A stretch of 64,000 bases of DNA from Humibacter sp. RRB41. GTDB lineage: Bacteria > Actinomycetota > Actinomycetes > Actinomycetales > Microbacteriaceae. The stretch covers positions 124,001-188,000 of the forward strand of contig NZ_JAKWJQ010000004.1 of assembly GCF_022761015.1 (NCBI RefSeq), given 5' to 3'. Below, piece after piece: positions 1 to 64,000 of this stretch; the stretch's first letter is position 1; every line of letters starts with the position of its first letter. The notes beneath the pieces are model-generated. The model worked only from the letters and a program-made list of their open reading frames with translations. It ran no database searches and was not told the origin of the DNA. The position numbers and the translations under genes are program-made.

Positions 1-2
1 CC

Positions 3-314
3 TGGGCGATCAGCTGGATCTTCGCGTTCTTCGGTGTGATCGCGCGCACGGCATCCAGCGTGCAGGGCATCTCGATGCTCGTGCTGTTCCCGCTGACGTT
101 CCTCTCGAACGCCTACGTGCCGGTGAAGAGCCTTCCCCAGGTGCTGCAGTGGTTCGTGAACGTCAACCCGATCTCGCACCTCGTCACCGCGGTGCGCGAC
201 CTCGCCAACAACGGCACCGTCGGCCCCGACCTGTGGATCTCGCTTCTCGGCGCGGCCATCATCGTGGCGGTCTTCGCGCCGCTCACCGTGCGCGCCTACA
301 TGCGCAAGGCGTAA
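3..314 (+). CDS. ABC-2 type transporter permease, C-terminal part
   Basis: The gene begins before the window; about 103 C-terminal residues remain. They hold hydrophobic segments and the pattern of ABC-2 (DrrB/NodJ-like) permeases: a membrane helix, then an NAYVPVKSLPQ-type loop, then NPISHLVTAVRDL, then a last helix and a short basic tail (AYMRKA). By family it would form the membrane channel of a drug or polysaccharide exporter, with an ATPase presumably encoded just upstream outside the window. The substrate cannot be read from this fragment. Confidence 0.85.
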   Translation, partial: WAISWIFAFFGVIARTASSVQGISMLVLFPLTFLSNAYVPVKSLPQVLQWFVNVNPISHLVTAVRDLANNGTVGPDLWISLLGAAIIVAVFAPLTVRAYMRKA

Positions 315-329
315 TTCGTCGACATCCGC

Positions 330-390
330 GTTCCGGTCGCGGAAACTGGGGTTCAGACGCCGTCGAATCCCCAGTTTCTGCGACCGGAAC
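330..390. repeat. Long inverted repeat, possible bidirectional terminator
   Basis: Two arms of about 23 bp (GTTCCGGTCGCNGAAACTGG and its complement) match except for one base and flank a short loop. The hairpin lies 15 bp after the permease stop codon and 32 bp before the next start. It has no T-run, as is usual in high-GC actinobacteria. It may terminate transcription or be a dispersed palindromic repeat; only a genome search can tell. Confidence 0.7.
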
Positions 391-422
391 ACGATGGCTG
401 AACTGAACAAGGGAGCGACATC

Positions 423-941
423 ATGACCACCGCCGAACCGGCAGGTCGCATCTCGCGGATCATCCATGATCCGGTCGGGCGACCGAGCACTCGTGCGGTC
501 GCGTTCTGGACCTGGAACGCCATCGTCGGCTGGTTCGTATTCCTCTGCCTTCAGCTCGTCTGGATGCTGATCGCGAACGCCTGGACAGCCCCCCTGCACC
601 TCGCCGGCCTCGCGCTCACCGTCGTCGTGGCGATCGTGCACGTCTCGATCATGCCGAGGTGGCGCTACCGCGTGCATCGCTGGGAGATCACCGAAGACGC
701 GGTCTTCGTACGAAGCGGATGGCTGACCCAGGAGACGCGCGTCGCCCCGATCGCCCGGCTGCAGACCGTCGACTCCCGTCGCGGGTTCCTGCACCGCATC
801 TACGGCCTCACCACCGTCACCATCACCACGGCGTCATCCGCCGGTGCGCTCAGCATCCACGCGCTCGACGACGCGGTGGCACGCGACGTGGTCGCGACGC
901 TCTCCGCGGTCGCGCAGCAGAGCAAGGGCGACGCGACGTGA
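423..941 (+). CDS. PH domain-containing membrane protein (YdbS-like)
   Basis: A protein of 172 aa with two membrane helices (about residues 28-75) followed by a bacterial PH (bPH2/DUF304) domain with the typical RYRVHRWEITEDAVFVRSG and RLQTVDSRRGFLHRIYGL segments. The start is supported by AAGGGAG eight bases upstream. It is followed 22 bp later by a larger multi-domain relative, the same pairing as Bacillus ydbS-ydbT, where the pair has been linked to resistance to certain bacteriocins. Role here unknown; probably a membrane-associated complex of the two products. Confidence 0.85.
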   Translation: MTTAEPAGRISRIIHDPVGRPSTRAVAFWTWNAIVGWFVFLCLQLVWMLIANAWTAPLHLAGLALTVVVAIVHVSIMPRWRYRVHRWEITEDAVFVRSGWLTQETRVAPIARLQTVDSRRGFLHRIYGLTTVTITTASSAGALSIHALDDAVARDVVATLSAVAQQSKGDAT

Positions 942-963
942 GCGCAGACGCTAGGGACCCAAA

Positions 964-2478
964 GTGACCGACACCACCCCGTGGCGCCGCCTGAACCCGC
1001 GCATGCTCCTCGTGCACCCGGTGCGCGAGCTCATCAAGTATCTGCCGATCCTGCTGCTCGCCGTCGTCGCCGGTTCTGTCGGCGGTGAGCCGTGGTGGAC
1101 GTACGTGCTGTCTGGGCTCGGCGTCGTGATCGGCCTGCTGCGCTGGTTCACGACGAGCTACCGCATCACGCCGACTCACGTGCAGGTGCGCCGCGGATTC
1201 ATCAACCGACGGATGCTGTCGGTTCCGCGCGAGCGTGTGCGCTCGGTCGACGTCGACGCGACCCTGCTGCATCGCCTGGTCGGCCTCGCCGTGGTGAAGG
1301 TGGGAACGAGCGCGTCGCACGGTCAGGACGGGCTCGACTTCGACGGGATCGCCGCCGGTGACATCCCGGCGCTTCGGGCGGAGCTGCTGCGCAAGGCCGA
1401 GCTCACGGAGGAGGACGGCCCGGGTGAAGCGGGAGGCGAGCAGGAAGCGGCGGGCGGGATGGCAGGGGCGCAGGCATCCGGCCGCGACTTCAGCGGTTGG
1501 CGCTGGTCGTGGGCCAGGTACGCACCCTTCACGCTGACCGGCGTGGCTTCGTTGTTCTTCGCCGCGTTCTTCGCGCTCGAGCTGCAGTTCTTCGACGGCG
1601 GACTGCTGCTGAGACTGCAGTTCGTGCGGGATTCGATCGACACGGTGTCGCACATCCCGCTGCTCGAGGGCATCGTCGGCGGAGCGGTCATCCTCGTCGT
1701 GGCCGCATCGGTCATCGCGCTCGTACGCTACGTGCTCGCGTACAGCGGCTTCGCCATCTGGCGATCGGATGCCACGACCCTGCACGTGCGACACGGTCTC
1801 TTGCGCACGCGGCAGGTGACGCTCGACGAGAGACGCCTTCGCGGCGTCAGCCTCAACGAGCCGCTGTCTCTGCGGGCGGTGCACGGGGCATCCGCTCACG
1901 CGATCATGACCGGATTGGGACGTGAGCGCGGCGGCCTCATGGTGATCGAGCCCGCCGGGCCGCAGGGCGATGCGCTGCGCGTGGCGACTGCCGTGCTCGG
2001 CGATGAGACGCCGCTGACGTGCACACTCGAGCAGCACGGTGTTCGCGCCCACCGCAGGCGATACACGCGCGCCGCGACGGGCGTCGGCCTGATCGCGGCG
2101 ATCGCGCTCGTGTTGCAGTTGCTCGGCTACGTGAGCCCGCTGGTCTGGGTGACGTTCGCGGCGATCGTGCCCGTCGCCGCGTTGCTCGCCGAGGACCGGT
2201 GGCGCGGACTCGGCCACGCACGGATGCCCGGGCTGCTGATCGCGCGCTCCGGGTCGCTGAGCCGCAAGCGCGTCGTGCTCGAGACATCCGGAATCATCGG
2301 GTTCACCGTGCGGCGATCGATCTTCCAGCGCCGTGCCGGACTCGCGACCCTCATCGCCACGACCGCGGCCGGACGACACAGGTATTCGATCCCCGACGTG
2401 CCGATCGAGGAGGCGTGGCGCATCGTCGACGATGTGATGGTGCACGAGCCGGTGCAGGCCGCGGTCGCACAGCACTGA
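964..2478 (+). CDS. PH domain-containing membrane protein (YdbT-like)
   Basis: A protein of 504 aa starting at GTG, 22 bp after its partner. It shows repeated units of paired membrane helices and bPH2 domains: the first near residues 20-140, then a low-complexity Gly/Glu/Ala-rich loop (about 145-175), a second helix pair and PH unit (190-340), and a third (370-495). Three PH units after paired helices is the YdbT architecture. Probably co-transcribed with the upstream gene and forming a membrane complex. The acidic/glycine loop is longer than I would expect and may be a flexible linker. Confidence 0.85.
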   Translation: MTDTTPWRRLNPRMLLVHPVRELIKYLPILLLAVVAGSVGGEPWWTYVLSGLGVVIGLLRWFTTSYRITPTHVQVRRGFINRRMLSVPRERVRSVDVDATLLHRLVGLAVVKVGTSASHGQDGLDFDGIAAGDIPALRAELLRKAELTEEDGPGEAGGEQEAAGGMAGAQASGRDFSGWRWSWARYAPFTLTGVASLFFAAFFALELQFFDGGLLLRLQFVRDSIDTVSHIPLLEGIVGGAVILVVAASVIALVRYVLAYSGFAIWRSDATTLHVRHGLLRTRQVTLDERRLRGVSLNEPLSLRAVHGASAHAIMTGLGRERGGLMVIEPAGPQGDALRVATAVLGDETPLTCTLEQHGVRAHRRRYTRAATGVGLIAAIALVLQLLGYVSPLVWVTFAAIVPVAALLAEDRWRGLGHARMPGLLIARSGSLSRKRVVLETSGIIGFTVRRSIFQRRAGLATLIATTAAGRHRYSIPDVPIEEAWRIVDDVMVHEPVQAAVAQH

Positions 2479-2526
2479 CGCGCTGCGGGCAGGATGGTGG
2501 AGTACCCCATCGATCGCAGGAGCCCC

Positions 2527-3909
2527 ATGCCCGAGCCGAAGCAATTGTTCGTCAACCTCTTCGAGATGGCCTGCGTGAGCCACATCACGCACGGGCTGTG
2601 GCCGCTGCCCGGCAACAATCGGGAGCGCTTCGCCGACCTGGACTACTGGCTCGAGCTGGCTCGGCTGCTGGAGCACGGCGGGTTCGACGGCATCTTCCTC
2701 GCCGACGTCGTCGGGGCGTACGACGTCTTCCGCGACGGTCCCGAGACGGCTCTGCGCGAGGGCCTGCAGATTCCGAACCTCGACCCGTTGCTGCTCATCC
2801 CCGCGATGGCCGCCGTGACGGAGCGCCTGGGCTTCGGCGTCACATTCTCCACCAGCTACGAGCCGCCCTTCGCGTTCGCGAGACGGATGTCCACCCTCGA
2901 CCACCTGACGAAGGGTCGCGTCGGCTGGAACGTGGTCACGTCGTACCTGCCGAACGCCGCACGCAACTTCGGGCTCGACGGCGAGATTCCGCACGACGAC
3001 CGGTACCGCTTCGCCGACGAGTACCTCGATGTGCTCTACAAGCTGTGGGAGGGATCGTGGGATGACGACGCCGTGGTCGCCGACCGCGAGCGACGCGTCT
3101 TCACCGATCCGTCGAAGGTGCGCTACATCGACCACGTGGGGGAGCGCCACAGGGTGGCGGGGCCGCACCTGGTGCATCCGTCGCTGCAGCGAACGCCTGT
3201 GCTGTTCCAGGCGACCGGTTCACCGGCCGGCATCGAGTTCGCGGGCAAGCACGCCGAGGTGGTCTTCACCGGCGGACGCACGAGCGCCGACTTCCGGCGC
3301 AACGCCGACGGGATGCGCGACGCCGCCGTGCGCAGCGGACGGCCTGCCGAGGCGGTCAAGTTCATCGCGATGGCCGGCGTCATCGTCGGGCGCACGCAGG
3401 AGGAGGCCGAGGACAAGTGGCGGCTGTACCGCGAGAACGCGAGCCTGGACGGCATCCTGGCCCACAGCAGCCTGCCCGTCGACCTCACGGCGTTCCCGCG
3501 TGACATCACGGTGCGCGAGGCGCTGGAACGTGCCCAGTTCCCGGCAGAGAAGGTGCCGTTCTTGCCACTGGAGATGACGGTCGGCGAGGCGCTGGACTTC
3601 ATCGCGGGCAATCGCAACGACCGGTTCCTCGTCGTCGGCGACGTGAAGACCGTCGCGGACGAGATCGAACGCTGGCTCGACGAGGACGGCCTCGACGGCA
3701 TCAACCTGCGGCAGTACCACTCGTTCGACACGGCTCGCGACTTCGCGGAGCTCGTGATCCCCGAGCTGCGCAGGCGCGGCCGGATGCCGGCAGAGGGCGA
3801 GCGGAGCGCCACGTTGCGCGAGCGGCTGTTCGGCGCGGGCAACGCACGTCTCCCCGAGACGCATTTCGGCGCACGGTATCGCGGCGGGGCGCACCTGCAC
3901 GACGCGTGA
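2527..3909 (+). CDS. LLM class flavin-dependent monooxygenase (NtaA/SnaA/DszA family)
   Basis: A protein of 460 aa with the family's opening segment (LFVNLFEMACVSHITHGLW), the GFDGIFLADVVG strand, the RMSTLDHLTKGRVGWNVVTS stretch and the LFQATGSPAGIEFAGKHAEVVF segment. These FMN-dependent, luciferase-like TIM barrels oxidise small organic molecules with O2 and reduced flavin supplied by a separate reductase. I chose ATG 2527 because AGGAG lies four bases upstream; an in-frame ATG at 2494 would add 11 residues but has a poorer site. Substrate unknown: nitrilotriacetate-, sulfone- and alkane-type members cannot be told apart here. Confidence 0.88.
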   Translation: MPEPKQLFVNLFEMACVSHITHGLWPLPGNNRERFADLDYWLELARLLEHGGFDGIFLADVVGAYDVFRDGPETALREGLQIPNLDPLLLIPAMAAVTERLGFGVTFSTSYEPPFAFARRMSTLDHLTKGRVGWNVVTSYLPNAARNFGLDGEIPHDDRYRFADEYLDVLYKLWEGSWDDDAVVADRERRVFTDPSKVRYIDHVGERHRVAGPHLVHPSLQRTPVLFQATGSPAGIEFAGKHAEVVFTGGRTSADFRRNADGMRDAAVRSGRPAEAVKFIAMAGVIVGRTQEEAEDKWRLYRENASLDGILAHSSLPVDLTAFPRDITVREALERAQFPAEKVPFLPLEMTVGEALDFIAGNRNDRFLVVGDVKTVADEIERWLDEDGLDGINLRQYHSFDTARDFAELVIPELRRRGRMPAEGERSATLRERLFGAGNARLPETHFGARYRGGAHLHDA

Positions 3910-3923
3910 GAGCGGGGTTGTCG

Positions 3924-6900
3924 CTAGAGCACCAGGCTCCGCAGCGAACGCACGACCTCGTTCAGGCGTTCGACGCGCTGCGGCCGGGGGAGCGCATCCA
4001 CGCGGGACATGGTGGCCGGGATGTCGAGCTGAGGATGATCGTGTTCGGCTTCGTCGAGCGCCCGCTGCCAGCCCAGGGACCGGAAGTCCTGCCTCGCAGC
4101 GATCGCCTTGCCCAGCACAAGCAGTTCGAGCCCTGATTCGAGTTGCGCGGCATCCGCTGCCTCGCGTCCCGGTGCAAGGAGCCACACTCCCAGCCCGATG
4201 GCAGCCACCCCGGTGATCGGCATGTCGACCATGCCCGTGCGCACGCGGTGGTCGCGCATCAGCCTGCTGCGGACGCGCCGAACAACGCGCAGATTGCGCG
4301 GATCGGCCACGTGACCGGCTCGCACCGAGGCCACGAGCAGCCCAGCGGCCGCACCGTAGTACCAGGGCGCGAACCCGGCAGGAGGATCGCCCCACACCTG
4401 TTCTGCGAGGGCGTACTGGCGTTCGGTCTCGAACAGGTCACCACGTCTCCCGGCGATCTCGGCGAGCCCCGCGAAGCCGATCGCGCGCAGGTCGTTCCAG
4501 TCGTAGCTGTCGGTGTCGCCCTGCAGCCGGGTCATCCGCTCGAACGTCGGCTGCGCTGCGTCGAGGCGGCCGAGCGAGACCTCGCTGATCGCGATGAGCC
4601 AGTCCAGCTGTCGAAGGTCCTCGCCGGCGCTCAGCGCGGCGAGGTTGGGCCGGGCACGTGCCGCCCACTCGAGCACCTGCTCTGCATCCCCGCGCTCGCT
4701 GTTGAACTGCGCGATCGTGTGGGCTGAGGTGCCGACGGTCCAGGCATCCTCTGCGGCCTGCGCCTTCGCGTAGGCGAGCTTCGCATACTTCAAGCCGGTG
4801 TCGATCTCACCCGAGTTCTCCGCCATCTGCGACGAGATGAGGTAGGCGAACGACGCGACGGCAGGGTCGTCGGATGCCCGCAGGCGCTCGACCGTCGCGA
4901 ACGCGGCCTTCAGATCGGGCATGCTCAGCAGCACCGACACCATCGCATCCAGCTGGGGATTGCGCGGCCCGCCACGCTCGTGCAGCTTGCGCACGCGCAC
5001 CAGCGCACGTAATCCCTGACGCATGTCGGTGATCAGGGACGTGCCGCCGATCAGCCCGAGGGCGATCATGGCCACATCGACGTGCCGGTCGTCAGGGTCG
5101 TAGCCGACCAGGGTGCCCAGCACCTGCGGGGCGAGCGAGAGCACTTCGGAGTGCGCGCCGCGCACGGTCCAATGCATGCCGAGAGCGGCATAGACGCTCG
5201 CCGCCGTGGCAGAGTCATCCGTCTCGATCGCATTGCGCAGGGCGGAGACGAGATTGTCCTGCTCCTCTTGCACCCGGTGGAACGTCTCGAGCTGTGCGGG
5301 CCCGTACGTCGAGTCGAGGGCATCCAGGCAGAAGACGTCGGCCCATGAGCGGATGCGCGCCTCGACCTCGTCGCGTTCGCCGGCATCCTGCAGCCGCTTG
5401 TCCCCGAACTCGCGCACGGTCTCGAGCATGCGGTAGCGCACCTGCCCGGTGACCTTGCTTTCCGTCGCGCTCAGCAGAGACTGATTGACCAGGCCCTCCA
5501 GGTCGGCCTCCCCGTCGGCACCCGGATCGGTGACGGCAACAGCGGCCTCAGCACTGAACCCGTCCACGAACACCGAGAGCCTGCTCAGCGCGCGCTGCTC
5601 GGAATCGGTGAGCAGGTTCCAGCTCCAGTCGATCACGGCCAAAAGGGTCCGGTGCCGCTCGGGTGCAGCCCGATCTCCGCCGCGCAGCAGGGCGAACCGG
5701 TTGACGATGCGTCGTTCGATCTCCTCGACCGACATCGATCGCACCCGTGCCGCCGCCAGTTCGATGGCGAGCGGCAGCCCGTCGAGGCTCTCGCACAGCC
5801 GCTCGATGGTGTCGACCGGCAGAACCACCGACGGCCGCGCGGCCCGCGCGCGCTCCATGAACAGGGTGACTGCAGGACCCGGGCCGGAATCGTCGCCGGC
5901 GAGGGATGCGAGTGGTTCCAGCTGATACACCTGCTCGGCCGAGATCATCAACGGTGCGCGGCTCGTGGCGAGCACGCGCACGTCTCTCGTGGAGCCGAGG
6001 ATGTCTGCGATCCACTCCGCCGCCGCGTCGATCAGGTGTTCGCAGTTGTCCATCACGAGCAACGTCGGCCGTTCGGCGAGCGCGCCGAGGATGCGTCCTC
6101 GCACATCGACCCGCACCGCTGGATCGCTCAGCGAGAGGCGAGTGCCCGAGTACTCGCGGATGCCGAGAGTCGACGCGAGCGCCAGCGGAACGTCGTCGCC
6201 TGTGCGCACACTGGCGAGTTCGACGACGACGACGCCTGGCATGCGCTCGGCCGCCCGAGCGGCGATCTCCTGTGCGAGCCTGGTCTTGCCGAGTCCGCCA
6301 GCGCCGAGGATGGTCGTGAGGCGCGAGGCGCGCGTGAGCTGCTCGACCGACTCGATGTCGGCCGAACGGCCGACGAGCTCATTCGGAGCGGTGCGGATGC
6401 CCACCAGCAGCGTGCGCGGCGGCGCGGCATCCGGCTCCGGCGCGCGCAGTAGCTGGGCGTTGAAGGCGACGAGCTCGGCGGACGGATCGGTGCCGAGCCG
6501 GTCGCGCATGCGCTGCCGGAACTCGCCGAATTCGCGGATGGCGTCGTTGCGCCGTCCGCCCCCGGCGATCGCCCGCAGACGCAGCAATTCGATCTCCTCG
6601 TCAAGGGGAGCGGCTTCGGCCAGCGGGGCGAGGTCGGATAGCGCGCCGAACGTGTCCCCTGTCTCGACGCGGGCTTTGGCGCGTTGCAGAGCCAGGTCCC
6701 GGTGCAACTCGAATGCGGCGGAGGCAAGGCGCTCGGCGAGCTCGGTGTCGCCGAGGTCCACTCCCGGCTCGCCGCGCCAGAGCGCGAGACCGGCGGATGC
6801 CTCGGCGTCGGCGCCCTGGGCATCCCCACGTTCCAGCGCCGCCCGTGCGGCCTCCCGATGCGCGACGGCCGCGCCGAGGTCGCACTGGTGCGCTTCGATT

Positions 6901-7193
6901 CCGAGCGAGTACCCGCCCGGCGTCGAGACGATCAGCCCGTCGGCGGCGACCGCGCGCACGCGCGAGACCAGAGTCTGCAGTGCCGCCTTCTCGTTGCGCG
7001 GCGGGGCATCTTGCCAGAGATCGTCGACGATGCCACGCACCGAGAGCGGTCCGTGCGCGAGCACGAGAGCGGCGACCAGGCTCTTCGCCGTCGCCCCGCC
7101 CGGTTCGATCGGCTCCCCCGAGGGAGTCGTCACCAGTACGGGGCCGAGCACCGCGACCCTGGTCGTGCCGCTGCGCACGCTGGGCTCGGTCAT
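3924..7193 (-). CDS. AfsR/SARP-like regulator with NB-ARC ATPase
   Basis: A protein of 1089 aa. Residues about 10-100 form an OmpR-type winged helix and 103-250 a bacterial transcriptional activation (BTAD) domain. An NB-ARC-type ATPase follows, with Walker A GAGGLGKT (297-304) and Walker B TLLVMDNCEHL (about 377-387), then helical repeats of TPR type to the C-terminus. This is the AfsR/EmbR-like build of large actinobacterial activators. Upstream in-frame starts are ignored because ATG 7193 lies seven bases after a TAAACT -10 box, suggesting a leaderless mRNA. It converges on the monooxygenase (14 bp between stops) and diverges from a methyltransferase; its targets are unknown. Confidence 0.9.
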   Translation of the reverse strand: MTEPSVRSGTTRVAVLGPVLVTTPSGEPIEPGGATAKSLVAALVLAHGPLSVRGIVDDLWQDAPPRNEKAALQTLVSRVRAVAADGLIVSTPGGYSLGIEAHQCDLGAAVAHREAARAALERGDAQGADAEASAGLALWRGEPGVDLGDTELAERLASAAFELHRDLALQRAKARVETGDTFGALSDLAPLAEAAPLDEEIELLRLRAIAGGGRRNDAIREFGEFRQRMRDRLGTDPSAELVAFNAQLLRAPEPDAAPPRTLLVGIRTAPNELVGRSADIESVEQLTRASRLTTILGAGGLGKTRLAQEIAARAAERMPGVVVVELASVRTGDDVPLALASTLGIREYSGTRLSLSDPAVRVDVRGRILGALAERPTLLVMDNCEHLIDAAAEWIADILGSTRDVRVLATSRAPLMISAEQVYQLEPLASLAGDDSGPGPAVTLFMERARAARPSVVLPVDTIERLCESLDGLPLAIELAAARVRSMSVEEIERRIVNRFALLRGGDRAAPERHRTLLAVIDWSWNLLTDSEQRALSRLSVFVDGFSAEAAVAVTDPGADGEADLEGLVNQSLLSATESKVTGQVRYRMLETVREFGDKRLQDAGERDEVEARIRSWADVFCLDALDSTYGPAQLETFHRVQEEQDNLVSALRNAIETDDSATAASVYAALGMHWTVRGAHSEVLSLAPQVLGTLVGYDPDDRHVDVAMIALGLIGGTSLITDMRQGLRALVRVRKLHERGGPRNPQLDAMVSVLLSMPDLKAAFATVERLRASDDPAVASFAYLISSQMAENSGEIDTGLKYAKLAYAKAQAAEDAWTVGTSAHTIAQFNSERGDAEQVLEWAARARPNLAALSAGEDLRQLDWLIAISEVSLGRLDAAQPTFERMTRLQGDTDSYDWNDLRAIGFAGLAEIAGRRGDLFETERQYALAEQVWGDPPAGFAPWYYGAAAGLLVASVRAGHVADPRNLRVVRRVRSRLMRDHRVRTGMVDMPITGVAAIGLGVWLLAPGREAADAAQLESGLELLVLGKAIAARQDFRSLGWQRALDEAEHDHPQLDIPATMSRVDALPRPQRVERLNEVVRSLRSLVL

Positions 7194-7200
7194 TGTGCCG

Positions 7201-7206
7201 AGTTTA
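7201..7206 (-). promoter_or_regulatory. -10 box for leaderless AfsR-like gene
   Basis: On the minus strand TAAACT is followed by seven bases and then the ATG at 7193. No Shine-Dalgarno sequence is present. The spacing places the transcription start at the start codon. Confidence 0.55.
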
Positions 7207-7292
7207 GTAGGGGCGGGTGGCCGAGCCCGAGTCGGGAACCGCGGGTGTCGTGCGCGGGCGATGGCCCTTCGCACGAGGACGATGATGGACGC

Positions 7293-7904
7293 ATGGATTG
7301 GTCCGACTTCTACGTACATCAGGCCGGTCGCGAGGTGCGGCCGACATTCACCGCTGCGCTGAAGGCGTGGCGTGATGCCCGAGGCGAGCAGGTGGGCGAG
7401 GCCGTCGACCTGGGCTGCGGCGACGGCCTCGAGACAAGGATGCTGCTCGCAGACGGATGGCGGGTGCTGGCGGTGGACGCGGATCAGCACGTCGTCGAAC
7501 GTGTCACCGCCGGTACGAGCGAGGCCGAGCGGGAGCGACTCACCGTACGACAAGCGACCTACGCGGAACTGGTTCCCGACGGGGGACCGGTGGAGCTCCC
7601 CGCCGCCGACCTCGTCTACGCGGGATTCGCGCTGCCGTTCTGCACATCGGAGGTGTTCGAGCGGCTGTGGGCGGGCATCCGTGCGTCGTTGCGGCCGGGT
7701 GGAGTCTTCGCCGGCCAGTTGTTCGGACCGAAGGACGACTTCGCGGCCTGGCCGGACACGAACACCCACGACCGTGCCGACGTCGACCGCTTGCTGTCCG
7801 GGCTCGAGGTGCTGCGGCTTGACGAAGAAGACAAGGACGGCACGTCGTTCGCCGGCCCGAAGCACTGGCACGTCTTCCACCTGATCGCGCGCAGCTCGCC
7901 CTGA
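7293..7904 (+). CDS. Class I SAM-dependent methyltransferase
   Basis: A protein of 203 aa. The SAM-binding motif I is AVDLGCGDGLETRMLLADGW (about residues 31-50), followed by an acidic strand end VLAVDADQHVVERV, and a later LRPGGVFAGQLFGPKDDFA segment typical of small Methyltransf_25/11 proteins. ATG 7293 is preferred because it begins right at the conserved N-terminus (MDWSDFYVH). Divergent from the AfsR-like gene. The methyl acceptor cannot be predicted. Confidence 0.85.
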   Translation: MDWSDFYVHQAGREVRPTFTAALKAWRDARGEQVGEAVDLGCGDGLETRMLLADGWRVLAVDADQHVVERVTAGTSEAERERLTVRQATYAELVPDGGPVELPAADLVYAGFALPFCTSEVFERLWAGIRASLRPGGVFAGQLFGPKDDFAAWPDTNTHDRADVDRLLSGLEVLRLDEEDKDGTSFAGPKHWHVFHLIARSSP

Positions 7905-7924
7905 CGCGCGCGTCCCCGCCCGGC

Positions 7925-8012
7925 GGCGTCGACCCGGCACTGGATCGCCGCGCCGGCATCGTATTCACGTGAATTGGAGGGCCGCTCGACAAGTCAGTGC
8001 CGGGTCGACGCC
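7925..8012. repeat. Palindrome-ended mini-element, copy 1
   Basis: An 88-bp element with perfect 18-bp terminal inverted repeats (GGCGTCGACCCGGCACTG and complement) and an internal perfect palindrome ATTCACGTGAAT at 7963-7974. It starts 20 bp after the methyltransferase stop. A nearly identical copy in opposite orientation lies at 8468-8552. It has no coding capacity. Candidates are a MITE-like or REP-like element, or a paired terminator. Confidence 0.85.
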
Positions 8013-8043
8013 TCCGGCTCCGGGGAGGTGCGCCGCGCGCCGA

Positions 8044-8049
8044 TAGGGT
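8044..8049 (+). promoter_or_regulatory. Probable -10 box of small hypothetical gene
   Basis: TAGGGT is followed by CGAGGG and ATG 8056. The six-base gap fits a leaderless start, although GAGGG could also act as a weak ribosome-binding site. Confidence 0.4.
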
Positions 8050-8055
8050 CGAGGG

Positions 8056-8436
8056 ATGCCTGTGCCCACCGACTGGATCGAACACCGCCGCGGCGACCGC
8101 GAGCTTCTCGGCTGGATGCGTGCGGCCGGCGACGGTTTCGTCGTGATCGACCTGCTGGGCAGGGAGCGCACGGATGCCGTCGACTGGCTCGAAGCCGAGG
8201 AGACGCTCGAGAGTCTCGGCATCGGTTATCTCGCCGACCCGTATCAGCTGCTGCTCGACGACGGCCGCTGGCTGCGCGTTCGCATCACCGAGGTGTCGAC
8301 CGACGAGATCCGTGTCAAGCGGGATGACTGGGGTGCGATCGACATCCCGCTGCTGGAGTACACGGTCGCGTTCCCGATGCCAGACACGCTGCGCACGGTG
8401 GACCCGGCCGCCCCCGTCGAGCCCGACTGGCTCTGA
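8056..8436 (+). CDS. Hypothetical protein flanked by inverted mini-elements
   Basis: A protein of 126 aa, soluble and acidic, with no motif I recognise. The middle part predicts beta strands (GFVVIDLLGRE; YQLLLDDGRWLRVRITEV; IRVKRDDWGAIDIPLLEY), suggesting a small beta-barrel or SH3-like fold; this is inference. Codon use matches its neighbours. The gene sits alone between two oppositely oriented copies of an ~85-bp palindromic element, so the whole 7925-8552 block could be a gene cassette or a gene with a terminator on each side. Confidence 0.75.
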   Translation: MPVPTDWIEHRRGDRELLGWMRAAGDGFVVIDLLGRERTDAVDWLEAEETLESLGIGYLADPYQLLLDDGRWLRVRITEVSTDEIRVKRDDWGAIDIPLLEYTVAFPMPDTLRTVDPAAPVEPDWL

Positions 8437-8467
8437 CGCGGTATCCGCCCATCCGACATCCGCCTTC

Positions 8468-8552
8468 GTCGGCCCGGCACTGAATTGTCGAGCGGCCCTC
8501 CAATTCACGTGAATACGATGCCGGCGCGGCGATACAGTGCCGGGTCGACGCC
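8468..8552. repeat. Palindrome-ended mini-element, copy 2 (inverted)
   Basis: The reverse complement of this segment matches 7925-8012 with only about three substitutions over 84 bp, including the internal palindrome ATTCACGTGAAT (8503-8514). It lies 31 bp after the stop of the hypothetical gene and 31 bp before the stop of the convergent CoA-binding gene. Confidence 0.85.
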
Positions 8553-8583
8553 GTAGGGGTGAGTTGGGGCGGGCAGGAGGGTG

Positions 8584-9180
8584 TCAGCGCGCGGCCTTGC
8601 GCGCCGAGATGACTCCGGTGTCGAAGCCGAGCAGGTGCAGGCCGCCGTGGAAACGGGCGTGCTCGATCTTGATGCAGCGGTCCATCACCACGGTGAGGCC
8701 CTTCTGCTCGCCGTAGTAGGCGGCATCCTGATTCCAGATGCCCAGCTGCACCCAGATGGTTGGCGCGCCGACGGCGACGACCTCGTCGATGACCTGCGGG
8801 ATGTCGCTGCCGCGCCGGAACACGTCGACGATGTCGGGCACCTCCGGCAGGTCGGCGAGCGACTTGTACGCGGGTTGGCCGAGGATCGTCTCCGCGTTCG
8901 GGTTCACGAAGTAGACGCGATAGTCGCTGGACTGCTGCAGGTAGGTGCCGACGAAATAGCTCGAGCGTGCCGGATTCGAGGATGCCCCGACGATCGCGAC
9001 CGACTTCGCCGCGCGCAGCAGTCCCAGTCGCTGCTTCGCATCCGGCCCCGTCCACGTGCGCTGCGACCTGAGCAGCTTCGCGAGCGGGGAGTCGGCGGGC
9101 ACCTCGCAGCTGAGGCCGTTGGCGAGTTGCACGAGCGTCTCGTCGACAGCGGGGGCCACGACATCCGTGACGGTGCTCAT
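8584..9180 (-). CDS. CoA-binding domain protein
   Basis: A protein of 198 aa with a Rossmann-type CoA-binding domain (about residues 55-185): SVAIVGASSNPARSSYFVGTYL, YRVYFVNPNAETILGQPAYKSL, VDIVDVFRRGSDIPQVIDE and IWVQLGIWNQDAAYYGEQKGLTVVMDRCIKIEH. This matches the YccU-type family. It overlaps the metY stop codon by one base (TGATG), so the two are translationally coupled. Pairing of this family with O-acetylhomoserine sulfhydrylase is common in actinobacteria, which points to a role near sulfur or CoA metabolism, but no activity is known. Confidence 0.88.
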   Translation of the reverse strand: MSTVTDVVAPAVDETLVQLANGLSCEVPADSPLAKLLRSQRTWTGPDAKQRLGLLRAAKSVAIVGASSNPARSSYFVGTYLQQSSDYRVYFVNPNAETILGQPAYKSLADLPEVPDIVDVFRRGSDIPQVIDEVVAVGAPTIWVQLGIWNQDAAYYGEQKGLTVVMDRCIKIEHARFHGGLHLLGFDTGVISARKAAR

Positions 9181-10472
9181 CAGTCCTCCTTGGTGGCCGC
9201 GGCCAGCGCCTGGTCGAGGTCGTAGATGATGTCTTCCGGGTCTTCGATGCCGACCGAGAGCCGCACCGAGCCGGGCAGCACGCCCGCGTCGATGAGCTGC
9301 TGTTCGCTGAGTTGCGCGTGCGTGGTGGACGCCGGATGGATGATCAGCGTCTTCGCATCGCCGATGTTGGCGAGGTGGCTGGCCAGGTTCACCGACTCGA
9401 TAAGCTTCTGGCCGACCGAGCGTCCGCCGGCGACCTCGAACGTGTACACCGAGCTCGGACCTTTGGGCAGGTATTTCTTCGCGCGTTCGAAGTGCGGATG
9501 CGATTCCAGTCCGGCCCAGTGCACGGCGTCGATGCGCGGGTCGGCCTCGAGCCACTGCGCGACAGCGCGGGCATTGTCGACGTGCGCCTGCATGCGGAAC
9601 GGCAGCGTCTCGACTCCCTGAGCGAGCAGGAATGCAGAGTGCGGTGCGAGCACCGGTCCGATGTCGCGCAGCTGCTCGGCGCGCAGCCGCGTGAGGAAGG
9701 CGTATTCGCCGAAGTTGCCAGACCATTGCAGGTTCCCGTAGGTCGGCACGGGCTGGCCGAAAAGCGGGAAGCGGTCGCTGTGCCAGTCGAAACGTCCGCT
9801 CTCGACGACGACACCGCCGAGCGTGGTGCCGTGACCGCCGAGGAACTTGGTCGCCGAGTGGATGACGACGTCGGCTCCCCACTCGATCGGTCGGTTCAGG
9901 TACGGGGTGGCGATGGTGGAGTCGATGATGAGCGGGATGCCGGCGGCGTGCGCCACGTCGGCGAGACCTGCGATGTCGGCGATCTCGCCCGACGGGTTGG
10001 CGATCGTCTCGGCGAAGATCAGCTTCGTCGTGTCGGTGATCGCCGCGGCGTAGTCGGCGGGATCGGAGCTCTGGATGAACGTGGTCTCCACCCCGAAGCG
10101 CCGCAGCGTCACGTCGAGTTGGGTGATCGACCCGCCGTACAGGTTCGCGGATGCCACGATGTGGTCGCCCGCTCCGGCGAGCGACGCGAACGTGATGTAC
10201 TGCGCCGAGAGTCCGGATGCCGTCGCCACGGCTCCGAGTCCGCCCTCGAGGCTCGCGACGCGCTCCTCGAAGCTGGCGACGGTGGGGTTGGCGAGACGCG
10301 AGTAGATGTTGCCGTACTTCTGCAGGGCGAAGCGGGCCGCGGCATCCGCCGTGTCGTCGAACACGAAGGCGCTCGTCTGATAGATCGGGAGCGCGCGGGC
10401 TCCTGTCACCTGATCGGGGATGTTGCCGGCATGGATCGCACGCGTGCGAAAGCCGAATTCGCGGTCTGCCAC
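9180..10472 (-). CDS. metY: O-acetylhomoserine sulfhydrylase / aminocarboxypropyltransferase
   Basis: A protein of 430 aa of the PLP-dependent Cys/Met metabolism family. It makes homocysteine from O-acetylhomoserine and sulfide. Visible signatures are FGFRTRAIHAGNIPDQVTGA, the YSRLANPTVASFEERVASLEGG motif, and the PLP lysine in HSATKFLGGHGTTLGG. The long insert with SDRFPLFGQPVPTYGNL is typical of MetY rather than MetB. GTG 10472 is chosen because it lies six bases after a TACGGT -10 box; a longer reading to 10523 adds an unconserved arginine-rich stretch. Upstream of and coupled to the CoA-binding gene. Confidence 0.93.
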   Translation of the reverse strand: MADREFGFRTRAIHAGNIPDQVTGARALPIYQTSAFVFDDTADAAARFALQKYGNIYSRLANPTVASFEERVASLEGGLGAVATASGLSAQYITFASLAGAGDHIVASANLYGGSITQLDVTLRRFGVETTFIQSSDPADYAAAITDTTKLIFAETIANPSGEIADIAGLADVAHAAGIPLIIDSTIATPYLNRPIEWGADVVIHSATKFLGGHGTTLGGVVVESGRFDWHSDRFPLFGQPVPTYGNLQWSGNFGEYAFLTRLRAEQLRDIGPVLAPHSAFLLAQGVETLPFRMQAHVDNARAVAQWLEADPRIDAVHWAGLESHPHFERAKKYLPKGPSSVYTFEVAGGRSVGQKLIESVNLASHLANIGDAKTLIIHPASTTHAQLSEQQLIDAGVLPGSVRLSVGIEDPEDIIYDLDQALAAATKED

Positions 10473-10478
10473 CCCGCT

Positions 10479-10484
10479 ACCGTA
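10479..10484 (-). promoter_or_regulatory. -10 box for leaderless metY
   Basis: TACGGT on the minus strand, then six bases (AGCGGG), then GTG 10472. No clear Shine-Dalgarno sequence, so a leaderless mRNA is likely. Confidence 0.5.
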
Positions 10485-10548
10485 ACCGAGTGTCACAGGG
10501 CGTCGACGACGGGCGCGTAACACGGCGTCGCCCGTCGCGTCCTTCGTC

Positions 10549-10650
10549 GGTCGAGTAGCGCCGAGCAGCGCCGCGTATCGAGACCCGTCTGCGTTTGAAT
10601 GCGGTGACGGGGGTCTCGATACGCGTCGCCGTTGGCGGCGCTACTCGACC
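10549..10650. repeat. REP-like palindrome (GGTCGAGTAG family)
   Basis: GGTCGAGTAGCGCCG opens the element and CGGCGCTACTCGACC closes it, with an inner pair CGTATCGAGACCC / GGGTCTCGATACG. The whole can fold into one long hairpin. A relative is present at 26161-26276. It lies in the gap between metY (upstream side) and the sedolisin gene, whose stop is 10 bp away, and may end transcription of the latter. Confidence 0.85.
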
Positions 10651-10659
10651 ACCGGGTGG

Positions 10660-12222
10660 CTACTCGAGTGCCGTCAGCAGCGCGGCGCCGTTCGGTACAC
10701 CGAGGCCGGTGCAGGCATCCCAGCCGGCTCTCGCCTGGTAGGCGCCGTTGCCGCCGACGACGATGTCGCGGAATCCCGGAGCCGTCGCCGTCGCTGTAGC
10801 GCGGGGATACAGGGTGAGCTGCAGCAGCCCGACGCGCTTTCCCGTCGCTTCGACGAGGCGCGCCGCGAGCGCAGCCCAGAGCGGAGCAACGGCGCTGGTG
10901 CCGCCGATCACGGTGTCCGTGCCGTCCACGCGCACCCGATAGCCGGTCTGCGGATCGGCGTCGCCCGCGACATCCGGAACGCCGCGGCCGCCGAAGCCGG
11001 ATGCCGTCACCGGCACCCCGACACCGGCCTGCCAGGACGGAACGGCGAACGCGTCGCTCACCCCGCCGCCGGTCGCGCCACGGCCCGCCCCGTCGTTCCA
11101 CACCGTCTCGGACGTCACCTTCCCGGTCGCGGTGTCGGCTTTCAGGCTCGTTCCCCCGCACGCCAGGATGTGCGGGCTCGACGCGGGGAAGTCGACGTGC
11201 GGCTTGCCGTCCGTGACGCGGTCGGAGCTGCCGTCGTCGCCCGCCGCCGCCGTGACGGTCACGCCGAGGGCCGCGGCGTCGACGAGGGCGTCGTCGAACG
11301 CTGCGCGGGCCTGTGCGGTCCAGGCATCCTCACTCTCGCCCCAGCTGATGCTGATCGCGTCGGGCGTGGGATCGGCATGGGCGGCCTGAGACACGGCATC
11401 GACGAAGCCGGCATCGGTGTTGGGCGCGAAATACACCAGGATGTTCGCCGCCGGCGCCAGCGCGCCGATCACCTCGATGTCGAGCAGAACCTCCCCGTCG
11501 GCGCCGTTCGGGTCGCCTCCCGGCGCGTTCGCCGCACCGTCGACCCCCACGGCCGTCACCTTCGGAACGGCGAGCCCGAGTTCGCCGAAGTACGCGTCGA
11601 GGTCGGCCTGGTCGAAGCCGCCCCCGAGCTCGATGATCGCGATCGTGCGGCCCGATCCGTCAGTACCGGTCGGGAAGTCATAGACCGCGCCGACCTGCAC
11701 CGGCGTGTAGCTGACCGAAGCGGATGCCGCAGGCACGGCCACGAAGTGAGCCGTCGCCTGGGGACGATCATCGAGCCCGAGCACGGCGACGACGCGCTCG
11801 TGCATGCCCTCCGGCACGCTCAGGGATCCGCTGCGCTGCCGGAACGTCGAGGCGCTGCCGCCAGCTGGATCGTGGCTGACGTTCTGCAGCTCGGTGCCGA
11901 AGAGCGTGCGCACCACGCTCGCCGTGGCCCTGATGCGGATGCGCCGTTCGCCCGGGTCGACGCTCAACACCTCGGCGCCGGCCGCACGTGCCTCGGCGAC
12001 GACGGCGTCGACATCCGCCTGGTCTGCTCCGTAGAGGCGCACGAACTCCTCTCGCGAGATCGGATTCTGCAGCACCTCGTCGGGCACTGGTTGCCGTCTG
12101 CGGAGGACGAGCGTCGCCTCGATCGGTTCGTCGTCACCGAGGGGTGCGGCCGGCGTGACGGCCGGGACGGGGATGCGATCGCTGCCGGGGAGTTCAGGTC
12201 GCGGTGTGTTTTCGTCGGTCAT
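10660..12222 (-). CDS. S53 family (sedolisin/kumamolisin-like) serine peptidase
   Basis: A protein of 520 aa with a pro-peptide activation domain (about residues 25-160) and an S53 catalytic domain. The triad can be read: E244 and D248 in GEVLLDIE, S443 in GGTSAVAP, and the oxyanion aspartate D329 in TAAAGDDGSS. A C-terminal calcium-site segment (FRDIVVGGNGAYQARAGWD) is present. Such enzymes are acid-active endopeptidases that mature by self-cleavage. The N-terminus is polar with no signal peptide, so the export route is unclear. It is a single gene, starting about 45 bp from the stop of the mannosyltransferase gene. Confidence 0.93.
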   Translation of the reverse strand: MTDENTPRPELPGSDRIPVPAVTPAAPLGDDEPIEATLVLRRRQPVPDEVLQNPISREEFVRLYGADQADVDAVVAEARAAGAEVLSVDPGERRIRIRATASVVRTLFGTELQNVSHDPAGGSASTFRQRSGSLSVPEGMHERVVAVLGLDDRPQATAHFVAVPAASASVSYTPVQVGAVYDFPTGTDGSGRTIAIIELGGGFDQADLDAYFGELGLAVPKVTAVGVDGAANAPGGDPNGADGEVLLDIEVIGALAPAANILVYFAPNTDAGFVDAVSQAAHADPTPDAISISWGESEDAWTAQARAAFDDALVDAAALGVTVTAAAGDDGSSDRVTDGKPHVDFPASSPHILACGGTSLKADTATGKVTSETVWNDGAGRGATGGGVSDAFAVPSWQAGVGVPVTASGFGGRGVPDVAGDADPQTGYRVRVDGTDTVIGGTSAVAPLWAALAARLVEATGKRVGLLQLTLYPRATATATAPGFRDIVVGGNGAYQARAGWDACTGLGVPNGAALLTALE

Positions 12223-12268
12223 GACTCAGGGCTACCACCGGGGGCGGACATCGCGACAGGGGCAGAGG

Positions 12269-13894
12269 TCAAATCCAGCCCAGCGTGCCGATCCCCGTCG
12301 TCACGTTCGGCAGCCACATGTGGATCTGCCAGTACCAGAACGGGATCTGCATGCCCGTCCAGATCGGGTAGAAGAACACCGAGACCGCGGCGATCACCAC
12401 GACGAAGACCGCGAGCAGGCTGAGGCCCCTGGTTCTTCGATAGGTGTCGTCCGTGGCCTTGCCGACTATCAGCGCGAACACCGCGGCGAGTGCCAGGTAA
12501 AGGTAGGGGGCGAACGCTATCGAGTAGAAGGTGAAGATCGTGCGACCGGTATAGAGGAGCCACGGCAGGTAGCCGGCGGCGAGACCGGCGAGGATGAGCC
12601 CGTATCGCCAGTCGCGATAGCGGATCAGTCGGTAGATGAGGTAGATCACGGCAGCGGTTCCCGCCCACCAGATGATCGGATTGCCGAGATCGGTGATGGC
12701 GGAGGAGCAGCCGCCGGGTGCGGTGCATCCGTCGACGCCGTACTTCGTGCCGACGTAGTACATGCTCGTCGGGCGCAACTGAAGCAGCCAGGTCAGCGGG
12801 TTCGACTGGTACGGGTGCGGCGTATGCAGGTTGATCGAGTACCCGTACATCTCCGCCTGGTAGTGCCAGAGGTTCTGGGCCCAGTTCGGCACCCAGGAGA
12901 GGCCGCCCGTCCACTTCACGCCCGGTGTGGTCTGCACCCAATCGCGGTAGTAGCCGCCGCGGTTCAGCAGCCAGCCACTCCACGTGGCGATGTAGGTGGC
13001 GAACGCGAGTGGGACCATCAGCACGAACGTGACGATGCCGCCCTTGACGACGCCGCCTTCCGGCCACAGGCGGATGCCCGAGCGACGTCTCCCCAGAACG
13101 TCCACAAGCACGACGTACACAGCGAAGAACGCGAGAAAGTAGAAGCCGGTCCACTTCACGCCCGCATCGAGACCGAGCAGGATGCCGGCCACGATCAGCC
13201 ACGGACGCCACCACAGCCACGGCCCCCAGCCGATCCTGAGGCCGGCGGCCTCCCTGGCGGCGATCCACGCGGCCAGCCGTCTCTCCCGCCACGATCGATC
13301 GAGCAGCACGCACAGAAAGGCGAGCAGTGCGAGGAACATCACGGAGTTGTCGAGGATGGCGACGCGGCTCATCACGATCGCGTTGCCGTCGACCGCCATG
13401 ATGAAGCCGGCGAGCGTGGCGATCAACGTCGAACGGAACAGCATCTTCGCTATCACCATCAGCACGACGACGGCGAGGATGCCCACCACGGCAGTGCTGA
13501 TACGCCAGCCCACGGTGTTCTGCGCGCCGAAGACGGCGAGGCCGACAGCGATCATCCATTTGCCGAACGGCGGATGCGCCACGAACTCCGGATCGTTCGA
13601 GTACGAGTCCACATCGCCGTCGGCGAATTGGGCGTCGACGTTCGCGGGCCAAGCCGCCTCCCAGCCCTTGTGCATGATGGTCCAGGCGTCCTTCACGTAG
13701 AAGGTCTCGTCGAACACGAGGGCGTGCGGATCGCCGAGCGCCCACAACCGCGCCACCGCGGCGATCAGCGTGACCACGACGGGCAGCCCCCAGTTGTACC
13801 AGCGCAGCTTCGCCGGGGTGTTGACCACGCGCGCGAACCATCTGTCGAGGCGTGTACCGGTGGGTTCCTGCCAGCTCGCGCGCTCGTGAGTCAC
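12269..13894 (-). CDS. pmt: Dolichyl-phosphate-mannose-protein mannosyltransferase (PMT)
   Basis: A protein of 541 aa, a polytopic GT39 enzyme that transfers mannose from polyprenyl-phosphate-mannose to Ser/Thr of secreted proteins at the membrane. The first outer loop carries the catalytic DE motif (ALVFDETFYVKDAW), followed by HPPFGKWMIAVGL, and the C-terminal PMT_4TMC part ends in WLPNVTTGIGTLGWI. Length and order match the actinobacterial Pmt (Rv1002c type). GTG 13894 is chosen because TAGCAT lies seven bases upstream. It is divergent from rsmI as in mycobacteria. Confidence 0.95.
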   Translation of the reverse strand: MTHERASWQEPTGTRLDRWFARVVNTPAKLRWYNWGLPVVVTLIAAVARLWALGDPHALVFDETFYVKDAWTIMHKGWEAAWPANVDAQFADGDVDSYSNDPEFVAHPPFGKWMIAVGLAVFGAQNTVGWRISTAVVGILAVVVLMVIAKMLFRSTLIATLAGFIMAVDGNAIVMSRVAILDNSVMFLALLAFLCVLLDRSWRERRLAAWIAAREAAGLRIGWGPWLWWRPWLIVAGILLGLDAGVKWTGFYFLAFFAVYVVLVDVLGRRRSGIRLWPEGGVVKGGIVTFVLMVPLAFATYIATWSGWLLNRGGYYRDWVQTTPGVKWTGGLSWVPNWAQNLWHYQAEMYGYSINLHTPHPYQSNPLTWLLQLRPTSMYYVGTKYGVDGCTAPGGCSSAITDLGNPIIWWAGTAAVIYLIYRLIRYRDWRYGLILAGLAAGYLPWLLYTGRTIFTFYSIAFAPYLYLALAAVFALIVGKATDDTYRRTRGLSLLAVFVVVIAAVSVFFYPIWTGMQIPFWYWQIHMWLPNVTTGIGTLGWI

Positions 13895-13901
13895 GACGGC
13901 A

Positions 13902-13911
13902 ATGCTATGAC
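13902..13911. promoter_or_regulatory. Overlapping back-to-back -10 boxes for pmt and rsmI
   Basis: On the minus strand TAGCAT (13907-13902) lies seven bases before the pmt GTG at 13894. On the plus strand TATGAC (13906-13911) lies seven bases before GTG 13919 of rsmI. The two boxes overlap by two bases and both genes lack a Shine-Dalgarno site, so two leaderless mRNAs probably start 24 bp apart in opposite directions. Confidence 0.5.
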
Positions 13912-13918
13912 TGGACAC

Positions 13919-14743
13919 GTGATCATCCTCGCGGCGACGCCTATCGGAAATCTGGGCGACGCCTCCCGCCGGCTCGTCGAAGCGCTCGAGACGGCATCCG
14001 TCGTCGCCGCGGAAGACACCCGAGTCGCCAACCGCCTGCTGCAGGGTCTCGGTGTCACGAACCGGCCGCGGCTGGTGGCGATGCACGATCACAACGAGCG
14101 AGAGCGGGCGGGCGAGCTCGTCGAGCTTGCGCGCGACGCCGACCTGCTCGTGCTGTCGGATGCCGGCATGCCCACGGTCTCTGACCCCGGCTACCACCTT
14201 GTGCTGGCGGCCATCGAGGCCGGTGTCGAGGTCACTGTGATTCCCGGTCCGAGTGCCGTGCTCGCTGCGCTCGCCGTCTCCGGGCTGCCGACGGACCGCT
14301 TCACGTTCGAGGGGTTCCTGCCGCGCAAGGCGGGGGAGCGGGCATCCGTTCTCGGATCGCTCGGCGACGAGCGCCGCACGATGGTGTTCTTCGAGTCGCC
14401 GAACCGGCTCGCGGACTCGCTGGCCGCGATCGCGCACGTGCTCGGGGCATCCCGTCGCGTCGTGGTGTGCCGGGAACTCACCAAGCTGCACGAAGAGGTC
14501 AAACGTGGCACGGCTGCGGAGCTCGCCGAGTGGGCTGCGGGGGGCGTGCGAGGCGAGATCGTGGTGGTGGTCGCTGGTGCCGTGGCTCGCACCGTCGACC
14601 TGGCCACCGCCGTGCAGGAGGTGCTGTTGCTCACGGCCACGGGGGAGAGCCTGAAGGATGCTTCGGCATCCGTGTCTGCGGCTACCGGACTGTCCCGCCG
14701 TGCGCTCTACGAGGCGGCGCTGAAGGAGCGCAGCAACAGGTAA
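13919..14743 (+). CDS. rsmI: 16S rRNA (cytidine-1402-2'-O)-methyltransferase
   Basis: A protein of 274 aa of the tetrapyrrole-methylase superfamily that 2'-O-methylates C1402 in the decoding centre of 16S rRNA. Signatures are IILAATPIGNLGDAS at the start, VAAEDTRVANRLL, LVLSDAGMPTVSDPGYHLV, and VTVIPGPSAVLAALAVSGLPTDRFTFEGFLPRKAGER. Start choice: an in-frame ATG at 13907 adds four residues, but that ATG lies inside a TATGAC -10 box. GTG 13919 gives the usual N-terminus and a leaderless mRNA. Divergent from pmt. Confidence 0.94.
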   Translation: MIILAATPIGNLGDASRRLVEALETASVVAAEDTRVANRLLQGLGVTNRPRLVAMHDHNERERAGELVELARDADLLVLSDAGMPTVSDPGYHLVLAAIEAGVEVTVIPGPSAVLAALAVSGLPTDRFTFEGFLPRKAGERASVLGSLGDERRTMVFFESPNRLADSLAAIAHVLGASRRVVVCRELTKLHEEVKRGTAAELAEWAAGGVRGEIVVVVAGAVARTVDLATAVQEVLLLTATGESLKDASASVSAATGLSRRALYEAALKERSNR

Positions 14744-14787
14744 CGTGGCAGGAGCTTCACCGCCGCCCCCACCTTACGGAAGTACCG

Positions 14788-15837
14788 ATGCCTCAACCCC
14801 AGGGCGCCCACCTCGTGGGCAGCGTCAACTACGACGACGCCGAGACGACGATGCGCAGGGCCGCGACGCTTCTCGGAGACCGGCTTAAGCGCATCCCCGA
14901 CGGCGAGCCGGGCAGACGGTTCCACTGGATCATGTGGCAGCCTGACATCCTCGGTCAGGCAGAGGGCATCGAGCGGGTCGGCGAGCATCCGATTCCGCTG
15001 CGCATGCTGGATGCCCGCCCGCTTCGCGTCTCCGATGGCGTCGACCCGGCGAGCATCGAGTTCCCGCCGCTGGGTTACGCGCACGCTGCAGAGGAGTCGT
15101 ATGCGATCTTCAACAGACTCCGCGACGAAGGGGTGATCGCGCCCGGCACCAAGTTCCAGGTGTCGCTTCCCACGCCGCTCGCCGTCGTCGGCGCGTACTT
15201 CCCGTTCGAACAGCGTGCTGCGATCGAACCTGTGTATCGCGACGCCATGTATCGCGAGCTCGATGCGATTCTCGACACCGTTCCGCACGACGATCTCGCC
15301 ATCCAGTGGGACAACGCCGTGGAGTTCGGCATCATCGAAAACACCGCACCTCGCGGTGGCGGTGCGGCGTCGTGGTGGGGTGACGACGTGTGGACGGGTC
15401 TCACGAAGCGGTCTGCGGAGCAGGCATCTCGTGTTCCAGACGACGTCGAGGTCGGATTCCACCTCTGCTACGGCGACGTCGCCGAGAAGCACTTCATCGA
15501 GCCGACCGACGCCGGCAACCTGGTGCGCTTCGCGAACATGGTGACGAAGGCAGCGAGCCGTCCGATCAGTTGGATCCACCTGCCCGTGCCGATCGAGCGC
15601 GACGACGACGCGTACTTCGCACCGTTGGACGGTCTCGAGCTGTCAGACGAGACCGAACTGTATCTCGGTCTCGTGCACCGTGAAGACGGCGTCGAGGGCG
15701 CCCAGCGGCGCATCGCCGCCGCGCTGCCGCATACACCTGTGTTCGGCGTGGCGACGGAGTGCGGCATCGGTCGAGCGCCGTCGGGCACCACCGACGGCAT
15801 CCTGAGCACCCACGCCGAGGTCGCCGCCCCCTGGTGA
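14788..15837 (+). CDS. UROD/MetE-like TIM-barrel protein, unknown function
   Basis: A protein of 349 aa beginning MPQPQGAHLVGSVNYDDAETTMRRAA. It resembles the C-terminal barrel of cobalamin-independent methionine synthase in its fold pattern (HLVGSVN at strand 1, LAIQWDNAVEFG, EVGFHLCYGD, ISWIHLPVPIERDDDAY, ATECGIGR at the end). The CECG-type ending (ATECGIGR) keeps one cysteine, as in such relatives. It is about half the length of MetE, so it lacks the N-terminal barrel and is probably not a classical methionine synthase. Substrate unknown. Confidence 0.75.
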   Translation: MPQPQGAHLVGSVNYDDAETTMRRAATLLGDRLKRIPDGEPGRRFHWIMWQPDILGQAEGIERVGEHPIPLRMLDARPLRVSDGVDPASIEFPPLGYAHAAEESYAIFNRLRDEGVIAPGTKFQVSLPTPLAVVGAYFPFEQRAAIEPVYRDAMYRELDAILDTVPHDDLAIQWDNAVEFGIIENTAPRGGGAASWWGDDVWTGLTKRSAEQASRVPDDVEVGFHLCYGDVAEKHFIEPTDAGNLVRFANMVTKAASRPISWIHLPVPIERDDDAYFAPLDGLELSDETELYLGLVHREDGVEGAQRRIAAALPHTPVFGVATECGIGRAPSGTTDGILSTHAEVAAPW

Positions 15838-15938
15838 CGGGGCTGCCCCGCCACCACCTTCTTTCGAGTCGCTCGTTGCACCACCACAGACAGATCGTCT
15901 GACACGTCAGCGATCATGGATCCTGCATCGAGCACGAA

Positions 15939-16337
15939 TCAGGGCGTGAAAGGCGTGAGGCAGAACGGATGCCCGGCTGGGTCCAGCATGACAACCCATC
16001 GCGGATCTGGTTGAACATCGGCGACGGTCGCACCGTGGGCAATGGCAAAAGCGGCCTGGTCTTCGAGATCGAGATCGGGACCGCTCAAGTCCAGGTGAAC
16101 GATCGACGCGCCGGGCCACACGGGCTTCACGTACGGATCGACTCGTTGGGCGATCAAGACATACCCTCCAACACGCACGGCCGCGGCCGCGCCCGTGCGC
16201 CAGACGATCGAGCCATCGAGAAGCGCGGCATAGAAGCCAGCAAGCTCATCGTGATCCGCGCAGTCCAGCGACACCGCGACGACGGCTAACGACCCGTGAC
16301 GTTCTTCCACGCTCAGACCATACCTTCGGCCACACAT
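15939..16337 (-). CDS. VOC (glyoxalase/dioxygenase-fold) family protein
   Basis: A protein of up to 132 aa with the vicinal-oxygen-chelate pattern of two beta-alpha-beta-beta-beta modules: VAVSLDCADHDELAGFYAALLDGSIVWRTG, then SIVHLDLSGPDLDLEDQAAFAIAHGATV, ending WVVMLDPAGHPFCLTPF. This is the common glyoxalase-like form. The start is uncertain: ATG 16337 has no good ribosome site and a GTG at 16310 would shorten it by nine residues. Convergent with the MetE-like gene, with about 100 bp between them that include only a weak hairpin. Confidence 0.82.
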   Translation of the reverse strand: MCGRRYGLSVEERHGSLAVVAVSLDCADHDELAGFYAALLDGSIVWRTGAAAAVRVGGYVLIAQRVDPYVKPVWPGASIVHLDLSGPDLDLEDQAAFAIAHGATVADVQPDPRWVVMLDPAGHPFCLTPFTP

Positions 16338-16471
16338 TCACGAACGCAACGCGATCCTCTTCTGAAACTCGGAACCGAGACCCGTCGCTTTCGGGTAGCA
16401 CTGTCCGTGGGCATCCTCGGTAGGAACGGACGAGAAGTGCGACGTGAACGTGCTCTGGGGCTGAGCAGAGC

Positions 16472-21157
<4,686 letters not shown>

Positions 21158-21158
<1 letters not shown>

Positions 21159-22123
21159 TGACCGATACCCAAAGGCGGACGGCCATCGGGCCCGACGCCG
21201 GATCGGCGGCGCCGACTCCGCGTCGGCGCCGCCGGCTGCGGCGGCTGACCAAGCGGGATCGCGTGCTGTTGATCGTGCTGCTCGGCATTCCGCTGCTCGC
21301 AGATCTGGCGTTCGTCTGGTTCCCTGCCGTGACGAGCGTCGTGCTCTCCTTCACGAGTTGGAACGGCGTCGGCGCCATCCAACCCTGGGTCGGCACGCAG
21401 GAGTACAAGTTCGCCTTCACGGTCGACCCGCAGTTCTGGCCCGCCGTGCTGCACAACGTGATCTGGATCCTGGTTTTCGGTCTGATCGCGACTCCGCTGG
21501 GCATGCTGATCGCGGTGATCCTCGACCGCAACTTGAAGGGCAGCCGCATCTACCAGAGCGTGTTCTTCATGCCGGTCATGCTCTCTCTCGCCCTGATCGG
21601 CATCATCTGGGAGCTGATGTACTCGCAGAACTTCGGGCTCATCAACACACTGCTGGGTCGTACCGGCGGCGACGCCATCAACTGGATCGGCAACCCGAAC
21701 TTGAACCTGGGCGCGGTGCTCGTTGCGGCGTCCTGGCGTCAGGTCGGGTACGTGATGATCCTGTACTTAGCAGGTCTGAAGGGTGTGGACACGTCGCTGC
21801 GTGAGGCAGCGCAGATCGACGGCGCCAACCCGTGGCAGACCTTCTGGCGCGTCATCTTCCCGGTGCTCAAACCGATCAACGTCGTGATCATCGTGATCAC
21901 GGTGATCGAGTCGCTGCGGGCCTACGACATCATCTACATCATGAGCCACGGCACAGTGCTGCCTGGCCTCGAGCTGCTGTCCATGCTGGTGACGCAGTAC
22001 ATCATCGGGCAGACCACCCGGATCGGGTACGGGTCTGCGTTGGCCACGGTGTTGCTGGTCATCTCGCTCGTTCCGATCATCATCTTCCTCGTTCAGTCGT
22101 TCCGGAAAGAGGACAAAGCATGA
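21158..22123 (+). CDS. Sugar ABC transporter permease (UgpA/MalF-like)
   Basis: A protein of 321 aa with six membrane helices and the cytoplasmic EAA loop (LREAAQIDGANPWQTFWRVIFPVLKP) that docks on the ATPase. The start codon overlaps the previous stop as TGATG. A basic N-terminal tail (RRRRRLRRLTKRDR) precedes helix 1. It forms a heterodimer with the next gene's product. Confidence 0.93.
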
Positions 22124-23046
22124 CGACCCTCTCGAGCACACAGGCGTCGGCCGCGGCAAGATCGAGTAGCGGTAAGCGGCGAGCGGGTGGCGTGCGCCCC
22201 GGGCGCATCGCTGCGCACACGTTCATGATCATCATGGCCGTCGCGTGGATCCTGCCGCTCTTGTTCGCGCTGTACATCTCTCTGCGTCCGATCAGCAGCA
22301 CTGCGAAGTACGGCTACGTCTCCCTGCCCATCGGCGGCCTGACTTTCGCGAACTACGTGGCCGCCTGGAGCCAGGGCGAGATCGGGCACTACCTCATCAA
22401 CTCGGCGATCATCACGATCCCCGCCGTGATCATCACGTTGCTGTTCGCCTCAGCGGTCGGATTCGTCGTCGCTCAAGTGAAGCTGCGCGGCCGGCTCGTG
22501 CTGCTGATCATCTTCACCGCCGGCAATCTGTTGCCGCAGCAGGCGCTCATCACGCCCCTCTACCGCATCTTTCTGAGCATTCCACTACCGAGCTGGCTCT
22601 CGTCGAGCGGGCTGATGTACGACTCGCTGTTCGGGCTGATCGTCATCAACGTGACGTTTCAGCTCGGGTTCTGCGTGTTCGTGCTCAGCAACTACATGAC
22701 CACCATCCCAGGGGACATCTACGAGGCTGCGCTGGTCGACGGAGCCGGCCTGTGGACCCGGTTCTGGAGCATCACGCTGCCGATCTGCAGGCCGGCCCTT
22801 GCCGCATTGGGGACGCTGCTGACGATCTGGATCTACAACGACTTCTTCTGGGCGACGGTCCTCATGTCGACCGGGTCGAAGCGACCGATCACCTCGGCGT
22901 TGAACAACCTGCAGGGGCAGTTCGTCAGCAACCAGAACGTGATTGCGGCCGCGGCTCTGATCGCCGCGGTTCCGACGCTGATCGTCTACCTGGTACTGCA
23001 ACGGCAGTTCGTCGCCGGCCTTGCACTCGGAGCGACCAAGGGGTGA
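22120..23046 (+). CDS. Sugar ABC transporter permease (UgpE/MalG-like)
   Basis: A protein of 308 aa; ATG 22120 overlaps the previous stop as ATGA. Six membrane helices and the EAA loop IYEAALVDGAGLWTRFWSITLPICRP. No ATPase gene is found in the locus, so the transporter probably uses a shared MsiK-type ATPase encoded elsewhere, as is usual for actinobacterial sugar importers. Confidence 0.93.
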   Translation: MTTLSSTQASAAARSSSGKRRAGGVRPGRIAAHTFMIIMAVAWILPLLFALYISLRPISSTAKYGYVSLPIGGLTFANYVAAWSQGEIGHYLINSAIITIPAVIITLLFASAVGFVVAQVKLRGRLVLLIIFTAGNLLPQQALITPLYRIFLSIPLPSWLSSSGLMYDSLFGLIVINVTFQLGFCVFVLSNYMTTIPGDIYEAALVDGAGLWTRFWSITLPICRPALAALGTLLTIWIYNDFFWATVLMSTGSKRPITSALNNLQGQFVSNQNVIAAAALIAAVPTLIVYLVLQRQFVAGLALGATKG

Positions 23047-23092
23047 CGCGAAGCCGATCGACCTAGTTCATCGCAGAAGAAGGACCGCCGAC

Positions 23093-23944
23093 ATGCCCAA
23101 GCGCATCCCGGGCTCCCTCGATCAGCGCATCGGGGCGGGCGATCTGCCCGGCGAGATTCGCAGGCAGCGCATGCTCGTTCTGCTCGCCGACCGCGGCTTC
23201 GTGCGCGTCAATGAACTGAGTGAGGCGTTCGGGGTGTCCGAGGTGACCGTGCGCGGTGATCTCGCTCAACTCGAAGCGGCGCAGAACATCCGTCGGGTAC
23301 GAGGCGGGGCTGTTCCGCGTGGGTCGGTCGGATTCCGCGAGCATCCGATGGAAGAGTCGCTGCGCAACTCGGCGGAGGAGAAGCGCGAGATCGCGCGGGC
23401 CGCGGCCGCCACAGTGGGGCCGGGCATGAGCGTGCTCCTCGACGTGGGGAGCACGTGCCTTGCGGTGGCGCTGGAACTCGTCGCCCGCGACGATCTGTAC
23501 GACGTGACCGTGATGACGAACGGTCTCACCATCGCGCTCGAACTGGAACACGCGATCCCCCGCCTGCAGGTCATCGTGACCGGCGGTACTCTGCGTCCGC
23601 TGCAACACTCCCTCGTCGCTCCGTTCGCGACGGAGGTGCTTCAGCGCGTGCACGCCGACCTCGCCATCTTGGGCTGCAACGGTGTCGACGCCGTCACGGG
23701 AGTCACCAACATCAATCTTCCGGAGGCGGAGTTGAAGCGGGCGATGTTGCAGGCATCCGATCGCACAGTGGTGGTCGCGGACGGCTCGAAGGCGGGGCAG
23801 GTGCATCTCGGTCGCGTCGGCGCTCTGCAGGAATTCGATACCGTCTATCTCGGTGCGTCCGCCGACGCGGATGCCGTGCAGCGCCTTCGGGCGAAAGGGA
23901 CCGTCGATATCGAGTTGATCGATGCCGCCCGTGGCGGCACATGA
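23093..23944 (+). CDS. DeoR/GlpR family sugar-operon regulator
   Basis: A protein of 283 aa. An N-terminal helix-turn-helix (about residues 23-80, RRQRMLVLLADRGFVRVNELSEAFGVSEVTVRGDLAQLE) is followed by the DeoR sensor domain with EKREIARAAAATVGPGMSVLLDVGSTCLAVA, TNGLTIALELE and LGCNGVDAVTGVTNIN. Such proteins usually repress and are released by a sugar phosphate. AAGGA precedes ATG 23093. It sits inside the transporter/alpha-galactosidase cluster and is the likely local regulator, possibly acting at the palindrome at 19688. Confidence 0.92.
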   Translation: MPKRIPGSLDQRIGAGDLPGEIRRQRMLVLLADRGFVRVNELSEAFGVSEVTVRGDLAQLEAAQNIRRVRGGAVPRGSVGFREHPMEESLRNSAEEKREIARAAAATVGPGMSVLLDVGSTCLAVALELVARDDLYDVTVMTNGLTIALELEHAIPRLQVIVTGGTLRPLQHSLVAPFATEVLQRVHADLAILGCNGVDAVTGVTNINLPEAELKRAMLQASDRTVVVADGSKAGQVHLGRVGALQEFDTVYLGASADADAVQRLRAKGTVDIELIDAARGGT

Positions 23945-23981
23945 TGCCGGACAGGCGATGCCGGGCACACGAAAGGGAGCA

Positions 23982-24035
23982 ATGGGAATCTCACCAGTCA
24001 TCGAAGATCGAGCACTGCTGGGCTCGGCATCGTGA
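23982..24035 (+). CDS. Possible 17-codon upstream ORF coupled to alpha-galactosidase
   Basis: ATG 23982 has AAGGGAG five bases upstream, the best ribosome site in this gap. It reads MGISPVIEDRALLGSAS and stops at TGA 24033-24035, which overlaps the GTG start of the alpha-galactosidase (GTGA). The galactosidase GTG itself has no ribosome site, so ribosomes ending this short ORF may reinitiate there. Alternatively a one-base sequence error could make it the true N-terminus of the enzyme. Confidence 0.4.
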   Translation: MGISPVIEDRALLGSAS

Positions 24036-26170
24036 TCGATCGGCTGTACCTTCGCGCGGCAGGCACGAGCCTCCTGCTCGACCTGCGCGACGGCGACGTG
24101 CGCGTCGCGCACTGGGGTGCAGACCTCGGTGACCAGGCTCCCGATCCTGCCCTGGTCAGCGGTTCCGCGCCGCACTCGGCGTTCGACGACCCGGCTCCGG
24201 TCTCGCTGATCCCACAGCCCGCACGGGCATGGCGCGGTACCCCCGGCCTTGCCGGTGACCGTGCCGGGAGGGCGTTCTCACCGCGGCTCGTTGTGCAGGA
24301 TGCCTCCCTCGAGCCGGCGGACGGCACCGGTGGCCAGCGTGCGGCGCTGGTGCTGAGGGACGAGGCATCCGCTCTGCAGGTGGACGTCGCGCTGACACTC
24401 GCGCCCGGCGGCCTGCTGCTGGTGGATCAGACGCTCACGAACCTCGGTGCCGACGACTACGCCGTCGCTGCGCTCGACGTGTCGCTGCCCGTTCCGGCGC
24501 AGGCGACGGAGTCGCTCGACCTGACGGGGCGGTGGGCGCGGGAGAAGCATCCGCAGCGTCATCGCATCGACCAGGGAACGTGGACCCGCAGCGCACGTCA
24601 TGGCCGCACGGGTCACGACTCGACCCTGGTGATCGCGGCGGGCACGCCGGGGTTCGGGTGGCGCTCCGGCGAGGTCTGGGCGCTGCACCTGGGCTGGAGC
24701 GGCGACCACACGTCCCGCATCGAGCGCGCGGGCGACGGGCAGACGCTGCTCGCCGTCGGCGAGCTGCTCAAGTCCGGCGAGCTCGTGCTGGGTGCAGGGG
24801 AGAGCTACACGGCACCCACGGCGTTCGCTGCGTACTCCTCGCACGGGCTCGACGGTGTGAGCGCGGGCTTCCACGACTGGGTGAGGGGCCGCGAGGGGCA
24901 TCCGTCGACGCCGCGTCCCGTGGTGCTCAACACGTGGGAGGCCGTGTACTTCAACCACGACCTGCACGTGCTGAAGAGCCTTGCGGATGCCGCATCCGAC
25001 CTCGGTGTCGAACGCTTCGTGCTCGACGACGGCTGGTTCCTCGGTCGTCGCGACGACACGAGGGGCCTCGGCGACTGGTTCGTCGACCCCGACATGTGGC
25101 CGCTGGGCCTCACGCCGCTGATCGACCACGTGAGGGACAAGGGGATGCAGTTCGGGCTCTGGGTCGAGCCGGAGATGATCAACCAGGACTCGGAACTCGC
25201 ACGCGAGCATCCCGACTGGATTGCGCGGCCCGCGGGCGCGCACGGTCGCACGTCGCCGACCTGGCGAAGGCAGCAGGTGCTCGACCTTGTGAATCCGGAT
25301 GCCTGGGACCACATCTTCGAGCGGCTCGACGCGTTGCTCACCGAGAATGCGATCGACTACCTGAAGTGGGACCAGAACCGAGATCAGGTGGAGCTCGGCC
25401 ACGATGGTGTGGCGTCCACCCACGCACAGACGCTCGCCGCGTACCGGCTGTTCGACGCGTTGCGCGCCGCGCATCCGAACGTGGAGATCGAGAGTTGCTC
25501 GTCGGGAGGCGCCAGGGTCGACCTGGGCATTCTGCAGCGCACGGACCGGGTGTGGGCATCCGACACCAACGACGCCCTCGAGCGCCAGACCATCCAGCGC
25601 TGGACGCAACTCGTTCTGCCGCCCGAGCTGGTCGGCGCGCATGTCGGGCCGAGCACCGCGCACACGACGGGTCGCACGCACGCCCTGTCGTTCCGTGCGA
25701 TCACCGCTCTGTTCGGACACTTCGGCATCGAGTGGGACGTGCGAGGACTCACGGATGCCGAACGCACCGAGTTGCGTGCTGTGATCGACTTCTACAAGGC
25801 GAACCGTTCGCTCATCCACACCGGTCGCTCCGTGCGCATCGACCGCCCGGACGAGTCGGATGCCGCGTACGGCGTCGTCTCCCACGATCGTTCCCGCGCG
25901 CTGTTCGTCTACGCAACGCTCGCCACGTCGCCGAACGAGCTGTCGTCGCGGCTTCGCATCGCGGGGCTCGACCCCGATGCGCGGTATCGGGTCACCCTCG
26001 GCCTGCCGCTGGACGAGCACGCGATCGCACATCGCTCGCTGCCGCACTGGCTCACGTCGGACGAAGGGGAGGTCGTCGTCACGGGTCGCGTGCTGGCCGA
26101 GATCGGCGTGCCGCTGCCCGGCCTCTACCCCGAGCACGCCCTGGTCCTGGCCCTCTCGCAGGTCGAGTAG
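24032..26170 (+). CDS. Alpha-galactosidase, glycoside hydrolase family 36
   Basis: A protein of 712 aa with GH36 order: N-terminal beta-sandwich (about 1-300), TIM barrel (about 300-640) and a C-terminal beta domain. Signatures are VLNTWEAVYFNHD, FVLDDGWFLGRRDD, GLWVEPEMINQDSEL, the nucleophile D447 in YLKWDQNRD, SCSSGGARVDLG, and the acid/base D511 in WASDTND. It removes alpha-1,6-galactose from melibiose or raffinose-type sugars in the cytoplasm. The GTG start overlaps the stop of a short upstream ORF. The last codons and the TAG stop lie inside a REP-like palindrome (26161 on). Confidence 0.94.
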   Translation: MIDRLYLRAAGTSLLLDLRDGDVRVAHWGADLGDQAPDPALVSGSAPHSAFDDPAPVSLIPQPARAWRGTPGLAGDRAGRAFSPRLVVQDASLEPADGTGGQRAALVLRDEASALQVDVALTLAPGGLLLVDQTLTNLGADDYAVAALDVSLPVPAQATESLDLTGRWAREKHPQRHRIDQGTWTRSARHGRTGHDSTLVIAAGTPGFGWRSGEVWALHLGWSGDHTSRIERAGDGQTLLAVGELLKSGELVLGAGESYTAPTAFAAYSSHGLDGVSAGFHDWVRGREGHPSTPRPVVLNTWEAVYFNHDLHVLKSLADAASDLGVERFVLDDGWFLGRRDDTRGLGDWFVDPDMWPLGLTPLIDHVRDKGMQFGLWVEPEMINQDSELAREHPDWIARPAGAHGRTSPTWRRQQVLDLVNPDAWDHIFERLDALLTENAIDYLKWDQNRDQVELGHDGVASTHAQTLAAYRLFDALRAAHPNVEIESCSSGGARVDLGILQRTDRVWASDTNDALERQTIQRWTQLVLPPELVGAHVGPSTAHTTGRTHALSFRAITALFGHFGIEWDVRGLTDAERTELRAVIDFYKANRSLIHTGRSVRIDRPDESDAAYGVVSHDRSRALFVYATLATSPNELSSRLRIAGLDPDARYRVTLGLPLDEHAIAHRSLPHWLTSDEGEVVVTGRVLAEIGVPLPGLYPEHALVLALSQVE

Positions 26171-26276
26171 CGCCGTCGTCGCTGGTCGAGTAGCGCCGCC
26201 GCAGGCGACGCGTATCGAGACCTGTGAACGCGGATCTCGATACGCGTCCGCTTCGCGGGCGCTACTCGATCAGCCA
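26161..26276. repeat. REP-like palindrome (GGTCGAGTAG family), with a partial second unit
   Basis: GGTCGAGTAGCGCCG occurs twice (26161 and 26184), followed by GCGTATCGAGACC and the complementary arm GATCTCGATACGCG ... GCGCTACTCGATCA. The second unit with its arm (26184-26272) forms a long hairpin. It supplies the stop codon of the alpha-galactosidase and separates that locus from the kyn operon. Related to 10549-10650. Confidence 0.85.
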
Positions 26277-26331
26277 AGGGGGCTCCTCGATCAGCGGGGG
26301 CGCAAGAATGGGAGCGAAGCAGGGAGGCTCC

Positions 26332-27192
26332 ATGACCGATCGCGACGAGCACGACAGGTACGAAGCGGGGATCGTCACCGACTTCTCGAAACGCATGAGC
26401 TATTCGTCGTATCTGAGCCTGGATCGCCTGCTCGACGCGCAGCATCCGGTCAGCGATCCGGAGCATCACGACGAACTGCTGTTCATCATCCAGCATCAGA
26501 CGACGGAACTGTGGTTCAAACTCGTGCTGCACGAGCTGACGGATGCCTGCCGCCTGCTGCGCGACGACCAGCTGCAGCCGGCGCTCAAGCGCATCGCACG
26601 CGTGAAGCACATCCAGCGAACGCTCACCGAGCAGTGGTCGGTGCTGGCGACGCTCACGCCGACCGAGTACTCGCAGTTCCGCGGATCCCTCGGCAACTCC
26701 TCCGGATTCCAGTCGTGGCAGTACCGCGCGGTGGAGTTCGCGCTCGGCAACAAGGACGAGCGGCTGTTGACGGTGTTCGCCGACGATCCGGATGCCCGTG
26801 CCCTGCTCGCCGACCTGCTGGAGCGCCCCAGCCTCTACGACGAGTTCCTGCGTAACCTCCATCGCTCCGGCTTCGTGGTTCCCGCGTCCGTGCTCGAGCG
26901 CGACGTCACGAAGCCGTACCGGTTCGACGAGAGCCTCATGCCGGTCATCCGCGAGATCTATCGGCACGCCGAGGACAACTGGTCGCAGTACGAGGCGTGC
27001 GAGGAGCTCGTCGACCTGGAGGAGAACTTCCAGCTCTGGCGGTTCCGCCACCTGCGTACCGTGCAGCGCACGATCGGCATGAAGACGGGCACAGGGGGAT
27101 CCAGCGGTGTGCCGTTCCTGCAGAAGGCGCTGTCGATCACGTTCTTCCCCGAGTTGTTCGAGGTGCGCACGCAGATCGGTGCGCCTGCGTGA
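26332..27192 (+). CDS. kynA: Tryptophan 2,3-dioxygenase
   Basis: A protein of 286 aa that opens the indole ring of L-tryptophan to N-formylkynurenine using heme and O2. Signatures are YSSYLSLDRLL, the substrate histidine in LLFIIQHQTTELWFKL, SSGFQSWQYRAVEF, the proximal heme ligand H240 in FRHLRTVQRTIG, and GTGGSSGVPFL. ATG 26332 is chosen for AGGGAGG five bases upstream; ATG 26308 would add eight residues. First gene of a coupled operon with an amidohydrolase and kynureninase. Confidence 0.95.
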   Translation: MTDRDEHDRYEAGIVTDFSKRMSYSSYLSLDRLLDAQHPVSDPEHHDELLFIIQHQTTELWFKLVLHELTDACRLLRDDQLQPALKRIARVKHIQRTLTEQWSVLATLTPTEYSQFRGSLGNSSGFQSWQYRAVEFALGNKDERLLTVFADDPDARALLADLLERPSLYDEFLRNLHRSGFVVPASVLERDVTKPYRFDESLMPVIREIYRHAEDNWSQYEACEELVDLEENFQLWRFRHLRTVQRTIGMKTGTGGSSGVPFLQKALSITFFPELFEVRTQIGAPA

Positions 27193-28244
27193 TCGACGAG
27201 GGCCAGGTCATCGTCTTCGAGGACTACTGGATCGGCTCGTTCCGCGGACCGACCGCGTTCGTCGTACGCGACGGCCTGCTGCAGCGGGCCGAGCAGTACG
27301 CCAGCCCCGACCTGGTGATTCCCGGCACCCTGTTCCCTCGGCTGACAGACCACCACGTGCACCTCGGGCTGGTCGATCCGAGCGGCCTGCTCGCCGCCGG
27401 CGTCACCAGCGTCGTCGACCTCGGCTGGATCCCCGCGGAGTCGTCCCGACTGCGCAGGGATGCCGCGTTCCCGGGATCCACGCTGCCCGAGGTGCACATC
27501 GCGGGCGCGTTCCTCACCTGCGTCGGCGGATACCCGAAGGGGCGCGACTGGGCGCCTGACGATGCCGTCGTCGAGTTGTCGGGGCCGAGGCAGGCGGAGG
27601 CGGCGGTGCTCGCGCAGGTCGCACTGGGGGCATCCGTCATCAAGGTGACGTTGAGCAGCGACGACGGGCCGGTGCCGAGCCCCGAGCTGCTCGAGGCGAT
27701 CGTATCGAGTGCACGTGCGAGCGGCGTGCCCGTTGCGGCTCACGTGCAAGGCGAGGGGATGACCGCGCGCGCCTTGGACGCCGGCGTCAACGTGCTCGCG
27801 CACACGCCGTTCAGCGAGCGGCTCGACTCCGACCTGATCGCGCGCATCTCGCGGGCGCGCACCGCGGTCGTCTCCACTCTCGACATCCACGGCTGGGGCA
27901 CTCCGAGCGAGGCGTTCGAGATCGCGAGCGAGAACCTGCGGCACATCGCTGCTGCGGGCGGACGCGTGCTCTACGGCACCGACCTCGGCAACGGCCCGCT
28001 CCCTGTCGGCGTCAACGAGCGCGAGCTCCTCGCGCTCGCGGCCGTCGGACTCGATCGTGACGCGCTCATCGCGAGCATCGCCGGTCACGAGCATCCCGAG
28101 GCGATCGGCCCTCGACTGGCGTGGGTCCCCGGCCTGCCGCTGGACTCCTCCGAGGGTGCCGCCGAGACAGCGAGCTGGATCGCCACGGCCCGCGGAACGA
28201 CCGTCGACTACCTGGAGGAGACCGTGGAAGGATCCCCGTCATGA
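27189..28244 (+). CDS. Amidohydrolase-superfamily enzyme, candidate formylkynurenine formamidase
   Basis: A protein of 351 aa; its GTG start overlaps the kynA stop (GTGA). Metal ligands of the amidohydrolase superfamily are visible: H56 and H58 in TDHHVHLG, K152 in ASVIKVTLS, H185 in VAAHVQGEG, H205 in VLAHTPF and D265 in YGTDLGN. It lies between kynA and kynU and overlaps both, exactly where the pathway needs N-formylkynurenine deformylation, and no KynB-type formamidase is in the window. I infer that function. A different amide or lactam substrate is possible. Confidence 0.85.
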   Translation: MIDEGQVIVFEDYWIGSFRGPTAFVVRDGLLQRAEQYASPDLVIPGTLFPRLTDHHVHLGLVDPSGLLAAGVTSVVDLGWIPAESSRLRRDAAFPGSTLPEVHIAGAFLTCVGGYPKGRDWAPDDAVVELSGPRQAEAAVLAQVALGASVIKVTLSSDDGPVPSPELLEAIVSSARASGVPVAAHVQGEGMTARALDAGVNVLAHTPFSERLDSDLIARISRARTAVVSTLDIHGWGTPSEAFEIASENLRHIAAAGGRVLYGTDLGNGPLPVGVNERELLALAAVGLDRDALIASIAGHEHPEAIGPRLAWVPGLPLDSSEGAAETASWIATARGTTVDYLEETVEGSPS

Positions 28245-29503
28245 CCTCACCGGATGCCCATCTCGCCTTCGCCCGACGGGCCGACCGCAGCGACGGGTTG
28301 GCGCATTTCCGCGCCCGGTTCGTCGAGCCGGACGACGAGGTCGTCGCCTACTTCGACGGCAACTCGCTCGGCCGGCCTCCCCTGGCGAGCATCGAGCGCG
28401 TGCAGCGCTTCATGATTCAGGCGTGGGCATCCAAGCTGATCCGCGGCTGGGACGAGGAGTGGATGGAGCTGCCGTTCACGATCGGGGACCGCATCGGTCG
28501 GGCGGTGCTGGGGGCGGCATCCGGTCAGACCGTGATCGGAGACTCCACGACCGTGCTGTTGTACAAGCTGGCGAGGGCGGCGGTGGATGCCCCGCGCGGC
28601 TCGGGCGCGCGCACCGAGATCGTGCTCGACACCGACAACTTTCCGACCGATCGCTACGTGCTCGACGGCATCGCGGCCGAGCGAGGGCTGAGCCTGCGCT
28701 GGATCGAGGCGGACCCGGCATCCGGAGTCACACCCCGGCAGGTGGCCGCCGCCGTCGGACCGCAGACCTCGCTCGTGGTGCTCAGCCATGTCGCCTATCG
28801 CTCGGGATACCTCGCCGAAGCTCAAGCGATCACCGCCATCGCCCACGACAATGGCGCGCTGGTGCTGTGGGATCTTTGCCACTCGGCAGGCTCCGTTCCA
28901 GTGGAGCTCGACGCGTGGGGCGCCGACCTCGCGGTGGGTTGCACGTACAAGTACCTGAACGGTGGACCGGGATCGCCGGCGTTCGCCTACGTGCGGCGCG
29001 ATCTGCAGGAGGTGCTGGAACAGCCGATCCGGGGCTGGATGGGTGCGGCGGACGTCTTCGCGATGGGTCCCGAGTACCGCCCGGCCGACGGGATGCGCCG
29101 CTTCATCAGCGGCACGCCGCCCGTGATCGGCATGCTCGCCATGCAGGACACCCTCGACATGATCGAGGACAAGGGCATCGACGCGGTGCGAGCGAAGTCG
29201 GTGGCGCTCACCGAGTTCGCGATCACGCTCGCGGACGAATGGCTGGCCCCGCTCGGCGCCATGCTCGCATCGCCGCGGGATGCCGCCCGACGCGGCGGTC
29301 ACGTCACGGTGTCGCACCCCGCGATGCGCGAGGTCACGGCGACCCTCTGGGAGCGGGGTGTGATCCCCGACTACCGCGACCCCGGTGGTCTTCGCATCGG
29401 GTTGTCGCCCCTGTCGACGAGCTTCGAGGAGACGTACAACGGCATGGCGGCCGTGCGGGATGCCCTGCGCGAGCACCTCCTCGCGGCGTCCGGGCTGGGG
29501 TAG
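28241..29503 (+). CDS. kynU: Kynureninase
   Basis: A protein of 420 aa, a fold-type I PLP enzyme that splits kynurenine to anthranilate and alanine. Motifs: AYFDGNSLGRPP, VIGDSTTVLLYKLA, LDTDNFPTDRYVLDG, LWDLCHSAGSVPVEL, and the PLP lysine K237 in GCTYKYLNGGPGSPAF; C-terminal PDYRDPGGLRIGLSPL. ATG 28241 overlaps the previous stop (ATGA). The operon thus converts tryptophan to anthranilate; no further catabolic genes follow. Confidence 0.95.
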   Translation: MTSPDAHLAFARRADRSDGLAHFRARFVEPDDEVVAYFDGNSLGRPPLASIERVQRFMIQAWASKLIRGWDEEWMELPFTIGDRIGRAVLGAASGQTVIGDSTTVLLYKLARAAVDAPRGSGARTEIVLDTDNFPTDRYVLDGIAAERGLSLRWIEADPASGVTPRQVAAAVGPQTSLVVLSHVAYRSGYLAEAQAITAIAHDNGALVLWDLCHSAGSVPVELDAWGADLAVGCTYKYLNGGPGSPAFAYVRRDLQEVLEQPIRGWMGAADVFAMGPEYRPADGMRRFISGTPPVIGMLAMQDTLDMIEDKGIDAVRAKSVALTEFAITLADEWLAPLGAMLASPRDAARRGGHVTVSHPAMREVTATLWERGVIPDYRDPGGLRIGLSPLSTSFEETYNGMAAVRDALREHLLAASGLG

Positions 29504-29589
29504 TCCTTCGCGCCCCCGATGACGCATTCACGGGTGACCCCCGCGGTAAGCTTCACGTCCTGGCGCCCATCGGCGGCCGATCGGAACGG

Positions 29590-29913
29590 ATGACCACCAT
29601 GTCTCGCACTGACGACTTCGACTCCCTCGTCTTCGACCTGAAATCCGACCCCGACAGGGACGTCGACGTGCGCGACGGCTCCCTCTACGTCAAGGGGCGC
29701 CGATTCGCCTACCTGGTGGGGGACTCCCTCGCCGTGAAGCTGCCGTCGAATCGCGCCGACGACCTGGTCGCAAGGGAGATCGCGACATTCCTCGAGAAGG
29801 AGCCGGGCGAGGCATCCCACTGGGTCGCGATCAACGACGTCGCGGACTGGGGCGAACTCGCCGCCGAGGCACACACGTACGCGCACGGTCCTCTTCCCGG
29901 CGGGGCATCCTGA
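29590..29913 (+). CDS. Small MmcQ/YjbR-like or TfoX-like protein
   Basis: A protein of 107 aa with the segment VRDGSLYVKGRRFAYLVGDSLAVKLPSNRADDLVAREIATFL, resembling the nucleic-acid-binding-like fold of MmcQ/YjbR proteins, then SHWVAINDVADWGELAAEAHTY. Starts at 29590 or 29599 are both possible (MTTM). Function unknown. It converges on the TetR gene with 19 bp between stops. Confidence 0.75.
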   Translation: MTTMSRTDDFDSLVFDLKSDPDRDVDVRDGSLYVKGRRFAYLVGDSLAVKLPSNRADDLVAREIATFLEKEPGEASHWVAINDVADWGELAAEAHTYAHGPLPGGAS

Positions 29914-29932
29914 GCTGAACTGAACGCGGCAC

Positions 29933-30568
29933 CTACCGGCTGTTGTGCACCATCGCGGATGCCAGCCGAGGCGCTCGCGGCAGATCTGCGCGGGTGCCTG
30001 AGGCGCTGAGCGCATCGATGGCGAGCGCGGTGAAGCGCCTGGCCGCCGCCGCACGGTGCTCGGTCGGAGCGGACGCCAGTCCCCGGCCCGCCATCAGCAC
30101 GAGCAGCAGGTCGTCCATGACGAAGTCGGCGCGCAGGCCTCCTGCCCGCTGAGCCCTCGCGGCCAGTTGTGTGAGCATCCGGAGCAGGGATGCCCTGTGT
30201 GCGGCGACACTGTCGACCTGCGGGTTCGCAGACATGAACGCGTCGACGAAGCCCTGGTTCTGAACGTTGAGCACGGTGATGCGCTCGATCACCGAGCGGA
30301 AGCCGCGCCACGGGTCGGGGTCGGCGCAGCCCTCCGCCACGATTCCGCTGCAGGTGCGCAGCTCGTCGGCGAACGCCGCGTCGATGAGGACCTGCTTCGT
30401 CGGAAACCGACGGTAGAGGGTCGCGGGACCGACGCCGGCGTGACGCGCCACATCACGCATCGTCACATCGATACCGCGCTCGGAGAACAGTTGCCGAGCC
30501 GCGTCGAGCACGCGATCGCGGTTGTCTTGGGCATCGGTGCGAAGCATCCGAGGCATTGCGTCGGCCAT
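29933..30568 (-). CDS. TetR/AcrR family regulator
   Basis: A protein of 211 aa with an N-terminal HTH (about residues 15-60: NRDRVLDAARQLFSERGIDVTMRDVARHAGVGPATLYRRFPTKQ) and a variable ligand-binding helical domain. ATG 30568 has GAGAGAG before it; longer readings to 30688 overlap the divergent promoter. Divergent from an MDR-type oxidoreductase 76 bp away with a palindrome between, so it probably represses that gene and itself. Confidence 0.92.
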   Translation of the reverse strand: MADAMPRMLRTDAQDNRDRVLDAARQLFSERGIDVTMRDVARHAGVGPATLYRRFPTKQVLIDAAFADELRTCSGIVAEGCADPDPWRGFRSVIERITVLNVQNQGFVDAFMSANPQVDSVAAHRASLLRMLTQLAARAQRAGGLRADFVMDDLLLVLMAGRGLASAPTEHRAAAARRFTALAIDALSASGTRADLPRAPRLASAMVHNSR

Positions 30569-30581
30569 CTCTCTCACTTCT

Positions 30582-30606
30582 GTAACCGGACGGGGGCGTC
30601 CATTAC
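30582..30606. promoter_or_regulatory. Candidate TetR operator
   Basis: GTAACCGGACGGGGGCGTCCATTAC: an inner perfect stem GGACG/CGTCC and outer GTAA/TTAC arms, in the gap between the divergent TetR and oxidoreductase genes. The position and dyad fit a shared operator. Confidence 0.4.
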
Positions 30607-30644
30607 GGTCGCAACGGTACCCCGCCGACACGAAGGAGAACATG

Positions 30645-31607
30645 ATGCGAGCGGTGACGATCCAGCGATTCGGCGACCCGGGCGGCATGACGGTGTCGGA
30701 TGTTGCGGCACCGGTCCCGGCACCAGATCAGGTGGTGATCCGGACCGAGGCGATCGGAGTCGGCGGGGTCGACGCCGTGATCCGCCGCGGCACTCTCGGC
30801 GGCGACGGGTTCACCGAGGGCCACATCCCGGGCAGTGAGGTCGCCGGCGTCGTGGCGGCGGTCGGCGACGAGATCGATCGCTCCTGGATCGGGCGCAGGG
30901 TCTGGGCGTTCACCGGCACCGGCGGCGGATACGTGGAGCAGGCGATCGCGAGTATCGGCGACGTGATGCTGTTGCCGGACGGCCTCACATCGGTCGACTC
31001 GGTGGCGATCGGGAGCGCGGCGCCTGTCGCGCACTTCGCGCTCAGGCACGCGCACGTCGCACCTGGCGAGTCCGTTCTGGTGCGCGGTGCGGCCGGCAGT
31101 ATCGGCATCGCCGCCGTGGAGCTCGCGGCTCACGGGGGCGCGGGCCCCGTCGCGGTGACGACGTCGTCGCACGAGCGCGGGCGCAGGCTCGTCGAGCTCG
31201 GGGCGACACACGTGCTCGACCGTTCGGGGGCCGGCGAGGCGGATGCGCCGGCATCCTTCGACGTGATCATCGACATCGTCGGCGGCGCCGACGTGCCCGA
31301 CTTCATCGACCGCCTCGCCCCGAACGGACGCCTCGTGCTCGTCGGCGCGGTGGCGGGGATGCCGCCTGCCGACTTCGGCATGCGCCTCGTGCGGGCGTTC
31401 CAGCAGTCGCGATCCGTCGCCACGTTCAGCCTCGACACCGTTCCGACCGCCGATCGGGATGCCGCCCGCGCTCGCTTCTTCGAGGCGGCGGTCGCAGGCG
31501 AGCTCCACCCTGTCGTGCATGAGGTGCTGCCGCTGGAGCGTGCGGCGGATGCGCATCGGGAGATGGATGCCGGCACCGTCTTCGGGCGCATCGTGCTCGT
31601 GCCGTGA
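30645..31607 (+). CDS. Zinc-independent MDR oxidoreductase (quinone reductase-like)
   Basis: A protein of 320 aa of the medium-chain reductase family: GroES-like N-terminal domain (MRAVTIQRFGDPGGMTV; GSEVAGVVAAVGDEID) and Rossmann NADPH domain with VRGAAGSIGIAAVELA. No zinc-ligand cysteines. Likely reduces quinones or enones with NADPH. Of the tandem ATG codons at 30642 and 30645 the second has the better distance to GGAG. Probably controlled by the divergent TetR. Confidence 0.88.
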   Translation: MRAVTIQRFGDPGGMTVSDVAAPVPAPDQVVIRTEAIGVGGVDAVIRRGTLGGDGFTEGHIPGSEVAGVVAAVGDEIDRSWIGRRVWAFTGTGGGYVEQAIASIGDVMLLPDGLTSVDSVAIGSAAPVAHFALRHAHVAPGESVLVRGAAGSIGIAAVELAAHGGAGPVAVTTSSHERGRRLVELGATHVLDRSGAGEADAPASFDVIIDIVGGADVPDFIDRLAPNGRLVLVGAVAGMPPADFGMRLVRAFQQSRSVATFSLDTVPTADRDAARARFFEAAVAGELHPVVHEVLPLERAADAHREMDAGTVFGRIVLVP

Positions 31608-31732
31608 CGCATCTGATTTGGCCCGTGAGTTCCTGTTTCGCGAAGTGGATTGCGGAAGATTCGGAAGAAGATGCGACCTTGGACGACCTGCCGCCCGTGC
31701 CGCCGACACCCGCGCCAGTGAAGCTCGACTGA

Positions 31733-32287
31733 TCAGTCAGGCCCGCTCCCTGCGAGCACGGCGAGCAGACGCGCATATGTCTCATCCGCATTGAGACCTG
31801 TCGTGTCCAGACAGATCGTGTCAGGGCGGTCGGCGAGGTAGGACTCCAGATCCAGCCGAATCTTCTGGAGCAGCTCGCTGTCGGGGTCGGAGAGTGCGTG
31901 CTGCGTGTACGCCTCGACGGCGTGCCCCGGCCGTTTCGCCAGAAGGCGTCGTTCGTGCTCGGCCGAATCGGCCAGCAGCGCGATCTCGACGTACTCGGCG
32001 TGTGCCTGCGCGGCGATGTCGTCCGCCCACGGATGCCCGTCGAAGCTCGTGATCAGCTGCGGCAGCACCACGTCATGTCCGCCTTCGAGATGCCGAACGG
32101 CGATCGCCGTCCCGTGACCGCGCGCGACGGTCAGTGCCGAGGGGAAGTCATGCTGCCATCCGCCGACCAGGCCGACGAGCAGGTCCACATCCAGATTCAG
32201 CGTGCCGGGATGCTCCGCCGCATACCGCCGCGCCAGCGTCGACTTGCCGACCAACGACGGGCCGTTCAGGTGAATGAGCCGGGGCAT
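31733..32287 (-). CDS. P-loop ATPase/kinase-like protein
   Basis: A protein of 184 aa beginning MPRLIHLNGPSLVGKSTLARRYA, a Walker A (GPSLVGKST), then NLDVDLLVGLVGGW, HDVVLPQLITSF and a C-terminal lid-like helix, the layout of small AAA_33-type nucleoside/antibiotic kinases. Leaderless by the TAGGGT box six bases upstream. It is convergent with the MDR gene and divergent from metG. Substrate unknown. Confidence 0.82.
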   Translation of the reverse strand: MPRLIHLNGPSLVGKSTLARRYAAEHPGTLNLDVDLLVGLVGGWQHDFPSALTVARGHGTAIAVRHLEGGHDVVLPQLITSFDGHPWADDIAAQAHAEYVEIALLADSAEHERRLLAKRPGHAVEAYTQHALSDPDSELLQKIRLDLESYLADRPDTICLDTTGLNADETYARLLAVLAGSGPD

Positions 32288-32293
32288 TCCGCC

Positions 32294-32299
32294 ACCCTA
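32294..32299 (-). promoter_or_regulatory. -10 box for leaderless P-loop gene
   Basis: TAGGGT on the minus strand, six bases before ATG 32287; no Shine-Dalgarno sequence. Confidence 0.5.
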
Positions 32300-32341
32300 G
32301 CGAGCGTCCGTAACACGACAAGGCGGGTGTGCGCCGCCAAT

Positions 32342-32347
32342 TAGGAT
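32342..32347 (+). promoter_or_regulatory. -10 box for leaderless metG
   Basis: TAGGAT followed by seven bases (GGAACGC) and ATG 32355. It favours ATG 32355 over the in-frame ATG 32346, which overlaps the box. Confidence 0.5.
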
Positions 32348-32354
32348 GGAACGC

Positions 32355-33941
32355 ATGTCCGACGGCTCCTCGTTCTACATCACCACGCCCATTTTCTACG
32401 TGAATGATGTTCCCCACATCGGGCATGCCTACACGGAGGTAGCCGCCGACGTGCTCTCCCGCTGGCACCGTCAGGCCGGCGACGACACCTGGCTGCTCAC
32501 CGGGACCGACGAGCACGGACAGAAGATTCTGCGCACGGCCACCGCCAACGGGCTCGAGCCGCAGGAGTGGGCGGACCGGCTGGTGGCATCCGCGTGGAAG
32601 CCGCTGCTGGAGACCGTCGACATCGCCAACGACGACTTCATCCGCACGACCGACGTGCGTCATGAAGAAGCCGTCGGCAAGTTCCTGCAGAAGCTGCACG
32701 ACGACGGGCACATCTACGCGGGCGAATACGAGGGCTACTACTGCGTGGGCTGCGAGGAGTACAAGCAGCGCGATGAGCTCGACGAACCCCTCAGCGGCGA
32801 GTACCAAGGCCAGCTGGTGTGCAAGATCCACTCCCGGCCGATCGAGATCCTCAAGGAGAAGAACTACTTCTTCCGCATGAGCGACTTCGGCCAGCGGCTG
32901 CTCGACCTCTACGAGTCGCAGCCGGACTTCGTGCAGCCGGAGAGCGTGCGCAACGAGATCATCCAGTTCGTGCGGCAGGGCCTCTCCGACCTTTCGATCT
33001 CGCGGTCCAGCTTCGACTGGGGCATCAAGGTGCCGTGGGATCCGTCGCACGTCGTCTACGTGTGGTTCGACGCACTGCTCAACTACGCGACGGCCGTCGG
33101 CTACGGTGACGACCCCGAGCTGTTCGCCCGGCGCTGGCCGGCCTACCACCTGGTGGGCAAGGACATCGCCCGATTCCACGCCGTCATCTGGCCCGCCATG
33201 CTGATGGCGGCAGGGCTCGATGTGCCGCACAAGGTCTTCGGCCACGGATGGCTGCTCGTCGGCGGCGAGAAGATGAGCAAGTCCAAGCTCACCGGCATCG
33301 CGCCGTCGCAGATCACCGACACGTTCGGGTCCGACGCCTTCCGGTACTACTTCATGCGCGCCATCAGCTTCGGCCAGGACGGCTCGTTCAGCTGGGAAGA
33401 CCTGTCCGCCCGCTACCAGGCGGAGCTCGCGAACGGCTTCGGCAACCTCGCCTCGCGCGTGATCGCGATGCTGCAGCGCTATTTCGACGGTGAGATCCCC
33501 GTGTCCGGCGAGCCGAACGAGGCGGACCTCGAGGTGCGGACGGTCGTGGCGGATGCCGCGACGAACGCGGATGCCGCCATCGAACGTTTCGCCATCCACG
33601 AGGGTGTCGCTGCGGTCTGGACCATCGTCGACGAGCTGAACGGCTACATCACGGAGCAGGAACCGTGGGTGCTCGCCAAGGACGAGGCGACCCGTGAGCG
33701 ACTGAAGACCGTGCTCGCCACCACTGCCGAAGGGCTGCGTGCGCTCGCCGTCCTGCTGTCCCCGGTGATCCCGAAGGCGGCGGGCACGCTGTGGGCGGCG
33801 CTCGGTGCGCAGGATGCCCTCGGCGACATCACCGCCCAGCCGCTCCGCGACGCGGGACGATGGGGGCAGCTGCCTGCCGGCATCCGTGTGTCGCAGCTCG
33901 ATGCACTGTTCCCACGGATCGAAGCGGCCGTCGCAAGCTGA
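32355..33941 (+). CDS. metG: Methionyl-tRNA synthetase
   Basis: A protein of 528 aa, class I aminoacyl-tRNA synthetase charging tRNA-Met. The HIGH motif is HIGH itself at residues 21-24 (VPHIGHAY) and KMSKS lies at 306-310. A connective-peptide zinc site is seen as YYCVGCEEY and LVCKIH. An anticodon-binding helical domain fills the C-terminal third; the optional EMAP-like tRNA-binding extension is absent. It heads the conserved metG-tatD-rsmA order. Probably leaderless. Confidence 0.97.
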   Translation: MSDGSSFYITTPIFYVNDVPHIGHAYTEVAADVLSRWHRQAGDDTWLLTGTDEHGQKILRTATANGLEPQEWADRLVASAWKPLLETVDIANDDFIRTTDVRHEEAVGKFLQKLHDDGHIYAGEYEGYYCVGCEEYKQRDELDEPLSGEYQGQLVCKIHSRPIEILKEKNYFFRMSDFGQRLLDLYESQPDFVQPESVRNEIIQFVRQGLSDLSISRSSFDWGIKVPWDPSHVVYVWFDALLNYATAVGYGDDPELFARRWPAYHLVGKDIARFHAVIWPAMLMAAGLDVPHKVFGHGWLLVGGEKMSKSKLTGIAPSQITDTFGSDAFRYYFMRAISFGQDGSFSWEDLSARYQAELANGFGNLASRVIAMLQRYFDGEIPVSGEPNEADLEVRTVVADAATNADAAIERFAIHEGVAAVWTIVDELNGYITEQEPWVLAKDEATRERLKTVLATTAEGLRALAVLLSPVIPKAAGTLWAALGAQDALGDITAQPLRDAGRWGQLPAGIRVSQLDALFPRIEAAVAS

Positions 33942-33945
33942 CCCG

Positions 33946-34851
33946 ATGCCCAGCGATCCGACGTACCCGCCGCTGCCGACGCCCCTTGTGGTGCCGGTGT
34001 ACGACAACCACACGCACATCGATCCGTCGGCGCGGCCCGGTCGCATCGAAGACGGCCACGCGCTCGGTTACCGCGAGCAGCTCGACCGCGCTTCGGCAGT
34101 GGGCGTGCGGGGGGTCGTGCAGGTCGGCACCGACGTCGAGTCGTCGATCTGGGCGGCGGAGACGGCCGCGATCGAGCCGCGCATGCTGGCGGCGGTGGCC
34201 ATCCACCCGAACGACGCTCCCGACCTGGATGCCGCCGGCGCGCTCGACGACGCGCTGGCCGTGATCGACTCGCTCGCCGCTCGGCCGCGCGTTCGGGCGA
34301 TCGGCGAGACGGGTCTCGACTTCTTCCGCACCGACGCGAGCGGGCGTGCCGCCCAGTTCGCGTCGTTCGAGGCGCACATCGAGATGGCCAAACGACACGG
34401 CCTGGCCCTGCAGATCCACGACCGCGACGCGCACGACGACGTCATCGCCACGTTGCAGCGCGTCGGCGCCCCAGAGACCGTGGTGTTCCACTGCTTCTCC
34501 GGCGGAACCGAGCTGGCGCAGACGTGTGCCGACAACGGCTGGTTCATGTCGTTCGCCGGAACGGTCACGTTCAAGAACGCGCAGAGGCTGCGGGATGCTC
34601 TCCAGATCGCCCCGCGGTCGCTGCTGCTCGTCGAGACGGACGCCCCGTACCTCACGCCGACGCCGTATCGCGGCCGGCCCAACGCTCCCTATCTCATTCC
34701 TCACACGGTGCGGGGCATGGCCGAGGCGATCGGCACGGATGTCTCCGTGCTCGGCGCCCAGCTCGTCTCGAACACCGAACTCGTCTACGGCAAGTGGGAC
34801 TCCGAGCCGGTGGCCACGCCTCCGACGACGCCCACCGGCGCGATCGCCTAG
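33946..34851 (+). CDS. tatD: TatD family metal-dependent deoxyribonuclease
   Basis: A protein of 301 aa with metal ligands in DNHTHIDPS, AIGETGLDFFR, LQIHDRDAHDD, VVFHCFSGG and LLVETDAPYLTP, and the typical ending RGRPNAPYLIPHTVRGMAEA. A TIM-barrel 3'-5' nuclease linked to DNA/RNA quality control. It starts four bases after metG and ends 18 bp before rsmA. In mycobacteria rpfB lies between tatD and rsmA; here it is missing. Confidence 0.95.
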   Translation: MPSDPTYPPLPTPLVVPVYDNHTHIDPSARPGRIEDGHALGYREQLDRASAVGVRGVVQVGTDVESSIWAAETAAIEPRMLAAVAIHPNDAPDLDAAGALDDALAVIDSLAARPRVRAIGETGLDFFRTDASGRAAQFASFEAHIEMAKRHGLALQIHDRDAHDDVIATLQRVGAPETVVFHCFSGGTELAQTCADNGWFMSFAGTVTFKNAQRLRDALQIAPRSLLLVETDAPYLTPTPYRGRPNAPYLIPHTVRGMAEAIGTDVSVLGAQLVSNTELVYGKWDSEPVATPPTTPTGAIA

Positions 34852-34869
34852 CGCGGGCAGGGGCATCCG

Positions 34870-35757
34870 ATGCAGCTACTGGGCCCTGCGCAGATCAGAG
34901 ATCTCGCCGACCTCCTCGACGTCACACCGACGAAGAAGCTCGGGCAGAACTTCGTGATCGACGCCAACACGGTGCGACGCATCGTGCGCGTCGGCGGTGT
35001 CGAGGCCGGCGACGTCGTTATCGAGGTCGGGCCGGGTCTCGGGTCGCTCACGCTCGGGCTCTTGGAGACGGGCGCCTCGGTCGTCGCCGTCGAGATCGAC
35101 CGGAGGATGGCTGCACAGTTGCCGATCACGGTGGCGGAACTCGCGCCCGAGGCGTCGTCGAAGCTGACCGTGCTGCATCAGGATGCCCTGAAAGTGACGG
35201 AGCTGCCCGCCGCGCCGAACCGCCTCGTGGCGAACCTGCCGTACAACGTCTCTGTGCCCGTGCTCCTGCACCTGCTGCAGACCGTGCCGACGTTGGCTTC
35301 CGGAGTCGTGATGGTGCAGGCGGAGGTGGGCCAGCGCCTCGCCGCCGAGCCCGGCTCGAAGGTGTACGGGGGCCCCAGCGTGAAGGCGGCCTGGTACGGA
35401 TCGTGGCGCACCGCCGGCCAGGTGTCGCGGCAGGTCTTCTGGCCAGTGCCCAACGTGGACTCGATCCTGGTGGCGTTCGAGCGCCACGAGCTTGCCGACG
35501 ACGATCCCCGCAACGACGATGAGTTGCGCCGCCGCGTGTTCGCCGTCGTCGACGGTGCATTCGGGCAGCGACGCAAGATGCTGCGGCAGGCGCTGGCAGG
35601 GATCTTCGGGGACTCGGCGCGGGCATCCGCTGCGCTGGAACAGGCCGGTTTGCCGACCACGGCCCGCGGCGAAGAGCTGACGGTGGAGCAGTTCACGGCG
35701 CTCGGGCTGCTGCTGCCGTCGACCGGTGAGTCGCCGGAGCAGAGCTCACGCGTGTGA
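34870..35757 (+). CDS. rsmA: 16S rRNA (adenine-1518/1519-N6)-dimethyltransferase
   Basis: A protein of 295 aa (KsgA) that dimethylates two adjacent adenines near the 3' end of 16S rRNA late in 30S assembly. It shows KKLGQNFVIDANTVRRIV, the SAM motif VIEVGPGLGSLTLGLL, the catalytic NLPYNVSVPVLLHLL motif and the C-terminal RRKMLRQALAGIF. In many actinobacteria ispE follows directly; here 15.9 kb of other genes intervene. Confidence 0.96.
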   Translation: MQLLGPAQIRDLADLLDVTPTKKLGQNFVIDANTVRRIVRVGGVEAGDVVIEVGPGLGSLTLGLLETGASVVAVEIDRRMAAQLPITVAELAPEASSKLTVLHQDALKVTELPAAPNRLVANLPYNVSVPVLLHLLQTVPTLASGVVMVQAEVGQRLAAEPGSKVYGGPSVKAAWYGSWRTAGQVSRQVFWPVPNVDSILVAFERHELADDDPRNDDELRRRVFAVVDGAFGQRRKMLRQALAGIFGDSARASAALEQAGLPTTARGEELTVEQFTALGLLLPSTGESPEQSSRV

Positions 35758-35769
35758 TGTGCTTCTGCC

Positions 35770-36474
35770 ATGTCGGATGAACCGGGGGTGAAGCGGGCTG
35801 CAGCGCAGGCATCCGGCAACCGGCCGCGGCTTCTGTACGTGGAGGACGACCGCGAGATCGCCGCGATGGTCGTCGAGGTGCTGTCCGAGTCGTACGAGGT
35901 AGACCATGTCACGGAAGGCGACGCGGCGGTGCGACGCGCGCTCGGGCAGCGCTACGACGTGATGGTCGTCGACCGCAGGCTGCCCGGTTTCGACGGCATC
36001 GATCTCGTGCGCGCGGCGCGGAGGGCGCGCATCACGACGCCGATTCTGCTGCTGACCGCTCTCGATGCGCCGCGCGATCGCGTGGGAGGACTGGATGCCG
36101 GTGCCAACGACTACCTGGTCAAGCCGTTCGACTTCGATGAGCTGCTCGCCAGATTGCGAGCCCTGCGCCGCGGGTTCCGTGCTGAGGGCACGAGGAGGTA
36201 CGTCGGGGAGTGGCTGTACGTGCCGGAGTCGCAGGCGCTGTACTCGCCTACCGGGTCGCGGGCCACTCTCACCGCGACGGAGAACGCCCTGATGGAACTG
36301 CTGACCGACAGCCCGGAGCACGTGTTCACACGCGAGGAGATTCTCGCCGCCGTGTTCCGCGGAGGCGAGACTGCAGGGTCGGTCGACACCTATGTGCACT
36401 TCATCCGCCGCAAGACCGCGAAAGAGGTCATCGAGACGGTGCGCGCCAGAGGATACCGGGCAGGTACAGCGTGA
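35770..36474 (+). CDS. OmpR-family response regulator (system 1)
   Basis: A protein of 234 aa. The receiver domain has the acidic pair in YVEDD, the phosphoacceptor D68 in VMVVDRRLPGFDG, the Thr in LLLTALD and the Lys in DYLVKPFDF. A winged-helix DNA-binding domain follows (SRATLTATENALMELLTDSPEHVFTREEI ... DTYVHFIRRK). The stop overlaps the kinase start (GTGA). A paralogue lies at 44140. Target genes may be the convergent ApbE/FMN/flavocytochrome module. Confidence 0.93.
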   Translation: MSDEPGVKRAAAQASGNRPRLLYVEDDREIAAMVVEVLSESYEVDHVTEGDAAVRRALGQRYDVMVVDRRLPGFDGIDLVRAARRARITTPILLLTALDAPRDRVGGLDAGANDYLVKPFDFDELLARLRALRRGFRAEGTRRYVGEWLYVPESQALYSPTGSRATLTATENALMELLTDSPEHVFTREEILAAVFRGGETAGSVDTYVHFIRRKTAKEVIETVRARGYRAGTA

Positions 36475-37493
36475 GCTTGGCGGATGACGAGCGCCGGTCG
36501 CGCAGGGCGGCTGTCTCCGTCGGCCTCTTCGTCGGTATCGCCTCCGCCGTGATCATCGCGGCAGGGGTGGGTATTCTGCTCATCGTCATTCTGACGACGG
36601 GTCGGCATGAACAGCCCCGTGGCGGGCCGCCGAGCGGAAAGAGGTTCGTCGGCGACAGCTTCGTCGTCGACGTGGACCACGTGCTGCCATGGGTCATCGG
36701 ACTGGGGGTCGTCGGAGTCGCGCTGTTGGCGCTTGTTGGCTGGTTCGCGGCGCGCAGGTCGGCGAGGCCGATGGCGCAGGCGCTGCAGCTCCAGCGAAAC
36801 TTCGTCGCCGACGCGAGCCACGAGCTTCGCACGCCGCTGACGGCGCTGAGCAGTCGCATCCAGATCCTGCAGCGCAGGCATCGGCGTGGCCAGCCGATCG
36901 ATGACACGCTCCGAAATCTGCGGCGCGACGCCGATTCGATGTCGGAGCTGCTCAACGACCTGCTGCTCACGGCGGAGGGCTCGAGGGTCGTGCCCGACAC
37001 TCCCACGGTTCTCACGGACGCCGCCCGAGATGCGCTCGAGGCGCTCGCGCCCGTCGCAGCGGATGCCGGTGTGCAGCTCGAGCTGCACGCCGACATCGAC
37101 GTGGCGGTCGACGTGCCGGCGGTGACCGTCACCCGTGTCGCGATCGCCCTGGTCGACAATGCGATCCAGCACGCTCCGAAGGACAGCGAGGTGACGTTGA
37201 GCATCGGCGTCGACGGCCGGATGGGTGTGCTGCGCGTCGCAGACAGCGGTGACGGCATCGTCGGAATCGACCCTCAGCGGGTGTTCGACCGGTTCGCCCG
37301 GTCAGCCGAGACGGGGCGAAGGAGGGGTTTCGGCATCGGCCTTGCACTGGTCAGGGAGATCGCCGGCCGCTACGGCGGCGACGTGGCGGTCGAGAGCACG
37401 TCGGCCGAGGGAACCGTGTTCCGGCTCACGCTCCCCGTCGCACCGCGAACGGGAGCGCGTCGGGCGCAGCGGTCGACCGATCCGACGCGGTGA
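36471..37493 (+). CDS. Sensor histidine kinase (system 1)
   Basis: A protein of 340 aa starting at GTG overlapping the regulator stop. Two membrane helices (about residues 15-40 and 70-92) bracket a short, roughly 30-residue outside loop. The H box is FVADASHELRTPLTAL, the N box LVDNAIQHAP, and G boxes DSGDGIVG and GFGIGLALV. There is almost no HAMP region. The small sensor loop suggests intramembrane or lipid sensing. Its last 68 bp overlap the convergent apbE gene end. Confidence 0.93.
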   Translation: MSLADDERRSRRAAVSVGLFVGIASAVIIAAGVGILLIVILTTGRHEQPRGGPPSGKRFVGDSFVVDVDHVLPWVIGLGVVGVALLALVGWFAARRSARPMAQALQLQRNFVADASHELRTPLTALSSRIQILQRRHRRGQPIDDTLRNLRRDADSMSELLNDLLLTAEGSRVVPDTPTVLTDAARDALEALAPVAADAGVQLELHADIDVAVDVPAVTVTRVAIALVDNAIQHAPKDSEVTLSIGVDGRMGVLRVADSGDGIVGIDPQRVFDRFARSAETGRRRGFGIGLALVREIAGRYGGDVAVESTSAEGTVFRLTLPVAPRTGARRAQRSTDPTR

Positions 37494-38277
37494 GCTCGAG
37501 GCCGTTCGCCCACCTGCGCACCCTGCCGTCGGAGGAGACGACGAGTCCTGAGCGCACGCCGGGCGAGGCGATCCACGACAGGTCGTCGAAACCGGCGATG
37601 ACCGCTGTCGTCGCCCACAGGTCGGCCAGTTCGAGTCCGTCGGCGACCACGGTGGCGCTCGCGACGCCGAGGACGGGAGCGTTCGTGTGTGGATCGATGA
37701 TGTGCGCACCACGCTCGGCCGTTCCCGAGGTGGCGACGGCTCCGTTCCGCACTTCCATCGTGGCCGACACCTCGCCGCAGCGGGTCGGATCGGCGACGCC
37801 CACGTGCCAGAGCCAGGCCGATTCGGCCGCCGTGAAAAGCTGCATGTCTCCTCCGACGTTGATCCCGACGGCATCGATCCCCGCGCGGCCCAGGAGAGGA
37901 GCCAGCATGCTCCGGGCAGCATGCTCGGTCGCCCAGCCTTTGACGTAGCCGGTCGGGTCGAACCATCCGCGCCGCCAGGCGTCGAAGCGGCCGCCGGTGG
38001 AGTCTTTCGCGTCGACGCACGCTGCGCGCACGACGGCCACCCGGGCATCCGCCTCGTCGGCCTCGATCAGTCCGTCGCGCAGGCGGCAGATATCGGAGTC
38101 GTCTCGGAACGTCGAGAAGACGCGCTCCACGTCGCGCAGCTCGTCGAAGCAGGCGTCGATGGCCGCCAGCACGGCACGGTGCTCGCGGCTCCCGTCGGCG
38201 GCGATGACGTGGATGCTCGCCACCGTGCCCATCACCCCGGCGGTGCGGACCGTGCGGCCTTGTCCGGCGGGGATCAC
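37426..38277 (-). CDS. apbE: FAD:protein FMN transferase (ApbE)
   Basis: A protein of 283 aa, GTG start overlapping the stop of the FMN-binding gene (GTGA). It attaches FMN from FAD to a Thr of partner proteins by a phosphoester bond. Motifs: RTAGVMGTVASIHV near the start, DPTGYVKGWATEHA, INVGGDMQLF, and TSGTAERGAHIIDPHT. No signal peptide is obvious, so it may act inside the cell before export of the partner, or the start may be further upstream. Its gene tail overlaps the kinase gene tail on the other strand. Confidence 0.93.
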   Translation of the reverse strand: MIPAGQGRTVRTAGVMGTVASIHVIAADGSREHRAVLAAIDACFDELRDVERVFSTFRDDSDICRLRDGLIEADEADARVAVVRAACVDAKDSTGGRFDAWRRGWFDPTGYVKGWATEHAARSMLAPLLGRAGIDAVGINVGGDMQLFTAAESAWLWHVGVADPTRCGEVSATMEVRNGAVATSGTAERGAHIIDPHTNAPVLGVASATVVADGLELADLWATTAVIAGFDDLSWIASPGVRSGLVVSSDGRVRRWANGLELTASDRSTAAPDALPFAVRRGA

Positions 38278-38804
38278 GCACGTGCCCCGTCCAGTGCGCT
38301 CTGCAGCGACTGCAGGTAGCCGTCGCTCGTGTACGTGGCTCCGGAGACCATGTCGATCTTGGCGCTCTGCGCACTCAACGTCTCGGAGACGAGCGTCGGC
38401 ACGGCCTGCTGATTGATCTGCTGGTCGCGGAAGCTCTGCGTCGGGTACTGCGGAACCGAGACTTTGGTGATCTTTCCACCGGAAACCGTGATCCGAACCT
38501 GGACCGGCCCGTAGCGCGTGTCGACGGCCTGGCCCGTGAAGCTGCCGTCCTTCAGCGAGCTCGACGATGCGGAGGCTGAAGCGGAAGACGAGGGCGAAGA
38601 GGTCGAGGTCGACCCGCTCGCGGTCGATCCCGCCGACGTCGTGCTTCCGGTCGACGTCGAGCCGGACGACCCGGTCGAAGTCCCATTTCGTGTTGTGCCG
38701 CCCGTCGATGCGGCCGGTGCGACGGCATCCAGCGACGTGCGGTAGCTGAACAGCAGCACGACCCCCGCGACCGTGGCCAGCAGGCCGTAGATGATCTTCT
38801 TCAT
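38274..38804 (-). CDS. Membrane-anchored FMN-binding domain protein, ApbE target
   Basis: A protein of 176 aa. One N-terminal membrane anchor (KKIIYGLLATVAGVVLLFSY) leads into a Ser/Thr/Gly-rich linker (about residues 33-85) and an FMN_bind domain ending in DMVSGATYTSDGY. In this family the Thr of SGAT (here T157) carries covalent FMN. The linker would hold the flavin domain away from the membrane outside the cell. Encoded between apbE and a flavocytochrome, so it is the likely electron carrier of the module. The Ser/Thr linker could be mannosylated by the Pmt enzyme encoded at 12.3 kb. Confidence 0.92.
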   Translation of the reverse strand: MKKIIYGLLATVAGVVLLFSYRTSLDAVAPAASTGGTTRNGTSTGSSGSTSTGSTTSAGSTASGSTSTSSPSSSASASASSSSLKDGSFTGQAVDTRYGPVQVRITVSGGKITKVSVPQYPTQSFRDQQINQQAVPTLVSETLSAQSAKIDMVSGATYTSDGYLQSLQSALDGARA

Positions 38805-38835
38805 CGATCTCTCTTCTCGTTCCTTCGCATGCCGC

Positions 38836-40278
38836 TCACACGGTGAAGCGTTCGGTGTGGATGCGGGATGCCGGCAGCCCGGCGGCGCGCAGGTCGTGCG
38901 TCAGGTTGTCCATCCACTGCACGGGTCCGCAGACGTAGGCGTCGTAGAGTTCCAGATCGGGTGCCAGATACCTGATCAGGTCGTCACCCGTCCACTCGGC
39001 GTGAGACTGGGGAAGCCAGGACGAGTGGCCGTGCGAGCGATGACCGTCCAGCCGAGCGAAGCGCAGCCCGCGGTCCTTCACGAGTCGTTCGATCGCTGCG
39101 GAGCGCAGCCCTTCGCTGGGATCGCTGTCCCTGGCGATCAGGGTGGCGTCGCCCGGGGCGTAGCCCTCGGACTCGAGCAGCGAGACCAGCGGAGTCACGC
39201 CTGCGCCCGCGCCGATCATGAGCAGTTTGCGGCCCGTGCGCTCGCGTCCGGTCATGCGACCGTACGGTCCCTCGAACACGACGCGGGTTCCCGGTCGCAG
39301 CGTCGTGAGCCGGGAGGTGCCGTCGCCGATGATGCGCGCCGAGATGCTGAAGTGATTGCCTGCCGGCGCGGAGGCGAGCGAGAACGGATGCCCGCGCATC
39401 CACCCCGCCCCGTCCAGAAATCGCCACACGAAGAATTGGCCGGACTCTGCGCCGAGCCGATGCAGTGTGCGCCCCTCCATGCGCACCAGCACGCCGTGGC
39501 CGCCGTCGGGCTCGACCGCGATGACCCGCACCCGGTGCCGGAGCGAACGGATGATCGGCACGAGTATCCGGAACACGATCAGCGAGAGCGCCGCGAGCGC
39601 CCAGAGCGTCCACCAATACACCGTCGCGAGAGGTGAGGAGAGAAAGTCTGCGCCGGTCCAGAGCATGTGCGGGAGCGAGAAGCCCACGCCGAGGTAGGCG
39701 TAGAGGTGCAGCAGATGCCACGACTCGTAGCGCAGCTTGCGCCGCGCTCGCCGCATCGAGGTGACGACCACCATGACGAGCAGGCCGGTTCCCACCGCGG
39801 CGAGCAGCATGCCCGGGTAGTCCCACACGAACTGCCAAGCCTGCACGAACACGTTGACGTTGCTCTCTGCCGCGTAGCCGAACGTGATCAGCACGATGTG
39901 GGCGAGCATCAGCCAGAACGACCAGAACCCCACGAGCCGGTGCATCCGCGTGATGCCGTCGCGGCCGAAGCCGCGCTCGAACAGCGGCACCCGGGCCATC
40001 AGCAGCACCTGGTACAGCAGAAGGTTCGCGGCGACCAGCCCGGTGACCCTGCCGAGCGTGTCGAGGGTGTCCGCGTCGAACCTCGCCAGATCCTGCACGG
40101 CTCCACCGCTCACCCACAGCGCGACGACGAACAGGCTGGTCAGCCAGATGACGCTCACCGACCCTATCCGCCACCAGTCCGTCGCGGACGCGGCACGACG
40201 AGTCAGATCGGTGCCGCTGGAGATCGGCTCCCGGAGCGGCGGCGACGGCCGCGCGGCGTCCCGCTGGTACGTGGTCAT
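38836..40278 (-). CDS. Ferric reductase-like transmembrane flavocytochrome
   Basis: A protein of 480 aa. The N-terminal half has about six membrane helices with paired histidines for heme (HRLVGFWSFWLMLAHIVLI; SWHLLHLYAYLGVGFSLPHML). The C-terminal half is a ferredoxin-NADP reductase module with the FAD motif RGHPFSLAS and the NAD(P) motif LMIGAGAGVTPLVSLL, ending VCGPVQWMDNL. It would pass electrons from NAD(P)H across the membrane to the flavinylated protein encoded next. Probably the first gene of an operon ending in apbE. Confidence 0.93.
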   Translation of the reverse strand: MTTYQRDAARPSPPLREPISSGTDLTRRAASATDWWRIGSVSVIWLTSLFVVALWVSGGAVQDLARFDADTLDTLGRVTGLVAANLLLYQVLLMARVPLFERGFGRDGITRMHRLVGFWSFWLMLAHIVLITFGYAAESNVNVFVQAWQFVWDYPGMLLAAVGTGLLVMVVVTSMRRARRKLRYESWHLLHLYAYLGVGFSLPHMLWTGADFLSSPLATVYWWTLWALAALSLIVFRILVPIIRSLRHRVRVIAVEPDGGHGVLVRMEGRTLHRLGAESGQFFVWRFLDGAGWMRGHPFSLASAPAGNHFSISARIIGDGTSRLTTLRPGTRVVFEGPYGRMTGRERTGRKLLMIGAGAGVTPLVSLLESEGYAPGDATLIARDSDPSEGLRSAAIERLVKDRGLRFARLDGHRSHGHSSWLPQSHAEWTGDDLIRYLAPDLELYDAYVCGPVQWMDNLTHDLRAAGLPASRIHTERFTV

Positions 40279-40413
40279 GGTGCGATCGTCCCGACCCGGG
40301 TTTGAGACGAATGCAAGAATTCGGCGCTCTCAGGCAACTCCGGGGATACCCATAGGACCGTCTCGATCGGTCATCCGCCCCCATGTGACCCGATACTTGA
40401 ACAAGGAGGAACC

Positions 40414-41391
40414 ATGCGCGCGATCATCCATCACGAATTCGGGGATCCGGCGGAGGTGCTCGGTGTCGAGGACTTGCCCCTGCCCGAGCCTGGAGCGCGC
40501 GAGGTGCGCATCCGAGTGCTCCTCGCGACGATCCACAACCACGATCTGTGGACCGTCCGGGGCACCTACGGCTTCAAACCCGAGCTGCCGGCACGAGCGG
40601 GCACGGAGGCCGTCGGGGTCGTCGATGCGATCGGGGCGGAGATCGAAGGGATCGAGGTCGGGCAGCGCGTCGCCACAGGCGGCACGTTCGGCGCGTGGAG
40701 CGCCTACCTGATCGTGAAACCCGGGGCCGTCGTCCCTGTGCCGGACGGCATCCCCGACGAGGTCGCCGCACAGCTGATCTCGATGCCGTTCAGCGCCATC
40801 ACCCTCGTCGACTTCCTGCAGGTCGGCAAAGGCGACGTGATCGTGCAGAACACCGCGAACGGCACGGTCGGCAGGCTCGTCGCGCAGATCGCGCCGAGCC
40901 GCGGCATCCGTGTCATCGGCATCGTGCGACGCGAGGCGGATGTCGTCGAGCTGGCGAGCGCAGGCATCCTCGACGTCGTCGCGACCAGCGATGACGGTTG
41001 GCGCGACCGAGTGCTCGAGCTGGCCGGCGACCGTCCGATCCGTGCGGCTGTCGATTCCGTCGGCGGTACGGCATCCGGTGACCTGCTGCACCTTCTGGCG
41101 GAGGGCGGAACGCTCGTGTCGTTCGGTGCGATGGCATCCGACCGCATGGAGCTGTCGTCGGGCGACCTGATCTTCAAGCAAGCGGTGGTGAAAGGGTTCT
41201 GGGGCAACAAGGTCTCTGCGGCGATGACCCCTGAGACCCGCCGCGCTCTGTTCGGCGAACTGTTCGGGCTGATCGGCAGCGGTCGGCTCACACTTCCCGT
41301 CGACGGCATCTACGCGTTCGACGATGTGCGGGATGCCGTGATCGCGAGCACCAGGCAGGGCAGGGTCGGAAAGGTGCTCCTGCGACCCTGA
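40414..41391 (+). CDS. Zinc-binding-type MDR oxidoreductase (enoyl reductase-like)
   Basis: A protein of 325 aa, MDR superfamily, with AAGGAGG six bases before ATG 40414. The N-terminal GroES domain (MRAIIHHEFGDPAEVLGVEDLPLPEP; RAGTEAVGVVDAIGAEIEG) and NADPH motif NTANGTVGRLVAQIAPSRG resemble trans-2-enoyl-CoA reductase (MECR) types more than classical alcohol dehydrogenases; I see no zinc cysteines. Substrate not assignable. Confidence 0.87.
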   Translation: MRAIIHHEFGDPAEVLGVEDLPLPEPGAREVRIRVLLATIHNHDLWTVRGTYGFKPELPARAGTEAVGVVDAIGAEIEGIEVGQRVATGGTFGAWSAYLIVKPGAVVPVPDGIPDEVAAQLISMPFSAITLVDFLQVGKGDVIVQNTANGTVGRLVAQIAPSRGIRVIGIVRREADVVELASAGILDVVATSDDGWRDRVLELAGDRPIRAAVDSVGGTASGDLLHLLAEGGTLVSFGAMASDRMELSSGDLIFKQAVVKGFWGNKVSAAMTPETRRALFGELFGLIGSGRLTLPVDGIYAFDDVRDAVIASTRQGRVGKVLLRP

Positions 41392-41395
41392 AGGG

Positions 41396-41414
41396 TTAGA
41401 GGAATCTGGGAACG
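41396..41414 (+). promoter_or_regulatory. Candidate OmpR-type operator, site 1
   Basis: TTAGAGGAATCTGGGAACG. Half-sites TTAG and TGGG are 11 bp apart. The end of the second half-site is 52 bp before the GTG of the TagF fusion gene. It matches the consensus shared with sites at 45926, 46163, 46183, 49676 and (minus strand) 49602. Confidence 0.55.
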
Positions 41415-41461
41415 TCGCGCGAAGACTCTCGGGGCCAGTGCCCCGCCCACCAGGAGTCTCC

Positions 41462-43966
41462 GTGAAGTCACCCGTCGTCCGCATCCGCCGCCAGCTCAAG
41501 CGGGTGCGCCGAGCCGCGCAGTTCGATCGTCACGCCTTCTGGCGCGGCCGTCCGATCCGCGAGGGCACGGTGCTGTACGAATCGTTCTCCGGCAACGGTG
41601 CGTTGTGCAACCCCGAGGCGATCTTTCGTGGACTGCTCGCCGACCCGGACTTCGCGACGCTGGAGCACACCTGGGTTCTCACGGATCCCGCATCGGAGCC
41701 GGCGCTTCTGAAGGAGTTCGCCGACGACGACAGGGTCACTTTCGTGCGGTACCGCACCACCGCCTATTACCGCGCGCTCGCGACCAGCCAGTACCTGATC
41801 AACAACGCGACGTTCCCCGCAGAATTCAGCAAGCGCGATGGACAGATCTATCTCAACACCTGGCACGGCACGCCGTTGAAGATGATGGGATTCGACATGC
41901 CGGGCGGCGCGCTCGACTCGGCCAACACACTGCGCAACTTTCTCTCGGCCGACTACCTTCTGGCGGCCAACGACTTCATGGCCGAGCAGATGTACGAGCA
42001 GGCGTACCGGCTGACGAACATCTACCAGGGACGCATCGTCACCGAGGGGTACCCCCGCGTCGACCGGCAGCGGCTGAGCCCGATCGAGAGGGCGAAGGCC
42101 CTCGAGGCCCTCGAAGACGCGGGAACGGATGTCGCGGGCCGCGGCATCGTGCTCTACGCACCCACCTGGCACGGCGAGAGCTTCGGCCGCCCCGAGGACG
42201 ACATCGACGAGTTGGTCGACGCGGTGTCGAGGCTGCAGCGCGAGCTCGGGCCGGATCGCGTCGTTCTGCTGAAGACGCACCAGATCGTGCACGCGCTGGC
42301 GGCGTCGCGACCGGAGCTGCGGCGCATCCTGGTACCGAATTCCGTGCCGACGAACGTGACACTCGGGCTGTGCGACGGTCTGATCACCGACTACTCGTCG
42401 ATCTTCTTCGACTACCTCGCGACCGGCAAGCCGATCGTGTTCTACACGCCGGATGCCGCCGACTACGCCGAGTCCCGCGGAACGTACTTCGCGCCCGAGG
42501 ACCTTCCCGGCCCGGTCGTCGACGACGCCCACGTCGCCGGTCGCGCGATGCTCGACCTGCTGCGCGCCGCCTCGTCGTGGCCGACGTACGAGGGCTGGCG
42601 CGAACGGTTCGCCTCGCACGAGGACGGCGGAGCGACCAAGCGCGTCATCGACATCGTCTTCAGAGGCGCGACGGGAGGCTACGACGTGCGCGGCGCGCAG
42701 AGCGACGGACGCGAACGTCTGCTGCTGTTCCTCGGCGGCATGCGATCGAACGGCATCACGACGGCCGCCATGAACCTGCTGGGCAGCGTCGATCAGGACC
42801 GATACGACGTCACCGTGCTGATGTCGTACTCGCGCAGGGCGTGGCACAGGGCGAACCAGGCGCTGATCCCCGCCGGGGTGCGTCAGCTGTTCCGCCTCGG
42901 CGGCATGAACGGCAGCAAACTGGTGCATCTCGAACGCAAACTCACCGAGCGGCGAGGAGACGTGCTCTCGCACGCGGACCCGGCACGGCACAAGGCGCTC
43001 TGGGACGACGAATGGGTGAGGGTGTTCGGCGGAGCCGCCTTCGACTGGGTCGCCGACTTCAGCGGCTACAGCCCGTTCTGGGCGACGCTGCTGCTGCACT
43101 CGCCGCAAGTGCCCCGCGCGATCTGGCTGCACAACGAGATGGCCGCAGACCGGCATCGCGAGGTGCACGGCAAGAAGCGCATGCTGCGCAGCCTCGGCAG
43201 GGTCTTCGCGCTGTACCGCTCGTACGACCATCTCGTCTCCGTCTCGCCTCGCCTGACCGAGCTCAACAGCAGAGAGCTCGCGGAGTTCGCGCCGGCCGAC
43301 CGGTTCGTGACGGTGCGCAACCTGCCCAATGTGCAACGCGTTCTCGACGGAGTGCGTCAGCCGCTGGCAGAGCTGCACGGGCATCCGATCGACCAGGACA
43401 CCGAGAAGGTCGTCGTTCCAGGGTGGGTGCCGCGCCTCGAGGAGCACGACGGACGATGGTTCGTCACGGTCGGGCGGCTGTCTCCCGAGAAGAACCACGC
43501 GAGGCTCATCAGGGCGTTCGCGGCGGTGCACGCCAGGCATCCTGACGTGCACCTGCTCATCGTGGGAACCGGACCGCTCCGGGCGCAGCTGCAGACGCAG
43601 ATCGACGAGTTGAGGCTCGGAGACGACATCACCCTCACCGGTGCGTACCAGAATCCGTTCGCGATCATGGCGGCCGCCGACTGCTTCGTGCTCTCCAGCG
43701 TCTACGAGGGGCAGCCGATGGTGCTTCTGGAGGCCGCGGTGTGCGGGCTGCCCATCGTGTCGACGGCGTTCGTGTCCGTGCACGATGCGCTGCCGAACGA
43801 CACGATCCATGCCGTCGAACAGAGCGATCTCGCGCTGCGAGACGGCATGCTCGCCTACCTCGACGGACGCGTGGAGCCGAGCACGCTCGACGTCGCGGCG
43901 TATCGCAACGAGGTCACGTCCGAGTTCACCGACCTCGTCACGGCGCCGCGCTGCGTCAGCACGTGA
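41462..43966 (+). CDS. CDP-glycerol glycerophosphotransferase-glycosyltransferase (GT4) fusion
   Basis: A protein of 834 aa, GTG start with AGGAG five bases upstream. The N-terminal half (about 35-410) is a TagF/TagB-type domain with LNTWHGTPLKMMGFDM, YAPTWHGESFG and LITDYSSIFFDYL. The C-terminal half (about 425-830) is a GT-B, GT4-like glycosyltransferase with VGRLSPEKNHARLIRAF, IVGTGPLRAQL and SVYEGQPMVLLEAAVCGLPIV. It should build or decorate a polyol-phosphate cell-wall glycopolymer at the cytoplasmic face. Fusion of both activities suggests alternating glycerol-phosphate and sugar units, or sugar-capped chains. An operator-like site stands 52 bp upstream. Confidence 0.9.
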   Translation: MKSPVVRIRRQLKRVRRAAQFDRHAFWRGRPIREGTVLYESFSGNGALCNPEAIFRGLLADPDFATLEHTWVLTDPASEPALLKEFADDDRVTFVRYRTTAYYRALATSQYLINNATFPAEFSKRDGQIYLNTWHGTPLKMMGFDMPGGALDSANTLRNFLSADYLLAANDFMAEQMYEQAYRLTNIYQGRIVTEGYPRVDRQRLSPIERAKALEALEDAGTDVAGRGIVLYAPTWHGESFGRPEDDIDELVDAVSRLQRELGPDRVVLLKTHQIVHALAASRPELRRILVPNSVPTNVTLGLCDGLITDYSSIFFDYLATGKPIVFYTPDAADYAESRGTYFAPEDLPGPVVDDAHVAGRAMLDLLRAASSWPTYEGWRERFASHEDGGATKRVIDIVFRGATGGYDVRGAQSDGRERLLLFLGGMRSNGITTAAMNLLGSVDQDRYDVTVLMSYSRRAWHRANQALIPAGVRQLFRLGGMNGSKLVHLERKLTERRGDVLSHADPARHKALWDDEWVRVFGGAAFDWVADFSGYSPFWATLLLHSPQVPRAIWLHNEMAADRHREVHGKKRMLRSLGRVFALYRSYDHLVSVSPRLTELNSRELAEFAPADRFVTVRNLPNVQRVLDGVRQPLAELHGHPIDQDTEKVVVPGWVPRLEEHDGRWFVTVGRLSPEKNHARLIRAFAAVHARHPDVHLLIVGTGPLRAQLQTQIDELRLGDDITLTGAYQNPFAIMAAADCFVLSSVYEGQPMVLLEAAVCGLPIVSTAFVSVHDALPNDTIHAVEQSDLALRDGMLAYLDGRVEPSTLDVAAYRNEVTSEFTDLVTAPRCVST

Positions 43967-44139
43967 TCAGCTGAACCGAGATCCTCATGCAGCCTGCAAG
44001 GCATCAGGGAACCGCCGGATTGCGCCGCATCGGCGTCGCTGTCGGCATCCTCCATCCCCATCGTGATACCTCTGATCCTGAACCACGCGTCGCCGAGGAG
44101 CCACGGCACGCGCACGACACGGTCAGAAGGGTGCACACC

Positions 44140-44823
44140 ATGCCGGCGGCCGACCACGACGCAGACCTGCGCCCCTACCTGCTGCTCGTCGAAGACGATC
44201 CGCGGCTGGGGCCTTTGATGGCCAAGGCGCTGCAGCCCTCGTTCGAGGTGGAACTCGTCGCCGACGGGCAGGAGGGGCTCGAGCGGGCCATCACCGGCGA
44301 CCACGACGTCATGGTGATCGACCGAAGGCTGCCGCACCTCGACGGGCTGAGCATCGTGCAGAAGCTGCGGGGCGCCAGGGTGGTCACGCCCATCCTGCTG
44401 CTGACGGCGCTCGGCACGACCGCCGACAAGGTCGACGGCCTCGACGCCGGCGCGAACGACTACCTCGTCAAGCCGTTTGAGTACGACGAGCTCACGGCGA
44501 GGCTGCGCGCCCTGACCAGGCGGTTCGACCCGCAGGGCATCGGCATCCCCGTCGGAGAGTGGACGTTCTACCCCGACGACGGATGCATCTACTCGCCGCA
44601 CATCGGGCGCATCCTTCTGACCCCCCGCGAGAACGCCCTGTTGCGGCTGTTCGCCGAAAGCCCGGACCGCACCTTCAGCAGGGAGCAGATTCTGCGCACC
44701 GTCTTCAGCGCCGACGACCAGCCGGGCACCGTCGACACCTATGTGCACTATCTGCGACGCAAGACCGACAAAGACATCGTGCTCACCGTGCGCCGCAGGG
44801 GTTACCGCCTGGGACAACTGTGA
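44140..44823 (+). CDS. OmpR-family response regulator (system 2)
   Basis: A protein of 227 aa close in sequence to the regulator at 35770. Receiver motifs: LLVEDDPRLGPL, phosphoacceptor in VMVIDRRLPHLDG, LLLTALG and DYLVKPFEYDE; winged helix with ILLTPRENALLRLFAESPDRTFSREQIL and DTYVHYLRRK. ATG 44140 is chosen at the usual distance from the receiver; the preceding 172 bp hold a degenerate copy of the operator motif at 43995. The stop overlaps the kinase start. Likely the regulator of the envelope genes around it. Confidence 0.92.
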   Translation: MPAADHDADLRPYLLLVEDDPRLGPLMAKALQPSFEVELVADGQEGLERAITGDHDVMVIDRRLPHLDGLSIVQKLRGARVVTPILLLTALGTTADKVDGLDAGANDYLVKPFEYDELTARLRALTRRFDPQGIGIPVGEWTFYPDDGCIYSPHIGRILLTPRENALLRLFAESPDRTFSREQILRTVFSADDQPGTVDTYVHYLRRKTDKDIVLTVRRRGYRLGQL

Positions 44824-45818
44824 CAGGCCGGCGAGACCGCTCGCGCGGCACGGATGCCGACGCTATCGCCCACGCATCCCGCATCGTCACAGCGCAGATC
44901 ACCGTTGCGGCCGCCGCCATCGTGGTCCTCGTGGTCGTGGCGTCCGTGGTGTTCATCATCGATCAGTCTCAGCCGAGCGAACTGCTGGAGAAGCCTGCGC
45001 CGGGAGAGAACAAGATCTACGTCGACGCCGACGACATGCTGATCGCCCTGGTCGTGGTCGGCGCGGTCGCCATCGTGCTCGCCGGGCTGCTCAGCTGGGT
45101 GGTCGCCCGGCGCGCGGTACGGCCGCTGGGCGAGGCGTTGCGCATCCAGCGCACCTTCGTCGCGGACGCCAGCCACGAGCTGCGCACGCCCGTCGCGGTG
45201 GTCGCGGCCCGTGTCGAAGTGCTCAGACAGGAGATCGGCGCCGGCGCTGATCCCACCGAGAACCTGCGGGGACTGCAGCAGGATGTGAGTCTGCTCGGCG
45301 ACGTGATCACCGATCTGCTGCTCGCCGCCGCCCCACCGGCCGAACAGGAGCCGAGGCAGGTGATCGAGGTCGTCGAGGTCGTCGAGCACACACTCGCCGA
45401 CCTGCGGATGCTCGCAGCCCGCCGCGACATCGCCCTCGAGTTCACCTCGCACGGGCGCCCGACGACCGCTGTTCCGGCCACCTCGTTGCGTCGCTGCGTG
45501 GTCGCGCTCGTCGACAATGCGATCGGTCACTCGCCGGACGGCGGGCTCGTCGAGGTGATCGTCGGCCCTGAGCGCGACAGGTCGCAGTTCGTGCTCTCGG
45601 TGAAGGACCACGGATCGGGAATCACCGGCATCGATCCCGGCCGCTTGTTCGAACGGTTCGCCCACGGCGACGGCGCGACGGTCGGGCCGGCGCGAACCGG
45701 CTTCGGGATCGGGTTGGCGCTGGTGCGCGATCTCGCCGATCGTTACGGCGGGCGCATCGAGGTCTCCGACACGTCATCGGCCGGCACCACGTTCACGCTC
45801 TCGTTGCCGCGCTCCTGA
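44820..45818 (+). CDS. Sensor histidine kinase (system 2)
   Basis: A protein of 332 aa, GTG start overlapping the regulator stop (GTGA). Two membrane helices (about 25-48 and 77-98) with a roughly 28-residue outer loop (DQSQPSELLEKPAPGENKIY), then H box FVADASHELRTPVAVV, N box LVDNAIGHSP, G boxes DHGSGITG and GFGIGLALV. It is a paralogue of the kinase at 36471, with the same short sensor loop, hinting at a signal within the membrane or its surface. Confidence 0.93.
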   Translation: MTGRRDRSRGTDADAIAHASRIVTAQITVAAAAIVVLVVVASVVFIIDQSQPSELLEKPAPGENKIYVDADDMLIALVVVGAVAIVLAGLLSWVVARRAVRPLGEALRIQRTFVADASHELRTPVAVVAARVEVLRQEIGAGADPTENLRGLQQDVSLLGDVITDLLLAAAPPAEQEPRQVIEVVEVVEHTLADLRMLAARRDIALEFTSHGRPTTAVPATSLRRCVVALVDNAIGHSPDGGLVEVIVGPERDRSQFVLSVKDHGSGITGIDPGRLFERFAHGDGATVGPARTGFGIGLALVRDLADRYGGRIEVSDTSSAGTTFTLSLPRS

Positions 45819-45925
45819 CGATCGCGACAGGCACGGGAAAGGCGCGAAGGCCTCGCGGCCGGCATCCGCGACTTCGAACCCTCTCAGCCGCTCTCGGAGG
45901 CCGTGACGTCATGAAAACCGCCCTC

Positions 45926-45944
45926 TGAGTCGAATCTGGGAGCC
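45926..45944 (+). promoter_or_regulatory. Candidate OmpR-type operator, site 2
   Basis: TGAGTCGAATCTGGGAGCC; half-sites 11 bp apart; second half-site ends 48 bp before GTG 45988. It shares GAATCTGGGA with site 1. A degenerate relative with one base missing lies at 45884-45901. Confidence 0.5.
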
Positions 45945-45987
45945 GTCGTCGCACCGTGGTGTCCGAGGTTCGAAGCGCGGAGGTGTC

Positions 45988-46137
45988 GTGGACGTCAAGT
46001 GGATCATCGGGGTGTCGACCGGCTGCGCTGCCGCCTTGTCGGTGGTCGTGTTCTTCGGGCTCGCGGTACTGGGCAACGAGTCGAGGCTGCGCGAGGAGGA
46101 ATGGGCGCCGGACGAGGTCGAGTGGGCGGACGAGTGA
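45988..46137 (+). CDS. Tiny single-span membrane protein with acidic tail
   Basis: A protein of 49 aa, GTG start with GGAGGTG two to three bases upstream. One membrane helix (about residues 4-28, WIIGVSTGCAAALSVVVFFGLAVL) is followed by an acidic tail rich in Glu/Asp and Trp (ESRLREEEWAPDEVEWADE). A second gene of the same build lies at 49410-49547. It has its own operator-like site, directly after the two-component system. I do not recognise a family; a small regulator or partner of an envelope enzyme is possible. Confidence 0.65.
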   Translation: MDVKWIIGVSTGCAAALSVVVFFGLAVLGNESRLREEEWAPDEVEWADE

Positions 46138-46162
46138 AGGCTCCCGTTCTCGGTGTGTCGTC

Positions 46163-46181
46163 TTGGCGACTCCTGGGAACG
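46163..46181 (+). promoter_or_regulatory. Candidate OmpR-type operator, site 3
   Basis: TTGGCGACTCCTGGGAACG; shares TGGGAACG with site 1; half-sites 11 bp apart; ends 44 bp (second half-site) before ATG 46221. Confidence 0.5.
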
Positions 46182-46182
46182 C

Positions 46183-46201
46183 TTAGCCGCTTCTTGGAGA
46201 G
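46183..46201 (+). promoter_or_regulatory. Candidate OmpR-type operator, site 3b
   Basis: TTAGCCGCTTCTTGGAGAG; 20 bp downstream of site 3, on the same helical face; very close to site 4 (TTGGCGGTTTCTTGGAG). Two sites in tandem suggest cooperative binding at this promoter. Confidence 0.5.
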
Positions 46202-46220
46202 TTCTGGCTGAGCTTGGCCC

Positions 46221-47747
46221 ATGCTTCAGCTCGCACCGGAATCGGCGCCCGTCGCCGTTCACCACGTCGCGCGCCGCCGGCTTTGGGTCGTCTCCCTCGT
46301 CGTCGGAGTGACGGCGAGCGTCGTCAGCCTGATCGGATCGTGGATCCCGTCGCTCTGGGGCGACGAGGCCGCGAGCGTGCTCTCGGCCCAGCGACCGCTC
46401 GGGAGCCTCTTCATGATGCTCGGGCACGTGGATGCCGTGCACGGCTTCTACTACGTCGGCTTGCACTTCTGGGTCGGTATCGCCGGCTCCAGCCCTTTCG
46501 CGGTACGGCTGCCGAGCGCGATCGCGGTCGGCGTCGCGGCCGCCGCCGTCAGCTGGCTGTGCGGGCGCCTCGGCTCGACGCGGCTCGCCATACTCGCGGG
46601 AGCGATCGCCGTGGTGCTCCCGCGACTCACCTACTCGGGCGAGGAGGCGCGCGCCTACGCGTTCGACGCGGGCATCGCCGCCGTGCTGTGCGTGATCGTG
46701 GCGGAGGTCGTGCTGCGGCGCGGCCGCTCGATCGGGCTGTGGGTCGCGTACGGGGCGGTTCTCACGCTCGGCATCTACAGCTTCGTGTACGTCGGGCTGA
46801 TGGCGCTCGCCGCAGGTGTCTTCGTGCTGGTCACCCCGTCGGCACGACACCACCTGCGTGCCTGGGCGATCGCCGCCGGCGCCGCCGTCGTGGCATCCAC
46901 GCCCCTGCTGATCTTCGCGTTCCTCGAACGCGACCAGGTCTCCTACCTGCACCATCGCGTCGAGGTCACTCCGTCGTCGGTGCTCGTGCAGATGTGGTTC
47001 GGCGCCGTGCCGTTCGCGATCGTCGCGTGGGTGCTCATCGCCGTCGCGATCATCGTGCCCGTCGTGAAAGCGGTGCGGGCCAGACGGGCGCGAACCGCGA
47101 TGGTCGCGCAAGGGCATCCGAGCGTCGTCGCACTCGCCGCCTGCTGGTTGTCCATTCCTGTCGGGCTGCTGATCGTGTCGAGCCCGTTGATCGCCGGGTA
47201 CACAGCCAGATACGGCACGTTCGCGGCACCGGCCGCCGCCGTGCTGATGGCGTGCGGCATCGAGGCCATCGGCAAACGGGTCTGGATGCGCGTGGCGGCC
47301 GTGGCCGTCGTGGTCGCCACAGCCCTTCCGATCTGGGTCGGTCAGCGCGAGGCGTACGCGATGAACGAGTCCGACTGGAACGAGATCGCCTCCACCGTGC
47401 ACGCCAAGGCGCAGCAGGGCGACGGCATCGTCTTCGACGAGGCCGTTCGTCCATCACGTCGAACGCGCCTGGCGATGGACACCGATCCCGCTGCCTTCGA
47501 CGCTGTGAAGGACGTCACTCTGAGCTCGCCCTACGCCGACAACCCGACCTGGCACGACGACACGTACACCGTCACGCAGGCCGCGGGCCTCGGCCGCTTC
47601 TCCGGCATCGACCGGGTCTGGGTCGTTGAGTACTCGACGGGAGGCCACACTGACACCTGGGGCATCTCCTCGCTGGAGGCGCTCGGGTACCACCGCACGG
47701 TCGCATACACGGAGCACCGAAGCGTCATCTACCTTTTCACCCGGTGA
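46221..47747 (+). CDS. GT-C fold membrane glycosyltransferase (GT39-like)
   Basis: A protein of 508 aa with about eleven membrane helices. The first outer loop has the GT-C catalytic acidic pair in SLWGDEAASVLSA, followed by GFYYVGLHFWVGIAGSSPFAVRLPSA and YSGEEARAYAF, as in polyprenyl-phosphate-sugar-dependent mannosyl/arabinosyl transferases. The C-terminal about 130 residues are a soluble outer domain. It would glycosylate a cell-wall polymer or lipoglycan outside the membrane. It follows the two-component system and carries two operator-like sites. Confidence 0.85.
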   Translation: MLQLAPESAPVAVHHVARRRLWVVSLVVGVTASVVSLIGSWIPSLWGDEAASVLSAQRPLGSLFMMLGHVDAVHGFYYVGLHFWVGIAGSSPFAVRLPSAIAVGVAAAAVSWLCGRLGSTRLAILAGAIAVVLPRLTYSGEEARAYAFDAGIAAVLCVIVAEVVLRRGRSIGLWVAYGAVLTLGIYSFVYVGLMALAAGVFVLVTPSARHHLRAWAIAAGAAVVASTPLLIFAFLERDQVSYLHHRVEVTPSSVLVQMWFGAVPFAIVAWVLIAVAIIVPVVKAVRARRARTAMVAQGHPSVVALAACWLSIPVGLLIVSSPLIAGYTARYGTFAAPAAAVLMACGIEAIGKRVWMRVAAVAVVVATALPIWVGQREAYAMNESDWNEIASTVHAKAQQGDGIVFDEAVRPSRRTRLAMDTDPAAFDAVKDVTLSSPYADNPTWHDDTYTVTQAAGLGRFSGIDRVWVVEYSTGGHTDTWGISSLEALGYHRTVAYTEHRSVIYLFTR

Positions 47748-47806
47748 TCCTTTTCGCTGTGTGATCGCCCCGTCCACCCCTGTCCCCAGCACCGCAGAGG
47801 CATTGA

Positions 47807-48595
47807 ATGACCCGCACCATGCTCCGCACATCCACGCACCGCCGGACCGGCCCGCAGCGCGTACCGAACCCGACGGCACTGTTCTGGATCACGAAGGGCG
47901 TCTCGACGGCGATGGGCGAGGCCGTCTCCGACTTCTCGATCCACGTGCTCCCACCCGTCGTCGCGGTGCTCTGCGGGTTCGTGCTGTTCGTCGTCGCTCT
48001 GATCGTTCAGCTCACCCGGCGCCGTTACACGCCGTGGGCGTACTGGACGGCAGTCGGCATGGTGGGCGTCTTCGGCACGATGGCCGCCGACGTGATGCAC
48101 GTCGCGCTGGGCGTTCCATACGCGGTGTCGACGCTGTTCTACGCGGTGGTGCTCGCCTGCGTGTTCCTGCTCTGGTGGCGTCTGGAAGGCACGCTGTCGG
48201 TGCACAAGGTGGACACGTTCGGCAGGGAGGCGTTCTACTGGGCAGCCGTCGTCGCGACGTTCGCCATGGGGACTGCGCTCGGCGACCTCGCCGCTGTCGG
48301 GCTCGGCCTCGGGTACCTCACGTCGATCGTCGTCTTCGCCGTCGTCATCCTGGTGCCGGCCATGGGCTACCGTTTCGCGCACTGGAACGCGGTGTTCTCG
48401 TTCTGGTTCGCGTACGTGGTGACACGCCCGCTCGGCGCGTCGATCGCCGACTGGTTCGGCAAGACGCCGGCCGAAGGCGGGCTCGGCGCCGGCGAGGGGT
48501 GGACATCGCTCGCCCTCGTCGTGCTGATGGCGAGCCTGGTCGTTGCGATGTACGTGCGTGCTCCTGGGCGGCGGATGCCTGTGGTCGAGCCGTGA
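47807..48595 (+). CDS. COG4705-type membrane protein
   Basis: A protein of 262 aa with seven or eight membrane helices and an internal duplication: NPTALFWITKGVSTAMGEAVSDF near the start and EAFYWAAVVATFAMGTALGDLAAVGL in the second half, the hallmark of COG4705 membrane-anchored proteins. The repeat of charged residues in helices (K...GE..SD) suggests a transport or ion-coupled role, but none is known to me. Upstream is a 59-bp gap after the GT-C gene. Confidence 0.8.
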   Translation: MTRTMLRTSTHRRTGPQRVPNPTALFWITKGVSTAMGEAVSDFSIHVLPPVVAVLCGFVLFVVALIVQLTRRRYTPWAYWTAVGMVGVFGTMAADVMHVALGVPYAVSTLFYAVVLACVFLLWWRLEGTLSVHKVDTFGREAFYWAAVVATFAMGTALGDLAAVGLGLGYLTSIVVFAVVILVPAMGYRFAHWNAVFSFWFAYVVTRPLGASIADWFGKTPAEGGLGAGEGWTSLALVVLMASLVVAMYVRAPGRRMPVVEP

Positions 48596-48618
48596 TGCTC
48601 GTGGTGCCGACGGTTCCG

Positions 48619-48624
48619 TAGGCT
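48619..48624 (+). promoter_or_regulatory. -10 box for leaderless FetB-like gene
   Basis: TAGGCT, six bases (CTGGGC), then ATG 48631; no ribosome site. Confidence 0.5.
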
Positions 48625-48630
48625 CTGGGC

Positions 48631-49374
48631 ATGACGTCAGTGCTTCTGAACAGCATCATCGGGGTCGTGCTCCTGATGGCGCTGGCCACGGGGGTGCTCT
48701 GGGTCTACGGGGCGCCCAAGCACTGGGCGCCGGCTCTGGCTGTGCTGCGCGGCGTCGTTCAACTCGCCATCTTGAGCGTGATCCTCACCGGAGTGATCAC
48801 CAACGGCTTCTGGGTGGCGCTCGCGTTGCTCGTGATGTTCACCGTGGCATCCGTCACCGCCGTCAGGCGCATCCACTGGACGCGGGATCACGCCCTGATG
48901 ATCTTCACGGCGATGGGCGCAGGGATCGTCGTCACGCTGACGATCGTGTTCGTCACGGGGACGATCGAGTTCTCACCGCGGTACGTGCTCGCGATCGGCG
49001 GCATCGTGATCGGCAACTCGATGACGATCGCCACCCTCGCAGGACGTCGCTTCACCGAACTGGTGCGCGACAGATGGGATCAGGTCGAGGCGTGGATGTC
49101 ACTGGGCGCCACCCCGCGCCAGTCGACCAGAGACCTCGCTCGCGACGCCGTCTACGCCGCGCTGATCCCCTCGACGGACCAGACCAAGACGACCGGGCTC
49201 GTCACCCTGCCCGGCGCCTTCGTCGGCGCGATCTTCGGCGGGGTCTCGCCTCTGGAAGCCGGACGGTTCCAGATCGTCGTGCTCGCGGCGATCATGGCGG
49301 CCGGCGCGATCACCGCAGTCATCATCGCCACGTGGATGGCCCCGGTGCGGGTCAAACCCAAGGCGCTCGTCTGA
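48631..49374 (+). CDS. FetB-like (UPF0014) ABC transporter permease
   Basis: A protein of 247 aa with about seven membrane helices and family motifs LRGVVQLAILSVIL, IGGIVIGNSMTIATLAGRRF, EAWMSLGATPRQSTRDLARDAVYAALIPSTDQTKTTGLVTLPGAFVGAIFGGVSPLEAGRFQIVV. In E. coli FetB works with the ATPase FetA in iron export. No fetA is adjacent here, so the ATPase must be elsewhere or the protein acts alone. Confidence 0.88.
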   Translation: MTSVLLNSIIGVVLLMALATGVLWVYGAPKHWAPALAVLRGVVQLAILSVILTGVITNGFWVALALLVMFTVASVTAVRRIHWTRDHALMIFTAMGAGIVVTLTIVFVTGTIEFSPRYVLAIGGIVIGNSMTIATLAGRRFTELVRDRWDQVEAWMSLGATPRQSTRDLARDAVYAALIPSTDQTKTTGLVTLPGAFVGAIFGGVSPLEAGRFQIVVLAAIMAAGAITAVIIATWMAPVRVKPKALV

Positions 49375-49409
49375 CGCCGGCCGCCCGCATCAGAGGCGTG
49401 GCCGCCCGG

Positions 49410-49547
49410 TCAGTCGTCGAGCTCGTCGCGGGCGAATTCGCTGTCGAGCGACACCTCACCGGCCGAACCCAGTGCGGCCATCACGAAGAGCGCGCCTAGG
49501 CCTGCGGCTGCGGTCACGCACGCCACGGTCATCCATGCCCAGATCAT
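49410..49547 (-). CDS. Tiny single-span membrane protein with acidic tail (second)
   Basis: A protein of 45 aa; ATG 49547 has GGGGAGGA just upstream on the minus strand. One membrane helix (MIWAWMTVACVTAAAGLGALFVMAALG) and an acidic tail (EVSLDSEFARDELDD). Same build and size as the product of 45988-46137 although residues differ. It is divergent from the DedA gene and has an operator-like site (49602-49584) ending 40 bp before its start. Confidence 0.62.
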   Translation of the reverse strand: MIWAWMTVACVTAAAGLGALFVMAALGSAGEVSLDSEFARDELDD

Positions 49548-49583
49548 CTGGTCCTCCCCACGTCGATTTCAGCCTGACCGGGT

Positions 49584-49602
49584 CGTTCACAGAATCCGCA
49601 CA
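49584..49602 (-). promoter_or_regulatory. Candidate OmpR-type operator, site 5
   Basis: Minus strand TGTGCGGATTCTGTGAACG; half-sites TGTG and TGTG 11 bp apart; CTGTGAACG differs from site 1 CTGGGAACG by one base. It precedes the tiny membrane protein gene. Confidence 0.45.
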
Positions 49603-49675
49603 GACCCGTCACCCTGCGAGGACCCTCAGCCGAGAGACCGGTGCGCGACCTCGCTGCCCTGCCTGCCGTGCTTGG

Positions 49676-49694
49676 TTGGCGGTTTCTTGGAGCG
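49676..49694 (+). promoter_or_regulatory. Candidate OmpR-type operator, site 4
   Basis: TTGGCGGTTTCTTGGAGCG; half-sites TTGG 11 bp apart; second half-site ends 52 bp before the DedA GTG, the same distance as site 1 to its gene. Confidence 0.55.
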
Positions 49695-49741
49695 GCCATC
49701 GGAAGCTGGATGTCCACCCCGATCTCTCGAGGAGAACGCCC

Positions 49742-50437
49742 GTGCTCACTCTCTCGGCACTGCACGCCTCAGCCGTGTCCGTCGCCTATGCAGGCTGGCT
49801 CGAATCCGTCGGCCCGTGGCTGCTGGTCATCGTCGCCGCTTTCGTGCTGATCGAAACAGGGCTGCTTTTCCCGTTCCTGCCGGGCGACACCCTGCTCTTC
49901 GCCGCCGCGATCATGGCGGGCAGCGCCGGCATCCCGATTCCGGTTCTGATCGCGGTCGCCGCGGTCGCCGGCATCGCGGGCGACCAGATCGGCTATGCGA
50001 TCGGCAGACGGTTCGGCAGGGGCTTGTTCAAAGACGATGCGCGCATCCTGAAGACGAAGTACCTGCTGCGCACCGACGCGTTCTTCTCGAAGTACGGGCC
50101 GTTCGCGATCGTGCTGGCGAGGTTCGCGCCCATCGTGCGCACCTTCGTTCCGCCGCTCGCGGGGGCATCGACCATGCGCTACCGGGTGTTCCTGGTGTGG
50201 AATGTCGTCGGAGGGATCGCATGGTCGACCGTCATCTGCCTGGCGGGTCTGCTACTGGGCAAGATCCCGTTCGTTGGGTCGAACCTCGACGTGATCTCGG
50301 TGGCCATCCTGCTTCTCTCGCTTGCGCCGTTCGGCGTCTCGTACCTGCGTGGCAGGCGCCGTTCGCGTCGCGCGCAGCCGGAGACCGAGACCGAAGCCGA
50401 TACGGCGACCGAGCGCGAGCCGGCCCCGCTTCCGTGA
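49742..50437 (+). CDS. DedA family membrane protein
   Basis: A protein of 231 aa, GTG start with GAGGAG upstream. Motifs: FVLIETGLLFPFLPGDTLLFAAAIMA, AGDQIGYAIGRRFGRGLFK and the key arginines in FARFAPIVRTFVPPLAGAS. DedA proteins flip phospholipid or undecaprenyl-phosphate carriers and support envelope integrity. Its stop overlaps the acyltransferase start (GTGA), so both are co-translated. The operator-like site 4 lies upstream. Carrier-lipid recycling would fit with the glycopolymer genes nearby. Confidence 0.93.
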   Translation: MLTLSALHASAVSVAYAGWLESVGPWLLVIVAAFVLIETGLLFPFLPGDTLLFAAAIMAGSAGIPIPVLIAVAAVAGIAGDQIGYAIGRRFGRGLFKDDARILKTKYLLRTDAFFSKYGPFAIVLARFAPIVRTFVPPLAGASTMRYRVFLVWNVVGGIAWSTVICLAGLLLGKIPFVGSNLDVISVAILLLSLAPFGVSYLRGRRRSRRAQPETETEADTATEREPAPLP

Positions 50438-51552
50438 CGGATTCCCATCCGCGTGCCGCACCTGCCGTGACGACGGGCCGGCGCAAGCTCTACGAACTCG
50501 AGGTCGTGCGCGTGCTCACGTTCGCGTGCGTGATCGCCGTGCACGTCGTCAGCCACACGGCTGCAGGGAGCGTGCCCCTGATCGCTTCGCTGATCCTGCT
50601 GCACTTCACGCGTGAGGTGTTCTTCGCCCTGACCGGGTTCGTGCTCACGTTCGGCTACCTGCGGCATCCGAGGCCGATGCGCACGTTCTGGCCGCGGCGG
50701 TTCCTGCTCGTCGGCGTTCCGTACCTGGTGTGGACGTTCATCTACTGCGTGATCAGCCAGATCGGGCATCCGTTCGACCTCGGCGCGTTCCTCGTGCACC
50801 TCGGTCTGTCGGCGCTCACCGGAACCGCGTATTACCACCTGTACTTCCTGCTGGTGACGATGCAGATCTACCTGCTGTTCCCGTTGCTGATCAGGCTGGT
50901 CATCGTCAGCAGGCGGTGGCACTGGCTGGTGCTCCTCATCGCATTCGCCGTTCAGCTGACCACGAGCGGCATGGATGCCTACGCTCCCGGTTCCCTGCAC
51001 TGGCTCAACATCGTGACCAACGTGATCGATTACCAGGCGTTCATCATCGGCGGGGCGATCGCCGCCGACCACGTCATGGCGGTGATGGCGTTCGTGCGCA
51101 CCCACCGGCGCGGCATCGCGATCGCGACGGTGGCCTCAGCGGCCGTCACGGTCGGGGTGTACTACGTGCAGCTCGCGGCCGGATTCTCCGCCTACCGTGC
51201 TGCGACCGCGTACCAGCCCGTCGTCATCCTGTGGTCGGTCGTCGCCGGCGTCGCGCTGATGGCGCTCGGAGCGTGGTGGGTCGACCGACGACCCGGCGCG
51301 CACCATCGCACGCTCGACTACCTCTCCGACCGCTCGTTCGGCGTCTTCCTGGCACATCCGCTGGTGCTCTGGGCGCTGCTCGGCATCTTCGGAGGGTTCG
51401 TCTCAGGATGGCCGCCCGTACTGGTGGCCCTCGCTGCGTACCCGATCGTCGCACTGGGCGCGCTCGCCATCGCCGACGGCGCGCGCCGCAGCATCCTGAG
51501 CCTTCCGCTCGCCGGCCGGCCGCACACCGCCCGGCTGAAGAACATTCCGTGA
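50434..51552 (+). CDS. Acyltransferase 3 family membrane protein
   Basis: A protein of 372 aa with about ten membrane helices. The N-terminal catalytic histidine lies in VVRVLTFACVIAVHVVSH, followed by FTREVFFALTGFVLTFGY and RRFLLVGVPYLVWTFIYC; LSDRSFGVFLAHPLVLW near the end is typical of the family. These enzymes O-acylate surface polysaccharides or lipids. GTG 50434 overlaps the dedA stop, so it belongs to the same envelope operon. Confidence 0.92.
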   Translation: MTDSHPRAAPAVTTGRRKLYELEVVRVLTFACVIAVHVVSHTAAGSVPLIASLILLHFTREVFFALTGFVLTFGYLRHPRPMRTFWPRRFLLVGVPYLVWTFIYCVISQIGHPFDLGAFLVHLGLSALTGTAYYHLYFLLVTMQIYLLFPLLIRLVIVSRRWHWLVLLIAFAVQLTTSGMDAYAPGSLHWLNIVTNVIDYQAFIIGGAIAADHVMAVMAFVRTHRRGIAIATVASAAVTVGVYYVQLAAGFSAYRAATAYQPVVILWSVVAGVALMALGAWWVDRRPGAHHRTLDYLSDRSFGVFLAHPLVLWALLGIFGGFVSGWPPVLVALAAYPIVALGALAIADGARRSILSLPLAGRPHTARLKNIP

Positions 51553-51614
51553 CCGGCTCATGCCGTCGTTCTCGGGATGCCGCGGCGCAGGTCGAGTCCC
51601 GCGTCGCAACCCCG

Positions 51615-51620
51615 TAGGTT
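51615..51620 (+). promoter_or_regulatory. -10 box for leaderless ispE
   Basis: TAGGTT, seven bases (GGTATCC), then ATG 51628; no Shine-Dalgarno sequence. Confidence 0.5.
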
Positions 51621-51627
51621 GGTATCC

Positions 51628-52566
51628 ATGACCGCCGTGAGCCTGGGCTTGCCCATCCACACCAGAGCTCCGGGCAAGGTCAACCTCTATCTGGGCGTCG
51701 GTGCGGTCGGCGACGACGGGTACCACGACGTGGCCACCGTCTACCAGGCCGTTTCGCTGTACGAAGACGTGCGCGTCTGGCGTGCCGACGAGATCTCGCT
51801 GACCTTCACGGGGCCGATCGACTGCTCAGGTCTTCCGACGGACGATCGCAACATCGCCGTGCGCGCCGCGCAGTTGGTCGCTGACGCGGCAGGGGTGCAG
51901 GGCGGCGTGCGTATCGAGATCGAGAAGAACGTACCCATCGCGGGCGGCATGGGCGGCGGGTCTGCGGATGCCGCGGCCACGCTCGTCGCCTGCGACGCGC
52001 TGTGGAACGCCGGCCTCAGCCGGGAGCGACTGCACGAGCTGGCAGCCGAGCTGGGCGCCGATGTGCCGTTCGCGCTCTCCGGCGGAACCGCGATCGGGCT
52101 CGGGCGCGGTGACGAGCTGAGTCCTGTGCTCTCGCGGGGACGTTTCGAGTGGGTGCTCGTGCTGCCACGAGGGGAGCTCTCCACGCCCGCCGTCTACCGC
52201 GAGCTCGACGTGCATCGTGAACGGCACGCGGGGGAGTTGGCGCCGGCGGTGGAGCATCCTTCGGTGAGCAACGAGCTGCTTCAGGCGCTTCGCGCCGGCG
52301 ATCCGACGATGCTCGCCGAGAATCTGGCGAACGATCTGCAGGCGCCTGCGATCCACCTCTCCGACGAACTCGCCGACGTTCTCGAACTGGGGGAGCGCAG
52401 CGGGGCTCTGGCCGGCCTCGTTTCCGGGTCGGGACCCACCGTGGCGTTCCTCGCCGAGGATCGCGAGTCGGCGATCGACCTGCAGATCGCCCTGAGCGCC
52501 GCCCAGTTGCGGGCAGCGCGCGTTTCAGCGCCGGTGCACGGCGCGCGCGTGATGCCCCCGGCGTAG
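51628..52566 (+). CDS. ispE: 4-diphosphocytidyl-2-C-methyl-D-erythritol kinase
   Basis: A protein of 312 aa, GHMP kinase of the MEP isoprenoid pathway. It shows [13 protein letters not shown], the ATP loop [40 protein letters not shown] and [13 protein letters not shown]. It is part of the conserved rsmA-ispE backbone, separated here by accessory genes. Its product feeds the undecaprenyl carriers used by the envelope enzymes. Confidence 0.96.
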
Positions 52567-52628
52567 TCGCGCTAGCGCGCCAACCGAACCTACTGCGACA
52601 GAACCGCGCACCAGTTGTCCGGTCGTGC

Positions 52629-52634
52629 TACTCT
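52629..52634 (+). promoter_or_regulatory. -10 box for leaderless tetR-ABC operon
   Basis: TACTCT, six bases (TTGGCC), then ATG 52641; no ribosome site. Confidence 0.5.
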
Positions 52635-52640
52635 TTGGCC

Positions 52641-53261
52641 ATGCGGTCAGAATCCAAGTCGGTTGGTCAGCGATCGGGCTCGTTCACCGAGACGGCTCGG
52701 CGTGAGCAGATCGTCGGGGGAGCGATCGCCGTGCTCGCAGAGAACGGATACAGCGCGACATCGTTGGCCGCGATCGCCGACCGTCTCGGAGTGAGCAAGG
52801 GCGTCATCTCCTATCACTTCGCAGGCAAGGCCGAGGTTTTGAACGAGGTGGTCCGCAGCGTTCTGAGCGAGGCGGAGGCGTGGATGTCTCCACGGGTCGC
52901 CGGCGCGGCATCCTTCACGGAGGCGCTCCGCCTGTACATCGCATCGAACCTCGCCTTTCTCGACACACACCGAACCGAGATCTTCGCGTTGACCGAGGTG
53001 CTCTCGAACGCGCGCGCCACTCCGGGGGTCGCTGAGACGTTCAGCGAATCGCATCAGGCTGCGATCGCAGCCCTCGAAGCGCTGTTCACGGGGGGCAGGA
53101 AAGCGGGAGAGTTCGGAGACGTCGCGCCCCGCGCGAGCGCGATCTCGTTGCGTGCCGCGATCGACGCGGTGTCTGGCCTGATCCGTGAAGATCCGGCGTT
53201 CGACCTGACGGGATTCGGAACGGATCTCGCGACGCTGTACGAGCGCGCAAGCGCCCGTTGA
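52641..53261 (+). CDS. TetR family regulator of adjacent ABC exporter
   Basis: A protein of 206 aa with an HTH (about residues 20-66: RREQIVGGAIAVLAENGYSATSLAAIADRLGVSKGVISYHFAGKAEV) and an all-helical ligand domain. The product is the first gene of a three-gene operon (13 bp to the ABC ATPase), so it probably represses the operon and responds to a transported compound. Confidence 0.93.
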   Translation: MRSESKSVGQRSGSFTETARREQIVGGAIAVLAENGYSATSLAAIADRLGVSKGVISYHFAGKAEVLNEVVRSVLSEAEAWMSPRVAGAASFTEALRLYIASNLAFLDTHRTEIFALTEVLSNARATPGVAETFSESHQAAIAALEALFTGGRKAGEFGDVAPRASAISLRAAIDAVSGLIREDPAFDLTGFGTDLATLYERASAR

Positions 53262-53274
53262 ACTGGAGGAACGG

Positions 53275-54042
53275 ATGAACACCACGACCGATCTGCCCGC
53301 GCTCGATCTACAAGGATTGCGCAAGGAATTCGGTGACACCACCGCGGTCGACGGCATCGATCTGACAATTGCCCGAGGCTCGTTCTTCGGTCTCGTCGGG
53401 CCCAACGGCGCAGGCAAGACGACGGCACTGTCGATGGCCGTCGGCCAATTGCGCCCCGACAGCGGAACGGCGAGCGTACTCGGATACGACGTCTGGTCGC
53501 AGCCCGTGGAAGCCAAGACGCGACTAGGGGTGCTCCCCGATGGCGAGTCCCTCCCTCAGCGACTGACCGGCACGGAGTTGCTCACGTACATGGGGCTGTT
53601 GCGCGGCCTCGACGCGCAGATCGTTCGTTCCCGCATCGACGAGTTGCTGACGGTGCTCGACATGCAGGATGCCGGGTCCCGGCTCGTGGCCGACTATTCG
53701 ACGGGGATGCGCAAGAAGATCGCTCTGGCCGTTGCACTACTGCACGGCCCAGAGGTCCTGGTGCTCGACGAACCCTTCGAAGCGGTCGATCCCGTCTCGG
53801 CATCCACGATTCGCTCCATTTTGCACGGATTCATCCACACGGGTGGCACCGTCGTCTTCTCCAGTCATGTCATGGCACTCGTCGAGCAGCTCTGCGACCA
53901 TGTCGCAGTCCTCGCAGAAGGCAGGATCGTCGCGGCAGGGAGCCTCGATGAGGTTCGCGGTACCGAGACCCTCGAGAACGCATTCGCCGATCTGGTCGGC
54001 GTGGGCAGAGAAGGAGCAGAACTGTCATGGTTCGTATCCTGA
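53275..54042 (+). CDS. ABC transporter ATP-binding protein
   Basis: A protein of 255 aa with Walker A GLVGPNGAGKTTALSM, signature YSTGMRKKIALAVALL, Walker B VLVLDEPFEAVDP and the H-loop SSHVMALVEQL. The signature is STGM instead of SGGQ, as seen in several ABC-2 exporter ATPases. GGAGG precedes ATG 53275. It overlaps the permease gene by 16 bp. Confidence 0.94.
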   Translation: MNTTTDLPALDLQGLRKEFGDTTAVDGIDLTIARGSFFGLVGPNGAGKTTALSMAVGQLRPDSGTASVLGYDVWSQPVEAKTRLGVLPDGESLPQRLTGTELLTYMGLLRGLDAQIVRSRIDELLTVLDMQDAGSRLVADYSTGMRKKIALAVALLHGPEVLVLDEPFEAVDPVSASTIRSILHGFIHTGGTVVFSSHVMALVEQLCDHVAVLAEGRIVAAGSLDEVRGTETLENAFADLVGVGREGAELSWFVS

Positions 54043-55571
54043 TTCAGATGCGGGCGGCGATGCTCGCTCATCGGCGTTCCTCCGCTTTCGGCACGGCTTC
54101 GCTCATCTTCTTCGCGATCATCGGTCTGCTGTCTGCGCTCAGCACTCTGCTGCTCGGTTTCACGCACTACCCGACAGCGTCGGCGGGCACCGATGTGCTG
54201 GCCGTCGTCATGGCCGTCTGGGTCATCGGTCGCGTCGCCTACGCGGCTTTCACCGGAGGCGGGGGGACGCTGAGGGTGGAGATGTTCCGGCTGTTGCCCA
54301 TTCCGCGCCGGGCGCTCGGCCGGGCGCTGCTGGTCGTCGGGCTGTTCGATCCCGCGCTCCTCTTCATGGCTCTCGCGTTCGCCTGCCTCGTCGCACTCGG
54401 TGCGCAGAGCGGAATCGGCCCGGCGCTCGTCGGCGCCATCGGCGTGCTCCTCACGCTCGCGCTCACGAGCATCCTCGTCTCGATGGTCGAGGCCGCGATG
54501 CCCGCCGGGTCTCGTCGTCGCCAGGATGCCGGCACCATGCTGGTGGCGATCGTGATCAGCCTCATCGCCATCGCCGGAACACTGCTGCCGACCCTGACCA
54601 CGGCGTTGCGCACGGGGTCGATTCCGGTGCTGAGCGACATCGTGCGCATCCTGCCGACAGGATGGGCCGCAGTCGCCGTCGACGGCGCGAGGAGCGGCGA
54701 TGTGCTGTTGACCGTGTGCCCGCTCGCCGGACAGGCAGTGCTGCTTGCGGTGCTCTTGCGCGTCTGGCCCGCTCTGCTGTCGCGTCGATTGGATGGCACG
54801 CTCAATTCCGCGCAGCGCCGCCGCGCACACGGGGCGCGCACGCCGATCCTTCCCCAGACTCCGACCGGTGCCGTCGTCGCCAAGGAGCTGCGCATGTGGG
54901 TGCGTGATCCGCTCCGGCTCACGTTCCTGATCATCGCTGCCATCGTCGGACTGGGCGTCTGCGTGATCGCCGAGCTGACCCACGGCACCAGCCTCCTCCT
55001 GCCGTTCGCAGGCATACTCACGGTCGTCATCGCAGGCGCGGGCGGCTGCAACCTCTACGGCTCCGACGGGCTGTCGCTGCGCCTGACGGTCATGACTCCC
55101 GGCGCCGAGCGCGCCGACGTGCGCGGCCGACAGCTGGCGTGGCTACTGATCGTCGGCCCGTACGCACTCTGCCTCACCGTCGTTCTCACTCTCATCAGCG
55201 GCCAGACCTGGGCGTGGCCGTGGGCGCTCGGACCGTTGGCCGCAGTGATCGGCGGCGCAGCCGGGCTGGTCCCGCTGGTCTCGCTGATCGCCGTGCTCCC
55301 GCTCGACGAGAACGGCGGCCCCGCTCCCGCATGGCCCGCCAAGGTCTGGGCGACGCTGATCCTCACGGCGCTGAGCGCAGCCCCCGCGATCGCGCTGCTC
55401 GTCGTCGGCGCGCTCGAGCAGTCTCTCGTGCTGCAGTGGCTCGCCGTTCCAGTCGGCATCCTCACAGGCATCGCCCTTGCAGTGGGCCTCGGCCGTGCGG
55501 CGCAGAAGCGTCTGGAGTCTCGGCAGTTCGAGATCCTGGCACAGCTCGCCGCGACGACGAGCCCGGCGTAG
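54027..55571 (+). CDS. ABC transporter permease (ABC-2-like, fused)
   Basis: A protein of 514 aa with about twelve membrane helices in two halves split by a cytoplasmic stretch (about residues 255-290, RRLDGTLNSAQRRRAHGAR), so one chain probably supplies both halves of the channel. Partner of the upstream ATPase in an exporter governed by the TetR protein. Substrate unknown. Confidence 0.88.
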   Translation: MVRILIQMRAAMLAHRRSSAFGTASLIFFAIIGLLSALSTLLLGFTHYPTASAGTDVLAVVMAVWVIGRVAYAAFTGGGGTLRVEMFRLLPIPRRALGRALLVVGLFDPALLFMALAFACLVALGAQSGIGPALVGAIGVLLTLALTSILVSMVEAAMPAGSRRRQDAGTMLVAIVISLIAIAGTLLPTLTTALRTGSIPVLSDIVRILPTGWAAVAVDGARSGDVLLTVCPLAGQAVLLAVLLRVWPALLSRRLDGTLNSAQRRRAHGARTPILPQTPTGAVVAKELRMWVRDPLRLTFLIIAAIVGLGVCVIAELTHGTSLLLPFAGILTVVIAGAGGCNLYGSDGLSLRLTVMTPGAERADVRGRQLAWLLIVGPYALCLTVVLTLISGQTWAWPWALGPLAAVIGGAAGLVPLVSLIAVLPLDENGGPAPAWPAKVWATLILTALSAAPAIALLVVGALEQSLVLQWLAVPVGILTGIALAVGLGRAAQKRLESRQFEILAQLAATTSPA

Positions 55572-55615
55572 CGATCCCATCGAGCAACGCCCCGCCGTCG
55601 GCCTCAGCTTCAGCT

Positions 55616-57478
55616 TCAGCCGATCGCTTCCGTGAGCTCGAACCACCGTTCCTCGAGCTCCTCGGCTTCGCGTTCGAGTGACGCGATGGCATCCGTCTTC
55701 ACGCCGAGGCCCACGTAGTCGGACTGGTCGTGCTCCGCCATCGCGGTGCGTGCCGTGTCGATGCGCTGCGCGAGCTTGCCGAGCCGGCGCTCCAGCGAGG
55801 CGATCTCCTTCTGCGCGTCCCGCAGAGCGGCACCGCCGAGGCTCGAACTCCCGCCGGCCGCGCCCGTAGAAACGACCATCTCCGCACCACCAGATGACGC
55901 ATCCCGTCGCTCTTCGAGTGCTCGCAGCCGCAGGTACTCGTCGACACCGCCGGGCAGGTGACGCAGGTGCCTGTCGAGAATGGCGTACTGCTGGTCGGTG
56001 ACCCGCTCGATGAAGTACCTGTCGTGTGAGACCACGATGAGCGTGCCCGGCCAGGAGTCCAGCAGATCCTCGATGGCGGCGAGCATGTCGGTGTCGAGGT
56101 CGTTGGTCGGCTCGTCCAGGATCAGCACGTTCGGCTGCTCGAGCAGGATGAGCAGCAACTGGAGCCGGCGTTTCTGTCCGCCGGAGAGATCCTTCACGGG
56201 CGTCGACAGCTGTGCCGAGAGGAATCCGAGCCGCTCCAGCATCTGGCCAGGCGTGAGTTCCTGGGCCTTCGAACCGGTGCCGAGCGTGTACGTCGTTCGC
56301 AGGCGTGAGAGCACGATGCGCACCGGATCGTCCAGATGCTCGTCGAGCTCGTCCATGCGCTGACTGAGCGAGGCGACTTTCACGGTCTTGCCGCGCTTGA
56401 CGCGTCCGGATGTCGGTTGCACCGACCCCGAGATCAGCCCGAGCAATGTCGACTTGCCGGCGCCGTTCACGCCAAGGATGCCGGTACGCTCGCCGGGCGC
56501 GATGCGCCACTGAACGTCGCGCAGCACTGCGAGCTCGCCACCGTCATTCCCAGTGCCGTCGTTCGTGGCGCTGGCACCCTCTCGTGCCGGGAAGGAGACA
56601 CCGACGTCGACGAGGTCGACCACTTCTTTGCCGAGGCGCGAGACGGCGAGCGCCCTCAGCGACACAGAGTCGCGGATCGGCGGCACGTCGGAGATGAGCT
56701 CGTTGGCGGCGTCGATGCGGAACTTCGGCTTCGTGCTGCGCGCCGGAGCTCCGCGGCGCAGCCACGCGAGTTCCTTGCGCGCCAGGTTCTGGCGTTTCGC
56801 TTCGGAGGACGCCGCCATCCGATCGCGCTCGACGCGCTGCAGAATGTACGCGGCGTATCCGCCCTCGAACGGCTCGACGGTGCGATCGTGCACCTCCCAC
56901 GTCGCCGTGTCGATCTCGTCCAGGAACCACCGGTCGTGGGTCACGACAAGCAGCCCGCCAGCGCTGGCGGACCAGCGCCGCTTCAGGTGCTGGGCGAGCC
57001 AGGTGATCGCTTCGACGTCGAGGTGGTTGGTCGGCTCGTCGAGCGCGAGCACATCCCAGTCGCCCGAGAGCAGTGCGGCGAGAGCCGTCCTTCGCCTCTG
57101 ACCGCCGCTGAGTGTGCCGATGACGGCATCCCACGGGATGTCGGCCAGCAGCCCCGCGATCACATCGCGCACCCGCGCATCGCCGGCCCACTCGTGCTCG
57201 GGCGCATCGCCGACGACCACCTGAGAAACTGTGGCGTCGTCGTCGAGAACATCCTGCTGGTCGAGCACGCCGATGCGGATGCCGCCGCGCACGGTCACGC
57301 GTCCGGAATCCGGCGGCAGACGCCCCGACAACATCGCCAGCAGGCTGGACTTGCCGTCGCCATTGCGGCCGACGATCCCGATACGGTCACCTTCGTTCAC
57401 GCCGAGTGAGACGGAGTCGAAGACCACGCGGGTCGGGTATTCGAGATGCAGGCCTTCGGCCCCGAGAAGATGCGCCAT
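55616..57478 (-). CDS. ABC-F family ATPase (Uup-like)
   Basis: A protein of 620 aa with two nucleotide-binding domains and no membrane helix. Walker A GRNGDGKSSLL and GVNGAGKSTLL; signatures LSGGQRRR and LSGGQKRR; Walker B LALDEPTNHLD and LILDEPTNDLD. The inter-domain linker (about 235-290, with RQNLARKELAWLRRGAPAR) and a C-terminal coiled coil (about 550-620) match Uup-type ABC-F proteins that act on the ribosome or branched DNA. It is conserved next to ispE in many actinobacteria. Convergent with the ABC permease. Confidence 0.94.
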   Translation of the reverse strand: MAHLLGAEGLHLEYPTRVVFDSVSLGVNEGDRIGIVGRNGDGKSSLLAMLSGRLPPDSGRVTVRGGIRIGVLDQQDVLDDDATVSQVVVGDAPEHEWAGDARVRDVIAGLLADIPWDAVIGTLSGGQRRRTALAALLSGDWDVLALDEPTNHLDVEAITWLAQHLKRRWSASAGGLLVVTHDRWFLDEIDTATWEVHDRTVEPFEGGYAAYILQRVERDRMAASSEAKRQNLARKELAWLRRGAPARSTKPKFRIDAANELISDVPPIRDSVSLRALAVSRLGKEVVDLVDVGVSFPAREGASATNDGTGNDGGELAVLRDVQWRIAPGERTGILGVNGAGKSTLLGLISGSVQPTSGRVKRGKTVKVASLSQRMDELDEHLDDPVRIVLSRLRTTYTLGTGSKAQELTPGQMLERLGFLSAQLSTPVKDLSGGQKRRLQLLLILLEQPNVLILDEPTNDLDTDMLAAIEDLLDSWPGTLIVVSHDRYFIERVTDQQYAILDRHLRHLPGGVDEYLRLRALEERRDASSGGAEMVVSTGAAGGSSSLGGAALRDAQKEIASLERRLGKLAQRIDTARTAMAEHDQSDYVGLGVKTDAIASLEREAEELEERWFELTEAIG

Positions 57479-57524
57479 GTCAGAGACAAGGGTAGGCGGT
57501 GCGCCCGTGCCTCCGCTGCGGCCC

Positions 57525-58934
<1,410 letters not shown>

Positions 58935-58977
58935 CTATCCGCGCCTGTGAGAGCGCTCAGGTTCAGCCGGACCGGGG

Positions 58978-59748
58978 TTACGCCACGCGCACCTTGCGCG
59001 CCCGCTCGACGACGCGCCCGCGTGCCGACTCCGGGAACGTCGTCAGCAGGTAGCGCACCTGCTCGGCGTCGACATCCGCTCCGAACAGCTCGGTGTTCGG
59101 CTCCATGCGGATGCCTTCGGCGAGCGATCCTGCCACCACCGGATCGAAGCCGAACGCATCGACGATGCGAGAGACGGCATCCAGAGCATCGGGGTCGTCG
59201 CCCGCGATGGCGATCGCCTTGCGCCCTTCCTCGCCTGCCGGGCGGGTCTCGTCTTCCAGGTCGTGGTAGCCCATGTGATTGAACGCCTTGATCACGCGCG
59301 ACTCCGGCAGGAACCGCTGCACGATCTCGCTCGTCGATGTCAGCGGATCGTTGAGATCGTCCCGGATGCCGTCGATCTCCCACCAATAGTTCATCGCGTC
59401 GATGACGAGCTTGCCCTTGAGCGCGTCAACGGGCAGCGACTCGTGCTTGCCGAGCGGCAGGGCCAACACGACGGCGTCGGCATCGCGCGCCGCGTCCTCG
59501 GCGCTCGCAGCCTTCGCACCCGGCACGAGCACCTCGACGATCAACGCGATCTTGGCCGGGTCTCCCGAACCGGCGATCAGCACCTGGTAGCCGGCAGCGA
59601 CCGCGAGCCGTCCGAGCACGGTGCCGAGCTTGCCGGCGCCGACGATGCCGATGGTACGGATGCCCGCCTGCGCCTGCGCCTGCGTACCTGCACCCGCCAT
59701 GTCGTGGCCTGCGTCTACGTGCTCTGTGGCCTCATGCTCTGCGTCCAC
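58978..59748 (-). CDS. NADPH-dependent F420 reductase-like protein
   Basis: A protein of 256 aa, GTG start with AGGAGG four bases before. A Rossmann motif [32 protein letters not shown] (about 32-63) and [26 protein letters not shown] follow the F420:NADP oxidoreductase (pfam03807-type) pattern. The extra 28-residue N-terminus is low-complexity and His/Gln/Ala-rich. Actual use of F420 cannot be shown; relatives also act on other substrates. Confidence 0.85.
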
Positions 59749-59879
59749 GTCGCCTCCTGGGTGAAAATCCTACGCGGGGCGCCCGCCGAGTGCCGAGTGG
59801 GCAGAATGGCGGCGTTCGTGTCGCCAGACGTGATCGGGATGATCATCGCTCACAGTGGACCGGGCTCAGTGGACCGGGC

Positions 59880-61214
59880 TCACACGTCCGGAGCGTCCGG
59901 CAGCTGTCGTAGTCGGACGAGGGGCGAGAACACCACGACACTGCACGACAGCAGCCCCAGCACGCACCCGATCCACATCGTCGGCACGATGCCGATCCAC
60001 CCGCCGAGCGCTCCGCCGCCGACTCCCGCTATCGGGATGACGCCCCACACCACGAATCTGATCGACGCGTTCATGCGCCCGAGCAAGGGCGGCGGACAGA
60101 TGCGCTGCCGAAACGACAGCTGGGCCACGTTGTAGACGACCACCGCGAACATGAAGAAGAACTCGCCGACGATGAGCAGCACGATCGCAGCGGACGGCAC
60201 CGCGGCGGCGACCGGAATGAGGAACGGCGACACCGCGCTCACGAGGGCGGCGACCACGATGATGCGGCCCTCGCCGATGCGACGCGACAACGTCGAGGAC
60301 GAGACGGCTCCGAGGATGCCGCCGATCGCGCCGATCGCTCCGATCAGTCCGAACACCGCGGGGGAGAGACCGAGCTCGCGCAGCACGAACAGGGACATCA
60401 GCACGGTCACGAGGCCCTCGAAGAGGTTCGACGCCGCGGTCATCATGACGATCCGCCGCAAGAGCCGATTGCCGAACACGAACCGAAGTCCCTCGCCGAT
60501 CTCGCGAACCAGCGAGGCCTGAGGTGTCTTCTGGTGCCTGGGCTCGGCATCCCTGATCGACGCAACGAACCCGAACGAGAAGACGTAGCCGATCGAGGTC
60601 GCCAGCACGACGAGCGGCGCAGGCATGATCGCCAGAAGGCCGCCGGATGCCGCCGGGCCGCCGACTCGCGCCACCTGCGCGCTGGTCTCCAGTCCGGAGT
60701 TCGCGGCCGTCACCTGCCTCGGCTCGACCAGCCGCGGAACGTAGCTCTGATATGTGACGTCGAAGAACACGGTGGCGCCGCCGACGACGGCGCCGATCAC
60801 GAACAGCTGCCACACCTGCAGCAGCCCCGACCACCACAGCACCGGAATGGATGCCAGTGCCAGCGCGCGAACCGCATCAGCGGTCATCATGACGCGACGT
60901 TTGCGCATCCGGTCCACCCACGCCCCGACCGGCAGCCCGATCACCAGGAACGCCAGCGTCTCCGCCGCGCTGAGGAGGCCGACCTGCTGAGCGGTCGCGT
61001 TCAGCACGAGCACGGCGAGCACGGGGATCGCAAGGGTGCCGACCTGCTCGCCGGCCTGGCTGAAGGTCTCGCCGATCCAGAGGCGAACGTAGGACCGATT
61101 GCGCCACACCGACGGGGTGCGCCGCGGCGGCGTTGCGGCATCCACCTGAGCGGATTCCATCGGAGTCGAGGCGCGCGCCGGCTCCCGCGAAGAGGCGTCG
61201 GCTGGCTCAGGCAC
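59880..61214 (-). CDS. MFS transporter (EntS/macrolide-efflux-like)
   Basis: A protein of 444 aa with twelve membrane helices. NRSYVRLWIGETFSQAGEQVGTLAIPVLAVLVL opens helix 1, and the loop 2-3 motif is LPVGAWVDRMRKRRVMMTADAVRALALAS, as in MFS_3 exporters. GTG 61214 lies six bases after a TAGGGT box, so it is probably leaderless. Likely exports a drug or siderophore; substrate unknown. Confidence 0.9.
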   Translation of the reverse strand: MPEPADASSREPARASTPMESAQVDAATPPRRTPSVWRNRSYVRLWIGETFSQAGEQVGTLAIPVLAVLVLNATAQQVGLLSAAETLAFLVIGLPVGAWVDRMRKRRVMMTADAVRALALASIPVLWWSGLLQVWQLFVIGAVVGGATVFFDVTYQSYVPRLVEPRQVTAANSGLETSAQVARVGGPAASGGLLAIMPAPLVVLATSIGYVFSFGFVASIRDAEPRHQKTPQASLVREIGEGLRFVFGNRLLRRIVMMTAASNLFEGLVTVLMSLFVLRELGLSPAVFGLIGAIGAIGGILGAVSSSTLSRRIGEGRIIVVAALVSAVSPFLIPVAAAVPSAAIVLLIVGEFFFMFAVVVYNVAQLSFRQRICPPPLLGRMNASIRFVVWGVIPIAGVGGGALGGWIGIVPTMWIGCVLGLLSCSVVVFSPLVRLRQLPDAPDV

Positions 61215-61220
61215 CCGTCC

Positions 61221-61226
61221 ACCCTA
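61221..61226 (-). promoter_or_regulatory. -10 box for leaderless MFS gene
   Basis: Minus strand TAGGGT, six bases (GGACGG), then GTG 61214. Confidence 0.5.
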
Positions 61227-61268
61227 GTTGCGGCCGGCGCGCTCATCCCACCCGTCGGAGCGCGACGT

Positions 61269-62129
61269 TCAGGGCTGCGAGGTGAACTCCTGAGTGCCCA
61301 ACACGGACAGCAAGCGCAGCTTCTCGGAGGCCTCCGACCCGGGCGGCGCCGTGAGAATGAGGAGCGCCTGGCCCTGATCCTCGGTGAAGAGCACCTGGCA
61401 GTCCAGCTCGATGGCGCCGACCTCGGGATGCACGAGCACCTTGTGATCCTCGAATCGCTTCGCGACCTCGTGCCGTTCCCACAGTCGTGCGAACTCGTCA
61501 CTGACTTCCTGCAACAAGTCGACCAGCTCACCGGCCCGTGACGAGGCACCCGCCGCGCCGTATGCCACGCGCAGGCTCGCCACCATCGCCCGGGACTGCC
61601 GCGGCCGGTCGTGCTCCGGGTACAACTCCCGCTGCGTCTCGGGATGCGCGAACCACCGGTACACATCGCTGCGCTCCCAGCCGGTGCGCGCCGAGGCGTC
61701 GCCGAACAGGGCATCCGCCATGCGGTTCTGGGCGAGCGATTCGCCGAGGGTCGAGATGATCAGCGCCGGGGAGTCGTCAAGCCGGTCGAGCACCCGCAGC
61801 AGCGCCGGGGCGACGTGCGATGCCGTCGAACCCTGATCCGGGATCCCGTGCCCCGCCATGCGATACAGGTAGTCCCGCTCGTCGCGGCTGAGTCTCAGCG
61901 CCCTGGCGAGCGAGGCCAACATCTGCTCGCTCGGCTGCGGACCGCGCTGCTGCTCCAGCCTGGTGTAGTAGTCCACCGACATGGCGGCGAGCTGTGCGAC
62001 CTCCTCGCGTCGCAGCCCTGGTGCGCGCCTGCGGGCACCCTGCGGCAGCCCGACGTCGGCCGGCTTCAGCTCGGCGCGACGGCGACGCAAGAACTCGGCG
62101 AGGGCGGCGGCATCCATGTCTTCCATCAT
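61269..62129 (-). CDS. XRE-family regulator with MmyB-type ligand domain
   Basis: A protein of 286 aa. The HTH spans about residues 8-75 (LAEFLRRRRAELKPADVGLPQG ... GLRREEVAQLAAMSVDYYTRLEQQRGPQPSEQML), followed by a PAS-like MmyB ligand-binding domain that in relatives binds fatty acids. It is divergent from an SDR gene 89 bp away; such pairs are common in actinobacteria, with the regulator controlling the reductase. Confidence 0.93.
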   Translation of the reverse strand: MMEDMDAAALAEFLRRRRAELKPADVGLPQGARRRAPGLRREEVAQLAAMSVDYYTRLEQQRGPQPSEQMLASLARALRLSRDERDYLYRMAGHGIPDQGSTASHVAPALLRVLDRLDDSPALIISTLGESLAQNRMADALFGDASARTGWERSDVYRWFAHPETQRELYPEHDRPRQSRAMVASLRVAYGAAGASSRAGELVDLLQEVSDEFARLWERHEVAKRFEDHKVLVHPEVGAIELDCQVLFTEDQGQALLILTAPPGSEASEKLRLLSVLGTQEFTSQP

Positions 62130-62218
62130 CGCTGCCCGGCCTCACAGCAACCAGGGATCGCGGATCCCCCGATGAGTGCTCTCTGCCACGCTCGCCGTCG
62201 GGCGACGACGCTGAAAAC

Positions 62219-62998
62219 ATGCAGATCACCGGAAACACCATCTTCATCCCCGGCGCCACCAGCGGTATCGGCCTGGCACTGGCGCTCGCCCTCGAGGAGA
62301 AAGGCAACACCGTCGTCATCGGCGGGCGCCGAACCGAGCTGCTTGCGAGCATCCGCTCCGAGCACCCTGGCATCGACACCGTCGGGATCGATACCACGGA
62401 TGCCGCGAGCATCGACACTGCGGCAGCCCACGTTCTCGCCACCCACCCCGACCTCAACGTGCTGATCGCGATGGCCGGCATCATGCGCGCCGAGGACTGG
62501 CACACGCCTACTGGATTCCTTGCCAGCGCTGAGGCGATAGTCACGACCAACCTGCTCGGGCCCATCCGCCTCATCGGCGCGTTCGTCGAACACCTGCAGA
62601 CCCGGCCGGATGCCACGATCATGACGGTCTCGTCCGGACTCGCCTTCATCCCGCTGACGGTCACGCCGAGCTACAACGCCACGAAGGCCGCCATCCATAT
62701 GCTCAGCGAGTCGCTGCGCCTGCAACTGGCAGACACAACGGTGCGCGTCACCGAACTGGTTCCGCCTGCGGTGCGCACCGAGCTGATGCCCGGCCAGCAC
62801 GAGAGCGAATTCGCGATGCCGCTGGACGACTTCGTCGCCGAGGTCGTGCAGTTGATCGAGACCCAGCCGGATGCCCGCGAGCTGCTGGTGCAGAACGTCA
62901 AGTTCCTGCGCCACGGCGAGGCCCGCGGCGACTACGACCAGGTGGTTGCGACGCTCAACCGGCTCGATCCGCACGGTGACGCCGAGCAGGTAGCCTGA
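62219..62998 (+). CDS. SDR family oxidoreductase (DltE-like)
   Basis: A protein of 259 aa. Nucleotide motif FIPGATSGIGLALALAL, the NAG-type AMAGIMRAEDW, catalytic Ser in TVSSGLAFIP and the YNATKAA motif (Y and K of the YxxxK pair). The DltE name is by similarity only; no dlt genes are near. Likely regulated by the divergent MmyB-type protein. Confidence 0.92.
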   Translation: MQITGNTIFIPGATSGIGLALALALEEKGNTVVIGGRRTELLASIRSEHPGIDTVGIDTTDAASIDTAAAHVLATHPDLNVLIAMAGIMRAEDWHTPTGFLASAEAIVTTNLLGPIRLIGAFVEHLQTRPDATIMTVSSGLAFIPLTVTPSYNATKAAIHMLSESLRLQLADTTVRVTELVPPAVRTELMPGQHESEFAMPLDDFVAEVVQLIETQPDARELLVQNVKFLRHGEARGDYDQVVATLNRLDPHGDAEQVA

Positions 62999-63018
62999 TC
63001 CGTCGCCGCACCGCGCCC

Positions 63019-63864
63019 TCAGGCGGGCTCGGCGAAGTAGCGGTAAGCGGCGACCGGTGCGAACCCGAGCCGGTCGTAGAGTCTGCGCGCGGCGGCGTTC
63101 GAGGCCAGCACCTGCAACCACAGCCCTGTGACGCCGCGCTCGGCAGCGGCACGCGCAAGGGCGTCGATGACGGCGAGGGCGTGTCCGTTCCTGCGGGCAT
63201 CCGGTCGGGTGGCGAGGGCGAACAGGCCTCCCCACGGAACGCCTCGCTGCTCGACGAGAGCCAGCCTGCCGACGGATGCCGCACCCTCCTCGTCGCGAAC
63301 CGTCGCGTAAAGAGCCGGGCCGCCGGTGAGGATGCCGCGGGCGACGCCGCGCTGCGCAGCGCCGCCGCGCCCGTCCACCGACCACCACACGTCGAGCCAC
63401 TCGTCGTCGAGCGTGTCCGTGACGACTACGCGGCCGCCGGCGGATGCGCGCGAGCCCAGAGCCCGCACGAGGGTCGCGAGGTCCACGGCGAGCACGAGCG
63501 TCTCGTTGCGCGGTGTGTATCCGCGGGCCACGAGCGCCTCGCCGAGCACAACATCGTCGTCGGACAGTTGGAACAGCGGCGGCAGGCTCTGCGCGCGGTA
63601 GAGCCTCTCGGCAGCGTCGATCGCTGCTTCGACATCGTCCACGCGGCCGGCCGGGTACACGGAGTTGGCGCGCTGCGTCACGCCGCTCGCGAACCGGGCG
63701 ACCCAGCTCGCGGCATCCGTGCGACGGGCACTCGTGCCACCGACATCGGTGCCATCGAAATCTGTGCCATCGACATCCGTGCGCTCGATCGAGGGCCAGC
63801 CGGCGTCGGCGAGGGCTGCGAAGTCCGTGTCGGCCGGCCACGGCAGGGCGGTGGGAACGGGCAT
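63019..63864 (-). CDS. GNAT family N-acetyltransferase with tandem-repeat insert
   Basis: A protein of 281 aa. The C-terminal half has the acetyl-CoA site ALATRPDARRNGHALAVIDALARAAAERG and WLQVLASNAAARRLYDRLGFAPVAAYRYF. The N-terminal part carries a short repeat of the type TDVDGTDFDGTDVGGTS (about residues 29-45) encoded by 15-bp tandem repeats. Leaderless by a TAGCGT box. Substrate unknown. Convergent with the SDR gene. Confidence 0.88.
   Translation of the reverse strand: MPVPTALPWPADTDFAALADAGWPSIERTDVDGTDFDGTDVGGTSARRTDAASWVARFASGVTQRANSVYPAGRVDDVEAAIDAAERLYRAQSLPPLFQLSDDDVVLGEALVARGYTPRNETLVLAVDLATLVRALGSRASAGGRVVVTDTLDDEWLDVWWSVDGRGGAAQRGVARGILTGGPALYATVRDEEGAASVGRLALVEQRGVPWGGLFALATRPDARRNGHALAVIDALARAAAERGVTGLWLQVLASNAAARRLYDRLGFAPVAAYRYFAEPA
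63727..63780. repeat. 15-bp tandem repeats inside GNAT gene
   Basis: Three to four imperfect copies of a 15-bp unit (GTGCCATCGACATCN) in frame. Repeats of this kind can change copy number by slippage without breaking the frame. Confidence 0.7.
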
Positions 63865-63870
63865 CCACCA

Positions 63871-63876
63871 ACGCTA
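63871..63876 (-). promoter_or_regulatory. -10 box for leaderless GNAT gene
   Basis: Minus strand TAGCGT, six bases (TGGTGG), then ATG 63864. Confidence 0.45.
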
Positions 63877-63939
63877 ACCGACCGTCGCGTGCCCTTGTCA
63901 ACTGCCGGCGGACCGTGCAAAGGTGGTCACGGTCGCCAC

Positions 63940-63990
63940 CCCCTAACAGGGGTCGGAAACCATGGGGGCGGCCGTTCCCCACGGCCTGTT
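63940..63990. other. Dyad-rich segment at window end
   Basis: A perfect short hairpin CCCCTAACAGGGG (63940-63952) is followed by C-rich/G-rich arms (TTCCCC ... CCTGTTGGGG) that can pair with it imperfectly. Probably the leader or control region of a gene beyond the window; no gene is readable here. Confidence 0.35.
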
Positions 63991-64000
63991 GGGGCTGAAC

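Follow-up and report, generated by a model that had tools for sequence, protein, structure and literature searches.

A probable local envelope regulon of an OmpR-type two-component system in Humibacter sp. RRB41

The closest analogues of the two-component system analysed here are PmrAB (BasRS) of the enterobacteria and ColRS of Pseudomonas. PmrAB has envelope-modifying targets and an ExxE motif in its kinase, PmrB, and PhoB stands at an exact spacing to the -10 element, as in class II promoters. In the PmrA box, a half-site is repeated head to tail at a spacing of 11 bp, TCTTAATATTATCCTAAGC (PMC3973317). The kinase of ColRS has an ExxE motif in its outside domain (PMC4074579), and the ColRS regulon is one of membrane proteins, PAP2 and GtrA-family genes included (PMC2689224, PMC4074579). 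In PhoB class II promoters, a direct repeat replaces the -35 box, close upstream of the -10 element (PMC4660055). MgrB is a 47-residue membrane protein in the regulon of PhoQ, the kinase that it inhibits (PMC8404706).

The window (the whole stretch of DNA analysed, 64 kb) contains a response regulator gene, RR1 (44140–44823, plus strand), followed by a histidine kinase gene, HK1 (44820–45818, plus strand), whose product has two hydrophobic segments separated by about 25 residues, with an ExxE motif in the loop. RR1 matches PF00072 and PF00486 above cut-off, i.e., it has the receiver and winged helix of OmpR/PhoB regulators, and its best solved relative by sequence is BasR/PmrA. Like PmrAB, the system combines putative envelope-modifying targets with an ExxE in the kinase; unlike those of PmrAB, these targets are Gram-positive wall genes. 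RR1 scores below the cut-offs of the NCBIfam PmrA equivalog NF007928 (121.9 bits vs 330), the CseB model NF041733 (129.6 vs 350) and the heavy-metal regulator model TIGR01387 (122.5 vs a curated 279.2). The base-contacting His193 of PmrA is Tyr in RR1, and His195 is kept (PMC3973317).

Six 19-mers to which the earlier note had drawn attention were confirmed at 41396, 45926, 46163, 46183 and 49676 on the plus strand and at 49602 on the minus strand. T1, G4, C11, T12, G15 and A16 are invariant across all six, and the T..G half-sites are spaced by 11 bp, as had been claimed. The motif takes the form of a direct repeat, TCTKRG-N5-TCTKRG, the conserved unit being an 11-bp direct repeat that includes the C at column 0; its tandem half-sites have the 10–11 bp spacing of OmpR/PhoB regulators. 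Compared with the PmrA box as given in PMC3973317 (CTTAAG-N5-xTTAAT), the spacing is equal and the end base differs, the half-site assigned to RR1 ending in G and that of PmrA in A. The 16-bp ColR consensus as given in PMC2689224, (T/C)(T/C)NA(C/G)NN(T/C)TTTTT(C/G)AC, does not fit the site when the two are compared by eye.

The first operator (41396–41414, with a -10 element at 41422–41427, plus strand) precedes a gene for an 834-residue fusion of TagF (PF04464) and GT4 (PF00534) domains (41462–43966, plus strand). The second (45926–45944, -10 at 45952–45957, plus strand) precedes smp49 (45988–46137, plus strand), which encodes a 49-residue protein with a single transmembrane segment, an acidic tail and no Pfam match. 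Two sites stand before the gene for a GT-C transferase with a PMT_2 domain (46221–47747, plus strand), for which the best NCBIfam model is a mannosyltransferase (MT1671), scoring below its cut-off. The nearer site (46183–46201, plus strand) has a weak -10 element at 46209–46214, from which a leaderless mRNA starting at the ATG at 46221 is predicted; the upstream one (46163–46181, plus strand) has no -10 element in the right phase, appears to be accessory to the one at 46183, and did not enter the matrix built from 13 sites. The next gene, for a DUF347 membrane protein (47807–48595, plus strand), has no site of its own here and is likely co-transcribed with GT-C. On the minus strand, an operator at 49584–49602 with a -10 element at 49571–49576 precedes smp45 (49410–49547), whose 45-residue product again has one transmembrane segment, an acidic tail and no Pfam match. 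Finally, the operator at 49676–49694 (-10 at 49702–49707, plus strand) precedes a gene for a 231-residue DedA protein with a VTT domain (49742–50437, plus strand), the stop of which overlaps (ATGA) the start of an acyltransferase gene (Acyl_transf_3; 50434–51552, plus strand). The DedA protein missed the NCBIfam cut-offs for the carrier flippase UptA (55 vs 300 and 43.2 vs 250 bits) and reached 157.7 bits with the DedA model PRK10847, the cut-off of which is 236. The genes preceded by sites are those named earlier; the distance from site end to start codon is 19–47 nt rather than 20–55. A "degenerate copy" at 43995, before RR1, was rejected: it scores 8.4 bits, is 21st in the list for the window, and has no visible counterpart in the relatives over the 160 bp that precede RR1, where no matrix match exceeds 9 bits.

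A degenerate pattern fitted to these six sites has six exact matches in the genome of 3,893,083 bases, all in this cluster, and none with the reversed pattern as control, so that, for exact matches, the equal density elsewhere in the genome that would have spoken against the proposal is not seen. In leave-one-out matrix scans of both strands of the window, each held-out site ranked 5th or 6th of all positions, level with the five training sites or immediately after them. Allowing two mismatches in the 19-mer gave 127 matches vs 118 for the control in this genome, and 134/124, 111/115, 183/165 and 96/91 in the genus genomes G001 to G004, no useful excess in any of the five. Because relaxed searches barely rise above their controls, weak extra sites in the genome are not callable. 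Since the exact pattern was fitted to the six sites and its relaxed form is near control, independent support was sought in relatives, and obtained.

Sites are kept before most of the same genes in all three genus relatives that bear RR1 (G001, G002 and G003). TagF-GT4 is preceded by a site in all four RR1-bearing genus genomes, and smp49 in all three in which that gene was found (here, G002 and G003); the smp45 site recurs in G003 and also in G001, there in front of a longer relative. In G002, GT-C lacks an immediately preceding site. A site plus -10 pattern derived from the genus sites matches 12 times in the four genus genomes with RR1, every time inside the RR1 cluster, and one in G004, which lacks RR1; the control has three in the five genomes. 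This packing round the regulator within the genus differs from the predicted ColR regulon, which is scattered over the genome (PMC2689224).

Beyond the genus, 20 loci chosen by RR1 rank only, without regard to sites and before any relaxed pattern search (set A), gave 31 sites with the genus matrix vs 1 on reversed sequence, 15 of the 20 loci being positive. A second set of 20 (set B) gave 25 vs 1 for the control, but is biased, since half of its loci were picked for a match to a relaxed pattern that includes the -10 element; of its other ten loci, chosen blind to sites, only four have one above 14 bits. Sets A and B together sample 40 of the 55 RR1-bearing genomes outside the genus. The sites precede genes for DUF347, GT-C, TagF-GT4, DedA, PAP2 and small membrane proteins, and sometimes the regulator gene; DUF347, PAP2, GT2 and the regulator gene are targets added in these genera. 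In 299 genomes of the family, the relaxed pattern, which was shaped after set A and the genus sites had been seen, is present in 31 of 59 with RR1 (E <= 1e-60, more distant homologues being counted as absent) vs 19 of the 240 that lack it (Fisher 1.5e-13). Of the 47 matches in the RR1-bearing group, 32 are no more than 10 kb away from an RR1 homologue, a zone that makes up about 0.7% of the sequence of these genomes, and the reversed control has 30 matches, 5 in RR1 genomes and 25 in others. A stricter family pattern, TTAGN4TTCTTAGA..., was discarded as too narrow, being found in only two of the 299 genomes, both with RR1.

Of the DUF347 genes covered, 20 of 42 in RR1 genomes have a site above 10 bits, vs 0 of 28 in genomes without RR1. 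This comparison covers 70 upstream regions (30 loci supplied and 40 chosen, 20 per class, mostly excluding copies already seen beside RR1), drawn from 62 of the 80 genomes that have DUF347. The 22 regions in RR1 genomes without a site above 10 bits include all four of the genus, for which an operon with GT-C is assumed. As 28 of the 59 RR1 genomes lack the relaxed pattern, and many loci and DUF347 regions lack a site, either the motif drifts or the linkage is not universal.

Because the sites track RR1 among genomes, also in the DUF347 comparison, their binder is most likely RR1. The earlier note had allowed for either of two regulators, and RR2 (35770–36474), a paralogue in the same segment, is 52% identical to RR1. 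G001 and G002, however, carry sites without a second regulator at 1e-50, and no matrix match above 9 bits lies around RR2 or its relative in G003; RR2 as sole binder was rejected, and a share for RR2, alone or alongside RR1, is very unlikely.

The motif is one half of a composite promoter, a -10 element standing at a fixed distance downstream. With the 19-column matrix alone, on the 20 other-genus loci picked without site knowledge, ANNNT occurs at column 28 in 17 of 27 matches and at any other offset in at most 3. This fixed phase indicates that the site replaces the -35 box, as in class II activated promoters of the PhoB and PmrA type; sequence and targets differ from those of PhoB. The site covers the -35 place, and RR1 might bind and block polymerase until a signal arrives. 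Repressors usually tolerate varied spacing, whereas activators need a fixed phase, and the 17 of 27 therefore make repression unlikely. In several sites, the 3′ portion (TGGGAACG) also resembles GGAAC, the -35 type of ECF sigma promoters, with a -10-like element following, so that GGGAAC could be read as the -35 box of an alternative sigma factor. The GGGA lies about 10 bp from the -10 element, too short a distance for a sigma factor, the conserved unit is an 11-bp repeat that includes column 0, and site presence follows RR1; the ECF reading was rejected as highly improbable.

As to the signal, the ExxE is SELLE in all four genus kinases, and among 36 kinase loops read out of 44 (40 loci and 4 genus; eight had no kinase match, or were unrelated or incomplete) 26 have ExxE, 4 ExxD and 6 neither. 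ColS detects zinc and iron by its ExxE (PMC4074579), and in Frankia, lead raises the expression of operons with UppP and DUF347 (PMC4531530). That HK1 senses excess metal ions in the same way is possible but short of probable: ExxE is a short motif that six loops lack along with ExxD, it adjoins the first membrane segment here and the second in ColS (PMC4074579), and the gene set fits cationic peptides or lipid-carrier drugs equally. The signal may be a metal or a cationic peptide.

The genome-wide exact pattern, the sites in relatives and the co-occurrence with RR1 all support a local envelope regulon, and we put the probability that the sites bind RR1, in class II activation of envelope genes under envelope stress sensed by HK1, at about 0.86. 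HK1 would detect the stress outside the cell, and RR1, presumably phosphorylated, would bind TCTKRG-N5-TCTKRG as two monomers head to tail. The bound repeat would stand in for the -35 box, and RR1 would recruit RNA polymerase to the -10 element about 10 bp downstream. The genes switched on would serve teichoic-acid-like and polyprenyl-linked glycosylation and the recycling of lipid carriers (through DedA and, in other genera, PAP2), together with the DUF347 protein and the small acidic-tailed membrane proteins. The last recall MgrB in size, membrane location and presumed place in a kinase's regulon (PMC8404706). More tentatively, and at a rather low probability, the system could be a Gram-positive counterpart of PmrAB and ColRS that couples metal or peptide sensing to lipid-carrier recycling and wall glycosylation through often leaderless class II promoters, is damped by a family of tiny acidic-tailed membrane proteins whose action on the kinase resembles that of MgrB on PhoQ, and relocates in the chromosome with all its targets as a unit.

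No such regulon was found in the open-access literature searched, at overview level. For the Microbacteriaceae, the analysis names a regulator, an operator and a set of genes that can be put to the test. The functionally uncharacterised DUF347 family is linked to DedA and PAP2 genes, and the tiny membrane proteins form a set defined through their promoters and not their sequences. A single reporter gene under such a promoter could reveal the signal.

The earlier note had claimed a shared operator in six segments of the window (19-mers at 41396, 45926, 46163, 46183 and 49676 on the plus strand and at 49602 on the minus strand), and all six are present. We read them, with a probability of about 0.86, as sites of the response regulator RR1 (44140–44823), at which a direct repeat in the −35 place, followed by a −10 element, would allow class II activation; this figure allows for some of the held-out loci having been selected. 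The operator unit is the direct repeat TCTKRG-N5-TCTKRG, occupying columns −1 to 4 and 10 to 15 (the 19-mer being columns 1–19). The matrix was built without columns −1 and 0; among 37 sites from other genera for which the gene was identified, C occupies column 0 in 34 and T occupies column −1 in 27. In a leave-one-out matrix scan of all window positions, each of the six sites ranked 5 or 6. Exact matches do not occur elsewhere in the genome: the fitted pattern finds exactly these six in 3.89 Mb, and the control none. When two mismatches were allowed, the signal was drowned in the background, and the weight therefore lies on the comparison with relatives.

For this comparison, set A comprised 20 loci of other genera, picked according to how highly their RR1 homologue ranked, and before a pattern had been searched for in those genomes. 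A matrix of columns 1–19, which holds no −10 information, gave 27 matches above the cut-off of 14 bits in set A (reversed control, 4). These matches are unselected, and have C at column 0 in 23 and T at column −1 in 15. In 17 of these 27 matches, ANNNT begins at column 28 (three or fewer at any other offset), a phase that puts the repeat in the −35 place, about 10 bp before the −10 element. Column 39 holds a start codon (ATG or GTG) in 10/27, and column 40 in 3/27 (three or fewer at other columns), suggesting that many targets start at the predicted transcript start. Across all 41 loci, which are partly selected, the corresponding counts are 34/50 for ANNNT and 25/50 for the start codon. In the window, the GT-C transferase gene follows this scheme: its ATG (46221) coincides with column 39 of the 46183 site, the predicted transcript start; for the other four targets, leaders of some 17–28 nt are predicted. 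In PmrA and PhoB promoters, the −35 element is located at half-site 1 (PMC4660055).

RR1 was detected at 1e-50 in four of five genus genomes (own, G001, G002 and G003), and not in G004, the genome of which is 87% complete. One stretch in G001–G003 holds the genes for the TagF-GT4 fusion, RR1, its histidine kinase HK1, GT-C, DUF347 and UPF0014. Sites are conserved upstream of the same genes: a site with a −10 element at the same phase precedes TagF-GT4 in 4/4 genomes, the small membrane protein gene smp49 in the three in which it was found, GT-C in the own genome, G001 and G003, and smp45 in the own genome and G003; a further site in G001 precedes a longer smp45 relative. In G002, GT-C lies close behind smp49, without a site of its own. 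A 16.2-bit site (L043:19747–19778, G001) lies upstream of TagF-GT4, before a gene that, judged by eye, resembles a sulfotransferase. Upstream of RR1, a GTGATACCTCTGATC-like stretch (44060–44084), common to the own genome and G003 and similar in G002, is perhaps RR1's own promoter.

A 15.8-kb segment of the own genome (35758–51576), on which the six sites lie together with the two two-component systems, is bracketed by a ksgA-type gene (34870–35757) and a GHMP kinase gene (51577–52566) that is probably ispE. These two flanking genes are directly adjacent in all four of G001–G004, and the RR1 cluster of G001–G003 sits elsewhere; regulator, operators and targets thus differ in position as a group. 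On the same segment, the paralogue RR2 (52% identical to RR1) and its kinase (35770–37493) adjoin ApbE and FMN-binding genes, with no site copies nearby.

With the site plus −10 pattern derived from the genus sites, the four RR1-bearing genomes gave 12 matches, every one of them inside the RR1 cluster, and G004 gave one (control, 3 across the five genomes); matches inside the cluster follow from the construction of the pattern, and their absence elsewhere is the finding. Among 299 family genomes, a relaxed pattern matched in 31/59 with RR1 and in 19/240 without, giving 47 and 20 matches (reversed control, 5 and 25), so genomes without RR1 are at background level. Of the 47, 32 are no more than 10 kb away from an RR1 homologue. 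Of 70 regions upstream of DUF347 genes, a site above 10 bits was found in 20/42 from RR1 genomes and 0/28 from others, and above 14 bits in 12/42 and 0/28 (best of the 28, 3.9 bits). The surroundings of 54 more distant regulators of other groups (621 kb) gave four matches above 14 bits; there were none at seven loci of paralogues in the own genome. In Microbacterium mangrovi (L236), outside the loci used earlier, a 26.2-bit site lies between HK1 and DUF347. L131 (G284) contains another RR1-like regulator gene (55% over a short region) that has its own site, as does a divergent gene for a small acidic-tail membrane protein.

In set A, 31 sites exceed 14 bits, against 1 on reversed sequence and 1 to 3 after dinucleotide shuffling, and the window relative downstream is DUF347 in 9, GT-C in 5, RR1 in 3, TagF-GT4 in 2, DedA in 2 and none in 10. 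With set B added, which is partly selected, the counts are DUF347 15 (one behind a small protein gene), GT-C 8, RR1 6, DedA 5 and TagF-GT4 3. Pfam assigned ten further proteins behind sites to PAP2 (7, two of them far from RR1), GT2 (1) and DUF2127 (1), with one unnamed. Small single-TM proteins with acidic tails stand behind sites in 8/40 loci (L081, L082, L086, L088, L089, L144, L145, L152) and in L131; in 7/15 aligned sequences, the membrane segment is followed by a shared (L/V)L(A/S)E. Homologues of the DUF347 protein (47807–48595; 28 sequences) have invariant Asp, Glu and His residues, including D42, D95, H98, H133, E141, D160 and D215, suggestive of a transporter.

The regulon is of a well-known, PhoB/PmrA-like kind. 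Its box differs from those of PmrA and ColR, and RR1 falls below the cut-off of every NCBIfam model among the 25 listed of 87. No description of this regulon was found in a search of mainly open-access literature.

In HK1 (44820–45818), some 25 residues separate two hydrophobic stretches, and SELLEKP is kept in this interval in 4/4 genus kinases; 36 kinases read have ExxE (26), ExxD (4) or neither (6). In ColS, ExxE senses zinc and iron, according to excerpts of PMC4074579, and the signal of HK1 may be metal, cationic peptide or carrier stress. In Frankia, three operons of UppP and DUF347 are raised by lead (PMC4531530, in part). The DedA family includes lipid-carrier flippases, among them one that is important for polymyxin resistance, as well as subfamilies that serve other functions (portions of PMC12893004 and PMC10127716); the window DedA scores below the NCBIfam cut-offs for UptA. 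The common theme of the targets, we infer, would be the supply of the polyprenyl-phosphate carrier together with wall glycosylation.
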